From Daucus carota subsp. sativus (Eukaryota > Streptophyta > Magnoliopsida > Apiales > Apiaceae), in the NCBI RefSeq assembly GCF_001625215.2, contig NC_030387.2, forward strand, positions 6,786,501 through 6,850,500: 64,000 nucleotides of DNA, given 5' to 3'. Below the pieces are notes generated by a model, which was not told the origin of the DNA, made no database searches, and was given only the letters and a program-made list of their open reading frames with translations. Of this stretch, positions 1-64,000 are shown piece by piece. Position 1 is the first letter of the stretch; every line of letters begins with the position of its first letter. The translations under genes and the position numbers were made by a program.

Positions 1-666
1 GCCTTTTGTCAGCGAGTGGAAATGTTGGAGAATGAGCTTCAAAAGGTAACAGATCAGTTTACGGGTATTCAATCAGAGCGGGATACAATGAAGACTGCGT
101 ATTCTTCATTGGAGCGCGCAAATATTGACTTAACTGAGAATTTGAGAGAGGTGGGAATTGCTCGAGACAAGGTATCCGAGTTGTTGTCCATTACAACAAA
201 GGAGAATGAAATATTGAAATCTTCATTGGCCGCCATTCCTTCACGAGAGGCTATTATTGCCGAGTATCAGGCGGGTGATGAATATAAGCGAGATATTATC
301 GATGCCCGTGTTGCCGCGGTGGATACGTATAAATGTAGTGAGGAGTTTGAGGAGGAAATTAAGATTGCCGAGAAGCGTGGTGTGATGGAATTTAAAGGTA
401 GTGTAAACTACGCTACGGAGTTAGCGGCCGTGCGGGATGCCGCCGTCTCTGAATATCGGAAAAGTACTGCTTTTACAGATGCTGTGGGTGCCGAAGCGGG
501 GAAGTTGTCTATGAGAATTGTGGGCTGTTGTAGGGAATTTCTGAAGGATGATATGCAACGTCCCACTCGAGAATTCGGGGAGTTCTTCGTGGGGTTTGTC
601 CGTCGGCAGAGAGATGGCTCTTCTTCTGCGTTGTCTGGTGGCGCACATTCCTCAGTTTCGAGATAA
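1..666 (+). CDS. Antisense accessory ORF of the Tat element, 3' part only
   Basis: An open frame enters from the window edge and ends at 666. It encodes at least about 220 residues rich in Glu, Lys, Ala and Arg with heptad-like spacing, so a long coiled coil is likely. It runs opposite to the gag-pol frame of the same element. Several Tat-group elements carry an antisense ORF between pol and the 3' LTR (gene 23 of maize Grande; many such proteins are annotated as 'putative gypsy type transposon' with a coiled-coil tail). The assignment rests on position, orientation and coiled-coil composition; the N-terminal domain that would settle it is outside the window. Function unknown. Confidence 0.6.
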   Translation, partial: AFCQRVEMLENELQKVTDQFTGIQSERDTMKTAYSSLERANIDLTENLREVGIARDKVSELLSITTKENEILKSSLAAIPSREAIIAEYQAGDEYKRDIIDARVAAVDTYKCSEEFEEEIKIAEKRGVMEFKGSVNYATELAAVRDAAVSEYRKSTAFTDAVGAEAGKLSMRIVGCCREFLKDDMQRPTREFGEFFVGFVRRQRDGSSSALSGGAHSSVSR

Positions 667-1232
667 TTTACTGAAGTTCACGGCGACCTAATTTCGTCTT
701 GTGTCGTTTTGCTATATTGTGTTGTTTTGTGATTGAAGTAAGAACTATTATTCGCTTTTGTTTCCGCATGACGTGTGTTTTTGCGGTTACTTCTGTTGTG
801 TGATTTGACCATGTGTGATGAAAGATTTTGTAAGCGGGGATATGTCTGAAATATTTTGATATATGTGACATGTTGAAGATATTGTTGTCCTATAGGTGTT
901 GTTGCCGCTGATTTCATTTTGTCTGTTTTGAGTGGTTAGGTATTGATCTTTTGTCTTTTTGCCATGCATGTCTTTCTTTGTTTTTTTTTTTTTTTTGTCT
1001 GTATAATCGTATGTTGTTCGTAAGTTTTGGCTTTTGCAAGTTGAGGGTTTGTGGCCCCTCCGTTTGTCCCAAAGAATTCGAAAAGACAGGGTGAGGATGT
1101 GCATTATGCATATTAACCAAAAGATAATTCCTAAAGTAAAACACATAATTAATAAGCTAGCGGGGCTGCCATATGCACCCGTTTCAAGGAATTGATTCAC
1201 TTGAACAAAAAGGAGATAGAGTTATCACATTG
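667..1232. other. Spacer between the antisense ORF and gag-pol of the Tat element
   Basis: This stretch lies between two converging open frames of the same retroelement. It contains a T-tract near 975-995 and no frame with recognisable protein similarity. Short open frames here have biased composition and look like chance. Confidence 0.6.
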
Positions 1233-4200
1233 TCATGCATAGAATTTGCGGAGCTTCTCCGCATGCCACGTATTGTTGACCTCCGATCCATCTGTGCGCT
1301 CGAGTCTATACGTGCCCGGGTAACATATCTCGCGTACTCTATACGGGCCCTCCCACTTGGGCATCAACTTGCCAGTGTGGCGGGGGTCCGAGGCCTCAGT
1401 TGCCCGCAACACCAGATCTCCGATGGAGAATGTGCGGATCCTGGTCTTTTTTGCAAAGTATTCCTTGGTTTTCTCTTTGTACCTTGCCATGTTGTCGACA
1501 GCCGTGTCCCTGACTTCATCGAGTAGTATGAGATTGGTATGTAGACCATCTTTGTTAGCTTCTTCTTCGAAGTTGACTAGTCGGTATGAAGGTGATCCGA
1601 CTTCTACCGGGAGGAGAGCTTCTGTGCCAAAGGATAGCTTGAATGGTGTTTCTTGAGTGCTTGTTCTAGCTGTTGTTCTGTAAGACCATAGAACACTTGA
1701 CAGCTCTTCGGGCCATTTCTTCTTGAGTCCATGCAGTCTTTTCTCCAATCCCCGCACAATGATTCTGTTCGTGACTTCCACTTGCCCGTTGGTTTGAGGA
1801 TGGCATACAGATGCTTTTTTATGTTTGATTCCGAGATCCGATAAGTACTTCGTGAATTTTCGTCCCACGAATTGTGTTCCATTGTCAGATATCAACGTGA
1901 CAGGTATACCGAACCGGGTGACGATATGATCTTGGACGAATTTAATAGCATCTTCCTGGGTGATGGTCCGCAGAGCTTTAGCTTCCGCCCATTTGGTCAT
2001 GTAATCAATACCCACCATAACATACTGGAGTTCGTTTCTTGCTTTGGGGAATGGCCCCATAATGTCGATTCCCCATGTCGCGAATGGGATGGGTGAGAGG
2101 ATAGAAGATGGGAATGATGGTGGCATTCTTGGTACATTGGCGAAACGTTGGCAATTTTCACAGGATCTGGCGAAGATTTTGCAATCTGCAGCCATAGTTG
2201 GCCAAAAATAGCCCTGCCTCAAGATTTTATGGACTAAAGCTTTGGCTCCCATGTGATCCCCGCAGATTCCCTCGTGAGTTTCCCGCATGCAGTAATTTGC
2301 TTCCTCTGGGTCGATGCACTTGAGGATGGGTGAATCGAAGCTTTTCTTGTACAGGCAGTTGTTTTCTATGAAATATCGTGCCGCTTGTCGACGTATGCGA
2401 GCCGCTGCTTCTTTATCTGTTGGTGTCGCGCCTGTAGTGAGGAAGTCGATAATAGGAGTCATCCAAGTGGCGTCATGCTGATTAATTTCCATGATCTGAC
2501 TCCCCTCGATTGCCGGGGTGTGGAGGTTCTCAAAATATACTGATGCGTCCAAGCTGTCCTTCTCTGAGATGATCAAGCGGGACAAGAGATCCGCCATAGA
2601 GTTATCGTTGAGGTCTATCTGATGGAGCTCGTAATGTGAGAATTTTGCCAAGAGTCCACGGGCGAGTGCCTGGTACCGTATAAGGTTAGGGTCGTTGGCC
2701 GAATATTCCCCCGTCAGTTGTCGAATCACGACCTGAGAGTCTCCAAAGATGATCAACCGTTTTGCTTGTAAGTAAGCCGCTAGCATGAGTCCCGCGATCA
2801 GCGCTTCGTATTCCGCTTGATTGTTTGTAGCTTGGAATTTGAATTTTATAGCTTGCATGACCTGGAACCCGGAAGGACTAATGAGGATTATCCCGGCTCC
2901 GCATCGCTCTTTGGTTGATGATCCGTCTACAAATAATTTCCAGTTATCCGCAACATCAGTAGCGGGTTCTTCCGTTCCAGCTGCTCCCACCTGTCTTTCT
3001 TCTGCACTCTCTGGGGAACATTCTATGATGAAATCCGCCAATGCTTGTCCCTTCAACGCTTTCCTCGGTGTGAATGTTATCGTGAACTGACTTAGTTCCA
3101 CCGCCCAATTTATGAGTCTTCCCGACATGTCTGCTTTGTTGAGTAGTTTCTTCAACGGTTGGTTTGTTACCACTGTAATGTCGCGACCCTGGAAATAATG
3201 TCGGAGCTTTCGACTTGCCATGACAAGAGCATATGCAAATTTTTGAATAGGCGGGTATCTTGTTTCCGGGTCTTTGAGTACCTGGCTGACGTAATATACC
3301 GGCTGTTGTCCCGAGCTGGTTTCTTTTATCAGAACCGCACCTACAGCTTTGTCGGAAGCGGAGAGGTAAATGGAGAGTGCTTCTGATGGTGATGTTGTGG
3401 CTAATAGTGGCGGTGATGCTAAGTACGCTTTGAGGTCCTGGAATGCCTGTTGGCATTCAGGAGTCCACTCCAACTTTTTAGTTGTGGCGGCGCCTTTTAG
3501 CGTAGCGAAGAAGGGTAGGCATCGGTCGGCCAACCGGGGAATGAATCTTCGTAAAGCGGCTAAACAACCTGTAAGCCTCTGGATATCTTTGGTTGTGCGG
3601 GGTGGCTGCATATCCATGATGGCTTGTATCTTTTCCGGGTTTGCTTCTATCCCACGCTCGCTGATTAGGTATCCTAAAAATTTTCCTGCGCCTAAAGCGA
3701 ATGTGCATTTGCTCGGGTTTAACTTCATATCGCTCGCTCTTAACTTTTTGAAGCATTCCTGCAAGTCTGCCAGGTGGGTTTCTGCATGCATTGATTTGAC
3801 GATCATGTCGTCGACATAAACCTCCATATTGCGTCCCAACTGATCCGCAAATACTTTGTTCATCATCCGTTGGTAGGTTGCGCCCGCATTGATCAATCCA
3901 AACGGCATGACCTTGTAGCAGTATACCCCTCTGTGTGTAATGAAGGACGTCTTCTCCCTGTCCTCGGGGGCCAACTTGATCTGGTTATACCCTGAGAAGG
4001 CATCCATGAAACTGAGCATCAGGTGGCCCGCCGTGGCATCTATCAGTTGATCTATGGAAGGTAGCAGGTAAGGGTCTCGAGGGCAAGATGCGTTAAGGTC
4101 CGTGTAATCCACACACACACGCCATTTGCCGTTAGCTTTTTTGACTAGCACTACATTGGCAACCCACTCCGGGTAAGTGACTTCGCAGATGAGGTCTGCT

Positions 4201-6941
4201 TCTAACATTTTATCAATTTCTTCATCGATGGCTTTTTGGCGTTCGGGAGCGAAGTTCCGACGTTTCTGTATTTTTGGCTTAGCTGCGGGGTGTACGTTTA
4301 ACTTATGCAGAGCTATAGATTCTTGCAGACCTGGCATGTCTTTTGAATCCCATGCAAAGATATCCGCATACTCCCGAAGGAGTTTGGTGAGACCTTCCTT
4401 TAAGACAGCATCCAAACCTGCTCCAATGTTGATCACTCGCTCTTCATCTCCTGGAATTAATTCGATGGTTTCGGTGGCTGCTGCTGGTGAAATGGTTTGT
4501 GTGTTGGTGCGGGAAATGCACTCTTTTAAGACGGGATTCACCCGTTGAGGCACCCCTTCTCCGTCTCCTTGGTCGATACTTTCAACCATCTGCACCTCAT
4601 TATTTTGTTCGGTCCTTTCGTTCGCATTCCGTTGGTATCTCCGTCTTTTCTTTTGTTTCTCTTGTTCCTTTCTCTTTCGGACATTTTCTGGTTCTGTCTC
4701 CGCTATCGCCAGAGCTGACCCGTAACATGTTCGTGCCGCGCCCGTATTTCCTTGACATTCTCCAATCCCGTGTGCTGTTGGAAACTTCATCTTCAGATGT
4801 GTGATAGAAATTATCGCCTTTAACAAAGACAACGTCGGCCTACCCAGGATTACGTTGTATGCCGACGGGGTATTCACAACGTAGAACTTGATGACTTTTG
4901 TTTCGCTCTTAGGAGGGGTTCCAAACTGCGTGGGGATTTTTACAGTTCCCAAAGTTGGGATTATGTTGTGCCCCAATCCATAGAGTGGGTTTCCTGTTGT
5001 TAATGGCTCGATCTCGTACCCCTGGAGTTTCATCCTTTCCCAACAGTGAGCGAACATTATATCTGCAGAAGAACCGCTGTCAACCAACACTTTTTTGATG
5101 ACGTTATTCAAGACTTCAATATTGACGACCAACGCCTCTGTGTGTCCCGGGTCTACTCCCTCTAAGTCGGTGTTCGTAAATCTGACCTCTTCGCCCCTGT
5201 CGGGCTGATGGTCCACTGAATATATCTCATGGTGCATCCGTTTGCGAGGAGAGCTGGTTCCTCCGATCACGACATTGACGATGTTCTTTCCTTTATCGTT
5301 CGTTTCATTTCCGGTTGCATGTGCGGGCACCCGCAACATCTGTCGAGGTAGGTATTGGTTGATATGTCCCTGCCGCAACAAACGTTCTAGGAAATGTTTC
5401 AAGGAGTTGCAACTCTCTGTGGTATGCCCGTGGGTACTGTGGTAATCGCAATGTTTCGAGCTATCTCTATCACCCGCGGATGTCCACATGGGGGGAGGGT
5501 CGGCATAAAATGGCTTATTTTTTATCTCTTTCAATATGTCTTCTCGTGGCATGCTGAACACGGTGAAATGTGGTTCTGCTCTTCGGTCCCGCTTGTCTGG
5601 AGGCGGCGGGGGTGGTAACGCCAGACGTGTCTTATCTACTATGGGTGTGGTAGTCTTGTCAGACTCCCCTCCTGTTGACCTGGTAGTTACTACTTCCGTG
5701 TATCGAGGTGCAGTGTCTTGGGTACGTTGATACGACAATCGCTCACTGTGGAAGTGATGCTGCGAGGTCGTTTGTGGGGTGCGGGTTTGTTTTAAAACTT
5801 TCATAGTTTCTGCTTCCGTAATGAATCGCGACGCTAGAGCGTATGCCTTGGACAGGGTATCGGGCCTTTGGTTCATCAATTCACAAATGTACTTCTCGCA
5901 TTCATAGGGGTTTAATCCCCGCCTGAGATGTATGAGTGCTTCTGTCTCATTGACTGCCTCCACTTTATCTACAGCTTGCTTGAATCGTCTTAAGTAACTT
6001 TCGAGATCCTCCCGATCCCCCTGGCGAATAGATTCCAGGTAGATGGTGTGTATTTCATGGTGCTTATTAGTCCCGAATTTGGCGAGGAACGTCTTTTTGA
6101 AATCCACCCATGTGTCTACCGTTCTTGCGGGCAGTCTGTTGAACCACCTTTGTGCGTTTCCTTTGAGGCTGGTGGCGAAGAAGCGACAACTGGTGAGATC
6201 GTTGTATTCATAAAATTTGCTCAGCTGATCGAACTGGTTGAGATGATCTTCTGGGTCACCTTCGCCGTTATAGGCGTCCAGATTTGGGTGTTTGAGGTGT
6301 CTCTGCTTCTTCTCTTCTTCGAGTCTTCGCGTGAAAGGGGACTCGCCTATGGCTGCTGACACTTCTCCCTCCACTCTTTTCTTCAAGTCATTGATAGTTT
6401 TGAGAAGCTCGTCCCTGGTGCCACCCTCTGGCTTTTTCTCGGGGGTTTTTTCTTTTCTACTTCGATTCCCTCTATCTTCAGTTCTGGTGTTGCGGCGTTC
6501 TTCTTCTCTCCTTTTTCTTTCATCTCTCCTCTTCTCTTCTTCTCGGCGCTCTCTGTGTATGCGCCATGTTTCATCTCGATGATGATCCCCGCCATGTCGG
6601 AAATGGGAAGTGTGCCGGGATGATCCCAACCTAGAAAAAATGGAGTGCTCGCGTTCACTTTCCCGCTTGCTGTGTCTGCGGGTAGAGGATCTTTCTTCAC
6701 TTTGACGAGATTCTCCTTTACCCTCTTCCTGTTGTCGTTTCCTTTTTAGCTCTGCGACTGTTTCTCTTAGATCTTTGGCTTGATTTTTGGTCAAACCTGT
6801 CAAGGTCAGATGTCCAGATGTGTTCTCCAGCGACGGTGTGCTGGTTCGCCCTTCGCTAGGATCATCATTCTTGCTTGTCTTCAAGGGCGGTGAGTTTCCC
6901 TTGCGACGATTTTCTTCATTTCCCGATTCTTGTGCTGCCAT
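1233..6941 (-). CDS. Gag-Pol polyprotein of Tat-lineage Ty3/gypsy element
   Basis: An uninterrupted frame of about 1,900 residues. I chose the ATG at 6941 because the codons upstream in frame offer only a TTG. In order: a basic, Arg/Glu-rich N-terminus; a retrotransposon gag domain (about residues 220-380); a CCHC-like Cys/His knuckle; an aspartic protease with a DSGSS active site (about 620); reverse transcriptase with the YVDD catalytic box (about 1040); an RNase H; a second RNase H beginning WKLFVDGSS (about 1335); then integrase with an HHCC zinc-binding region (about 1560) and the D-D-E core (GIDIMGP and SDNGTQF). The dual RNase H is the hallmark of the Tat group. The frame looks whole. 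Confidence 0.93.
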   Translation of the reverse strand: MAAQESGNEENRRKGNSPPLKTSKNDDPSEGRTSTPSLENTSGHLTLTGLTKNQAKDLRETVAELKRKRQQEEGKGESRQSEERSSTRRHSKRESEREHSIFSRLGSSRHTSHFRHGGDHHRDETWRIHRERREEEKRRDERKRREEERRNTRTEDRGNRSRKEKTPEKKPEGGTRDELLKTINDLKKRVEGEVSAAIGESPFTRRLEEEKKQRHLKHPNLDAYNGEGDPEDHLNQFDQLSKFYEYNDLTSCRFFATSLKGNAQRWFNRLPARTVDTWVDFKKTFLAKFGTNKHHEIHTIYLESIRQGDREDLESYLRRFKQAVDKVEAVNETEALIHLRRGLNPYECEKYICELMNQRPDTLSKAYALASRFITEAETMKVLKQTRTPQTTSQHHFHSERLSYQRTQDTAPRYTEVVTTRSTGGESDKTTTPIVDKTRLALPPPPPPDKRDRRAEPHFTVFSMPREDILKEIKNKPFYADPPPMWTSAGDRDSSKHCDYHSTHGHTTESCNSLKHFLERLLRQGHINQYLPRQMLRVPAHATGNETNDKGKNIVNVVIGGTSSPRKRMHHEIYSVDHQPDRGEEVRFTNTDLEGVDPGHTEALVVNIEVLNNVIKKVLVDSGSSADIMFAHCWERMKLQGYEIEPLTTGNPLYGLGHNIIPTLGTVKIPTQFGTPPKSETKVIKFYVVNTPSAYNVILGRPTLSLLKAIISITHLKMKFPTAHGIGECQGNTGAARTCYGSALAIAETEPENVRKRKEQEKQKKRRRYQRNANERTEQNNEVQMVESIDQGDGEGVPQRVNPVLKECISRTNTQTISPAAATETIELIPGDEERVINIGAGLDAVLKEGLTKLLREYADIFAWDSKDMPGLQESIALHKLNVHPAAKPKIQKRRNFAPERQKAIDEEIDKMLEADLICEVTYPEWVANVVLVKKANGKWRVCVDYTDLNASCPRDPYLLPSIDQLIDATAGHLMLSFMDAFSGYNQIKLAPEDREKTSFITHRGVYCYKVMPFGLINAGATYQRMMNKVFADQLGRNMEVYVDDMIVKSMHAETHLADLQECFKKLRASDMKLNPSKCTFALGAGKFLGYLISERGIEANPEKIQAIMDMQPPRTTKDIQRLTGCLAALRRFIPRLADRCLPFFATLKGAATTKKLEWTPECQQAFQDLKAYLASPPLLATTSPSEALSIYLSASDKAVGAVLIKETSSGQQPVYYVSQVLKDPETRYPPIQKFAYALVMASRKLRHYFQGRDITVVTNQPLKKLLNKADMSGRLINWAVELSQFTITFTPRKALKGQALADFIIECSPESAEERQVGAAGTEEPATDVADNWKLFVDGSSTKERCGAGIILISPSGFQVMQAIKFKFQATNNQAEYEALIAGLMLAAYLQAKRLIIFGDSQVVIRQLTGEYSANDPNLIRYQALARGLLAKFSHYELHQIDLNDNSMADLLSRLIISEKDSLDASVYFENLHTPAIEGSQIMEINQHDATWMTPIIDFLTTGATPTDKEAAARIRRQAARYFIENNCLYKKSFDSPILKCIDPEEANYCMRETHEGICGDHMGAKALVHKILRQGYFWPTMAADCKIFARSCENCQRFANVPRMPPSFPSSILSPIPFATWGIDIMGPFPKARNELQYVMVGIDYMTKWAEAKALRTITQEDAIKFVQDHIVTRFGIPVTLISDNGTQFVGRKFTKYLSDLGIKHKKASVCHPQTNGQVEVTNRIIVRGLEKRLHGLKKKWPEELSSVLWSYRTTARTSTQETPFKLSFGTEALLPVEVGSPSYRLVNFEEEANKDGLHTNLILLDEVRDTAVDNMARYKEKTKEYFAKKTRIRTFSIGDLVLRATEASDPRHTGKLMPKWEGPYRVREICYPGTYRLERTDGSEVNNTWHAEKLRKFYA

Positions 6942-7037
6942 GTTTTCAGATTTCTTCAAACTATCTGGTTCACCGGACGTCTCGCTGCGTTCAGAGGATG
7001 AGCTCTGGAGGTCAGGGGATGAATTTCATACAACCAA

Positions 7038-7055
7038 CCCCTTCCTGGCGCGCCA
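7038..7055 (-). promoter_or_regulatory. Primer-binding site of the Tat element
   Basis: On the minus strand, two bases after the LTR end, the sequence begins TGGCGCGCCAGG, as expected for pairing with a tRNA 3' end (CCA). The tRNA species was not identified. Confidence 0.7.
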
Positions 7056-7057
7056 AA

Positions 7058-7478
7058 TGATAAGTCCAGAAATGCCTCCGTCCACGTGCCACTGGCTGGG
7101 TCCTCCTAGCTTTACTGTAGTTGGTTGGTTGTAGTGGGGAACCTGCAAAACAATGCCTGGCCGGTGGTGGTGACCGTGAGGCACCTCCGGTGTAACAATC
7201 AGTAATCTCTTCTCTTAGAATATTTGATAGTGTTTATTGGCTTACCCTTTACTGTCATGCTCCCCTCTTATTTATAGTCCTCTGATACTGACGTCGAGTT
7301 TCTCTTTATCACACGTGTAGGAGCGACTATTCTCTTTCCCCTTCTGCGGGTTATTTCCTTTTTGGGAGACTGACGTCTTATGCCCGCAAGAAACGCCTAT
7401 TCCTTTTAGCTGACCTCATCTTGATGAGATGACGTAGGTGGTCGCCACGTGTTATGGGTTAGTGGGGTCCCTATCACA
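7058..7478 (-). repeat. 5' LTR of the Tat element
   Basis: A 421-bp LTR that reads TGTGATAGGG to ACTTATCA on the minus strand, with TG...CA ends and the primer-binding site two bases inside. A TATA-like box (CTATAAATAAG on the minus strand, near 7260-7275) fits an LTR promoter. The partner LTR is outside the window, so the ends are inferred from TG/CA, the PBS and the change in base composition at 7479. Confidence 0.8.
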
Positions 7479-7668
7479 TAGCTAGAGATAGTTCATAAAC
7501 ACTATAATTATTCATATTTAAAAGTAATATAATATTTTTATTTTAATAATTTATCATATATACTTCGATTAAAGAATATATATAAGGATTAATCGGATTT
7601 CAAAAATCAAATCGGTGGCCGACCTTGCAGAGGATTAATCGGTTAAATCGGGGATTTTTACAACACTG
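7479..7668. mobile_element. Right end of a non-autonomous hAT element, cut by the Tat insertion
   Basis: The right end reads TTTTTACAACACTG, matching the right terminus of the complete hAT element at 25052-25698, and is preceded by the same ATTAATCGG-rich block including GGTCGGCCACCG when reverse complemented. No left terminus is visible: the element stops at the LTR edge at 7478. The simplest reading is that the retroelement inserted into it and the other half lies left of the window. Confidence 0.55.
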
Positions 7669-8287
7669 AGTTAAAATGATAAAGACTTAAATAAAAAACT
7701 ATACACATTTGAAATGCATGAATTTAAGTAAAAGAATATGCAAATTAGTCGATAAATAAGTTACAAGGGGGCATAAAAACAAAGTTGCATTTTTTTGAAC
7801 ATATATTATATGGGCTGATAATCAAGTAAATCATTGAAATAGTGTTGATATATCAAGTTGGTTACCGAACTTAAAACGGTCTCAAATGATTATTTAAATC
7901 AGTTACAAGTATTTTTAAATACGAGTCCAAGAAGTTTAAATATTATTTATAAAGATTTACATATTATTCTTGAATGTTACCGCTACTAAGTACGGTATTA
8001 TTTATAATATATAATATAACTTAAGTAATATTCAAATATTAAATTATATATCTATATAATATTCAAATATAATGATAAATATTCTAAATAATAATTAAAT
8101 TGATCATTTTTATTTTTGTGAGGTTTTTGATAATTTGGTTATTTTAAAATCTGATAATTTGAGCTCACGTGAAGTCCACTTAAAATTAATTACAAAATCA
8201 ATGTTATAATGACTTGTAAGTCAGAAGATTTAATAAAATATTAAGCAGCATGAATATTTTACAAGTAGAGCACCAAGTTTTTTTGTG
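7669..8287. other. AT-rich upstream region of the P450 gene
   Basis: Very AT-rich sequence between the hAT remnant and the P450 TATA box. No protein-like frame or repeat with clear ends was recognised. Confidence 0.5.
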
Positions 8288-8296
8288 TATATATAG
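8288..8296 (+). promoter_or_regulatory. TATA box of the P450 gene
   Basis: TATATATAG, about 57-65 bases before the ATG at 8353. The spacing suits a short plant 5' UTR. Confidence 0.55.
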
Positions 8297-8352
8297 TGCA
8301 AGTCCCGTGTACTCAAATCATCACTACAACCCTGACACCCCAAGTGCTAGCA

Positions 8353-10268
8353 ATGGCTAACGGCACTGATTCCCTCTATTTCTCTCCAAGTTCAATTTTA
8401 ACTGCAGGATTTCAAGATTCTGTAGTTAAAGTTTGTATTTGGCTCATCCCTGCTCTAATAATACTCCGAGCCATACTCAAATCTCGAACCAGCTCTAGGC
8501 TGCCTCCTGGACCTCCCAGGCTCCCAATCATCGGTCACCTGCACCTTCTTGCCCCTATACCCCATCAAGCTCTTTACAAGCTCGCGGTCAAGTATGGACC
8601 TTTATACCATATCTACCTTGGCAATAACCCTTGTGTTATCATCTCTTCACCTGAAATGGCTAAAGAGTTTCTTAAAACGAACGAATTATCATGCTCCAAC
8701 CGGCCTGAATCAATGGCCTCGGAGTACCTGAGCTACCATTCACAGGACTTCAGTTACGCTCCTTATGGACCGTACTGGAGATTTGTGAAGAAATTGTGCA
8801 TGTCTGAGCTTCTTAGCGGTCAATCTCTAGATTTTCTTCACACTGTTAGACGGTTTGAGATTGAGAGTATGGTGAAAGAAATGCTGCAAAAGGCCAGAGC
8901 TGTTGAGGCCGTCGATGTCGGAGGTGTGATTACAAGGATCACTAACAATGTGATTTCGAACATGATTATGAGCAAGAGGTGTTCAGACACGGATGATGAA
9001 GCAGGGGAAATGAGGAAGATGATTAAAGAAATCTCTAAGCTTTTAGGGGAGTTTAATCCCGCAGATTATGTATGGTTTTACAAGTTTTTGGATTTGCAGA
9101 GAATAAAGAAGAGGCTAGTGGATGTCCGCGCTAGGTATGACAGACTAGCTCAAAGTATTATAGATGAGCGCAGAGAAATCAGAAAGACACAAGAGAAGAT
9201 TGCTGCAGACAAGGATTTTCTTGATCTCTTACTTGATGTGTATGAAGATGAGAAAGCGGAGTTCAGGTTGAACATGGATAAAATCAAGGCTATCATTCTG
9301 GTAAACACTAACTTTTACTTGCCCCAACAAGTAGAGATTAACATTGGTCATTTTGGTCTAATATTAACCATAGGTTTACACAGAAAGATTATTATGGTAC
9401 GTTTGGGAACCTGGATTTCATTTGAAATTCTAAATTTGAAAAAATAACCTGTTTGAGAATTTGAATTTTGAATTTCATTTGAAATTCAGACATTAGTATA
9501 AATCTGAAAATTTGAAATAATAACACAAATCTTGTCATTTGAAATCAAGTGCATGTTTCCAACGTTCTCTTAATGAATTTGTTTGTTTTTTGTTGTAAAA
9601 TGCAGGATATGTTTACGACGGGAACAGAGGCAGTGGCTAACGTGACTGAATGGGGACTAGCCGAGTTACTCAACCACCCGATGATCATGGACAAAGCTCG
9701 ACAGGAGATAGATAGTGTTGTTGGCAAGAGCAGATTAGTCCAAGAATCCGATCTTGTGAATCTCCCTTATCTCCAAGCTATTGTAAAGGAAACTCTCAGA
9801 CTTCACGCCGCCTCTCCTCTAATCCCAAGACAAGCAAGTGAGGATATCGTCATTGGAAACTACCACATACCAGCCAAAACAAATGTACTTGTTCACGACT
9901 GGGCTATTGGCCGAGACGAAACACACTGGGAAAATGCACTTGAATTTATACCAGAAAGGTTTCTTAAGACAAGCGGTGAAAATGGAATTACTGGATCAGC
10001 TGGCCACATGGATATTCGCGGGCAACATTACCAGCTTTTGCCATTTGGGAGCGGAAGAAGAGCCTGTCCTGGTATCTCACTCTCACTCAAGGTTATACAA
10101 GCAACGATTGCCGCGATGATACAATGCTTCGAATGGAATGTGCAAGGTGAAGGGAATGATAGTATTCCCCCGGTGAAGATGGATGAAGGAAGAGCTCTTG
10201 TGCTTGAAAGGGTGCACCCTCTGATTTGCATTCCAGTTGCGAGGCTCAGTCCATTTCCGTCCATTTAA
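8353..10268 (+). CDS. Cytochrome P450, CYP93-like (two exons, 536 aa)
   Basis: Exons 8353-9300 and 9606-10268; the 305-bp phase-0 intron sits at the usual CYP71-clan site just before the I-helix. The start is the ATG at 8353 in CAATGGCT context; upstream in-frame codons offer only GTG. Visible parts: N-terminal membrane anchor (about residues 18-40), proline-rich hinge [13 protein letters not shown] (378-381), PERF (432-435) and heme loop [10 protein letters not shown] with Cys about 470. Wording such as [21 protein letters not shown] and TRITNNVIS is typical of CYP93, a family that includes flavone synthase II, isoflavone synthase and triterpene oxidases. It should be an ER-bound, NADPH-reductase-dependent monooxygenase. 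Odd: the I-helix reads TGTEAVA where AGTDTTA is usual, so the conserved Thr is Ala (about 325). Family call is good; substrate unknown. Confidence 0.88.
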
Positions 10269-11060
10269 TGGTATACTGTCAATTACTCTGGATTGACAGA
10301 GGATTGGAAGCGTGCGGCAAGCCATAGTATTTTGTATTTAGTTGTGATGCAGACTGTTTCAATAAGGCTTGTTTACTTTTCTGTTGTTTTAAGTATTTGG
10401 ATAAGTCGTAATTGCTTGCTTTTGTGTTTGATCTATATATTTGCTTTTCTTTCGTGTTTGATCTATATATTTGCTTTGCTTGACTTATTTTTAACCACAT
10501 AAATAATGACCTTAAAAAAATGATATGTTTATTCTATTCTTTTTGAAAGATTCAGAAAAAAAAAAGTGATTCAAACAAAATGGGACCGGCCAGTGTGGGC
10601 TGGATAATATCTACGCCTGTGCGGGTGCCTAGTAGGGCAGTAGATATTATTATTGAAGTCAAATTTTCAAAAAATTAATTATTTTAAAGGCTTAGGTCAC
10701 AATACAATCCAATTACACTCCTGTGGACGTTCCTATCTTCGATTCTCATGTTTTATATTATAGCTATATATTTTAATCTGGTTGCACATGCAGACATTAT
10801 CGTGCTGCAGCATACAAACAAATGTTCTGATTTATCTAATATATAAGTTTTGAAAGTCCATAAATACAACAACAATAATTTTATACAACAACAATAATTT
10901 TATATAATTCTATGTATTTAAGGATATATTAATGGTAGGTATTGCGTTTTTAACAAAAAAACGCAATAAACAAAGATGGGCCGATGGAGTCATATTCAGA
11001 TTTAAAATTGATTATACAACTAATATACAGAGATTATATACTACTGCTATATATGCTGCT
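10269..11060. other. 3' flank of P450 gene and AT-rich spacer
   Basis: Probable P450 3' UTR with a short direct duplication of a GATCTATATATTTGCTTT motif near 10430-10480, followed by AT-rich sequence with small repeats (ACAACAACAATAATTTTATA, near 10870-10900). No gene seen. Confidence 0.45.
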
Positions 11061-11288
11061 GGAAGGATTGGGTTGGGAGGAAGGTCACCCATGGTCGTAC
11101 CACTCGGTCCGCCCCTGAGGATGTCAATCATATATATATATATGCATCAATTGACTCTTTGACGCCATATTATCTATACCGGAAGGATGGGGTTGGGGGA
11201 AGGTCACCCATGGTCGTACTACTCGGTCCGCCCATGAGGATATCAATCATATATATGCATCAATTGACTTTTTGACGCCATATTATCT
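11061..11288. repeat. Tandem duplication of about 120 bp
   Basis: Two adjacent copies (about 11061-11178 and 11181-11288) share GGAAGG...GGTCACCCATGGTCGTAC through GACGCCATATTATCT with a few differences and a shorter TA run in the second. No coding meaning seen. Confidence 0.8.
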
Positions 11289-12815
11289 TACAGAAACAAA
11301 TAATCCGAGCTTAACTTTGTTTTACAATCAGATTCTTAATATTGTCGGGATGGAACGTTAGGTGACTAGTTCCACAAATTCATTTACGACTCGGGTATAT
11401 AAAAATGACGTATGTTTAGTCAATATTTTCGGTCGGTGCTCAATCAATACCGACCGATAATTATGATCCATGATCAACATGTGATCCATTATTTTTGGGA
11501 AAAAAAATGACTTAGATGTCATGTAGATGAATAATGATTGAAATTATTGCTGATAACTTGGTCGTTATTTAAAAAATTGAATTTTTAAAATGATAAAAAC
11601 TTCTCGTCATAATATATTGATTGTTATTAAACAGATGATCAAGATGGGATGCACTCTGTTGAAAAAAAAATAGCTAAGAGATCATGTGGATATATAACGA
11701 CCGGTTGTGCGATCAATCATTCGGTCGTTATAGGCTTGGTCGTAATTACTGGTTGTTATTATTCTTTTCATTCCAAAAGACAATACATTGCCTCTTACTT
11801 AGTATAATATGAAGACATTGATGCACAAATTAAGTTTGAGTTAACTATAATATGTGTATTAAATAGAGTTAAGTTATATGGAAACCACATTTTTTGGAGA
11901 TGTGGAGATCATTTATGTTCAGCAAGTAAAACATTGCTAAAAAATATTGCAAAACTTATAATTTTACGAATCACGTTATACAAAGATCATTTATTTATCC
12001 AAAATATTTAAATTTATATATATTTTGCATGTAGAACATTATAAAATATTTTATTCTACGAAATATGTTTAGTTTGAAGAACATTTGTTCAGTTTGCAGA
12101 ACATACACATTTTATCTATTAAAAATAAATGATCTTCAACAATTTTTATGAATTAGTGATATTTATTAATATAGTAACAAATAATTTGTAATCTTATTAC
12201 AAGCCTACCTCTAGGCTGACCAAATATATCCGAACATTTGAGAAACTCTATATGTTTTGCTAAGGGGAGTGTATCATTGGAATGCATATTTTTTACATAT
12301 TCTTATAAATTTTATGACATGACATCTATACCTTTTATTATGGGGTTTAAAGGGGTGCAATGCTCCTGCTTCACAAATTTATATAAAAGGAATAAAATAA
12401 CCAATCATTGGCCGGAAGTGCTGATTTGTAGGTGGGGATCACGAGTAGACTTGTCAATCGTGTCGTATATTTTCGTATTTTGTGCATTTGAAGGTGAAAC
12501 TCATATCCGACACGTTTAAGATTCGTATACCTAATTTTAAACTCATATCCGTTTCGAGACATGTTGTGTAGTTTTCCTGTACATTTGATATCAATTATAT
12601 TAATAGATTAAAAATATATTTGTATCGTGTATGAATATGTATAAAATCAAGACTCATTTCTGACACCAAATTCACCGTTTACTTTTACGTTCTTGTACCA
12701 AAAAATGAAATTCAAACACTATTTTTCCTTGTGTTTGTGTATCAGATTATCAGGTCTGGTCACGAGGTACCTACTCCGGAAAAAAACTATTTTAGTCACG
12801 TCAGGGATATATTTA
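11289..12815. other. Unassigned repeat-rich spacer
   Basis: Around 11390-11770 the motif CGGTCG/CGACCG recurs in both orientations (for example GGTCGGTGCTC and ATACCGACCG), which suggests a decayed DNA transposon, but no matching ends or target duplication were found. The rest is AT-rich without a convincing frame. Confidence 0.35.
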
Positions 12816-12993
12816 GGGAATTGATAAATAAGCTCCACATTTTACTATTTAAACTCCAATTCCAAATTTTATACCATTTTTATCCATGCCTTCTCCACAT
12901 GTTTCATCCATATTAGTGGTGGTAATGCGATTTGGATAAAAAAAATTAAATTGGAGCTTAAATAGTAAATTTGGAGCTTATTTATCAATTTCC
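12816..12993. mobile_element. MITE with long terminal inverted repeats and 8-bp target duplication
   Basis: The left end GGGAATTGATAAATAAGCTCC and the reverse complement of the right end, GGAAATTGATAAATAAGCTCC, match, and the inverted match continues for about 48 bases (ACTATTTAA-CTCCAATT). Flanking 8-bp direct repeats TATATTTA sit at 12808-12815 and 12994-13001. The element is 178 bp and could fold into one long hairpin. An 8-bp duplication points to a hAT-type mobiliser, but the AT-rich target makes that tentative. Confidence 0.75.
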
Positions 12994-14106
12994 TATATTT
13001 ATACTTAATAAAATCAAACTGCAAACCAAATTCACCTGCTCTGTAGAGATATAATAATTTTGTATCATACAAATCACATAAAGAGACTGACAAACAAATT
13101 GTTTTCTTTCTGCCGAATGAAGTTGATACCTAAATTTTTTTGTCCTAGCAGACACAAAGACACATGTTGATGTAGCTGTGTTGTAAACTTGTAATAGTCA
13201 ATTGATTTGGAATACATGTATTGCAGCCAGCACTCATAATAAATTTAAAAAAAGGAAATTATTGACGTTTTATTACTTGTTAGGAGAATATTCGTGCGTG
13301 TAAACTGAAACGAAGCTAGGAAATAGTAATATATTTTCAAGGATGGAATCAAACAAGTTTTTGTTCCCATAAAATTAGTAATTGTCATCTTGTGAGAGCA
13401 TACGGATCAGGACAAGTGGGTATCAGAATTCAAGATGACCAAAAGATACCTACACTTGGAGTCTCTTTCGCATAATTAGTACAAGTCAAAATGATACTTT
13501 ATCATCAAATCATCTTGTTTTTAATGATTTAAATGAACTAAACTTAAAATCTAAAATAACTCAACTAGAAGATAAATTAAAGGATAAGCAGTGTGTCTTA
13601 ACCATCATCACGATACAAAAATTTCCTATACTTTGAAACCCAGATAAATCTTTATCAGTTCTTATCTCATAGATAAAATTGTCTAACTAATTTGACAACA
13701 CCTCCGGGTCTAGTATACAGAAATCTTGTGAATAAAATTTTGCAAGGCGGACAAATTTTGAGTTATTGAAACTTGAAAATGAATTTCTAGGATCCAAAGA
13801 GCCAATACAAAATAGTAGTCTGTGTTTTCTTCTGTAAAACGGTTATCAATCTCTTGAAAAATAAGATCAATAAGAAGTTTTTTCATATGTTCTAAAATAT
13901 TCTTACAATAAGTCCCTCTCTATGATATTTATAATTCAGCGGGGGCTAAAAACAATTATATTGACATAAATAATTCAGCGAAAGCTAAAAAAACACTGTT
14001 ATTTCGATGTTGGGAGCTCTAGCATTCCCTAGCCCCCTCTGGTTTCGCCACTGGTTCGGCAAGAGTTCAAAACCGGAATATAAAATCTACACTAGTTAGT
14101 TTTTAC
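12994..14106. other. Unassigned spacer before SABATH gene
   Basis: AT-rich sequence with no convincing frame. Near 13930-14060 there is a stretch ending AGCCCCCTCTGGTTTCGCCACTG, resembling one terminus of hAT-type short elements (CAGTGGCGAAACC on the minus strand), but a partner end was not found. Confidence 0.35.
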
Positions 14107-14286
14107 CAGTTTTAAAAAACGGAAATCGAATTGAATCGGTGGAGTCACGGAACATGAATTAATTGGGGATTAATTGGATAGGTCGGGGATTAATCGAATA
14201 ATTAATTGAATGATCGGATATTTAATCAGTTCGGCAAGTTACAGAACTGAGATTAATCGTGATTAATCACGTCTCTTGGAACAGAG
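14107..14286. mobile_element. Short non-autonomous hAT element (180 bp) with 8-bp target duplication
   Basis: It starts CAGTTTTAAAAAACGG, ends TCTCTTGGAACAGAG, and is full of ATTAATCGG/ATTAATTGG motifs like the hAT element at 25052-25698. Direct 8-bp repeats GTTTTTAC flank it at 14099-14106 and 14287-14294. The terminal inverted repeats are imperfect. It lies about 100 bases upstream of the methyltransferase TATA box, so it may affect that promoter. Confidence 0.65.
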
Positions 14287-14383
14287 GTTTTTACTATGAA
14301 ACAAAGAAAGATTCGCTGACAAAAGCTGAGAGAAAGTAAACGAGCTTCATTCAAAAGAAAACAAAACGAAGTAATGGAGGATG

Positions 14384-14392
14384 TATATATAG
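14384..14392 (+). promoter_or_regulatory. TATA box of the SABATH gene
   Basis: TATATATAG, 55-63 bases before the ATG at 14447, the same spacing as in the P450 gene. Confidence 0.55.
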
Positions 14393-14446
14393 CTGCGTAG
14401 CTGAAAGAGAGATTATTCATACTGTTAAGCATTTACTTGATAAGTT

Positions 14447-16289
14447 ATGGCTCTGGAGAAGAATGTTCTACGCATGAATGCTGGTGATGGGGAATCTAGT
14501 TATGCTAAGAACTCTCGGTTTCAGGTCTTTATAACTTATGTTACTATTGGTTACTTGGTCATATATTTAATTTCATGATAATTAATCAAACAAAAATATT
14601 TATGTGCAGAAAGCTTCGCTTCTGAGATCAAGTAAACTATTGGAAGACTCCACCAATGAATATGGGATCAACGCATTTCCACAGTGCTTTAGCTTAGCTG
14701 ACTTGGGCTGCTCTTCAGGTCCCAACTCCCTTCTGGCTGTTACCACTATAATCGCCAACGTTCGTGCATTGTGCCGAGAGAAAGATATTCCTGCACCCGA
14801 ATTCCAAGTGTTTCTAAATGATCTTCCTGATAACGATTTTAATACAATATTCAAAACTCTAAAACCATCCTATTCAAGTTCTCCTGTAAATGGAAAAGGA
14901 GACGCACTGGGGGATGATTGTTTTGTAGCCGGAGTCCCGGGTTCTTTCTACACGAGACTCTTTCCTAGCAGAAGCCTTCACTTTGTTCATTCGTCGAATA
15001 GTGTTCATTGGCTTTCTCAGGTTACCGCAGAATCTAAACTTCAGGCTTTTATTATATACTCCTCCGTCTCATTCAATTCTATACATTTCAAAAATTACCA
15101 AAAATAGTAAAATTTTATTATATAAAAATCCGCTTACATCCACGATTTTCTTCCACTACACTCACTTTATATATTAAATATTAATTGGTTCCATCACTTT
15201 TCACCTACTTTTCTTACTCTTTCCCACTAAATTACACTTTTTCTTACCCTCACTGTCCAAACTCCAAACCCAATATATACTATTGACTGGGACGGAGGGA
15301 GTAGTAATTGATCTATGTACCAGGTGTAATGATTGAGGTTGCATTCGGAGAGACTAACGATTATTAATGCAGGTCCCTGTGAACCTAGAGAAAAACGGAG
15401 AAAATATATTTATTGCAAAAGCAAGTCCACCTGGTATCTGCGAGGCCTACTCTGATCAATACACAAGAGATTTCTCAACATTTTTACGCCTCCGGTCTCA
15501 TGAAATAACTACCAACGGGCGCATGGTATTGACATTCCAAGGGAGGAGTAGCGCAGATCCCAGCGACAGCAGTTGCTGCATCTTATATGAAATGCTAGCC
15601 AAATCACTTCAGGACATGTCGAAACAGGTGCCTGTGATGATGCTTGTAGCACAATGTTTCCCTACTAATATACTCCCTCTGTGTTGACAGAATATAAGTC
15701 GTTTGACTTTCTGGCACACACTTGTAAGTCCTTTGACCGCATAGTTAAAATTATTATTTTAGAAAAAGAAAATTCTAAAAATAATAATTTTAGCTGTACG
15801 ATCAAAGGATTTAGAAGTGTGTGTCATAGTGTCAGAAAGTCAAACGACTTCTATTTCAAAACGGAGGGAGTACGTTTCAATCCGGATCTTCTTGTATCTT
15901 TATTAGTTTGATAAGTTTTTATATATGATGATTCATTGTTTTAGGGATTTATCAGCGCAGCAGATATCTGTTCGTTCAATATTCCATTCTATAGCCCCAC
16001 CACCGACGAAGTGAAGGCTATAATTGAAACTGAGGGCTCGTTTCATATTGAAGAACTGCAGAGCTATAAAAATGACATTGAGATACAAGCGACTAATAGG
16101 GACACCTTATGCAGAATCATGGCTAAACAAATTCGGGCGATAAATGAACCAATGCTTATTGCTCATTTTGGAAATACGTTTATGGACGAACTTTTTGAGC
16201 AGTATGCCAAAGAGTTGAATGAACATCTCTCTAAAGAGAGAATAGAGCACTTGGATATAGTGATTTCCTTGACAAGAAAGAGTGATTAG
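14447..16289 (+). CDS. SABATH family S-adenosylmethionine-dependent carboxyl methyltransferase (four exons, 362 aa)
   Basis: Exons 14447-14524, 14610-15020, 15373-15627 and 15945-16289 join in phase with GT-AG introns and give 362 residues, the normal family length. The family transfers a methyl group from SAM to carboxyl groups of small acids (salicylate, jasmonate, benzoate, IAA, gibberellin) or to xanthine nitrogens. Visible: N-terminal MNAGDGESSYAKNS (family MNGG.G..SYA.NS), SAM-binding ADLGCSSGPN, the aromatic-pocket segment SSNSVHWLSQ, GRMVLTFQGR, and SFNIPFY in exon 4. In salicylate methyltransferases the segment reads SSYSLMWLSQ; here Asn and His replace Tyr and Met, so salicylate is an unlikely best substrate. 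Introns 2 and 3 each hold a Stowaway-like MITE. The frame looks intact; the acid substrate is unknown. Confidence 0.88.
15059..15301. mobile_element. Stowaway-like (Tc1/mariner) MITE in intron 2 of SABATH gene
   Basis: The ends CTCCTCCGTCTC and GGGACGGAGGGAG are inverted repeats of the CTCCCTCCGTCCC type, flanked by the TA target dinucleotide on both sides. Length 243 bp, AT-rich inside. Confidence 0.85.
15673..15870. mobile_element. Stowaway-like MITE in intron 3 of SABATH gene
   Basis: The ends CTCCCTCTGT and ACGGAGGGAG are flanked by TA. Inside, inverted blocks (AAGTCGTTTGACTTTCTG and CAGAAAGTCAAACGACTT) make the 198-bp element almost one long palindrome. Confidence 0.88.
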
Positions 16290-17985
16290 TGTTGGGAGAG
16301 TGCACAGAAATTGCAGCAATGCCGCAATAAGCTGTATTTTCGACGAATTTTATCTTTGCTCACTTATTCTCTTGGTTGATGGAACTAGATTTTACTTCAA
16401 TATTTCATCAAATAAGTCTGAAGTGGCATCATTTTTTCCAGTTGGCACAGAATTTAGCTTTCAGTCTGAAGTTTCATCATCTTTTCTACTATTTGATGCA
16501 AACAGAACAGATTCAAAAACCTAAATTTTTTACTTTAAATTAGTCAATTAAAATATCAGAGAAAGTTGAATAACTATATTCCACTTCTGTTTTTCTGAAT
16601 TTTTGTAGAAGTTTGGAAAGACAGTATAGAATATGTATTCCTTGCAAAGCCCTGAAACAAAGTCTATACAAGATAATTCCATAAGAAGATGTTATTGACT
16701 TGAGTTTATGTGATAATGAAATATACAAGACACATGTCAATGTGCATGTCTGGCCGTTTTCTTTTCACTGACTTCTTACTTATAAGTTAGAATTAGTTTA
16801 TTCGTATTGTTTGTCTAAAGAATGTATGAGCCAATTTCTGATTTATAAGTCAAATATGAGAAGTTGAAAATTATAACTTGTTTTAGTAATTTTTTTTTTT
16901 GAAATATAAGTTTACAAAAATGTATAGGATCACATCAGAAGATAATTTATGATATTTTATTATTACATTAATAATTCTTATACGTAATAAATTATAAATA
17001 CAAAATAATGTGTCCAAACACATAAATTAAAAGCGACTTTTCACATGTAAATAACTTTTTACTTATATGCAATAAGTGCTTTTAATTAAGACAAACCGTT
17101 ATATCTCCCTGAAATGCTATATCGAGAAACATAAATATATATTCATACATACATATATCGACATATATCATACACACGCATTTATATATAGTCTCACTCG
17201 TTGGAGACCATCTTATACAGAGTATCTAAAGTACCAATTAACCAACTGTTGATCCAACTGCTTACATTTAATATATATACTAACTTAAAACAAATCTAAA
17301 AACCAACACTCAACACAAAGCGAGAGTTGTACACACAATACACACAACCTTGCTGAGAGAGGACGAAAGCACTGTTATTGAGAGAGAGATCTTATTATGA
17401 GTGACAAAGATAACAAAAATCGCAGTGAAGCAACTCCAATCACGCATTACTGGTGTAGAAGATTTTGTTCGCTCCAAACAAGCATTACTCATGTGCTGAC
17501 TTGTAAAAATATTCCACACTATCTATTTATCATATTAAAATGATATTGTTTATTTATAACAACTTAAAATAATAATAGTATATCATTTTTAAAATACAGC
17601 TAATTAATATAAGTGGTATATCGAAACAGATTGTCTTACAAGTTCAACAAATTTTACAAAATATCTTAAAGGTCCTATTTAATCAACCATTTTTAGTCAA
17701 TACTGTTGAAGATTATCAGATGAAACAAACATGATCTCAGGCTATTCACATAAGATCACCCTCAGATAAAAGCCTAGTTCAAAATGTTGTCAGTTCTACG
17801 AAAATGAAATTTGAAAGAGTTTAAATACCAAATTTTCTATTACAGGTCACAGGAGTTCATCAAATGGTTCTTGCACAAGGTTCATTTGATTTTTGCTTAT
17901 AGCGTTAACTCACAAATGACACTGACTATGTAAGCATGTTTAAGTGTAATACAACAGTTAGGATTATTTCAACTTAATCTAACAC
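16290..17985. other. Intergenic spacer
   Basis: The probable 3' UTR of the methyltransferase is followed by AT-rich DNA. No gene, tRNA or element with clear ends was recognised. Confidence 0.45.
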
Positions 17986-18292
17986 CACCATAGGAAATTC
18001 CGGAATTACCAACGAAATTTCCCAACGGAAACGATTCCATTACAATTTCTCAACAGAATGCCGACCACTTTTATATGGGACGAGTTCACCGACCAATATT
18101 TACCAATGGAATCTATCATTGATAATCGGTTGTAACATTACCATCAGAATATATATTCTCTTGGGAAAACTCAACGAGTATATTAATAACTGATTTTTCC
18201 ATTGGCAATTCCATCCCAATTTTGAATTAGCAACGGAATGTCACTTTTATCAACAAAAAATTCCGTTGGTAATCTCGGATTTTCTTGCAGTG
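17986..18292. mobile_element. Non-autonomous CACTA-like element
   Basis: The left end CACCATAGGAAATTCCGG and the reverse complement of the right end CACTGCAAGAAAATCCG are CACTA-type termini, each followed by ATTACCAACG. The interior is built from many short AACGGAAT/ATTCCGTTGG repeats in both orientations, typical of CACTA subterminal regions. A clear 3-bp target duplication was not seen. Confidence 0.65.
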
Positions 18293-19476
18293 AGCATAGC
18301 CTAAATATAGATCAGTTCTCTGCAATAGTACCATAAGCACAAGTAATTAGAACAACTGTTTTTTTTTTTATTTAATATTTGGAGGGAATGATATAAATTT
18401 CTAAACAATGGGTAACCAGTAGGGAACTTGCGGTTTTGGTGCTACGTGGTGCAACGCCAGCAATTAGAGTGAGGTTGAGGCAGGACGCAATCCGATTCTA
18501 CTCCTTTAGAATCACCTGTACGGGTAAGAATCTCTTCTATCAAACCTTATGATCAGGTTTCAACTAAGCTTTGCTAATAATCAAACCTTTCAGCATATGC
18601 TTAAATCTCAAAAAATAATAGTAAATGTGTATTATTAGTTGATCAATGTTGACATACAGTTCCAATTACTACTATATATCTGCCTCTACTTATCGACATC
18701 TACAATTCCAAATATATGATTTGGTTTCCTAATCTAGTATTAGGCTGACATCTACAATTCCAAATACATGATTTGGTTTCCTAATCTAGTATTAGGCTGT
18801 TGGAGCTGAGATATACAATGCTAATCTAGTAATCTTCCATCGTCAGTTCTAGAATTCTAGTTTTCTACACCATTACATATTTTACGTCTTTATATTGCCT
18901 TTATAATACAATGTTGAGTTTATTATATTTTTCTGCATTAATGTAGGCTTTTGCTCATGAGAACTGCTGTGACTACTGACTAACTTGTATAGCTAAAAAC
19001 CATGATTTTGATGCAAAACAATAATCACGACATGAATAGAAATCACTAGGTGAGTTGCATTAAGATCACTAGTTATCATTGGAGAGAGACTCTCTGCATA
19101 TATCAAGTTCAATAAACATTTACCTTGACATTTACCTGGTGTACACAAGTTTGCAGTATTACCTACACCAGCATTCTTTTTACAGAAGTACAACTTGGCC
19201 TTTCCTTCAATCCGTAAAATCCTTGTATACCCAATTGCAAAAGAAGTCTTTGCCACAAGCTAATTTCTTCAACCTTTACCTTACTTTTAGCTTGGGCACA
19301 AAGAAGAAACATATACTATGTATGTATTTATATCATTAAATTCGTAGCAAGATAATAAACGTGTCCAGAAAGTTGTAACTTATGTTTTGCAGTCTCAAAT
19401 AATAAAATTCACAACAAGAGCGTGTATAAAAGGTCCAGGTCTCACTAATTTCACAAAAATAACATCGGTACATGTC
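18293..19476. other. Intergenic spacer with a 52-bp tandem duplication
   Basis: GACATCTACAATTCC...TAGTATTAGGCT occurs twice in tandem at about 18695-18798. Otherwise no feature with support; the distal part probably includes the 3' UTR of the minus-strand SELENOF-like gene. Confidence 0.5.
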
Positions 19477-22400
19477 CTATGAAACAGATGTGGGCTTGAC
19501 CTTCTCCCTCAGGAATTGCAAGATGTGTTCTCGTTTCCAGTTGTCCACCCTGCACATAAAAATACCTAGTGCTGAGTTTTATAGATAATCAGGACATTTA
19601 CAAGTAGATTCTAAACAAATTGGCAACACAGGTCCACCAATGCAAGTGTATTACATAATTCCCAATGTAAACCAGCATTATGCAGATAAATTTCAGAAAC
19701 TCATAGTATTTAGGGCAGTCAAAATGCATGCATCAATCAAGATGTATGTACTTTTTTAACATAACTAGAGTTATACTCAGTAATGAATTTTGATTTGCTC
19801 GAAGCCATCTTGTGTTCATTTACCGTACAGATTTTACGGTAGTTCAAATCCCCAGAGACAGAACACATCCCTAAAGCGGTTAATAATATATACACTAAAA
19901 CAATTCTTAAAAACTTGCTGCCTGATTTCTCAATCACAGAATAATGTGAGCACAAGTTTCAGAAGATGACAAGCCCAAGATTCCCTACTATAGCTTAATA
20001 GCTTATAGAACCAAGAACAGGTTACTTTTAAATGTTTTATTTTTTTTTTTGTGATTTATAGTTATTAATTTTTTATATTATTCAATAATTTTAATCAGGA
20101 ATATAATATGGTTGTTGGAATTTGACATTTATATATATCTTTAAAACTAATATTAAACAAATTAATTTTAATATGTTGTTGATGGGGAATCGAACCGTAG
20201 AATTTTGTATAATTTTTTTTTATAATATTGTATCTTACAGTTTTTATCCATTTGACAAAAAAAATAAAATTAACAGTGGTCATTAAGAGGGATAACCAAA
20301 AATTAGGGAGAACCAAACTACAAACTATACCTATGTTCGGTTATTATATTTTAATATTAGTATTGATAAGCACCGCCACTGCAAAAAAATTGAGTTAATA
20401 AAGCTCACCTTATGGTCTCTTTATGTTGTCCATCATCATCCAACATAATCAACTTTGGTGGAGAATTGTATGCATAATTGACTTTCACTGTTGGGAACTT
20501 TTCCTTCTCTTCTTCAATGAAACCAACAATTTCAGGATAAAAAACCAGCTTCCTCATGCAGACCTCTAGAACTGCACCTGAGTAGATAATCTGCAATATA
20601 CATAAAAGACCGAGACAAGAACATTAAAGTTACGGAAGCAAGTCAAGTAACTATTCTCAGCAAGATTTCCAATGCTCATAATATCTAAATGTGCTTGTTG
20701 TAGATAGCAAAAACCTTTCCACGCGTCTTTCTATCAACCTAAATAGTGTCTCACTTATACTTTCATGATCTGCTTTCAATAAACAATGTGAACTTATGGA
20801 GCAGCAAATATAATTAATAAAGATACCCCCTCACTCCTAACAGCATAATCTCAAAATTTAGAAACCTGACTACGAAAAAACCTTATTACCAAATTCATCC
20901 CAAGGCCACTTATATTCTCTTTCTTAATGAATAAACCATTAAAATCAATATACAATTTCTTAATAGTGTCTTCGGTTTCAAATTATTTGAGGTTATTTTA
21001 ATATTGGCTTTAACAAGCACTGCAAATTGTAGATGAAAAATTACAACAGGAGTCCAGGACATTCGGAAAAAGATTAGAAAATATCTACATTAGGATAGAG
21101 GGAACAGTAACAGTGTCTTCGGTTTCAAATCATTTGAGGTTATTTTAATATTGGCTTTAACAAGCACTGCAAATTGTAGATGGAAAATTACAACAGGAGT
21201 CCAGGACATTCGGAAAAAGATTAGAAAATATCTACATTAGGAGAGAGGGAACAGTAAAATGTGCAATATATTAAATGTAAAGTGCAATAATTTAATATGG
21301 TATTCACAACATTGTTTGAAAAGAATTTGCATCCATACCTTGCTCATAGAATCATCAGAATCTTCCGTACAGCACTTCTTACAATCAGATACAAGTTCTG
21401 CAGATAATCAAAAGACTTAATAAAAAAAGGAAGCACTGTTCTTATGAAACGGGGTACAAAAACAGATACACGAAACATCACTTTTAATATAATACATATA
21501 TATCATAGAAGTCGTTGTGTATTATTACAAGTTCAATATGATTATTTGTGATTTATCATGTTATTGAATTAAATGATACAATTAACTGGACTTGTGTGTT
21601 CAAAAATCAGGACATATATAAATACACTAGTACTGGACTACTGGACTACTTGAAGATAATGGTTGGGAATAAAGTTTTGGGCCAATACATATAGGTGCTC
21701 AAATTTGAGTAGACTGTGCTAACCCTAATCTATCAGCAGTCATGTAGAGTGAAATAGAGACAGATAGATTATATACAATTGTCCTGCCTCTTCTCCCTCT
21801 TCTTCTCTTCCTTTCATCTTCTTCCTCCTCCAAATAGTATGCTATGTCATTAGAGTCCTACAACATCAAAGTTAACTGCAAAATTGTTCCCATACGCCGT
21901 TTCGTCACCATGAACGAACCAAGACGCATTTGTTCACGGATCAGGGACAACAATCAGGATTGAAAAACAGGGCTCCGTCCCGCGTTCCTTGTAGTTATTA
22001 GTTAAACAAAAAGCATTGACTGAACCAAGACGGTATAATCACAAAACTATCATCATAGTTATGAACTACTTGATAGGCTGAATCAAGGAAGGAAGCAATA
22101 ATGAAAAAAGAAAGAGCAGAAAAATGAGGTACAGAATTTCAGTGACGAAACTTTAACCAAAAACAGCAGTTTGAAGGATGGAACATTCATCCGTAATTTG
22201 GTGGGTATAAGCTTTAGTTTAAATTGCTAGGCATGCAATAGAATTATAAATGAAAATTAAAATGGTGTAGCCATAATGAGTATAAATTTCATTCCATCCA
22301 GGCTCCGACACAAAAGCAAATCTACCATGTTTGTATAAATGATTTGAAATAATGCAATAACCAATTTAAAGGGTATGTGGTGTGTAACAATGCCTAATTA

Positions 22401-22765
22401 CAATTTGCGTCTCTTTGCAAACCTTATCAAATAAAAGAAAAATCATAAACACAAATTGATTGTCCCAAATCAAAATCGTAAAATTACATAAAATACTAAA
22501 ATCCAACACGATTCAAATCGAAAGTGAAGTAAAAACAAGAAAGTCAATCAAGATATACAAAGAGAAGAAGTAGTGGACCTTGATCTTTGACAAAATCAGC
22601 AAAAGAATTGCAGTCAGAGCAGAGAGCAAGACCCGTAAACCCTAGATTTTCACACTCTTTGGAGCTCAATTCCTGTGCACCAATCACAGAAAATGATAAT
22701 AATGCAACTAATGAATACACCAATAACCCATTCTTCACCTTCTTCATCGTCATCATACCCTGCAT
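19477..22765 (-). CDS. SELENOF: Selenoprotein F-like (15-kDa selenoprotein homologue), four exons, 166 aa
   Basis: Minus-strand exons 22765-22579, 21397-21339, 20590-20409 and 19549-19477 join in phase (phases 1, 0, 2). The start is the first ATG (22765); codons upstream in frame offer only TTG. A signal peptide (about residues 10-30) is followed by a Cys-rich segment (ECENLGFTGLALCSDC; DCKKCC) and a thioredoxin-like domain (LEVCMRKLVFYPEIV, PPKLIMLDDDGQHKETI). Animal SELENOF sits in the ER, binds UDP-glucose:glycoprotein glucosyltransferase through the Cys-rich part, and is linked to disulphide quality control. In the animal protein the redox site is Cys-Gly-Sec; here the aligned site is Cys-Met-Arg, so no selenocysteine is used and the redox pair is incomplete. 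Intron 2 contains a 147-bp tandem duplication. Confidence 0.9.
20965..21258. repeat. 147-bp tandem duplication in an intron of SELENOF-like gene
   Basis: Two adjacent copies beginning AGTGTCTTCGGTTTCAAAT (20965 and 21112) are nearly identical through ATCTACATTAGGA and GAGGGAACAGTA. The few differences imply a recent event. Confidence 0.9.
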
Positions 22766-23372
22766 CTCTCTCACTACACTATTTTGCCCCAAACAAGCTG
22801 TTTATGAATCGCCTTTTTCTTTCGTTTTACTATTCTATTGTCTATTGTTTCTCGATTTTCTGTTCCTTTTCCACATATTTATTTATTTTAACAAATTTAA
22901 TTTGCCTGAACTCTAATCACGAGAGAGTCATTTGTTAAATCTGGATCATATCACGTCAATGAACAAAAATTTTGAATGAATACATATCTTCATGATTGTA
23001 TTTTGAATCATTTGTTAAATTAAATTTGAATGATTTAAAAATTTATATTAAATTTATTTAATAATTATTTTTACTAAAAACAAGATTAATAATTGATAAT
23101 TTATTAGATTATCATGAAAAAATTTACAATACAAATTTTTAATCAATTATCTCTATATAATAATAAATGTATTTTCTTTAAAAATAATAATCAATGTATT
23201 AATATATAAACCACTATTTTATAAGATTCAAATCTTATTAATAATAAATTAGCTATTTATTTTATTAATTTAATAATCATAAATAAATTATAATATAGTA
23301 AGTTATTATATTAAAACAAATGTGTTAAATTAGCACACATTCATCAACACAAGCGGGTACACTAAGGTACAC
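22766..23372. other. Upstream region of SELENOF-like gene and AT-rich spacer
   Basis: Holds the presumed promoter and 5' UTR of the minus-strand gene. Beyond about 22930 the DNA is extremely AT-rich with no recognisable feature. Confidence 0.45.
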
Positions 23373-23867
23373 TAAGGATGAGCATGATGCGGTTTGGTTC
23401 GGTTTCTAAAATTCAAAATCAAAATTAAAACCAAACCAAACATTGTTAGTGCAGTTTCGGTTTTTAATTACGATTTTGGTTTGTTGTGGTGCGGTTTCGG
23501 TTTTAAAACCAAGTGTTCTTTTTTCAAGTACTGAAATTTAACACAATAACATTTTCAACCTCAGGGAGCTTCCAAGAATAAGCGGAAGGTTTTATAAGTA
23601 TATATGATTGCATACTTTCTGTGCAAACTTAAATGCCAAAGAAAGCAATAGCTGAAACCTATTGTTCAGCATGTATATTATCCAGAAACAAGACAAACTC
23701 GTTCAAAGATTGCAGGTGAATATCAGTTCTATGAATTAACAAGACAAACACTAGCCAGAAACAAAACATACTACAACTGATAAAAAACTTCAAGGAATCA
23801 ACTAAAGCAGCAGTTGATATTCGAGATAAAAAACTAAAGCAGGTGAATATACTTCAAGTATCAGAAT

Positions 23868-23920
<53 letters not shown>

Positions 23921-24104
23921 TATAATTAATGTAAGTAGGTTCGGTTAGGTTTGTATTTGGTTTTAAAATTTTTAAAAAACAAACTGCAACTATATTATTT
24001 ATTCGGTTTTATTCGGTTCGGTTTTTAATTGGTTTGGTTTTTAATGGTTCGGTTTTGTCCGGTTTTTCCGGTTTCGGTTTTTGGTTCGATTTTACTCATC
24101 TCTA
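23373..24104. mobile_element. Non-autonomous hAT-like element with GGTTCGGTTT repeats
   Basis: The left end TAAGGATGAGCATGATGCGG and the reverse complement of the right end TAGAGATGAGTAAAATCG are similar inverted termini. Both subterminal regions are packed with CGGTTTGGTTCGGTTTT motifs in opposite orientations. Near-matching 8-bp flanks (AGGTACAC and AAGTACAT) suit an old hAT insertion. A TA microsatellite (about 23871-23917) lies inside. Confidence 0.65.
23871..23917. repeat. TA dinucleotide microsatellite
   Basis: About 23 uninterrupted TA units inside the hAT-like element. A similar run occurs at about 42757-42800. Confidence 0.95.
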
Positions 24105-24770
24105 AAGTACATGAACCAAGGTTATGTAAGTCTCTTTCGTCGAGCAAATTTTAAGTCATTTAGTTCATGAACACACTAACAAACAATCTGAATAGTTAAT
24201 CTTTTTATGTGTCAGATATATTTGTCTCGTCCACCTGGTAACAAAAGGAGCTTAAAGCCAGTTTATTCTACGTCATTTTATCGATCATTTATAATTATTA
24301 TTATTATTATTCTTGCATATACCATATTTCCACGTCTCTTATATTTTTATTTATCCTTATATTTGTGTCACTCCTTGCAGTTGATAGCCCAATTTCTATC
24401 TAATTCGTTATTACATGATCTTATCTTACGGTTCCAACATACTCGAGGCTTAGGTAAAAAAATATTGGGTTCCTAAATTGTTTTTGTTGTTTTTTGATGC
24501 GCAAAAGATTTAGTCAAATTTTTATAATTAAGTTAAGCGCCTATTTTCTCTCCCTAGATAGCCAAACCATTTAAACTCTCTTGTGACATAGTTGATCAAA
24601 GATGGTTTTCTTTTTTATATCAAATTCAACTTAGAGAAACTTCTCTCAACAGTAATTATAATAACGAGTAACGTCAGAATTATTCTATAAGCAATCCAAG
24701 TGTTTGAAAAAGCAAAATATATCTTTCTAATATAATTTCTGATCATAAAACTATAATATTTAATTATGAC
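24105..24770. other. Spacer
   Basis: AT-rich, no gene or element with clear ends seen. Confidence 0.4.
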
Positions 24771-25539
24771 ATGCATATGCCTGTTCCCAATATTCACATG
24801 TCTTACATGCCTGTGTTTCACAATGCTTCATTACAGTATGCTATTATGTCATTCATTCTAAATTCATACTTTACTGCATTTAACATGCCTGAAATAAATA
24901 GTATGCATGCTAATCAGTTTCTCATCAACACTACAAACTATGGTGCGTGTGATCAAACTGTTGTGCCTCCAAAAATTAAGGTGGACTTCAATCCTCTAAA
25001 ACCATTAATGGAAGAAAAAGATTCAAAGCCTAAGGTTTCTTTAATAAGAACCAGTGTTCTAAAAGTCGGTGATTAATCGGGATTAATCGCCGATTAATCG
25101 CTGTTCGGTCGGCCACCGTCTCGATTAAGCGTTAATCGGTGAAAAAATCGTATTTTCTGAAAATCGGTCAAAATCGGGATTAATATGTCAAAATCGGGAT
25201 TAATCGGAAAAAGTTGGTCAAAAATTGGTGAATTTAAAAAATTTAAAAATAAAACGTAAAAAAAAAATTAAAATTTAATTTAAATAAAACAAAAGACACA
25301 GAAATGACAAAAGACGGAAATTAAAGTTGTTTTTATTACCTTTCACTCTTTCAATATTAGCTCATAAACTCTAATTACATAAATTTATAATATCTTCCTT
25401 CACAGATTCAATTAAATTCAAGTTTATATATGAGATGACTGAACTTGTATATGTATATAAGGCATGTTTTGTGTTATAAAAAATCATTAATCTTTTGATC
25501 TTATATGACTATAAATTTATACTATATATAATTATATTA

Positions 25540-25571
<32 letters not shown>

Positions 25572-26870
25572 AAAAATAATATTAAATTTATTACGATTAA
25601 TGATCTGATTAATCACTCCGATTAATCTCCAATTATTCGATTAATCGCTGGACGGTGCCTTCACCGACTAATTCCGATTCCCGCTTTTTACAACACTGAT
25701 AAGAACTGACCAAGGACTATTTGGGTACTAAAATCAACTTAATTAAATTGATTTTATTGTGTGTATGAAAGAAGAGAGAATCTTTGATATCTTGACCGTG
25801 GCTACTCAAGACACATGACTAGAGATTCTACCATACTCAGCAAGTTTGTGAAGAAAGTCAGCCCTAGTATTAACTTTGGAGATGACAACAAAGGATATAC
25901 TTTGGGATATGACTTGATATAAAAAAAATGCCATTAGATAATATTGCAATAGTTGACGGACTTAAGCACAATTTGTTAAGCATCATTCAACTATGTGAAA
26001 AATGGCATCAAGTTTGGTTCTCTACAGAAGTCTATGTTGTCTCAAACAAGAAGAAAATCAAAATGGTCTTAACAAGAAACATAAAAAGAAATGTTTACAT
26101 TGCTGACTTCAATTCAACAAGTACATATTCAATTACTTATCTTTTCAGCAAAGCAAATATATATATGAGAGTTAGATGTGGCATAAGAAATTGTCTCATT
26201 TAAATTTCAAGACAATGAATGATGTAATCAAAAAGGATCTGGTAAAAGGAATATCAAAATTGAAATTTCCAAGGATGATTTATGTGATGCTTATAAAGTT
26301 GGAAACAAAAAAAAAATCTTCTTTCATAAGTAAAAAATGAGTCCTCAATTGATAAGCCTCTACACCTAGTGAACATGGATATTTTTAGACCGATAAACAC
26401 CATGGCAATTTTAAAGAAGATATATTGTCTTGTGATTGTTGATAATATCTTGAGATTCACTTAGACATATTTTATTCAATCTAAGGATGAGACAAATGAA
26501 ATTGGAATCAATCACATCAAGATAGTAAACAACATATATCCAAATCAAAAAGTGACAACAATTAGGAGTAATAAGAAACTGAGTTCAAGAATACTGTGAT
26601 AAAGAGTTTAATGGAAAAAAAAGGTATACACCATGAGTTTTCTGTACCAAGGACTCCACAACAAAATGGTGTGGTTGAAATAAAGAAGAAAAATCTTATT
26701 GAAACTGTTAGAACAATGTTTGGTGAATCAAATCTCCCAACTTACTTTTGTGCTGAGACTGTAAATGTACAACTTGTTATACACGGAATATCTCTCTGAT
26801 AATTAATCAAGTATATGTCTTGACATCCTATCAATTATTTAAGGGCAAGAAACCAACATTAAACTAAAAA
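24771..26870 (+). mobile_element. Ty1/Copia fossil interrupted by a hAT element
   Basis: Translated pieces match Copia pol in the right order: a linker before integrase (24771-25051 and after 25707), the GAG-pre-integrase region with the VDGLKHNLLSI motif (about 25928-26100), and the integrase core ending with VPRTPQQNGV (about 26596-26800). No LTRs were found and the element is broken in many places, so it is an old relic. A non-autonomous hAT element sits inside at 25052-25698. Confidence 0.8.
25052..25698. mobile_element. Complete non-autonomous hAT element (647 bp) with perfect 8-bp target duplication
   Basis: The left end CAGTGTTCTAAAAGTCGG and the reverse complement of the right end CAGTGTTGTAAAAAGCGGG are inverted repeats. 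The direct repeats ATAAGAAC flank it exactly (25044-25051 and 25699-25706). Both subterminal regions are dense in GATTAATCGG motifs, a likely transposase-binding array. The interior is AT-rich and non-coding, with a TA run at about 25540-25565. The perfect duplication inside a decayed Copia shows it is the younger of the two. Confidence 0.92.
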
Positions 26871-27182
26871 TATTCTAAACATCGCAATGAGATCATTTTC
26901 ACCTTCTCATTGAACTAACCCTTGTCTTGTCTTTCTTCAAGCTAGTTGAGGGGCTTCCACCGGTTTTCCTCCAGTGAAAAGCCCCAATCCTTTTGTTTTC
27001 TTTCATATTAGTCGATTTTCTTTCAATAAAATTCATTTTTTTGGGTGCTTGTGTGTCTCTCCTTTTGGAGTGTGTTTGGTTTGTCTCTCCTTTTGAAGTG
27101 TTTTGTTATGTTTGGATTCGTTCGATGTTGGATCTATTGAGAATGATTTTATTGATATTTTTGGAGATCTGGAAAGCCCGCG
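26871..27182. other. Spacer left of the TRIM
   Basis: T-rich sequence with a doubled GTGTCTCTCCTTTTG motif (about 27053 and 27082). No gene recognised. Confidence 0.4.
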
Positions 27183-27867
27183 TGAAACGACCCGGGTCAA
27201 ATCCCGAGTTTTTTCCGGAAATCGGGTCAAGTCCCGAAATCTGAATCCGAAAATAAGCCCAAATAAACTGGCTCAATTGCAACAACTTGGGTAATCCACA
27301 AGCCCACCACAGGCCCCCAAAAGATCATGATTTGTTAGTGCAATTAGTAGTAATACTTATGCTTATAAACTGAACTAAAGTCTCCACTTTTCACGATGTG
27401 GGACTGGGGAGTTACAAACTCCCCCACTTAAATTCCTGACGTCCTCGTCAGGCCGAAACGGATAGCCCATAAGCCTCGATCGAACCTCTCTAGCTATTGT
27501 GGGATAATACCGGTTGGCTTCGTGTCCCCACCTCCGGAATCTAGCCATTGTGGGATAATACCACAACCCTTCGTGTCCCCACCTCCGGCAACTTGACGAA
27601 TCAAGCTTTTGAGAGCCTCGCTCTGATACCATATGAAACGACCCTGGTCAAATCCCGAGTCTTTTCCGGAAATCGGGTCAAGTCCTGAAATCTGAATCCG
27701 AAAATAAGCCCAAATAAACCGGCTCAATTGCAACAACTTGGGTAATCCACAAGCCCACCACAGGCCCCCAAAAGATCATGATTTGTTGGTGCAATTAGTA
27801 GTAATACTTATGCTTATAAACTGAACTAAAGTCTCCACTCTTCACGATGTGGGACTGGGATGTTACA
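27183..27867 (-). mobile_element. Complete TRIM (terminal-repeat retrotransposon in miniature)
   Basis: Two direct 234-bp LTRs (27183-27416 and 27634-27867) start TGAAACGACC and end GTTACA. A 217-bp non-coding interior carries, on the minus strand, a primer-binding site TGGTATCAGAGC complementary to initiator-methionine tRNA (27620-27631, two bases from the LTR) and a purine-rich tract (AAGTGGGGGAGTTT) next to the other LTR. Five-base target duplications CCGCG flank it at 27178-27182 and 27868-27872. The LTRs differ at about eight sites by eye (about 3 percent), which suggests an insertion in the last few million years. It encodes no protein, as expected for TRIMs, and looks whole. The interior has a roughly 50-bp tandem repeat (ATTGTGGGATAATACC). 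Confidence 0.93.
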
Positions 27868-27872
27868 CCGCG

Positions 27873-28924
27873 TCAGATATCAGCAGGTGGTAATGATGGC
27901 AAGAGCTCACCTTTCACAACCAAAGATTGTTCATATGTTTGGGATTTACACTTTCGGCATGTTTATAGCTAGTATCCACATGTAGATAGCTGAGGTGCCG
28001 CTCCTCTGTTTGGGGTTTACACTTTCGGCACATCTATAGCTAGTATCCGGCATATAGATAGTTGGGGTGCCGCTCCTCCAATCTCAGTTTATGAGATTAT
28101 GGCTCCTGAACACTAGTCTAACAATGACTTTTATGTGATATGGTCAATTGTGATGTTGTTTCTTTCTACGATGTTGGTGCAAATTTGGATCGCTAGAAAG
28201 ATCTTTGATTTCATTTTTAGATTTAAGAATTTTTAAATTTTATGTGTCAAACGATCAGTAAACAAATCAAATAATTGTTTTTAGTATGTTATTTGTTTTC
28301 CAACCTGGTTGTATCGTCAATTGGGGGTTTGTGGACTTTATTATGTTGTGGTTAATGAAATTGTATTTATTTTGTATCAAAAAAACTTACAAATAATTAA
28401 AGGGTACTTATATATGCACACTCTAAATTTATTTATGCACACCCGACATTCTATTTTATACCAATTTAGCCTCGACTTTTATCATTTAACTAAATATCTT
28501 GTAAACTCAAATGAGTTAATACAAAGTAGGCGGAAGAGTGTGTATAAATAACTTTCATGTATGTTTAAAAAGATTGTAAATTTGCAAAATTAAAGACATG
28601 TCAATATATTTACCGATAAATAGTCAAAAGTTGTTATATTTGTCCAATTCTCTAAAAAAATATTATATAAATTTGAGATCTTTAACCCTGTTCATTAAGT
28701 TGTACGTGGATTTTTTATTCATTTTATTTTTTGTTGGGTTACTAATCAATTTTTTTTTCCTTACAAATATGGCTCACTAATCAATTTTTTTTTCTAAAAT
28801 ATTTTCGATATGAGCCAGGGTCGAACCCACGACCTGAGACGACAGAGGATAAGATGAACTAAAAAGTGATATATTTTTTACCGGTTTGGAAAATTTTTCC
28901 AAGATGTAAATATGATAGCGCATT
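27873..28924. other. Spacer with a roughly 75-bp tandem repeat
   Basis: At about 27937-28082 a unit running from GTTTGGG-TTTACACTTTCGGCA to GGTGCCGCTCCTC occurs twice. The stretch from 28310 to 28390 resembles the tail of a non-LTR retroelement (T-rich, ending in an A-run), but no reverse transcriptase is visible. Around 28396-28556 there is a weak inverted repeat. Confidence 0.4.
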
Positions 28925-29845
28925 ATATACTTATATATAATAAGCATAAGGGAGATAATTTGGTCGCATGGTCCTGTGGTCCAAAAGCTTATCATCCGTT
29001 GGATCGTATATTGAACAAATAAGCACCGTTAGATTAGAACAAAATTAAATTCTGTTCTATAAGGAAACTGACATCTACTTGCATGTTTATAATTCCTTTT
29101 TTGAATTCAAAACAAATTATGTCTTTCATGTGTTTTTGGTTTTTTTTAATTCAAAATAAATATTTCCTACAAATTTTAATTGTGGAATCGTATAAATCAC
29201 ACCGTCACAAGATTATTTTTATCCATCGGATCGTATATTGAACAAATAAGCACCGTTGGATTAGAACAAAATTAACTTTTGTTCCATAAGACAACTGATA
29301 TCTACTTGCATGTTTATAAATCCTTTTCTGAATCCAAAACAAATTCAGTATTTCACGTGTTTATGATTTTTTTTGATCCAAAATAAATATTTTCTACCAA
29401 TTTTATTTGTAAAATCATATAAATCGCACAGTCACAAAATTATTTTTACCTAATATATTTCAAAATTAATAAGCCCGATTTATGTGAGGAACAAATACAA
29501 AAAAAATTACTTAATTCAAAACAAATTCTACCATCTTATTGCACGTTTATGATTCATCTTCTTAATTCAAAACAAATTGTGTTCATCAATTTTAATCTCG
29601 AACCATAAAAATTTTTAAAAAAATATTTAAATGACATTATAATAATTCTAATATAAAATATATTTATAAATATAATCTAATAGGAGTTGGTTTAAAATTT
29701 GATAGAAAGAATTTAATACTTTGGCATGATATATACAATTTTAATTTATTATTTATAAATTAATTTTTTCACACCATTTAAAATATATTTAAAAAGTTGA
29801 TAAATAATTAAAAAGCTCCCGTGCCCTGCACGGGCTATAAGCTAG
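28925..29845 (+). mobile_element. Probable non-autonomous Helitron (3' end clear, 5' end approximate)
   Basis: The 3' terminus has a 7-bp GC-rich hairpin (CCCGTGC-CCT-GCACGGG) followed by CTATAAG and CTAG before a T, the classic Helitron ending. Inside, a block beginning GGATCGTATATTGAACAAATAAGCACCGTT occurs twice (about 28999 and 29226). The 5' end near 28925 is a guess based on a TATACTTATATATAATAAGC-like start. No Rep/helicase is present. Confidence 0.55.
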
Positions 29846-29880
29846 TCTTATATAAATGTAATAAAATGTTCTGTAATATT

Positions 29881-30065
29881 CAGGGGCGGATCTAGACCCA
29901 AAATCTTAGAGGAACACCAAACAAATTTTCGAAAAAAACCTATATATTTTCAAATTTTGGGGGGCACTTCTATAATTTTGTAAAATTTAAAATGGTGAAA
30001 AAGTGAAAAAAAAAAAAAATTTAGCGGGGCACGTGTCCCCGTACCTCTTCCTAGACCCGCCCCTG
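29881..30065. mobile_element. Short hAT-type MITE (CAGGGGCGG ends)
   Basis: The left end CAGGGGCGGATCTAGACCC and the reverse complement of the right end CAGGGGCGGGTCTAGG are inverted repeats of a type common in plant genomes. Length 185 bp. The flanks (TAATATT / TAATAAT) are near-matching, suiting an aged target duplication. Confidence 0.75.
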
Positions 30066-31879
30066 TAATAATGAAGGGGGATGACGATTGTTCCGTATAT
30101 TTTTCTTGATTTCATGCGTGATCTTCTCCGGGAATTATATTAGAAAGAAGTTCTACTTTTTGGGGTCAGAATATCAGAATGGCGTTTAGTCAAACATAAT
30201 CCACTCTAAGTAAGAATCTTGTCTACTTCTGAAGCTACCGCTACTTCTCTGGACGAACTTCCTGGGCAGAAAATAATCGCCAACAACTCGCAATTGATTA
30301 ATACTTGTTGTTATTCTTAGTTTTATCTAAACGTAAGCAAAAACCTTTTCGATATAATATAATAAAAAGTTTGTAAACAGAATAGTACAAATCAGGTAAA
30401 TATAAACCTTCTGTGTTAACATAGCTCATCGGACTTTTGATGACCAAAGCTTGTGCAATTTGGATTTTCAATCGAAAATTCTTACCGACACAAAGACAAC
30501 TGCGATCATCAAAAATCCGTAGTTAAAAGTGAGTTGATATATTAAAAAAAAAAATAGTTAAGATCTGGAGTCGCACCCAACCATCCTCATTTGTTATTTA
30601 TAATTTGGTCAATCTCTTATGAATGAGTGTATTTGTTCAACCTCTAAAAACATATAAAAGTCTATAGAAAGATTACCCCTCAGGTTATTAGTGTGTTATG
30701 TTTTTATTATTTTTGTATGTCATGATACGTGTTTCGACTATCATTCTGAGAAGAATTTATATGATATTTTGGGAAATTTACAAGACTCGCATTAATTTTG
30801 GAACAATGATGCCTATGTGAAGTTCAATTGTGATGCAACTGGTTTCATAAATAATGTAGATTACATTGCTTGAGATATCATTATAATACAATTTAGATTA
30901 AAGAATATGCACATTTTATGTGTTAAACGATTTGAAAATAAAACGACTATTTATTTAGTTCGTTCTTTGTTTCACAATTAGATTGTAGTTGATAGTTCGA
31001 GATTTTGTCCCGGTTGGGTTTCAAGAATACTTGTCTTGTTATTTCGTCCTAGTAAATTTGTTCGTCAAAAAAAAGAAAAGAACAAAGTATAATTTATATA
31101 TTATAAAAAATTTAATCGTAAAAATTTATCACCGGCCCAAAATATGATATAGTACGTGGTGATAAATTCTGAAATAAAGGAATATCCAAAACATTCATTT
31201 CAATTCAGTTTATAAATTTCAAAATAGATAAATATTTTAAATAGAATATCACAAAATCTGAATAACATATGGAGATAAAACCGATTAAAATGACACATAT
31301 TAATTGACGAGATTAGTGTAAATATATGATCGAAATTATTGTTATCATAATCTTCAATCATGACACATATAATTTGAGGATCCTTTTTTAAAACAAATTT
31401 GAAGTCCATAATATTTTTCTTTGATGCAAATAATATTAGATTTTAAAAGATTACAACCAATTTTTAAAATTATTAAACATTTTATTTGATTTTTTTTCTA
31501 AATCCAAATCTAATACACAGATATGCATGCAAGGAGTCGGTGTGACTCGATAGATGATTATTCGTAAACCAAATCCAAATTTAACCCACTAGTAAATGAA
31601 TACACTTTGGTTTGTGATCCACGGAGATCCCTTACTCCTACCTTTTAACATGCATGATCACCTGTTCTTCATTCATGCATATAATGTATCAATTGCAGAG
31701 TCTTTCTCAAGATAATATTGATAACTCATATACTCAAAGGAGGCTCACTCAAACTTAGAAACATAGCCAACACCTAACTTGATACTCAAACTTCTACTTT
31801 GTGATGATTGTATGTAAAATATTGGAATCTTGACTGAAAACTAGCCTACATTTGTGTATGGCTATTGGCATTGGGAGCC
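30066..31879. other. Spacer upstream of the endoglucanase gene
   Basis: AT-rich. A stretch near 30805-30960 translates to VKFNCDATG plus decayed sequence, which resembles the RNase H start of a plant LINE, but it is too short to call. The right-hand part is the presumed endoglucanase promoter. Confidence 0.4.
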
Positions 31880-31887
31880 TATATAAG
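31880..31887 (+). promoter_or_regulatory. TATA box of the endoglucanase gene
   Basis: TATATAAG, about 70 bases before the ATG at 31954. Confidence 0.6.
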
Positions 31888-31953
31888 CACCAAAATTCTT
31901 ACTCAAACTACATTCTATTCCATTCCTCCTGTCCTAACTCCCCAGTAGTAAGT

Positions 31954-34725
31954 ATGAAGTTGTCAAACCATTCTTTTTTACTAATAATTTTTTCTTCAAT
32001 CGCCATTTATTGCTTCGGGGTCGATGGCAATCCTAATTACAGGGATGCTCTTGCGAAATCCATTTTGTTCTTCCAAGGACAGAGGTCTGGGCGCCTCCCA
32101 GCTTCGCAGCAAGTCCTGTGGCGTTCCAGTTCCGGGGTTTCTGATGGTCAGCTAGCTCATGTATGTACTTTGTTCTGTTACTAAAATGTAAATTTAGTTT
32201 AAGGCACAAACTACAGCTCTGCTGCTAGTGGAATAGACAGAAAATATCTGTATCACCACAACACACACTCAAGTATTACCATCGAATTAGAGAAGAGACT
32301 AACAATCAAAACGGAGTCACACTCACACCCAGCTCCATAGACTCACCCATATATTGTTGCCACTGATATACTAATCATTGTATACATTACATAAATGCAG
32401 CAAATCTCACATAATTAAGTTGGTTCCACTTATATTCACAAACATCCAAACTACTCAAAACCAAAACAGGAGCATCACAGACCATAAGTATCAGAAAACA
32501 GTATCAAATAATCGGCTATTAATTAATACTCTGTCCGTCCCAATCAATTTTTTACACTTTCGTTTTTGAGATGTTTAATACAATTCTTTACATTTCAAAA
32601 CTTACCAAATATAGTAAGACTCTGTAATATAAAAATTAACTATGCCAACTATTTTTCTCTATTGCACCTACTTTATACATAAAATATCAACCGTCCCAAC
32701 GCTATGTTCACTTTTTCTTACTTTTCCATTCATACATTACTTATTTCTTAACTTCCGTGCCTTAGCCAAACGTAAACATTTGGGTGGGACGGGGACCGAG
32801 GGGGTATATGTTTATTCAAATAGCCGACCCCATCACACTCGTCCATGTTTTAGAAAGGGCTAGACGGATTCAGAAGATAAGCGTGTCTCTTAGCGATAGT
32901 CTGGATATGCAGGGATTATTAGAAGAATTTGTCCACACATGGAACACATTCGTCTATAAGGATTTATAATTTCTGACATATATTAAGCAGTCACCCTGTG
33001 ATTTGGACTGTTTTGTACTACAAAATGAACCTACCTTATTTCAGATTGTCCTGTTTTTGGTTTATCTAAAACTGGTATCAATTGTAAATGACAGGTGGAT
33101 TTAAGTGGCGGGTACTATGACGCGGGGGACAACGTAAAATTCAACCTCCCAATGGCCTACACCACAACAATGCTATCATGGAACGCCCTTGAGCATGGCA
33201 AGAGAATGGGAGGACAGCTGCCAAAAGCAAGAGAAGCGATCCGTTGGGCAACCGATTATCTTCTAAAATGTGCCAGGGCCGAACCAGGCAAGCTGTTTGT
33301 TGGTGTGGGAGATCCTAATGCAGACCATAAGTGTTGGGAGAGGCCCGAAGACATGGATACTGTCCGGAGTGTTTATTTTGTGTCCTCTCGCAACCCAGGC
33401 TCGGACGTGGCAGCAGAAACAGCAGCTGCATTGGCCTCGGCTTCCATGGTTTTCCGTAAAGTCGATCCAGTCTACTCAAGATTACTCTTGAAAACAGCCA
33501 AGAATGTTTTCAACTTTGCACTTCAGTACAAAGGGTCTTATAGTGATTCACTTGGTTCTGCTGTTTGCCCATTCTATTGCTCTTACTCTGGATATCAGGT
33601 ATATTTTTATTTTCTAGGCATTTTAATACATTAAAATTTTGAAGTCTAAAGAGTCGAAATTTTTCTGTGCAGGATGAATTGTTGTGGGGAGCTACATGGC
33701 TGTATAGAGCTACAAATGATGCTGCCTACTTAAATCCCATCAAGTCACTTGGAGCAAGTAATCCACCCGACATTTTCAGCTGGGATAACAAGTTTGCTGG
33801 TGCTTATGTTCTTTTATCCAGGGTAAAATAAATTACCAAACTGATCAATTATTACCAATCTTCTTGTTAAAACATGTCAATCTACTACTTGAAACTTCAT
33901 ATAGTCCATGCTTTGTTATCCAACAGAGGGCTTTGGTAGACAATGACAAAGCTTTCGAGCCCTACAGACAGAAAGCAGAGGACTTCCTCTGTAAAATTCT
34001 GCCAGACTCCCCTTACTCAAGTACACAATACACACCAGGTACGCGATATGTTCCTGAAAATGATTAGTGTGTAGCTGCAGAAGTAAGCCCTGGGTATTTT
34101 GCTTAATGTAATGAGTTTACCTGTGCTGCAGGGGGGCTAATGTTCAAATTGAGTGCTAGTAATCTTCAGTATGTAACATCTATCACCTCCTTGATCACGA
34201 TTTACGCCAAGTACATGGCTGCATCAAAGCAAAATTTTAAATGTGGGAATTTACAAGTTACTTCAGCAACCCTCCGAATCCTCGCAAAGAAGCAGGTAAA
34301 ACTATAGTTGAATTTAAAATTGACTGAATGTTTATGCTTTGGCTTCCCAGAGTGTATTATTATTTGTAACTAATACGCAATCCTTTGTAACTGCAACATA
34401 GGTGGATTACATACTAGGGGATAATCCATTGAAGATGTCCTACATGGTAGGCTATGGTACAAAGTATCCAAAGAGAATACACCACAGAGGATCATCCATC
34501 CCCTCATTGAAAGCTAATCCTCAGCCCATCCCTTGCCAGGAGGGCTTTCAGCGATTTTATTACACATCAAACCCGAACCCCAACACCCTGATCGGAGCAA
34601 TAGTCGGAGGCCCAGACAAGAACGATAACTTCCCCGATGATCGAACCGACTATAGCCACTCAGAGCCTGCAACATATATCAATGCTGGCATAGTTGGACC
34701 ATTAGCTTACTTGGCTGGAAGCTAA
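31954..34725 (+). CDS. Secreted endo-1,4-beta-glucanase, glycoside hydrolase family 9 (six exons, 486 aa)
   Basis: Exons 31954-32160, 33095-33598, 33673-33822, 33927-34038, 34132-34295 and 34402-34725 join in phase. An N-terminal signal peptide (about residues 1-25) with no membrane anchor and no C-terminal CBM49 places it in class B of plant GH9, which act in the cell wall on amorphous cellulose and xyloglucan-associated glucan during growth, ripening or abscission. Visible family features: [10 protein letters not shown] with the nucleophile-side aspartates (about 78 and 81), the His-containing signature ending [10 protein letters not shown] (about 402-411), and [18 protein letters not shown] with the catalytic Glu about residue 467. 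Length matches the class. Intron 1 is 934 bp and carries a Stowaway-like MITE. Tail-to-tail with GUN4, about 475 bp apart. The frame looks intact. Confidence 0.93.
32529..32804. mobile_element. Stowaway-like MITE in intron 1 of endoglucanase
   Basis: The ends CTCTGTCCGTCCCAATC and GGGTGGGACGGGGACCGAGGGG are inverted repeats of the CTCCGTCCC type with TA on both sides. 276 bp, more diverged than the two MITEs in the SABATH gene. Confidence 0.75.
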
Positions 34726-35201
34726 CACCACTGGATGGAATAAATGCCTCGTGGGTTGCTGCTAACATTTACGATTCATGTGATCATGTCCGCTTTCAAA
34801 TGGCCCCTAACATTTACGATTCATGTCTGGTTTCAAATGGCCCCGACACAGAATGTAGTTAAAATTGTTTCGACTTCTGAAATTTACATCGACACATATG
34901 GTAGTTAAAATTGTTTCGACTTCTTAAATGTATATCTATGTCGGGACACCAAATACATGGAACATAACCATTTTAACTGTGGGAATCAAATCTTTGGGCA
35001 CCAAATACATGGAACATAACCATTTTAACTGTGGGAATCAAATCTTTGGGCACCAAATACATCGAAGATAACCATTTGATATTAAATTTATGATAATTCC
35101 ACAAATATATGACTTACATGTTATTAAAATCAAGTACTCAATCTCACAAACATAAATTATTACATTAGTACACTTCAAAAAAGGGAAAAAATACATTAGA
35201 A
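34726..35201. repeat. Convergent 3' region with short tandem repeats
   Basis: Between the endoglucanase and GUN4 stop codons there are several direct repeats: TTTACGATTCATGT...TTTCAAATGGCCCC twice (about 34768-34845), GTAGTTAAAATTGTTTCGACTTCT twice (about 34855-34925), and a 53-bp unit GGCACCAAATACAT...TGTGGGAATCAAATCTTTG about 2.5 times (about 34944-35075). Probable overlap of both 3' UTRs. Confidence 0.8.
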
Positions 35202-35963
35202 TCAGAAGCTATAATCCGTCTTAAACCCTGTAGTATTACTCAAAGGCTTTGTAAAAACCCCAGCACCACTGCCACCAAAATCATCACCTTCATCATCACT
35301 CTCATCGCCGGTTTCGAAAGCCGGATGAATAAAAATATAATTCAGCAACTGGGTACCTCTCAGAGCATTCGTCAATGGTAAATGTCCTTCAGGCGGTGAA
35401 TCATCAGTCATTTCCCACATAAACTCATTAGGAAAAGCCTTATAATTATACTGCACAACTTCTGTATCTAGAAGCTTCATCCACCCAACTTTGATGAAGA
35501 ACTTTGTGAAATCCTTGCTGCATTTCCGCCATATCTTTTTTTGCACACTGTATCCGAACTTGTTGTTGCTGTGTTGTTTCCATAGAGAGTCTATGGTTTT
35601 TAAATCAGCGGCGGGGATGAACTGAACTTCAGAGAAGAAGACGTAGCCTCGCTTGATGGCGGCGTCGCCGGCGAGTTCGATGATCAGGCGGCGCGTCTCC
35701 TCGTCTGCTTGCCGGAAATCTTGGTTTTTGAGGTGGGTTTCGAGGGTCTCGAAGGTGTTTGTGGTTGAGGTTTCCGAAACAGAGGTGGCGGCGGAGGAGG
35801 GGAAAGGGGTTGTGGAGATGGAATTTGAGGAAATGGAGATGACGGGGTTGTTTGTTTGGAGGAATAGAGTGGCGGGGAATGAGGTGGGGGTGGGGGCGCG
35901 TGGGTCCACGCGCGGCCGGATGGAGGAGTGGTGGTGGAGGGATTGCAGAGTGTGGGTGGCCAT
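35202..35963 (-). CDS. GUN4: GUN4, tetrapyrrole-binding regulator of Mg-chelatase, plastid (253 aa, intronless)
   Basis: The ATG at 35963 opens a single-exon frame of 253 residues, the usual size and structure for plant GUN4. Residues 1 to about 65 are Ser/Thr/Pro-rich and nearly acid-free, as in a chloroplast transit peptide. The GUN4 domain follows (about residues 75-225): LETHLKNQDFRQADEETRR, then SEVQFIPAADLKTIDSLW, FGYSVQKKIW and the C-terminal core with WEMTD and LPLTNALRG. The protein binds protoporphyrin IX and Mg-protoporphyrin, stimulates Mg-chelatase at the chlorophyll branch point, and takes part in plastid-to-nucleus signalling. The acidic tail (GDESDDEGDDFGG) after the core resembles the tail of other plant GUN4 proteins that carries regulatory phosphorylation. 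The frame looks intact. Confidence 0.95.
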   Translation of the reverse strand: MATHTLQSLHHHSSIRPRVDPRAPTPTSFPATLFLQTNNPVISISSNSISTTPFPSSAATSVSETSTTNTFETLETHLKNQDFRQADEETRRLIIELAGDAAIKRGYVFFSEVQFIPAADLKTIDSLWKQHSNNKFGYSVQKKIWRKCSKDFTKFFIKVGWMKLLDTEVVQYNYKAFPNEFMWEMTDDSPPEGHLPLTNALRGTQLLNYIFIHPAFETGDESDDEGDDFGGSGAGVFTKPLSNTTGFKTDYSF

Positions 35964-38399
35964 TTAAAAGAAATGTATGTATAAATTGAAATGGATTGTA
36001 CGGAGGAGTTGGAAGGGAGTAAAAGTATTGGATTGGGGAGTGTGAGTTGAGGGAATGGATGGATGAATGGAAGAAAGGATAGATAAGAAGTATGTGAGAG
36101 TGAAGAGAAGAGGGAAAATACAGAGAATGGATTTGATTGGGTAGGCGTGGGTGAGGCGGGATACTCTTTATCTCTGGATCCTCTTTTCCCCGTATCGAAT
36201 TCCGTTTTTGTTTCGTTGCATAGATTTTTTTTTTTTTTTTTTTATAATACTTTCACGTCAGTGAATTGTACCGAAACGCAATACCGAAAAAATCAGAAGA
36301 GCTTTTTTCATACATAAAAATTTCATCTAACCAAAGGGCAAGTCAAAAAACCCCACAAGAAATTAGATAAAAATTTATGATGCCTGAAAAAAAAACTCTC
36401 GAAAGAAAAACGAAATCCGCGGAACTAAGAAGAAAGGAGAACTTTCATTCAAGAAAGTCTATGACTAATCGAAGGTCATGCAGAGATGGCCTCGGAAATT
36501 TATTCAAAACTTTAATGACTGAGAAGAAAACTCAAATGAAAGACAAAATCCGCGGAAAGAAGGAAAATAAACAGGAGAGGAAAAAACGAGGAAGAAAGAA
36601 AGAAACAAGCATGAAAGATTATGTTAGACACCAAAACAAAGTCATCTAAAATGACACAATCGTTAAAATAACGACAACCAAAATCACAATATACGATCAA
36701 GAAGCCATCAATCATGGCACTCCCTCAAAAGGAACACAATAATTCAAACTAAAGTTACAACATGTCCAAAACACAATTAACGATATAAAGTCTTATAAAT
36801 CTAGTAATAAACGAAGCACAAAATTCAATTACGAAATATACAACCAATGACAAAGGACACAAGACAAATACATTTAAAAACTATAAGAACAAAGATTTTG
36901 AACTCATACCATTGTCGTGGAGTCAATTCACACGATCCTTACCTTACCGAATATAAATATATGTAGATACCGGACATGGCTAAAACTGAGCGCAGTCGCC
37001 AACTCGTCATTGACTCATTCCCATTGATTCATCACCAAATCAAAATCTTGAAAATCGAGCAGATCTAATATCCAAGTACAGATCCGCTGCGGAGAATTAT
37101 TGAAAACAAGAACATATCAAGAGAAATTAACTGATTCGGAGTTTTTCATCAGTGAATATCGATGGTAACTCCGACGGTGGCTAGAAAAGGAAAAAGGAAG
37201 AGAGGGTTTGAGAGTTTTTGTAAGTTACGATTTTTTAACAAGACCAACTCACATTCATTACATAGATTTTGTTTATGAAAAATATACGATACTAATTGCT
37301 TCTCCGGCTATATCCTAAAACATTTATTAAATTTCAATTAATAATATTTCTATTGTAAATATTATATTTACATATATGGCTTTTAAATTTGTACTAATTA
37401 GACATTTGACTTTTCAATATGTAGATTTTCGATTTTGTTTCTTACTCACATTTGTATTCTTGTATAAAGATCATTTTATATAAATTTGATCGGCACATGA
37501 AATATTAAAGATATCCTGACCTCTTCATTTTCACTCTCAAAATCTCTAACTTATATTATATATTTTATTGTATAACACATTATTAGCACGACTCGTTTTT
37601 TCATTTTGTTCATATGTTAATGATTCGGTCTTCCGCTTTGTGCATATATTGGTTCTTTTTATATTGAAGAGGATCATGTTTTGAAATAATTTTGATGACT
37701 TATATTGCACGAAGTGATAGTTATTCTTCCAATATTGGAGAACCTTATCATTATCATTATCAATATCATTATCATGTTCTAAGATTTTTCTTCAAGTAGA
37801 GGCCGAAATACTGAATTTCAAAGAATTAATCGTTAAATCGTAAGATTTTATGGTATGCCTCCCTTCACCATATTTTTTCATTTTTATATTGTTATTTATT
37901 CTAATCGTGTGTAAGTTATGCTAGTTTTGCATTTCTCATATTGATTTTCATTAAAATCGAAAGATTTTAAATATTTCAAAAATACTCTCTTGATTATATA
38001 CAACTTAAGTTGGTTAGTATTCTTTATATTATGTATGTAAATTAACGAGTTCTTGAACATGAATATATTGATGGTATGACTTTGACAGTAAGTTCCAAAT
38101 TAATTTTTATCTCGCTAAGTAAAAATTCTATTGCTTAATCTTAATATGGTTATGTCTCTGGATAACTGTCCTTATCGATTAATTTTAATTAAGCATATTA
38201 CAATATTGTTCCTCAAGATATTATTAATATATTTTTTGTGCCGATATTATATGTCCAGTAATAAAGTTACACACACATATATGATTATCTTTTGTGAATG
38301 ATGATATCTTCTATTTATCATTCTCAAATATGTGTAGTGTTGTCCAAGTAATAATCATATGTAGAAGGGGTTAAATACAGTTGTACAATAATTTCGACT
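35964..38399. other. GUN4 upstream region and long unassigned spacer
   Basis: The GUN4 promoter/5' UTR occupies the first few hundred bases, with a T-tract near 36225-36243. From 36370 to 36650 a Lys/Arg-rich open frame looks like base-composition chance. A segment at about 36905-36975 shares GTCGTGGAGTC-NN-TTCACAC-like sequence with 44325-44350, a hint of a dispersed repeat. No element with ends was found. Confidence 0.4.
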
Positions 38400-38960
38400 T
38401 AACGTAAAACAATGAACACAAAAATATGAAAGATCAAACAGCTCTTTTCTTTTATTGATTTCTATATAAAAATTATTACAAAACTGTCTCAAAAATTATG
38501 ATGTTCGCAATAGCTGCTAGGTTGCAAGATACTCGTGTCTGTGTTGTTATGTTATGTAAACATATATCTTTGTTTATGTGATAATGTGTCTTGAGCATTC
38601 CGTAACTTTCATCAAGAGACATGTCATCGAGTTCATAATTGTCTTTGATGGTGGTGAACTTTAGATCCTATTTCTCAGGTATTGTTGATAGGATCTTCAG
38701 ATTGGAGTCTTCAAGATCATACTCCTTGTCAACCAATGATAGATTATTCAGCAATTTTAGAAATATGTTACAAGTCTGTCAATGACTCATTAGACTTTGA
38801 TTCAAAGTGCTCAGACTCTGTGTGAGTATGGTCTTCCTATCTTTCTTAATTGCCTTGATTCCCTGGCATCCGACTTCCATAACATTCTTAGATCACTTTA
38901 GCAGTTTTGTACCCTATAACTCTATTAGACATAACATTATCAAGGGCAATATGTACGGGG
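38400..38960 (-). mobile_element. Copia gag fossil fragment (UBN2-type)
   Basis: On the minus strand, pieces such as NNLSLVDKEYDLEDSNLKIL and FTTIKDNYELDDMSLDE match the gag (UBN2) region of Copia polyproteins. It is short, broken in several places and has no LTRs, so it is an old fragment. Confidence 0.6.
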
Positions 38961-39993
38961 GCTAACCCAAGAACGGGCTAGGGTTGGCTCTAGCCCGAAT
39001 GCCCCGCTAATTTTTCCCCTGAAATATTTTAAAATTTTGGGATTTGTGTGTTCTTATCTCGGATGCTTGACTTTTTGAAGCCCGACTTTCTTTCATTTTG
39101 TCGATAAAATCCAAAGAAATCAACTTGATTGGTTGATTCTTAATTTCATGAGCTTGCTCGGGTTTCTATTTACTTTCACAAGTCAAAAGTTTTAAATAAA
39201 AAAAATATGTTTAGGTGTTTTTCTAACTATATCAATATACTTCTTGTTTATTATATATCTATCTATACATATTTTATATTATTTTTAAATTAATATCTTG
39301 TCTGTGTGCAAGAACATATTATTGAAATATTATGAGTCATGTTATAAGAAATATTTATTCTTATATATGATGAAACAAAACAGTTTAAGGAAATACACAC
39401 ACACACAAGTTTTAATTTTTTTATCGAGTTGAATAAGTTAAAGATAAAAGTATACAAATTTTATATTATTTATTGAAAAGTTTTAATTTATGAAACTCAC
39501 CCAAGAATTGAGATTATCAAATATTTTCTTTAGGAAAAAAAAAGACATATATCATTTTATGTGAGAGTAATAATATACACTCACTCAGCCATTTAAAAGT
39601 TCGTATAAAATGTAGTTTCACAATTATTTTTTTTATGAATTAAAATTTAATATATAAAAGATTATATTAATAATTTGAAAATAAATTATGAAATTATATT
39701 TTTTATACTTCTTAAAATATATGTAAGAATTTATAAAAAAGAACATGAAAAATACAGTAATATAAGCACCATTGCTTTCCAAAAAAAGAGAAGAAGAATG
39801 AGTAATATAAGAACAAAATATAAAAAAGGTGGAAATATATATGTACCAACGCCTTTTCTAAGTTCATATTTGAACGATCTTTGATTAGTTGTTGCCCGGG
39901 TTGGTGACGGATCCTGGATCCGCCCCTCGTAGTTAATGTCTTACATTGGCATTGTTGCTTATGGAAGATCTGTCTTGGGGAGTCTTTCTTTTC
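38961..39993. other. Spacer
   Basis: AT-rich. A fragment at about 39895-39930 (GACGGATCCTGGATCCGCCCCT) looks like one terminus of the CAGGGGCGGATCC hAT-type repeats, without a partner end. Nothing else recognised. Confidence 0.4.
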
Positions 39994-40290
39994 CACTACA
40001 AGAAAATCCGCTATTATCAACAGAATATTTTGTTGGTGAAAATGATATTCTGTTGGTACTTCAAAATTGCGATGAAATTATCAACGGAAAAATCAATTAT
40101 TGATATCTTCGTTGTCTTGCTGGTAAAAGTTTCCCAACAGAATATATAATCCTGATAGTAAATTTACAACCGATTTATCATCACCACCATCACCTCCACC
40201 TCCATCTCGACTTCTACCACCACCATCACCATCATCACAACATGCTATCTACCTCTGCCATATCAACAAAATATTTTGTTGGTGAAAGTG
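39994..40290. mobile_element. CACTA element terminus (partial)
   Basis: It begins with the canonical CACTACAAGAAAATCC, followed by repeated ATCAACAGAATATTTTGTTGG motifs (about 40016 and 40261), the normal layout of a CACTA end. The opposite terminus was not found within reach, so the element is truncated or degraded. Confidence 0.6.
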
Positions 40291-42753
40291 ATCTGTCTAG
40301 GACTGTTAAATATAATATCACGGGCAAAGTCCATTTATAATTACCGAGTAAAAAATTGTTTTGACAAAGGACATGTAAACTTCTTTCTTTCAAATCTATA
40401 TTTTTATAATTGATATTTATTTGATATCAAGATCCCTCTATAAATCGATAATTATTATTTTATAAATTAATTAATTTTTAAATAAGTAAAATCCTCAGTG
40501 CCACCTGTAGTAATTGCAAAGATAAAGACTTTTATTGTATGGCCAATCAGTTTGGTCATCTCCAAACAGTCAAACACCTAGAAACGGGGGGTATCTGGAA
40601 ATTTGGCAGGCACTGGTATAAGTGGTATTGCTTTCAATGTCTGTCGATTTAACACGGAAAATAAGTAAGAAGTAGATCTAAAAGAAGAGGGAGGAAGTGG
40701 AGAAGACTGGTGAATACTGAAAGGCATACCCGTGTATGGAGACATGCACAGCCATTTATGCATTTTCAGAGCAACAAGAACTCAGGTCTGAATAAATACG
40801 TACATAAGTACAAAGCATGCATGCAGTCGAGGCCATGCAAAAGTAGTGATTGGTGAGTCAAACCCATAGGCAGCTGATGCTCGACACTCCTAATTATAGG
40901 CCTCCCGCTGTATTACACAATCTTTAAACATCCATAATTATATTTAGGGGCCGTTTGGATAATCTTAAAATAAGTGTTTATTGCTTAAAATAAATAAGTG
41001 GAGTAGAAGTTAGAAGTAAGATAAGACTTATAAGTGATAAAAGTGTTTGGGAAATAAGTAGAAACCCTGAAACAAAAGCTAGCATTCCTAACTTTTTATA
41101 GGTGCTTCTTGACTTATTACACAAACAGTACAAATAAGTGCTCATAACTTATAATCCAGAAGCTGGACTTATAATCTATAAACAAACACCCACTTAGTGT
41201 TAATGTGACAACTTAAGTTCGGTACTTACAGGACTGTATACTGTCTGGGCAGACCATATGCTAACACAAAAGTCAAAACCATACAGGTATAGATGTTCGC
41301 AACTTCACATGGCCTTGCATCTCGATAAGAGTTTTTCAAATAAGTGCGCGCGCAATTCGAAGCTGGGGGGAGACTTGACTTGAGAGTAATCCACCAGTAA
41401 AATATACAACGCCCTTTTTTTGGCAAAAGGAGTTGCTGCTACTTTTTACTTCTGTTTTTTGACCTGTAAGAAGTAGTAATTTTTAAGAAATAGTGAGAAA
41501 TAAAGTTGGAAGTAGAAAATGTAGGTTTTTCTTTTTACAATTTCTACTTTTTTCCAACACTTTAATAACTTATAATTATTAATTTATTTCTCTATTCTGC
41601 TCCACTTCCTTATTTTAAGTAAGAAATCACTTCTTTTAGCCAACCCAAATGACCACAATAAGTTATTAATTTTTTTAGGTTGTTTTGATATTTGTAATAT
41701 TAATGTTTTACGCATATTAGGACACAAAATATAATTACAATAAATAATTAATCTATTATCATTTTTTGTTGATGAAAAGATTTGGTAAAGATGAGTTTCG
41801 TGACTATAGTGATTTTTGTTGCCGGAGTGTGGTGGTTTTGTGTTTAGGGGTCGCTAAAATCAAAGATATTATTTTGTGACTCTCAACTTTTTATAGGTTT
41901 AAGATGCTTACATACCCTATATTTATATAAATGAAGCCATATGCAGTTTTTGGTGTCCAAGACACCTAATTCGAGTATAAGAAGTAGGTCTTCTCCGGAT
42001 AAGTTCAAAGACAAGGCAGTGTCCCAGTAACAAGTTTTAGGTCTTCAGGCCTCTTCTGTCAAGACGGTTTCAATATGCTCGGAAGGAGAGTCTTACTCCG
42101 GACTGGTCCGGAGATCCGATACTTCACTCCTGATTCAAGTATATCACGGATTGGGCATTATCCCTAGTTAGATAACACTAACTGCTGGCTTTTCGTATAA
42201 TGAAAATCTTAGATTATTTAAAATACTTATAATTAGATCTACATGATTACTGGACTCTTAGATTCAACATATTTATTGTAAATTTGGATTAGATTTTGCA
42301 ATCAAATATATAATTATTTTATCTTTATTTAAATTACTTTGGACTTTTTTTTTTGTGCCAAATCTATTCCACTTTAAAGAAGACGAAGATGGAAAAATAA
42401 TAAATTAATCAGCTCGATTTAATTTGAACTCGATATTGACCTTAGTAATAAATCGTACTCGCGCACATTAACAAACTCGAATTTTAATATGAAAATTTGA
42501 TCCATAAGATAATCGACTTTGACTCGGGTGGGAAAGAAAATTTCAAACTCAGTAAAATTCGACTTAACTTGGTTTGCTTATATCGCTATATGTGAATGTT
42601 GCGTACATTTTTTTGTTATTATTAAAAAGAACTATCCTTCATGTTTGAATTTTTAACACTTACATGTAAAAAAAATTAATAATTGGACTTAAAACAAAAT
42701 TTTAATTCTTAAATCATATAAAAATTTATAATAATTTAGAATATAAACTTTTA

Positions 42754-42804
<51 letters not shown>

Positions 42805-44602
42805 TCAATAGATATGATTCTTCTAATCCTTATGTTATATATAAAAAGTCAAAATAATTATAAGTAGTACATAGACAGTATATTAGAAATCAGTTTAGCT
42901 AATTAATTCTAAATTATGAAAATATATAAAAAAAATTGACGACTTGTATACAATAAAAATCTTATATTCTTATAAAATAATTAAATAAATATTTAAATAT
43001 TATATAAATTCTAGAATTAATTTGAAATGACCCTGAAATTATTCATATAAAATTCAAAAAAAATGAAATAAATCACATATCTGCAAACACAATTTAATTG
43101 ATTTCGAGGAAATATTGACAATGAAGCTTAAAAATTCGATTCGATAACCAATCATATAGAAATAGTTCAATTTGTAATTATTTTTAAATATATAAGTTAG
43201 CCTTGATTTGTTTTAAAGGCTAGATGGACATATTTTCTTTCTTTTTTCACAAGATGTCTCATCTCCGGTAAAGATTGTAATTTTTTATGACATAATTTTC
43301 ATAAAAAAATTATTATCTGCCCAAAAAAAATGCAAGATATCCTCGAAAATTTATGTAATATAACTTATATCGAGAAAAGGTGAAAGTGTACCAGAGACAA
43401 AAGGGAAAAAATTAATTAATAAATATAAAAGATACAATACTTATAAATAATTATAAAGCGAAAAATAAAATCAGTGATTGATTTTTCTCAGTATAATATT
43501 ATACTATCTAAATAGGTGAAGAAAGTGAAAATTTAATTTTACTCAGAAAAGTCTAAACAAAAAGGAATCCCACCTAATAAGATAAACAATAAGGTTCTTT
43601 TCAAAATACCCAAGGTACAAAAAATATTTTCAAAATTATTGTTAGTAAAAAATATTTTCAAAAATACAACCATATTTGCAACTCATCAACCAAATTAAAT
43701 CAAAACACGATTAGCAATTATTACAACCATATTTGCAACCGATCAACTAAAATAACCACAAATGGAACTTTAAAATTTTATTATTTGAAATCATATTTAG
43801 TTACATAATGTGTTGCATAACAAGTTGTGCTAGGCGCCCTTAAATACCAAAATAGCACAAGCATATTAAAACCCCGGTTTGCTGCAATCACCCTTCTTCC
43901 GTCAACCCCAACACTACACCAACCCAATCATCTTCCACCTTCGAATTCCCGTCCCCATTTTCTATCCGCCTTCGAACTCTCCTGCACCACCCAAACCCCC
44001 TTATCTGCTACACTGACCTCCACAACAACTAAAGGGGCGGAGATATCATCCCCGTCGTGAACAATAGCCAAAATTCACTTATTTAGCAAAAACATTTTGT
44101 GCATACAGTCGGTATAGAACATTTTACAAAATCTTCTCCATATGCTAATATACTAACTCACCCACAAAACATCGTAACAAATGAATTATCAAAGAATATA
44201 TTACTTACATGTTAATTAAATTTACGAATAAACAAAAAAGACTCTACACAACTTTCAATATATTCTAAATTCATCTTCGATAATATTGAACCGTCGTAAT
44301 GTTCGAAACTTTCAAGTTCACCTTTGTCGTGGAGTCTATACACATGGCCCTCACCTAATTTGAACGGAGAAAAATTTTAGAACATTAATACGAATGGAAT
44401 TAAGTTACAATAACTTGAAATACTGTCGTTCATTTTACAAAATAAACCATCAAAAACTATGCGTGGAAAATTGGATCCAGATCAAAAACCAATAAAAACG
44501 CACACTCTAAGTATAATTTACGCAATACTCTAATCCGAGAACTTAGACTCATACATGATGACTCAATTAAGCGTACTAACAAATGGAATTAAACACATAA
44601 TT
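40291..44602. other. Long gene-poor spacer
   Basis: About 40948-41200 looks like a hAT-type MITE (GGGGCCGTTTGGATAATC at the left; AACAAACACCCACTT at the right) but with no clear target duplication. There is a TA microsatellite at about 42757-42800. Open frames at 40578-40763 (-) and 43827-44060 (+) have no recognisable similarity and low-complexity composition. No supported gene. Confidence 0.4.
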
Positions 44603-45840
44603 TAGCACAAGAACGGAACTAGAAATCTAATATGAGGGGGACCAAATTGAATAAAAGAATAAATATACCGATTTATTTGAGATGTGCTCGTCTTTCTTAC
44701 ATTAAATAATTAAAATGAGCAAATGATCTACTCAACAACAAATGGTCTCCACAATTTTATTTTCGATATACACTAACAAGTAATCTCTAAGAAATTCATC
44801 TTTCATTCGACTTTGAAGGCTTGTTTTCACATTTTTCATAGCCGAAAAATTTCATTAAGATGTTGCAGCAGATGCAAGAAGAGTCAAGACAAGCCGTAAT
44901 AGTCTATCAACTAATAGATACATGTTAGCTTTTCCCATCAATCCGTGACATAAATCACCAAGAGTAGACATATTTTTCAAATTTGGATCAACACAAACAT
45001 ATATGAGGATGATGTTCTGGACCCGAAAGGGGATAAACTTGCACTGACTGATGTGGACCAAGATCAATATCCACCCTCCTAACTAGATCTTTTTTATTTT
45101 GATAATAATTCTCAATTTGTTTATCCAAACCACGGTCACGTATTAACGAATTGGAATCAATACATTCATTAATATTCTGAGAATTGTGAGGTTGCTCAGA
45201 GTTGCTGCTAGTTCCACGAAAAATCAAAGTTTCAACACTGTCTTCATATTTAGTAATTTCAATTGAGACATCACTAGGTGTAGGATGTGTTTCATTTTCA
45301 CAAGTAGATTGCTTCTTTTTGGTTGAAAATATGATGTGATTTCTTTTCTCTTGTCCATATTAACCGATGAGATTGAGAATGAGTTGGTATTGATTGGGGT
45401 TTAAAGATTGTAAGTAGTGTGTGTATTAGTTTTTGGGTATTGTGGTTGTATAAGTTTTCAGCGTCCTGTATTTGCTACTTAAAAAATAATTTTCGTTTAA
45501 TAATTGTTGTACTCTGTTATATATCTATTTTATTAACTATAAAAATTTATTAATTAAATGAACAAGTTCCATCTAAGTCTAATTAATATTATTTTATAGA
45601 AAAAAGCTAGAAAGGTGAATTTTTACACCAGGCAAAATTTTTAAACAAATAGTTTTACACATCTTAATTTTAAACTTTTGTTTTTTAATATTTAGGTGAG
45701 CCAATTGGTTTTTTTTAGTAATGTTCAGGGGGACCAAAAAAATTTTATATAAAGAATTTTAAAATTTTTATGTTGAAATTTCAGGATTATTGCCAAATTT
45801 GCCGGGATTGGGCTCTCTTTGGTCCCCAGTTCCTCCCTAT
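44603..45840 (-). mobile_element. Deletion derivative of a hAT transposon (ZMYM1/TTF-type transposase)
   Basis: The left end (near 44605, ACGGAACTAGAAATC...GAGGGGGACCAAA) and right end (near 45835, reverse complement TAGGGAGGAACTGGGGACCAAA) are similar inverted termini. Inside on the minus strand are both ends of a hAT transposase gene but not its catalytic middle. Boundaries are accurate to roughly 10 bases; a diverged 8-bp duplication (ATAATTTA/ATATTTAA) is possible. Confidence 0.6.
44650..45367 (-). pseudogene. hAT transposase remnant: N-terminal segment plus C-terminal dimerisation domain
   Basis: The 5' part encodes RRVDIDLGPHQ with a basic leader, as at the start of the TTF-type zinc-finger/ZMYM1-like plant hAT transposases (family DEIRRAYLQKGP). 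The 3' part encodes DRLLRLVLTLLASAATS, then the continuation FSAMK-VKTSL-SRMKDEFLRDYLLVYIE, which is the hAT C-terminal dimerisation domain (family LVLTLPVSTASTERAFSAMK). The catalytic RNase H-like core, normally some 400 residues, is missing, and stop codons interrupt the rest. It is an inactive, internally deleted copy. Confidence 0.65.
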
Positions 45841-46144
45841 ATTTAACAGATAGGGTTTGTGCAAGGTGGAGATAGACATATCTGACATGTTTTTAACTTT
45901 AAGCTCAAAAATGTTGTTTGTGTAATAAGTCAATAGTTGACTTAAAGTTAGGATTAAATTAGAAATTGACTTAAAGTCAGAAGTTAATTTGACATATTTT
46001 TTTTGGTGACTTAATTTTTTTTGATTAAAATTAAACATAAGTCATAAATTATCCATAAATCATTTTTACTTTTATTATTATATTTTTAATAATGCATAAG
46101 TCATTAATAAGTCAAAATTACCCGAACAAACATTTTAAAATTTC
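45841..46144. other. Target region of the MULE insertion
   Basis: Rich in AAGTCA/TAAGTCATAA motifs on the left of the MULE, and the same motifs resume right of it (59534-59590). The MULE therefore appears to have inserted into an older short repeat. The last nine bases (46136-46144) are the left target duplication. Confidence 0.55.
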
Positions 46145-46235
46145 GAAAAAAGGCCCAGAATAACCATATTTTAAAGATAAGTGCCCATAATAACAATATT
46201 TTGTAATATGGCCCCTAATAACCATTAGAGACGCA
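46145..46235. repeat. Left terminal inverted repeat of the MULE
   Basis: Contains three blocks GCCC-AGAATAACCATATTTT, GCCC-ATAATAACAATATTTT and GCCC-CTAATAACCATTAG at roughly 30-bp spacing. It aligns with indels to the reverse complement of 59433-59524. Confidence 0.8.
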
Positions 46236-46241
46236 GAGCTA

Positions 46242-46332
46242 GTAGCGTTTTTCATATAAGACCAAGTCGCTACAGCGTGTAGCGTTTTACTCTTTTTTAC
46301 TAAAGAGCAAAACGCTACACGCAGTAGCGTCT
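46242..46332. repeat. Palindrome cluster L: AAACGCTAC/GTAGCGTTT motifs near left end
   Basis: Three sites: GTAGCGTTT (46242), CGCTAC-AGCGT-GTAGCGTTT (46268-46287) and AAACGCTAC-ACGCA-GTAGCGTCT (46310-46332). They lie between the left terminal repeat and the PMD gene start (46473), next to a TATA-like stretch TTTATATATATACACC at about 46336-46351. Confidence 0.9.
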
Positions 46333-46472
46333 TTTATTTATATATATACACCCCTTTTAAACATAACGGGACATACTGCTGTTGCTATCCGGTGAAAACA
46401 CAAGAGCTGGAAGAGAACCCACTGCTACAATCCACCTACTTCTGTTGATTCAACGATTTGAAGCAACTAATC

Positions 46473-49400
46473 ATGGATTTTCAGGTATGTGTAACTATAT
46501 TCCGACAGCTTTTATCTGATTTTTGTTTCGAATTGCATAGTTTCCTATATAGCTGCTATGTGTTCGATGAATTGTCTGTGTTAATATATGGACTGAATTT
46601 GGGCGAATACTTGCAGAGTCTGTGTTTTGATATGATTGTACAGTATAATTCATGCTATGATATGTAATTAAATACAAATTTATGTACGAATATAAGTTAC
46701 AGCTAATGATTGTGTCTTATTATTCCCCTATACTCGGAGATAATTACTAATAAGAAGCAAGGACAATGTTCTGAATATAACACGTCCACTTCTTTATTAT
46801 ATGTTCTATAAAGTAACTTGAACTGTTGATTTTCAAATACACTTGGTCAAACACGATTTCTCAAATTAGATAAGTCAAATGCCTGCCAGATTTTAATTTG
46901 TGACAGATTTATAGGGTATTATTCCAGACAACAATACTTCACGAGTATTTTGAGGTTATGTGCGTATGGATGTAAAATGAACGCTAAGGAGCCCTGCACT
47001 ACTCTTGTCCTACTGTATCACACGTATTAATTGCCATTAAATACAGTAGTTGTGAGTACATTATAGAGTATACCATTAAATAATAAATACATTAGTGATG
47101 ATAAGAACGGCCAAAGTGCAAAACATATGAGTGCAAGAACAATTAACCAATTTAGCAACTAAAACTTGCTAGGCAGCAATAAGCAATTTTAGATCCCTGC
47201 ATTTAGACATGTCTTCCGGGGAGAAACTGCACATAGTAATGTTTCTTTTGTTGGCTTTTGGTCATTTGCTTCCTTACCTGAAGCTAGCCAAGCTCATTGC
47301 TTAAAAGTGTGTGAGATCATTTATCTAGTTCTCAAATTTGGAATTCAATAATGTACCTTCACAACAGACAAATAGGAATCTGTTAGGCCAACATATTTCC
47401 CAACCATCGCGATCCTTACCTGTAAAGTGTAGTATATATTGAGTAAATAAGTAACATAAACAACAGTAGGATGTTAATTCAAATGAATGATACTAACAGA
47501 ATCTTTAAGGTCATCAAATTTCTGAGCTCTGTTATTCCACTCCTGTAAATTAGGTGGAGTAGCTACACTGGAACAGAGTTTTCATAGTAAGTCCGATAGT
47601 GTTCTATCTACTTATATTTCGTATATAATAAGCCAACATGTACCAGGCTACCACATTCAAGAAACGCTTACTTAATTAGGTCCAACTGCTTTAAAATGGC
47701 ATCATGAGCATTCTGGTTCTGCAGAGTAGTTATAGTTGGCAGTAGCCAGACTACAGAGCATAATGCATCTGTTTTTGTACCGAAATTTGTTGCTACAATG
47801 AGAAATATTAGGAGCTGCAAAAGCAGCTGTTATTGAAGAATAGAGAAAATGCAGTTATTGTTAGTTTTAGGCGTGTAGTATAATGTTGCTTAAGTTCCAG
47901 AATGAGTAGTGGAATGATATAATTGTTTCGTGTGATTTTATGAATCACGACTATATTTCTGATTGCTGATTCATTGGTGTTCATTAATGATTTAACATTT
48001 TTTAAGAAGAATAACTAGTTGCTTTACTTGTGCATTTGTCTAATTAAATAGTTAATTAACGAGTTGTTTCACTAATATTCAAACACACACACTCAACCAA
48101 ATTATAGTTCTCATTTCAACATTAACTAGTTGCTTTATTTTAATTAGTTTCTCTTTAAGGTTAGTATGATGTGCTGACTTTGTATTTCCTTGTTTTTGTT
48201 CATAGGCTATTATTAGAGACCAGGGACCTCGTGATCCTAGCCTTCTTCACCTACAGGCCAGTCATAGGTCTCGTTCTGTCTGGAGAACTAGTGCTGCGCC
48301 CTTGCAGTATTTCAGGCGTCGTGATGCCAACCAGTCTGATTTGAACATTGATGTTCGATTGATCCCCATTCTGCAGGCAGCTGGTATTTATGGGGTAGCT
48401 CGGGTATCCACTCTTCAGCTTGATTGGAGTTTGCTTGGTGCTCTGGTAGAGAGATGGCGACCAGAGACACATTCATTCCACCTGCCGATGGGAGAGTGTA
48501 CTATTACACTGCAGGATGTTGGTGTCTTGCTCGGGTTACCCATTGACGGAGAGCCCGTTATGTGTCCTGTAGGCCCTCCACCTGGACAGAGATGGGAGAC
48601 CATCGTTGGTGAGATATTTGGACAGATTCCTCCACCCGAGGCTTTCAATAACTCGAGGCTACGGCTCACATGGGTAGAGAGTCTCACTCCAGCGAGATTA
48701 CATGATGATGCAGGCGTTGAGGAGATCAGGCTTCATGCCAGGTGTTACTTGCTACAGTTGTTTGGGGGGTCACTGTTCACCGACCATTCTGGTGGACTTA
48801 TACACTCCTCGTGGGTTCATTTTGTTCGTGACCTGGAGGCGCTCGGAGGCTATGCATGGGGTCCAGCTGTTCTAGCTCGTCTATACAGGGAGCTTTGCAA
48901 TGGTTGCAAAGCGAGTATTAAGGAGGTAGCTGGATGCCTTCTCTTACTGCAGCTATGGGCATGGGAGAGGTTGCCCACTCTTGCCCCTGTTCGGACCACT
49001 GTTCCATTAGAGGATGTTGCTTTTTGGGAGCATCAGCTTCCAGGACCACATGGAGCCAGGTACATAGTAGCTGTGTTTTTTCTGGTTTGTACGTTTCAAG
49101 TTGTGAATTGTCTTTTTAAATTGACTAATGTGTTTTTTTGTATTCCTATGATGTCTATAGGTGGCTTGTTGGACATTCATTCGTTGAGAGTGATGGAAGC
49201 ACTGTGACTACGTCTCGGGCGGCATTGGATGCGCTTGCTCCACATGAGTTTATTTGGGAGCCTTATGCTGAGATTCTTGATACACTGCCAGACTATTGTT
49301 TAGCCGGCCGTCATATCTGGCGCTTTCGCGGCCCCATGATATGTGTTTACATAGTCGAGCCACATCAGTCGGACAGAGTTGCTAGACAGTTTGGCATGAT

Positions 49401-50420
49401 ACAGCGTATTCCGGATCAGCCACACTACTCCCACGAGCATCACGTTATGACGCTGAGGGGCCAGAAGGTCTTGGATTATGCAGTCGTACATCAACCGAGT
49501 ATGACACACTGGCAGCATCGTCTGGAGCATATTTGGACTGATGACCTGATTGATGGTCATGCTACAGTCCCAGAGTACATGGATTGGTACTTGCCTCGGA
49601 CTGTGAGGTTCATTAGTCAGTTGGGTGCACTGCATACCCACCTGGTAAGTATTTTTTGACTAATATATCTGCACTTTCTGTGATATGTGTCGTGTGTTTT
49701 CGTTATCTGTAGTTGGGGTATTAGTTGTATTAGTCGTCATGCTTTATTTGATGGGTTCTAGTAGTTGATATTGCATTTGTATTCGTTGTATTTCAGGGAG
49801 TTGTGCTAGAGACTATAGCAGCCAGGACAACAGACGTCCTCCCGGATATGTCCCAACTAGCCACTCAGAGTCTGCACCATCTCCGAGATCGGAATGCATA
49901 CAAGTTTGATCCACGTCAAGTTGAGGAGCAGGATGCTAGACAGGACGGGAGAGGGGAGGATGCAGGTGATAGAGGAGGCCGTGCTGGTGGCAGGAGAGGC
50001 CGTGCTGGTGCCGGGAGAGGCCGTGCTCGTGGCAGAGGAGGCCGTGCTCGTGGCAATGGAGGCCGAGGCGGTGGACGATTAGTTGATGAGCCGGATGATG
50101 ATGCTGATCATGCGGATCATATAGGTACAGGCGAGGATCGAGGCCCAGAGTCTTCTGCTACTGCTGCTACAGCTACTGTTGCTGATGCTTCTGCTGCTGT
50201 TGCCACAGCTACTGCTACTGTAGCCGAGGCTTCTACTCGCCCTGCTGCTGCTGCCGCTGCAACTACTACTACCGGTGCCGGTGACTGGTGGCCTAGTTTT
50301 TCTCTAGGCCTAAGTTTGCCTTCACAGCCAGTACCTGAGCAGCAGACTTCTCAGATGCCAGATACCAGTACAGAGCAGCCTCCTCCTGTTGTGCAGCGTC
50401 AGCACAGGATTCGGCCTTAG
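46473..50420 (+). CDS. PMD (plant mobile domain, MAIN/MAIL-like) protein, copy A (four exons, 657 aa)
   Basis: Exons 46473-46484 (MDFQ), 48206-49059, 49161-49644 and 49797-50420 join in phase. The tiny first exon and 1.7-kb first intron are inferred from a perfect donor after MDFQ and the acceptor before AIIRDQGPRDPSLLHLQ. Residues about 40-445 form the PMD (LLGALVERWRPETHSFHLP, GVLLGLPIDGEPV, HLQ-type helices). Exon 4 adds an RGG/GAR-rich stretch (about 501-545) likely to bind RNA or nucleic acid, then an Ala/Thr-rich linker. The frame stops 69 residues earlier than the matching exon of copy B, owing to a TAG where B has TGG. Host PMD proteins MAIN and MAIL1 act in the nucleus with the phosphatase PP7L and affect transposon silencing. 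The role in the element is unknown. Confidence 0.8.
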
Positions 50421-50600
50421 CATGGTACACAAGAGGTACCCCCTTTTGACTTGGGCAGCTCTTCACAGTCTACACAGTCTACGCAGCCTAGTCAGCCTGC
50501 TACGTCTACGCAGCCTAGTCAGCCTGCTACGCAGCCTAGTGTACCCCCTTTTGACGTCTTTTATGTTCGACGGTCAAAGAGGGCTAAGAAGGTTCCTGAC
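46637..50600 (+). repeat. 3,964-bp tandem duplication inside the MULE, unit 1
   Basis: Sequence from TGTACAGTATAATTCATGC (46637) to AAGGTTCCTGAC (50600) is repeated immediately at 50601-54564 with a constant offset of 3,964. Roughly 20-30 differences were noticed by eye, under one percent. The unit begins after PMD exon 1, so only copy A has that exon beside it. Confidence 0.97.
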
Positions 50601-53600
50601 TGTACAGTATAATTCATGCTATGATATGTAATTAAATACAAATTTATGTACGAATATAAGTTACAGCTAATGATTGTGTCTTATTATTCCCCTATACTCG
50701 GAGATAATTACTAATAAGAAGCAAGGACAATGTCCTGAATATAACACGTCCACTTCTTTATTATATGTTCTATAAAGTAACTTGAACTGTTGATTTTCAA
50801 ATACACTTGGTCAAACACGATTTCTCAAATTAGATAAGTCAAATGCCTGCCAGATTTTAATTTGTGACAGATTTATAGGGTATTATTCCAGAAAACAATA
50901 CTTCACGAGTATTTTGAGGTTATGTGCGTATGGATGTAAAATGAACGCTAAGGAGCCCTGCACTACTCTTGTCCTACTGTATCACACGTATTAATTGCCA
51001 TTAAATACAGTAGTTGTGAGTACATTATAGAGTATACCATTAAATAATAAATACATTAGTGATGATAAGAACGGCCAAAGTGCAAAACATATGAGTGCAA
51101 GAACAATTAACCAATTTAGCAACTAAAACTTGCTAGGCAGCAATAAGCAATTTTAGATCCCTGCATTTAGACATGTCTTCCGGGGAGAAACTGCACATAG
51201 TAATGTTTCTTTTGTTGGCTTTTGGTCATTTGCTTCCTTACCTGAAGCTAGCCAAGCTCATTGCTTAAAAGTGTGTGAGATCATTTATCTAGTTCTCAAA
51301 TTTGGAATTCAATAATGTACCTTCACAACAGACAAATAGGAATCTGTTAGGCCAACATATTTCCCAACCATCGCGATCCTTACCTGTAAAGTGTAGTATA
51401 TATTGAGTAAATAAGTAACATAAACAACAGTAGGATGTTAATTCAAATGAATGATACTAACAGAATCTTTAAGGTCATCAAATTTCTGAGCTCTGTTATT
51501 CCACTCCTGTAAATTAGGTGGAGTAGCTACACTGGAACAGAGTTTTCATAGTAAGTCCGATAGTGTTCTATCTACTTATATTTCGTATATAATAAGCCAA
51601 CATGTACCAGGCTACCACATTCAAGAAACGCTTACTTAATTAGGTCCAACTGCTTTAAAATGGCATCATGAGCATTCTGGTTCTGCAGAGTAGTTATAGT
51701 TGGCAGTAGCCAGACTACAGAGCATAATGCATCTGTTTTTGTACCGAAATTTGTTGCTACAATGAGAAATATTAGGAGCTGCAAAAGCAGCTGTTATTGA
51801 AGAATAGAGAAAATGCAGTTATTGTTAGTTTTAGGCGTGTAGTATAATGTTGCTTAAGTTCCAGAATGAGTAGTGGAATGATATAATTGTTTCGTGTGAT
51901 TTTATGAATCACGACTATATTTCTGATTGCTGATTCATTGGTGTTCATTAATGATTTAACATTTTTTAAGAAGAATAACTAGTTGCTTTACTTGTGCATT
52001 TGTCTAATTAAATAGTTAATTAACGAGTTGTTTCACTAATATTCAAACACACACACTCAACCAAATTATAGTTCTCATTTCAACATTAACTAGTTGCTTT
52101 ATTTTAATTAGTTTCTCTTTAAGGTTAGTATGATGTGCTGACTTTGTATTTCCTTGTTTTTGTTCATAGGCTATTATTAGAGACCAGGGACCTCGTGATC
52201 CTAGCCTTCTTCACCTACAGGCCAGTCATAGGTCTCGTTCTGTCTGGAGAACTAGTGCTGCGCCCTTGCAGTATTTCAGGCGTCGTGATGCCAACCAGTC
52301 TGATTTGAACATTGATGTTCGATTGATCCCCATTCTGCAGGCAGCTGGTATTTATGGGGTAGCTCGGGTATCCACTCTTCAGCTTGATTGGAGTTTGCTT
52401 GGTGCTCTGGTAGAGAGATGGCGACCAGAGACACATTCATTCCACCTGCCGATGGGAGAGTGTACTATTACACTGCAGGATGTTGGTGTCTTGCTCGGGT
52501 TACCCATTGACGGAGAGCCCGTTATGTGTCCTGTAGGCCCTCCACCTGGACAGAGATGGGAGACCATCGTTGGTGAGATATTTGGACAGATTCCTCCACC
52601 CGAGGCTTTCAATAACTCGAGGCTACGGCTCACATGGGTAGAGAGTCTCACTCCAGCGAGATTACATGATGATGCAGGCGTTGAGGAGATCAGGCTTCAC
52701 GCCAGGTGTTACTTGCTACAGTTGTTTGGGGGGTCACTGTTCACCGACCATTCTGGTGGACTTATACACTCCTCGTGGGTTCATTTTGTTCGTGACCTGG
52801 AGGCGCTCGGAGGCTATGCATGGGGTCCAGCTGTTCTAGCTCGTCTATACAGGGAGCTTTGCAATGGTTGCAAAGCGAGTATTAAGGAGGTAGCTGGATG
52901 CCTTCTCTTACTGCAGCTATGGGCATGGGAGAGGTTGCCCACTCTTGCCCCTGTTCGGACCACTGTTCCATTAGAGGATGTTGCTTTTTGGGAGCATCAG
53001 CTTCCAGGACCACATGGAGCCAGGTACATAGTAGCTGTGTTTTTACTGGTTTGTACATATCAAGTTGTGAATTGTCTTTTTAAATTGACTAATGTGTTTT
53101 TTTGTATTCCTATGATGTCTATAGGTGGCTTGTTGGACATGCATTCGTTGAGAGTGATGGAAGCACTGTGACTACGTCTCGGGCGGCATTGGATGCGCTT
53201 GCTCCACATGAGTTTATTTGGGAGCCTTATGCTGAGATTCTTGATACACTGCCAGACTATTGTTTAGCCGGCCGTCATCTATGACGCTTTCGCGGCCCCA
53301 TGATATGTGTTTACATAGTCGAGCCACATCAGTCGGACAGAGTTGCTAGACAGTTTGGCATGATACAGCGTATTCCGGATCAGCCACACTACTCCCACGA
53401 GCATCACGTTATGACGCTGAGGGGCCAGAAGGTCTTGGATTATGCAGTCGTACATCAGCCGAGTATGACACACTGGCAGCATCGTCTGGAGCATATTTGG
53501 ACTGATGACCTGATTGATGGTCATGCTACAGTCCCAGAGTACATGGATTGGTACTTGCCTCGGACTGTGAGGTTCATTAGTCAGTTGGGTGCACTGCATA

Positions 53601-54564
53601 CCCACCTGGTAAGTATTTTTTGACTATTATATCAGCACTTTCTGTGATATGTGTCGTGTGTTTTCGTTATCTGTAGTTGGGGTATTAGTTGTATTAGTCG
53701 TCATGCTTTATTTGATGGGTTCTAGTAGTTGATATTGCATTTGTATTCGTTGTATTTCAGGGAGTTGTGCTAGAGACTATAGCAGCCAGGACAGCAGACG
53801 TCCTCCCGGATATGTCCCAACTAGCCACTCAGAGTCTGCACCATCTCCGAGATCGGAATGCATACAAGTTTGATCCACGTCAAGTTGAGGAGCAGGATGC
53901 TAGACAGGACGGGGGAGGGGAGGATGCAGGTGATAGAGGAGGCCGTGGTGGTGGCAGGAGAGGCCGTGCTGGTGCCGGGAGAGGCCGTGCTCGTGGCAGA
54001 GGAGGCCGTGCTCGTGGCAATGGAGGCCGAGGCGGTGGACGATTAGTTGATGAGCCGGATGATGATGCTGATCATGCGGATCATATAGGTACAGGCGAGG
54101 ATCGAGGCCCAGAGTCTTCTGCTACTGATGCTACAGCTACTGTTGCTGATGCTTCTGCTGCTGCTGCCACAGCTACTGCTACTGTAGCCGAGGCTTCTAC
54201 TCGCCCTGCTGCTGCTGCCGCTGCAGCTACTACTACCGGTGCCGGTGACTGGTGGCCTAGTTTTTCTCTAGGCCTAAGTTTGCCTTCACAGCCAGTACCT
54301 GAGCAGCAGACTTCTCAGATGCCAGATACTAGTACAGAGCAGCCTCCTCCTGTTGTGCAGCGTCAGCACAGGATTCGGCCTTGGCATGGTACACCAGAGG
54401 TACCCCCTTTTGACTTGGGCAGCTCTTCACAGTCTACACAGTCTACGCAGCCTAGTCAGCCTGCTACGTCTACGCAGCCTAGTCAGCCTGCTACGCAGCC
54501 TAGTGTACCGCCTTTTGACGTCTTTTATGTTCGACGGTCAAAGAGGGCTAAGAAGGTTCCTGAC
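50601..54564 (+). repeat. 3,964-bp tandem duplication inside the MULE, unit 2
   Basis: The second unit abuts the first. After its end the original downstream sequence resumes as TGTGGTACTGG, so the junction shares the bases TGT with the unit start (TGTACAG). This pattern fits microhomology-mediated duplication or unequal exchange at minimal homology. Confidence 0.97.
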
Positions 54565-54591
54565 TGTGGTACTGGTTCACATAGGGGATGA
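52170..54591 (+). pseudogene. PMD protein, copy B (exons 2-4 only, internal stop)
   Basis: It corresponds to exons 2-4 of copy A (52170-53023, 53125-53608, 53761-54591). It lacks its own first exon, because the duplication starts downstream of it. Exon 3 has a TGA at 53282 after CLAGRHL, where copy A reads CLAGRHIWRFRG. Exon 4 is longer than in copy A and ends with a QSTQ/PSQPAT repeat, PPFDVFYVRRSKRAKK and a short tail, probably the ancestral C-terminus with a nuclear-localisation-like basic stretch. So each copy carries a different lesion. Transcripts from the exon 1 promoter could in principle splice into copy B, but that is speculation. Confidence 0.8.
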
Positions 54592-54730
54592 TGATATTTG
54601 TAGGTTTTTGATGACATTCTAGTTATAGGATGCTGAACTTGTGATATATGATAGCACGGATCTTGTAAATATTTTAATTTCATGTCGTATGTTTCTGTTT
54701 TAGTATAGCGTTAATGTTTTAATAATTAAA

Positions 54731-55772
54731 TTGGCCGACGGTTAGGGTTTAGGATTGAGGGTGTAGGGCCTGTAGGCCCTACTCCCTCGAGCCTAAACCC
54801 TAATTAAGCGAGGCTGAAGGGCCGAAGGCCCTGAAGCCGAGACGCCGGCGGAATGATAATTTTATAACCGTTAACATTTAGGGTTTAGGTTTGGGTTTTA
54901 GAAAGATTAATTCATACTGTATATAAATTGGCCGATGGTTAGGGTTTAGGATTGAGGGTGTAGGGCCGGTAGGCCCTACTCCCTCGAGCCTAAACCCTAA
55001 TTAAGCGAGGCTGAATGGCCGAAGGCCCTGAAGCCGAGACGCCGGCGGAATGATAATGTTATAACCGTTAACATTTAGGGTTTAGGTTTAGGGTTTTAGA
55101 AAGATTAATTCATACTGTATATAAATTGGCCGACGGTTAGGGTTTAGGATGGAGGGTGTAGGGCCGGTAGGCCCTACTCCCTCGAGCCTAAACCCTAATT
55201 AAGCGAGGCTGAAGGGCCGAAGGCCCTGAAGCCGAGACGCCGGCGGAATGATAATTTTATAACCGTTAACATTTAGGGTTTAGGTTTGGATTTTAGAAAG
55301 ATTAATTCATACTGTATATAAATTGGCCGACGGTTAGGGTTTAGGATTGAGGGTGTGGGGCCGGTAGGCCCTACTCCCCCGAGCCTAAACCCTAATTAAG
55401 CGAGGCTGAAGGGCCGAAGGCCCTGAAGCCGAGACGTCGGCGGAATAAATAAATTTACAACCGTTAACATTTAGGGTTTAGGTTTGGGTTTTAGAAAGAT
55501 TAATTCATACTGTATATTAAATTGGCCGACGGTTAGGGTTTAGGATTGAGGGTGTAGGGCCGGTAGGCCCTACTCCCTCGAGCCTAAACCCTAATTAAGC
55601 GAGGCTGAAGGGCCGAAGGCCCTGAAGCCGAGACGCCGGCGGAATAAATAAATTTACAACCTTTAACATTCAGGGTTTAGGTTTGGGTTTTAGAAAGATT
55701 AATTCATACTGTATATAAATTGGCCGACGGTTAGGGTTTAGGATTGAGGGTGTAGGATCGGCGGAATGATAA
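54731..55772. repeat. Tandem array of about 197-208-bp hairpin units with telobox motifs
   Basis: Units start at TTGGCCGACGG positions 54731, 54928, 55126, 55323, 55522 and 55730; the sixth is truncated. Each full unit has a long inverted repeat of about 29 bases per arm (TTAGGGTTTAGG...GTAGGGCC against GGCCCTAC...CCTAAACCCTAA) separated by a few bases, then a smaller hairpin AGGGCC-GAA-GGCCCT. A further TTTAGGGTTTAGG follows near the end. TTTAGGG is the plant telomere unit and AAACCCTAA is the telobox. Unit differences are mostly single bases. Confidence 0.93.
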
Positions 55773-56016
55773 TTTTTTACTTTAATTTAACTTAAATTAA
55801 TGCAAGGTTTTAATTCAAATTTCCATCAAAAAAGATTTGATATTTTTACAAATCATTTTTAATATACATTTTTAATTTAATATACATTTTACAAATTCAA
55901 TATACATTTTACAAATCATTTTTAATTCAAACAAATGTGTTTTTAAATTAAAAGAAATTTAATATGCCTATTAACAATCAGCGTTTTAAACATTTTAAAA
56001 AAAAATAATTAGATGA
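55773..56016. other. AT-rich linker between array and transposase promoter
   Basis: Low-complexity AT-rich sequence with repeated ATACATTTT and TTACAAATCATTTTTAA motifs. No gene. Confidence 0.5.
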
Positions 56017-56255
56017 AAACGCTACAACCAGTAGCGTTTTGTGTTAAAATATATTTTATATATGACCTAGACGCTAATGCGTCTAGCGTTTTGATTTTAA
56101 ACATTTTAAAAAAAATAATTAGATGAAAACGCTACAGCCAGTAGCGTTTTGTGTTAAAATAAAATTTATATATTAGCCAGACGCTATTGCGTCTAGCGTA
56201 TGGTATTTAAAATATAATTTACGTATCAGCTAGACGCTATTGCGTCTAGCGTTTT
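56017..56255. repeat. Palindrome cluster M upstream of the transposase
   Basis: Five split palindromes: AAACGCTAC-N4/5-GTAGCGTTT at about 56017-56040 and 56127-56150, and GACGCTA-NTGCG-TCTAGCGT at about 56069-56092, 56180-56200 and 56233-56254. The first two sit in a roughly 110-bp direct repeat. The cluster ends about 170 bases before the transposase ATG. Confidence 0.9.
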
Positions 56256-56424
56256 CTCTTTTTTTAAATGTTACCCCAGAACCTATACACACTGCCATAC
56301 ACACACTGCCTAACATAACACACTGCCTAACATAACACACTGCCATTTCACCCAAATATTGTTGTGCCCTAATTCACCCAAAATCTGCCCTAATTCATAT
56401 TTCAAACATTCTATAGATACAATC

Positions 56425-58810
56425 ATGGCTTCCGGTTCGGGTTCGGGTTCGGGTTCGAAAGCTGGGAATACGGTTGTTGGATGGATATACAATGACGGTA
56501 ATATTATCGAATCTCAATTAGAAGGTTTTATTTATGATAAACCTGTTTCAAAGCATGTTAGGTTAGATTTATCTATGAATTATGCCAATTTATGTGCTTT
56601 GTTACATTCCAAATTGAAGATTGATAGTAGTAGTAGGTTGCGGATATTTTATAGATCTAAAAATCCCGATAATTTGAAATTCGGGATTATACCTATTGAG
56701 GATGATGATGATGTAGAATTAATGTTTGGTGTTGTGGTGTCAAAAGGGATGCCATTTTTTGTTGAACTTTATGTAGAGAAATTGTCTTGTGATGGAAATT
56801 TGGTAAGGAGTAGTTCGAGTGTGGGGGAGAAGAGTAGTGGGCGTGATTCGGGGGGTAGTCATTTTAGACATGATCAGGATGTGGGTGATAGCTATATGTC
56901 TGTTGATACTTCCCATTTAGAGAGGATGACCTCATTCGACGATGTCGAGGTTGAAAATAATGAGGTCCCGTTGGAGTTGAAGGAGGGAAGGTTATTTAGC
57001 ACGAAAGAGGATTTGATGCATGTGGTGAAGCAATACCACATTCAGAATCACTTAGAGATTGGAGTGATACGATCAGATCCGAGTAGTTGGTATGTTGCTT
57101 GCAAGTATAGAAATGATGGTTGTATTTGGAAGTTGAAAGCTAGAAAGAGGACTTCACATGGTAAATTTCAAATCATGGAGAGTGTAGGACCACATAGTTG
57201 CTTGAGCACTACCATCACACGAGACCATCCCAACTTGACAGCCTCAGAGATTGCTGGAGTGATTAAATCTCAAATTGTTGCTGATCCGACAATTAAGGAG
57301 AAGGTGTTGTTGGCCACTGCTAAAGATAAGTTTGGATATGAGCCGGGCCGAAAGAAGATTAGGAATGCAAAGAAGATTGCAATGGAGGATATTCATGGCT
57401 CGTGGGAAGGATCATACGAGGACTTGCCACATTTGATGGAAACTCTTCAGTCCTTCAATGTGGGCACGAAGGTGGAGTGGTGCTTTAAGGAGGATGATGC
57501 AGAGCAACTAGAGGTATGTTCTATCACCGTGTAATTTAATTCATTTTCATTAAGTATTTGGACGCCGTTATTCATTTTCTAATGTAATGTTTGTTATTTA
57601 TTTGGAACAGGAAGTGACATTTAGGAGATTGTTTTGGGCTTTTAAGCCATGCATTGATGGCTTCGAGTATTGCAGACCCGTCATACTGATAGACGGGACT
57701 CATTTGTATGGACCATATCCGGGTGTTCTTCTGAGTGCAACAGCTGTAGATGGGTTTAGTCACATTCTACCATTGGCGTGTGCTATAGTGGAGTCGGAGA
57801 ACAACTCTAGCTGGGAGTGGTTCATGGATAGGTTGAGGAGCTTGGTGGTTGGTCGGAGGCACGGGATATGTATCAATTCTGATAAACATTTAGGGATCAT
57901 GGCAGCTATGCAGAAGGAGGGATGGTGTGAGCCACTTAATCATCATCGGTACTGTGTGAGACATTTTGCCACAAACTTTGCCACCAAATTCAAGAAAGCT
58001 GGATTGAAGGATAGATTGGTTGAGTTGGCATATCAGGTCCAGCCTAAGAAATTTGAACTACTATGGGGTGAGTTGTTGGCACTAGAGCCTCGAGCACTTG
58101 CATGGTTTGAGGACAAACCAGTAAGGAACTGGTCACTGGCACATGACTACGAGCATCATCGTTTTGGCATCATGACTACCAACCATGCTGAGAGTTGGAA
58201 CAAAGCAATTGTCGATGCTCGGAGGCTCCCGCTTACTTCATTGGTGCGAGTACTATTCCATAAGACGGTTGAGTACTTTGATCAACGTCGCCTTGAGATT
58301 GCAACACAAGTATCGAAAGGTCATATTTTCACCAAATATGCATCCCATCTCTTGAACCGTGCTGTAAGACGTTCCACGGGTCATAGTGTGAAGATATTTG
58401 ATCGGGGGACTTGGTTATTCCAAGTAGTTACAAGGAAGGATGGGTTGAAAGGGGGAAACACACACACGGTTCGTCTTATGGAGTCTAGTTGTACTTGTGG
58501 AAAATTTCAAGCTTATAGAATCCCTTGCTCCCATGTAATTGCATGTTGTTCACATGTGAGGATGGACTTCCATGGGTTTGTTGGTGATTGGTATAAGTTA
58601 GAGAACCAGTCGAAGATTTATAATGGTATCTTTGAGCCAATTCCAAACAAGGGTGATCCTCGATATCCTACCGAGCTTGCTTTCCTGAGAGTTGTGCATG
58701 ACCCCGATATGGAGAAGAAGAAGGGCCGAAGAAAATCAACGAGGTACAAGAACGAGATGGATTTCCAGAGCCGGGGAAAGCATGGAGGGACTTCATCGAG
58801 AGATAGTTGA
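56425..58810 (+). CDS. MULE transposase (MURA-like), two exons, 762 aa
   Basis: Exons 56425-57513 and 57611-58810, intron 97 bp, phase 0. The start ATG at 56425 (AATCATGGCT) is preferred; codons upstream in frame are non-ATG. Order: Gly/Ser leader, PB1-like N-terminal domain (about 15-115), acidic linker, MuDR DNA-binding-like domain with zinc-type Cys/His (ACKYRNDGCIWKLKARK...HSC, about 200-275), then the DDE transposase with ILIDGTHL (Asp 392), INSDKHLG (Asp 454), YCVRHF (CxxH) and NHAESWN (Glu 557), and a SWIM zinc finger CTCGKF...PCSH (657-671). All catalytic residues are present and the frame is open, so it may be active. It would cut at the terminal repeats and leave 9-bp duplications, as seen at the element's borders. 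Confidence 0.95.
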
Positions 58811-59074
58811 TTCTCTAGTTGTTTTTATTGTTGTAGTACTATGGTTCAAGTACAATTTGATATGGTTGTTTGAATTTGGACGCTATTGTATGAATGATTT
58901 ATGATATAAATCGAATTTTATTTTGTTATGAATTAGTTGAGATTGTTTATGCAATTTACATTGAATTTGGTAGTTTAAAAGTTTTGGTTTTTAAGTTGTT
59001 TGCGGTGTGAATTGGTTTTTAAGGTTGGCATGGCAGAAGGTTCTGGCTACTGCCTTTGGCAGAAGGAATAATAC
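58811..59074. other. 3' flank of the transposase gene
   Basis: Presumed 3' UTR; a repeated CAGAAGG...CTGGCTACTGCC/GGCAGAAGGAAT motif at about 59034-59068. Nothing else seen. Confidence 0.5.
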
Positions 59075-59440
59075 AAAACGCTACTCCTAGTAGCGTTTGG
59101 TTTAATTCATACAGGCAAAACGCTTTTCTAAGTAGCGTTTTACAGTTAAAAAAATTTAACTGTTTAAAACGCTATACTTGTTAGCGTTTTAGAAACTTAA
59201 ACGTAATTTGATCTAGCGTTTTATTTTTTTAAACTCTACTGTGTTAGTATTAAGCAAAATAATTTACATTAAAAGGAAGACGCTACTGACAGTAGCGTTT
59301 AAAAGTTTTCAGAAATTTGTTCTTTCCCTTAAACGCTATTTAACGTAGCGTTTTCTAACTTTTTAAAAAAATTTGCAGGAGACGCTACACGATGTAGCGT
59401 TTTGGTTTAAAAAACAAAAACGCTACTTCGCAAACGTCTC
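59075..59440. repeat. Palindrome cluster R near the right end of the MULE
   Basis: About eight sites in 365 bp: AAACGCTAC-TCCTA-GTAGCGTTT (59076), AAACGCTTTTCTAAGTAGCG (59118), AAACGCTATACTTGTTAGCG (59167), a half site (about 59213), GACGCTAC-TGACA-GTAGCGTTT (59279), AAACGCTATTTAACGTAGCG (59331), GACGCTAC-ACGAT-GTAGCGTTT (59381) and AAACGCTAC-TTCGC-AAACGTCTC (59415). The last abuts the terminal repeat. Confidence 0.9.
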
Positions 59441-59524
59441 TAATGGTCAGTGAGGGCCAATATTCGGGTATTTTGTTATTTGGGGCATTTTCACCTAAAA
59501 TCTGGTTATTTGGGACCGAAACCC
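59433..59524. repeat. Right terminal inverted repeat of the MULE
   Basis: The reverse complement reads GGGTTTCGGTCCCAAATAACCA, then GCCCCAAATAACAAAAT and GGCCCTCACTGACCATTAG, matching the left end with indels. The low identity between the two ends contrasts with the perfect target duplication. Confidence 0.8.
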
Positions 59525-59533
59525 TAAAATTTC

Positions 59534-59755
59534 ATCTTATCAAATAAGTCACGTTAAGTCATAAGTCACGTTAACTCATATGTCATAAGTTCAGATAGAT
59601 AAGGCTGTAAATCGATACAGACTATCGGGTGCCTCGGCCTATATCCGGCTCAAAAATATTTCATGTAAAATTAGTTAGTTGCTGTCTAGTTGTTCAAAGT
59701 CTGATAAAGGAAACTCTTGTAAAATAGAGAAAAATGCAAGGGAAGAGGAATCAAG
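59534..59755. other. Spacer right of the MULE
   Basis: Resumes the AAGTCATAAGTCA-rich target repeat for about 60 bases, then AT-rich DNA. Confidence 0.45.
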
Positions 59756-59769
59756 TACGTAAACATAAG

Positions 59770-59874
59770 CCAACGAGGTGTTGGTGCGGTGGTTAAGCTC
59801 TGCTGTCCCTTCCGGAGGTTAGGAGTCTGACTCCCGAGCGTGAGTGTGGGTGTATAATCAATTACCAAAGAAAA
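59770..59874 (+). mobile_element. tRNA-derived SINE (105 bp) with 14-bp target duplication
   Basis: It has pol III box A-like GGTGCGGTGGTTAAGC and box B-like GGTTAGGAGTCTGACTCCC, and ends in an A-rich tail (ACCAAAGAAAA). The 14-bp direct repeats TACGTAAACATAAG flank it at 59756-59769 and 59875-59888. The perfect duplication points to a recent insertion. Confidence 0.8.
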
Positions 59875-60068
59875 TACGTAAACATAAGAAGCCAAAGTTG
59901 ACATTATAAACAGAGCTCATAAACATCGAAGTGTTCGGTAAGTGCCAGGCTCCTGAGGGAGCTTGTACACTTGCACACACATGCTCCGCAACAAAAATTG
60001 AGCTCAGTCAGTAGCCCTAGTCACTTCCTTACACAAACAAACCAACACCCAAAATATTGAACTTGCTT

Positions 60069-63000
60069 CTAATTGAATGGACAATTAGCAGCATTTTCGA
60101 ACTCATCTTCGACGCCACGGACTCTTTCACGGATAGCTTCTTGTCTTGATCGCAATGTGGAAATCTTCTCGTCTTTCCTCCCCTTCTCCGAATCAATCCA
60201 AGAAAGCTTTTCCACCAGCTCTTTCATTGTCGCCTTGATTTGGATCTTCTCTTGGCTCAGTCGATCTTTCTCATGCTCACTGTTTGTTATCTCATTTTCG
60301 ATCATTTTGTACTCTGCTTCAAGTTTCCTCTCCTGTTCCTTTTTAGCCAACAACGTCATGGACCGTGCTCGAATTGGCTCAACATCAAACCCCTGTTTCT
60401 CCAACTCGACCAGAGTTTTCAGATTGTTTATAATGACACTGCTTGGATCAGAGAACCGCAAATTTAACGTTTTTTCAGCCACGGATGAAAATGTTACCAT
60501 ATGGCCTATTGCCAATCCTTCACGAGTCTCTTCTCGACATTTTGCCAGCGGATTGAAGTGTGGCTTTAGTTGTGTCCTGTTAAATATTTCCATAGACTCC
60601 AGAGATTTCCATAGCGGCGAGGACTTAAAGAATGGTACGTTTTTGTCCCTGCCATCGCAGCTTATGATTGCAGAGGGTGTTGCCGGTTCACAAGCTTTAT
60701 GATTGTAATCATTAAGTTCTAGTTAGTGCTTCAGTAGTTGAAATTATCTGATTAAGTATTAAATCTTACATTCTTAACATTAGAAACTTACTTGGATAAT
60801 TTGCATCAGTTTTCTGCAGTGGAGAAAACGGAATTATAGCCTTTGAAGCATATGCAGAACTTGCATCATTATTAGATTCTCCATAGCTTGCATTCGCGCA
60901 TTGATACAGTGGCACATCTCCAAAAAAGAAAAAAAATGAACATGGATATCGATCAGGAACTCATCAACATTATACTCATTCATTTCATTAAATTTTCTAA
61001 GAGTAATTAGCGTATATATATTCTAGCACATACCTTGAGCTTTAGAAGCACTTCCATTTGTGGTAGCTCCATTTCCTGCAATTGTTTGAGTATCCTGGTG
61101 CTCAACCACTGGGATGTTTGATTTCACACCTAAATTAAAAGGCAGTTATATATCTTATATACAATTCGGAAAGTTCAAAGATAAATATTGGCCTAATATA
61201 TGATTACTTCCACCACATACCTTGATTTTGAGATTGAGTGCCTGCAATATTACTTGTTTCTCCATGCCTTTCTATCAAAGATTCCTTGGCCACCTGGTCC
61301 TCAGCTAGATAAGTGTCTGGCATCAGTTCTGGATGTGCATCACACAGAGATTCATTGAGGAACATCTTGACTCTTGTACTTGCCCCTGTTTTGTCCGACT
61401 GGTTCTCACCTGGAGATACGACTGTTCTGCTTAATAACTCATTGCGTCTACAAAGGCGGGTCAGAATCTTCCTTTCAGATATAATTAAATTCATATAGTC
61501 CTTACAAGAGAGCGTAAAATGACCTTCAGCAGGTTGATTATCAACTGTCGTGAGCATTAGATTGTCCTTGCCTGCAGTTGATTCAACTTCAGGAATTACA
61601 GAATTGTTTGCAACAATTTCTGTCGACAAACTTCAGTAAAACTTAGTAGTGTACCTATCTGATTTTCAAGTGAAACCTTTTGTGGTCTTCCCCTCTTCCT
61701 GTTCCGAGTTCTCTTAGTTCCACTTGATCCTTCGATGCACTTTACAGAATCCAAACATTAATAAAAAAAATACAGATACAACTGACTTGGAAGATCTTCG
61801 TGTCATATATCAGTAATCACATGAAAAAATGGATACAACCCTAATATATCATCAATAAAGATAAAAAATAGTGGAAACAAGGCTGTCCACCGGCCAAGAA
61901 GTCCCAGTATATATGGTCAGCTCTACAGAGGGGTGCAGTTAATAATAGGAAACGCAAAGAGATTTTCTTTGTATTTCCTTCAGATGATTAATTAGCCTAT
62001 TTGAATTGGATATTGTATTGAGGTTGGTGCTAGAAGAACAAAAATTAACATTATAAGTAGTTTTTTACCTAATAATTTCAGGGCCATAATTCAGAGTACT
62101 AAATACGTAGCATAGAAAATACCCAAAACATATACATATTAATCAAATTAGCAAACCTGCTTGTTTTGATCACTGATATGTCTCTTTACTTTTTCATTGA
62201 CAGGGGTCTCAGACAATGTACCCAATTCTTCATGAACATGCATATCAGGTTCATCAGCGCGGACTGCATCATCAATCATCTTCCCTGTATACTTATGCAA
62301 ATTTTTGAGAAGAGGAATATAGGTGTAGATTATGGTATATAGTATATAAGGCGTACCTGCTGTACCACGGTATTTCTTAGCCTGTTGTTTTCTACTCGGG
62401 GTCCTTGTTCTGTTACTTTTCAAGGGCTCGTTATAACTAAGGAGTGCTTGAGTATTCTGCCAGATTTCAAGTAAGATGTGATCAATTTGAAAATATATGA
62501 TGCAGCCACTCTAATTGAACAAAATCAAATATTGTAAAACACAGTCTTTGCACCAGGAAATCAAGAAAAAAAATGCAAAGCTAGCTAGTACCCGGGATGT
62601 AATGGTCCATTTGCCATCAATCCAATCCAAACGAGGCCGCAGGTGAGAACAGATGCATATCAGTTTGACATTTGCTTGTGTAATGACAACATACCTCATG
62701 TCATTCAGAATTCTATGAATCACTCCACTCCACCAACCTAAATTATAGTATACATCCACTTTATCAAGCACAGAAAAATCCTGTTCCTCTAGCTGTGGGG
62801 GGAAAGGTCGGATACAGGGGAAATCAACGGTTTCTGTAGTGCATGCAGGTTTATTGTCCACTCCGAGGAACTGGAACTTTACCAAGAATTTATTGTTTCC
62901 TTTAACTTGCAAGACATTTCCAACATGCCATGCACTATAGTTTTCTCTTTCAAAAGTTACTTCTACTGCTGATCCTTGGGTAATCATCTTGTAAATCTGG

Positions 63001-63542
63001 CTCTTTAATTTTACAAAAAATAAATATTACAAACTAATAAAATTGAATTAGCCCATTCCAAATGATTTACAAATCTGGCTTTAATATAAATTGAATAAAA
63101 AAATTGATAGAAAAAAAAAAACCTTTCTTCTTGGCTTTTTCCATTTCCCATTAGCCCATTCCAAATGATGCCTAAGATCATTTCTTTCCACTACCTGCTG
63201 GTCTGGAGGATCAGCAAAGTAAACCAAAAACTTGCCATCTTGAAGACTTTCAACAATTTCTCCAGGCCACCATCCATCATTATAATAAGCATCGACATTG
63301 TCGTGAACCTTGATCATCTCACCTTTACTGAGAGGAGGCAGAGGTCTCAATCTTGAGACATGAACCTTCTCAGTTAAATTCCTGGAATTCGGATCCTCAC
63401 TCTCACTCAGTTGGTCATATACTACAATACATTGTTCGAATTTCGGATCTTCTAGTACGGTGGCCACATAGTATGCACCTCTGAAACCTTCTTCATCACT
63501 CCTTACTTCTACTCTTGAACCTGCTCTAAAGTTGTATGCCAT
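60069..63542 (-). CDS. DUF724/Agenet-domain protein (nine exons, 794 aa)
   Basis: Minus-strand exons 63542-63123, 62996-62592, 62456-62357, 62284-62157, 61739-61655, 61619-61221, 61129-61034, 60917-60792 and 60694-60069 join in phase to 794 residues. The start is the ATG at 63542; only GTG lies upstream in frame. Two Agenet/Tudor-like pairs fill exons 1 and 2 (for example GSRVEVRSDEEGFRGAYY, DAYYNDGWWPGEI, HLEWANGKW; GSAVEVTFERE, DVYYNLGWWSGVI). An AT-hook-like KRGRPQ follows (about 365), then a long low-complexity linker. The C-terminal DUF724 domain begins PHFNPLAKCREE (about 631) and ends in a coiled coil (about 690-785). Plant DUF724 proteins are linked to RNA transport or chromatin reading; the exact role is not established. 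Exons 3-8 are short and partly phase-compatible, so splice variants are possible. Confidence 0.88.
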
Positions 63543-64000
63543 TTTCACACTCTGTGAACTAAATGTTTTTGTTTGGGAAACAATCAGGCTTGCTGGTGTC
63601 TTATTAGATTTGTTGCTGAGTGATTTCTAAGCCCATGATACTTTACTTAACAATTTCTGACAATTTGCATGTCTTGGAAATGACAGAATAGATGTCCTGT
63701 CTTCACATATGCCACTGTAATTCACAAGACAGTTATAGTTTTGTCCAGTAGTATTACGATATATATATTTATAAATACGGATTTTTTAACGTGTGACCCA
63801 TGTAGACACATTAACAACCACTTTTTCAGTAGACGGAGAACTCATATCGACTAAAACTCATTTAATAATCATGACCCTCTGTATATGAACAAAAATCATA
63901 ATTAATAAAAACCCTCCGGCTCAACAAAAAGCAGTTGTTAGTGTGTGTCTACACACACGCCCTTATAAATATCACCAATTTGTATATATGATCATGTTAT
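63543..64000. other. Upstream region of the DUF724 gene
   Basis: Contains the presumed promoter and 5' UTR of the minus-strand gene and, from 63778, a MITE-like element. No other gene is seen before the window ends. Confidence 0.5.
63778..63962. mobile_element. MITE-like element with 9-bp flanking repeats
   Basis: ACGTGTGACCCATGTAGACA and TTAACAACCACTTTTT on the left match the reverse complement of the right end (GGGCGTGTGTGTAGACAC, CTAACAACTGCTTTTT) with small indels. The direct repeats TTATAAATA lie at 63769-63777 and 63963-63971. A 9-bp duplication would suit a Mutator-type mobiliser, but the repeat is AT-rich and could be chance. Confidence 0.5.

Follow-up and report, generated by a model that had tools for sequence, protein, structure and literature searches.

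The VANDAL elements of Arabidopsis are among the closest described counterparts of the element considered here. VANC21 binds YAGTATTAY and VANC6 other motifs, and these motifs form one-way arrays in the noncoding parts of the elements (PMC5735166). In maize, MURA binds a motif of ~32 bp in the terminal inverted repeat (TIR), and the MuDR promoters also lie in the TIRs (PMC3310237). The Muta1-type Mutator-like elements (MULEs) of mosquitoes carry subterminal tandem repeats of 9-15 bp (PMC5225508), and PMD is common in plant MULEs (PMC6446971).

In the carrot genome, a 64-kb window (the whole stretch of 64,000 nucleotides that was analysed) contains an element which, like VANDAL/VANC, combines a MULE with a second gene and with clusters of short, family-specific noncoding motifs that differ between related families (PMC5735166). 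It resembles MuDR/Mu in having candidate binding sites and promoters in or near the TIRs, and Muta1 in being a MULE with an N-terminal zinc finger (of the FLYWCH type in Muta1), a target-site duplication of 8-9 bp, and many nonautonomous copies which keep their TIRs and vary in repeat number (PMC5225508). In this paper, we describe the motif, an inverted dyad, in the window, in the other copies of the element and in sister families, and weigh the proteins that may read it.

The element and its dyads

The ends of the element read GAAAAAAGGCCC / GGGTTTCGGTCCC, and its TIRs are about 100 bp long. Its frames gave Pfam matches to MULE, Transposase_mut, SWIM and DBD_Tnp_Mut, i.e. to a transposase of the MULE/MuDR type, which together with the target duplication of ~9 bp and the TIRs makes it a MULE. 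Its features in the window are as follows.

46145..59524, plus strand: Mutator-like element, whole, 13,380 bp, flanked on either side by the 9-bp target duplication TAAAATTTC without mismatch
46145..46250, unstranded: left TIR, inverted match with the right end 72-74%
46229..46250, unstranded: left terminal N4 dyad, index 84 from the tip
46265..46332, unstranded: left cluster, N5 dyads 46265-46287 and 46310-46332, tip indices 120 and 165, with the PMD gene downstream
46473..50420, plus strand: PMD gene, first copy, Pfam PMD E 2.5e-54 and 1.3e-21
50597..54591, plus strand: PMD gene, second copy, within a 3,964-bp tandem duplication, Pfam PMD E 2.4e-54
54727..55756, unstranded: array in which a 197-198-bp unit with a 29-30-bp hairpin arm pair is present 5.2 times
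56017..56254, unstranded: middle cluster, N5 dyads at 56017, 56069, 56127, 56179 and 56232
56425..57531, plus strand: transposase exon 1, PB1-like N-terminus and DBD_Tnp_Mut finger, Pfam DBD_Tnp_Mut E 7.4e-7
57554..58807, plus strand: transposase exon 2, MULE catalytic domain and SWIM finger, Pfam MULE E 8.9e-17, SWIM E 2e-8
59076..59402, unstranded: right cluster, N5 dyads at 59076, 59118, 59167, 59199, 59278, 59331 and 59380, the outer six with indices 122, 171, 224, 303, 335 and 384 from the tip
59415..59524, unstranded: right TIR, inverted match with the left end
59418..59439, unstranded: right terminal N4 dyad, index 85 from the tip

The PMD start, ATG 46473, is taken from a reading of the sequence, and the extent of the gene is putative. 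In the first copy the PMD exons lie within 48206-49204 and 49129-49656, and an Arg/Gly-rich low-complexity frame lies within 49752-50417; the starts of the two copies are 3964 bp apart, and a comparison of their first 300 bases shows them to be 99% identical. The middle cluster is partly a 110-bp tandem duplication, and its dyads at 56069, 56179 and 56232 are composite, with the form CGC-N4-GCG-N4-GCG. Rfam and tRNA scans of the 64-kb window found none. Transposase exon 2 has 19 further genomic matches with at least 85% identity across at least 390 of its 418 residues, 12 of which have no internal stop, so the family has probably been mobile recently. Among 34 loci, the target duplication is exact (8-11 bp) in 24, has one mismatch in 7, some of which have doubtful ends, and is lacking in 3.

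An earlier note on this DNA had counted about sixteen sites with spacers of 4-8 bases. The dyads are indeed sixteen, namely 14 similar to ARACGCTAC-N5-GTAGCGTYT, all with the N5 spacer when up to 4 mismatches are allowed in the 18 arm bases, and one N4 dyad at each terminus; the spacer is thus narrower than was claimed, being 5, or 4 in the terminal pair. The described three-cluster layout stands, except that the left cluster starts with the terminal N4 dyad at 46229 and not at 46242. The note was also right, by sequence reading, that the left cluster ends about 140 bases before the PMD ATG and the middle one about 170 bases before the transposase ATG, while its placement of the clusters at both gene starts fails for the right cluster, which sits 3' of the transposase. 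Elsewhere in the window, where it had seen no sites, we found only three N5 places, each with 5 mismatches.

A comparison with background DNA had been set as a test beforehand, and the motif proved to be rare there. All 24 half-sites AAACGCTAC/GTAGCGTTT in the 64-kb window (at most 1 mismatch) fall within 46242-59426, compared with a mean of 10.0 and a maximum of 19 in shuffled windows. Where the window has 14 N5 dyads, 200 dinucleotide shuffles yield 0.165 on average and never more than 2, and 288 permuted arms yield 0.25 on average and never more than 4; a chance origin of the dyads is ruled out by these controls. The proposed genome-wide count, which covered 441 Mb in 11 contigs, gave 115 perfect dyads with spacers of 3-9 against 0 for the reversed pattern. 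Among the 50 perfect dyads listed, 49 have a spacer of 5, at least 28 lie no more than 9.5 kb from a listed element match, and two further ones, on C2 and C4, adjoin element matches. Other copies of the same MULE also carry the motif, as described below.

Form, placement and register of the dyads

From 331 distinct 47-base sites we obtained the consensus ARACGCTAC-WNNNW-GTAGCGTYT, in which the arm positions carry 1.0-1.9 bits, except for the weaker innermost one (0.44-0.50 bit), and the three middle bases of the spacer carry 0.14-0.20 bit. The CGC core of the arms also occurs in CACGCGC, the site of FHY3/FAR1. Between copies, identity is 85-88% in the arms, 52-67% in the spacers and 51-56% in the 8-base flanks, a contrast that is an upper bound because the arms may have anchored the alignment and the sites were called by their likeness to the motif; for the rest of the linker, TIR and 3' untranslated sequence included, the values are 69-70% (middle region) and 83% (3' region). 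Site-to-site spacings peak near 32, 42 and 50-52, which is suggestive of a ten-base helical phasing, but since the copies are related we make no use of it.

The dyads might have no protein reader and be by-products of repeat slippage or hairpin formation, and the 110-bp tandem duplication in the middle cluster would fit such an origin. However, the arms of the 331 sites have stayed while spacers and flanks diverged, which rules out slippage as the sole origin and leaves this explanation as a whole scarcely credible.

The placement of the dyads was examined in 17 long copies, in which both the transposase and the PMD genes are present, some of them broken. With at most 5 mismatches, these copies and their surroundings contain 229 N5 dyads, 221 of which lie in the left end, upstream of the transposase or in the 3' end: the left 300 bases account for 35, the 550 bases preceding the transposase for 76, and the stretch from the transposase stop to the right tip for 110. 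There are none in the 40,465 bp of transposase coding sequence, and only two in the other 84,682 bp inside the long copies, both in L011, the left TIR of which is split by extra sequence. The 71,688 bp outside the elements contain six, i.e. the three window places with 5 mismatches and a trio at L005:34-134 that possibly belongs to another element. The motif is thus element-specific and dense in the noncoding parts.

The dyads also keep a near-fixed distance from the tips. We measured this in 26 elements whose target duplications are exact, 24 from the window's family and two sisters. A dyad core lies ~84-90 bases from the tip at 49 of the 52 ends and another core at 114-128 at 42 of them, while the 46 kb of the window outside the element contain three CGC-N11-GCG in all. 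The cores of the window element itself are at 87, 123 and 168 at one end and at 88, 125, 174 and 227 at the other. Among the 24 ends of 12 long copies, only one, in L008, lacks a dyad at 81-88; the dyad is of the N4 form at 21 ends and of the N5 form at 2. Furthermore, with up to 5 mismatches allowed, the terminal dyad was found together with one or more others at all 38 ends of 19 shortened copies (from 20 short loci, L026 and L037 were excluded, as their two ends were not found, and L019 was added). These copies consist of two ends, in 17 of the 19 together with part of the 198-bp array that sits between the PMD and transposase genes in the long copies; 18 of the 19 have one to five N5 dyads per end. 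Their dyads usually start at 84-85, 120-122, 162-175 and 212-226 from the tip, and at the two ends that read 101-103 (L025, L038) the tips are poorly placed. As the copies were chosen from matches to end sequences containing dyads, and are related, so that the counts are not independent, the retention of the dyads is partly built in, but their exact distances are not. Within this set, the sites are near-fixed from both tips and are kept in nonautonomous copies.

A host transcription factor, the sites of which were borrowed by the element as promoter or enhancer parts, would fit the position of two clusters, which precede start codons by ~150-460 bases. Such a factor would, however, not be expected to need seven sites 3' of the transposase, and under its action a near-fixed distance from the tip is not expected in copies without genes. 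We regard it as very improbable.

Sister families and the common frame

The comparison with sister families comprises four loci, two of which (L046 and L047) are near copies with 96% identity, and a stretch of a distant fifth. The frame CGC-N11-GCG is common to the sister families, and the adjoining bases are TAC, mostly C, or AT, depending on the family. The locus L045, the transposase and PMD of which are 67% and 58% identical to those of the window, has AAACGC-N11-GCGTTT sites, 10 of them in frame, in the same three-cluster layout as the window element. Its letters are looser, as CGC is followed by C in only 7 of the 10 left arms and the matching G occurs in 5 of the 10 right ones. Genome-wide there are 29 AAACGCC/GGCGTTT pairs with spacers of 4-14, 21 of them N9, and 5 of the reversed pattern. 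The L045 cores lie at 88, 117 and 146 on one side; on the other side, the strict pattern found no core near 88, and there is a site near 121 with one inexact arm.

L046 and L047 (transposase 55-56%, PMD 45% identical to the window) have mostly WCGCAT-N7-ATGCGW, with 9 and 10 sites in frame, respectively. Genome-wide, the WCGCAT pattern with spacers of 4-10 occurs 716 times against 93 for the reversed pattern, and because this control is not rare, single sites of the WCGCAT family mean little; among the places listed, 42 of 50 pairs have the N7 spacer. In L046 the genes face each other, and one dyad lies at one end and eight at the other, with cores at 89 on one side and at 88, 125, 170, 199, 255 and on at the other, so that one of its ends has the register of the window element. 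The fourth sister locus, L049 (1.9 kb), is looser than L046, with 2 CGC-N11-GCG and many single ATGCGTA half-sites. In L048, a distant MULE family (transposase 36%), no CGC-N11-GCG was found in 2,351 bp, all on the transposase side.

The persistence of the frame in families with different letters argues further against dyads that arose by slippage or hairpin formation, and a host factor would not be expected to track the different letters of each family within one frame. The earlier note had proposed that the dyads are element-specific sites marking the ends and gene starts, and the near-fixed register, the retention in shortened copies and the clusters upstream of the transposase support this well. 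Its further proposal, that a protein encoded by the element binds them, gains indirect support from the change of the motif between sister families within a constant frame, and a putative control of transcription is suggested by the position of the dyads.

Candidate readers and comparison with known systems

We favour, with moderate confidence, the reading that transposase dimers bind the dyads through the MuDR-type zinc finger, which would both assemble the ends and control the transposase's own promoter. The dimer would be held together by the PB1-like N-terminus and would place one finger on each half-site. Dimers at ~88, 125 and 170 bases from each tip would form an end complex for cutting, and those on the middle cluster, where the composite third half-site is commonest, would modulate the transcription of the transposase gene. 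Dimers on the left cluster would do so for the PMD gene.

A DBD_Tnp_Mut match is present at the transposase N-terminus in all four loci scanned (the window, L045, L046 and L049), that in L045 being below the Pfam cut-off. The window and its sisters share 53-60% identity across the finger and 42-60% across the PB1-like part. A structure model of the N-terminus is of moderate quality (mean pLDDT 62.5). Among PDB structures SAP18 was its top match, and no match reached E 0.001; it is weakly like the DNA-bound Aft2 (4lmg, E 2.8e-3, TM 0.15/0.41, rmsd 12) and weakly resembles PB1 domains (6tgn, 1wmh). A sequence search of solved structures gave none for PMD and only two chance-level matches for the transposase N-terminus. 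DBD_Tnp_Mut belongs to one superfamily with the WRKY-GCM1-type fingers, and GCM1 binds ATGCGGGT. Maize FAR1 proteins have an N-terminal WRKY-GCM1 finger, and FHY3/FAR1, kin to the MULE transposases, bind CACGCGC (PMC11216215). The finger domain and the comparison with FHY3/FAR1 lean towards the transposase as the reader. Also in its favour are the register of the cores at the tips, in L046 too, the dyads kept in shortened copies, their absence from the transposase coding sequence, the better preserved arms, and the binding of MURA in the maize TIR.

Several observations count against the transposase as reader. The seven dyads of the 3' end exceed what docking needs, since 18 of the 19 shortened copies manage with one to five N5 dyads per end; the linker at the 3' end is itself well preserved (83%); 24 of the 26 elements in the register set are related copies of one family; the ends of L046 are uneven; and L045 lacks a core near 88 at one of its ends. 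In addition, a PMD match adjoins the transposase at each dyad-bearing sister locus, so PMD could be the reader. PMD would then be a captured host-type chromatin protein that reads the dyads and keeps ends and promoters open as VANC does, and the transposase would read only the outermost tip. This accords with the concentration of the dyads in noncoding ends and promoters and with the change of their letters between families, as in VANC targets (PMC5735166), and an anti-silencing role of MULE-carried PMD has already been speculated upon (PMC5418596). On the other hand, the dyads are locked to the cut-site register in two families, and anti-silencing needs no register; VANC motifs are arrayed in one orientation (PMC5735166), whereas the window sites are dyads. 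A weaker argument is that L009, L010 and L014 keep the motif in all three clusters despite a divergent PMD (77-78% identical over the 333-residue frame compared, against 96-99% for transposase exon 2). The PMD structure model (mean pLDDT 30.3, no fold assigned) is neutral in this respect. On balance we consider PMD as the reader unlikely.

The two proteins might also share the sites, in that the transposase would occupy those at the tips, while the middle cluster would be bound by PMD or by a transposase-PMD complex. The composite sites point in this direction, as in the 17 long copies 41 of them precede the transposase, against 4 within the left 300 bases and 0 at the right ends, and the promoter cluster of L045 also has one. 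However, L045 has a second composite in its 3' cluster (L045:1982), and hence the form also occurs outside promoters; no composites were found in L046 and L047, and composites may derive from one duplicated promoter unit (the 110-bp tandem repeat). Sharing of the sites therefore seems quite improbable.

Returning to recognition by the transposase, we tentatively propose, at somewhat less than even confidence, that a clade of PMD-carrying MULEs uses the rigid CGC-N11-GCG frame, in a register of ~88, 125 and 170 from each tip, as an address that can change. Conserved residues of the transposase finger would recognise the frame, and residues that diverge from family to family would recognise the two or three bases beside it, so that each family would assemble, transcribe and perhaps de-silence only its own copies. 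This touches on the open questions of how related transposons avoid mobilising one another's copies and how they keep their promoters open. Since one genome holds at least three versions of the dyad in a common frame beside candidate readers, recognition can be tested by swaps of proteins and sites. The dyad also provides a concrete DNA target for the published idea of anti-silencing by a MULE-carried PMD.

In the literature covered by our search, which took in few of the subscription papers, no description of the dyad was found, and the text of a paper on carrot MITEs (PMC8227079) contains neither 'palindrom' nor 'subterminal'. The known systems nevertheless share parts of the plan. Subterminal repeats are present in the CACTA (En/Spm) elements, which belong to a different superfamily from the MULEs and follow a different target-site rule. 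Their TnpA is reported to activate the element in step with demethylation (PMC10398659), and the likeness to the window element is one of working plan only. For MuDR/Mu a single motif is described (PMC3310237), whereas the window element has dyad arrays at each end and an internal promoter cluster. The repeats of Muta1 are tandem, with linkers of 3-4 bp, whereas the dyads of the window are spaced, mostly 41-53 bp apart, and Muta1, as described in the available text of PMC5225508, has no PMD or internal cluster. As for VANDAL, the window sites do not form an array of one orientation, being inverted pairs with a fixed spacer, in a fixed frame and at near-fixed distances from the tips; the window element has clear TIRs, and its second gene is PMD and not VANC. 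In 13 translated frames, short exons being left out, we found no DUF1985 or DUF287 of a VANC-type protein; the matches were to PMD and transposase domains, with weak EccD/GRP matches below the cut-off. As far as the available descriptions of these systems go, none of them has a dyad frame with changing letters and a near-constant register.

The PMD gene and its relation to the transposase

In the window element, the PMD gene, which lies upstream of the internal array described below, is present as a tandem duplication:

46633-54591, PMD gene, tandem duplication, unit 3,964 bp

Since the other 16 long copies measure 8.1-9.3 kb in length, this duplication looks private to the window copy. At L009, L010 and L014, three loci with long copies of the family, identity to the window reaches 96-99% in transposase exon 2 but only 77-78% in the PMD frames; the two genes thus differ in history at these loci, PMD appearing as if it had been exchanged.

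The array between PMD and transposase

The two genes are separated by a tandem array:

54727-55756, tandem array, unit 197-198 bp with a hairpin arm pair (TTAGGG/CCCTAA-like), 5.2 copies

Because the unit is also present at the sister-family locus L045, and the array forms the main internal portion of 17 of the 19 shortened copies, it may constitute a second cis element. Elsewhere in the genome searched (G000), several 198-bp units follow one another at C9:39287489-39289316 with a period of about 400 bp, as if the array were turning into a satellite.

Repeats and dyads around the element and in related families

A short repeat lies immediately outside the right end of the window element, and AAGTCA words similar to it occur outside the left end (45930-46110):

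59544-59585, 2.5 copies of ATAAGTCACGTTAACTC

Immediately outside the complete copy at L005, three dyads (L005:34-134; 0, 3 and 4 mismatches) are perhaps the end of an adjacent element. At the sister-family locus L049 (1400-1901), half-sites of the form ATGCGTA(TCC) occur singly in large numbers, most of them pointing the same way, next to 2-3 dyads, and may represent a step between arrays and dyads. The more distant MULE family at L048 carries its own short repeats, CATGCACAGTAT and TTTTTGCAGAACCT, upstream of the transposase (L048:200-900), which are perhaps its equivalent of the dyads.
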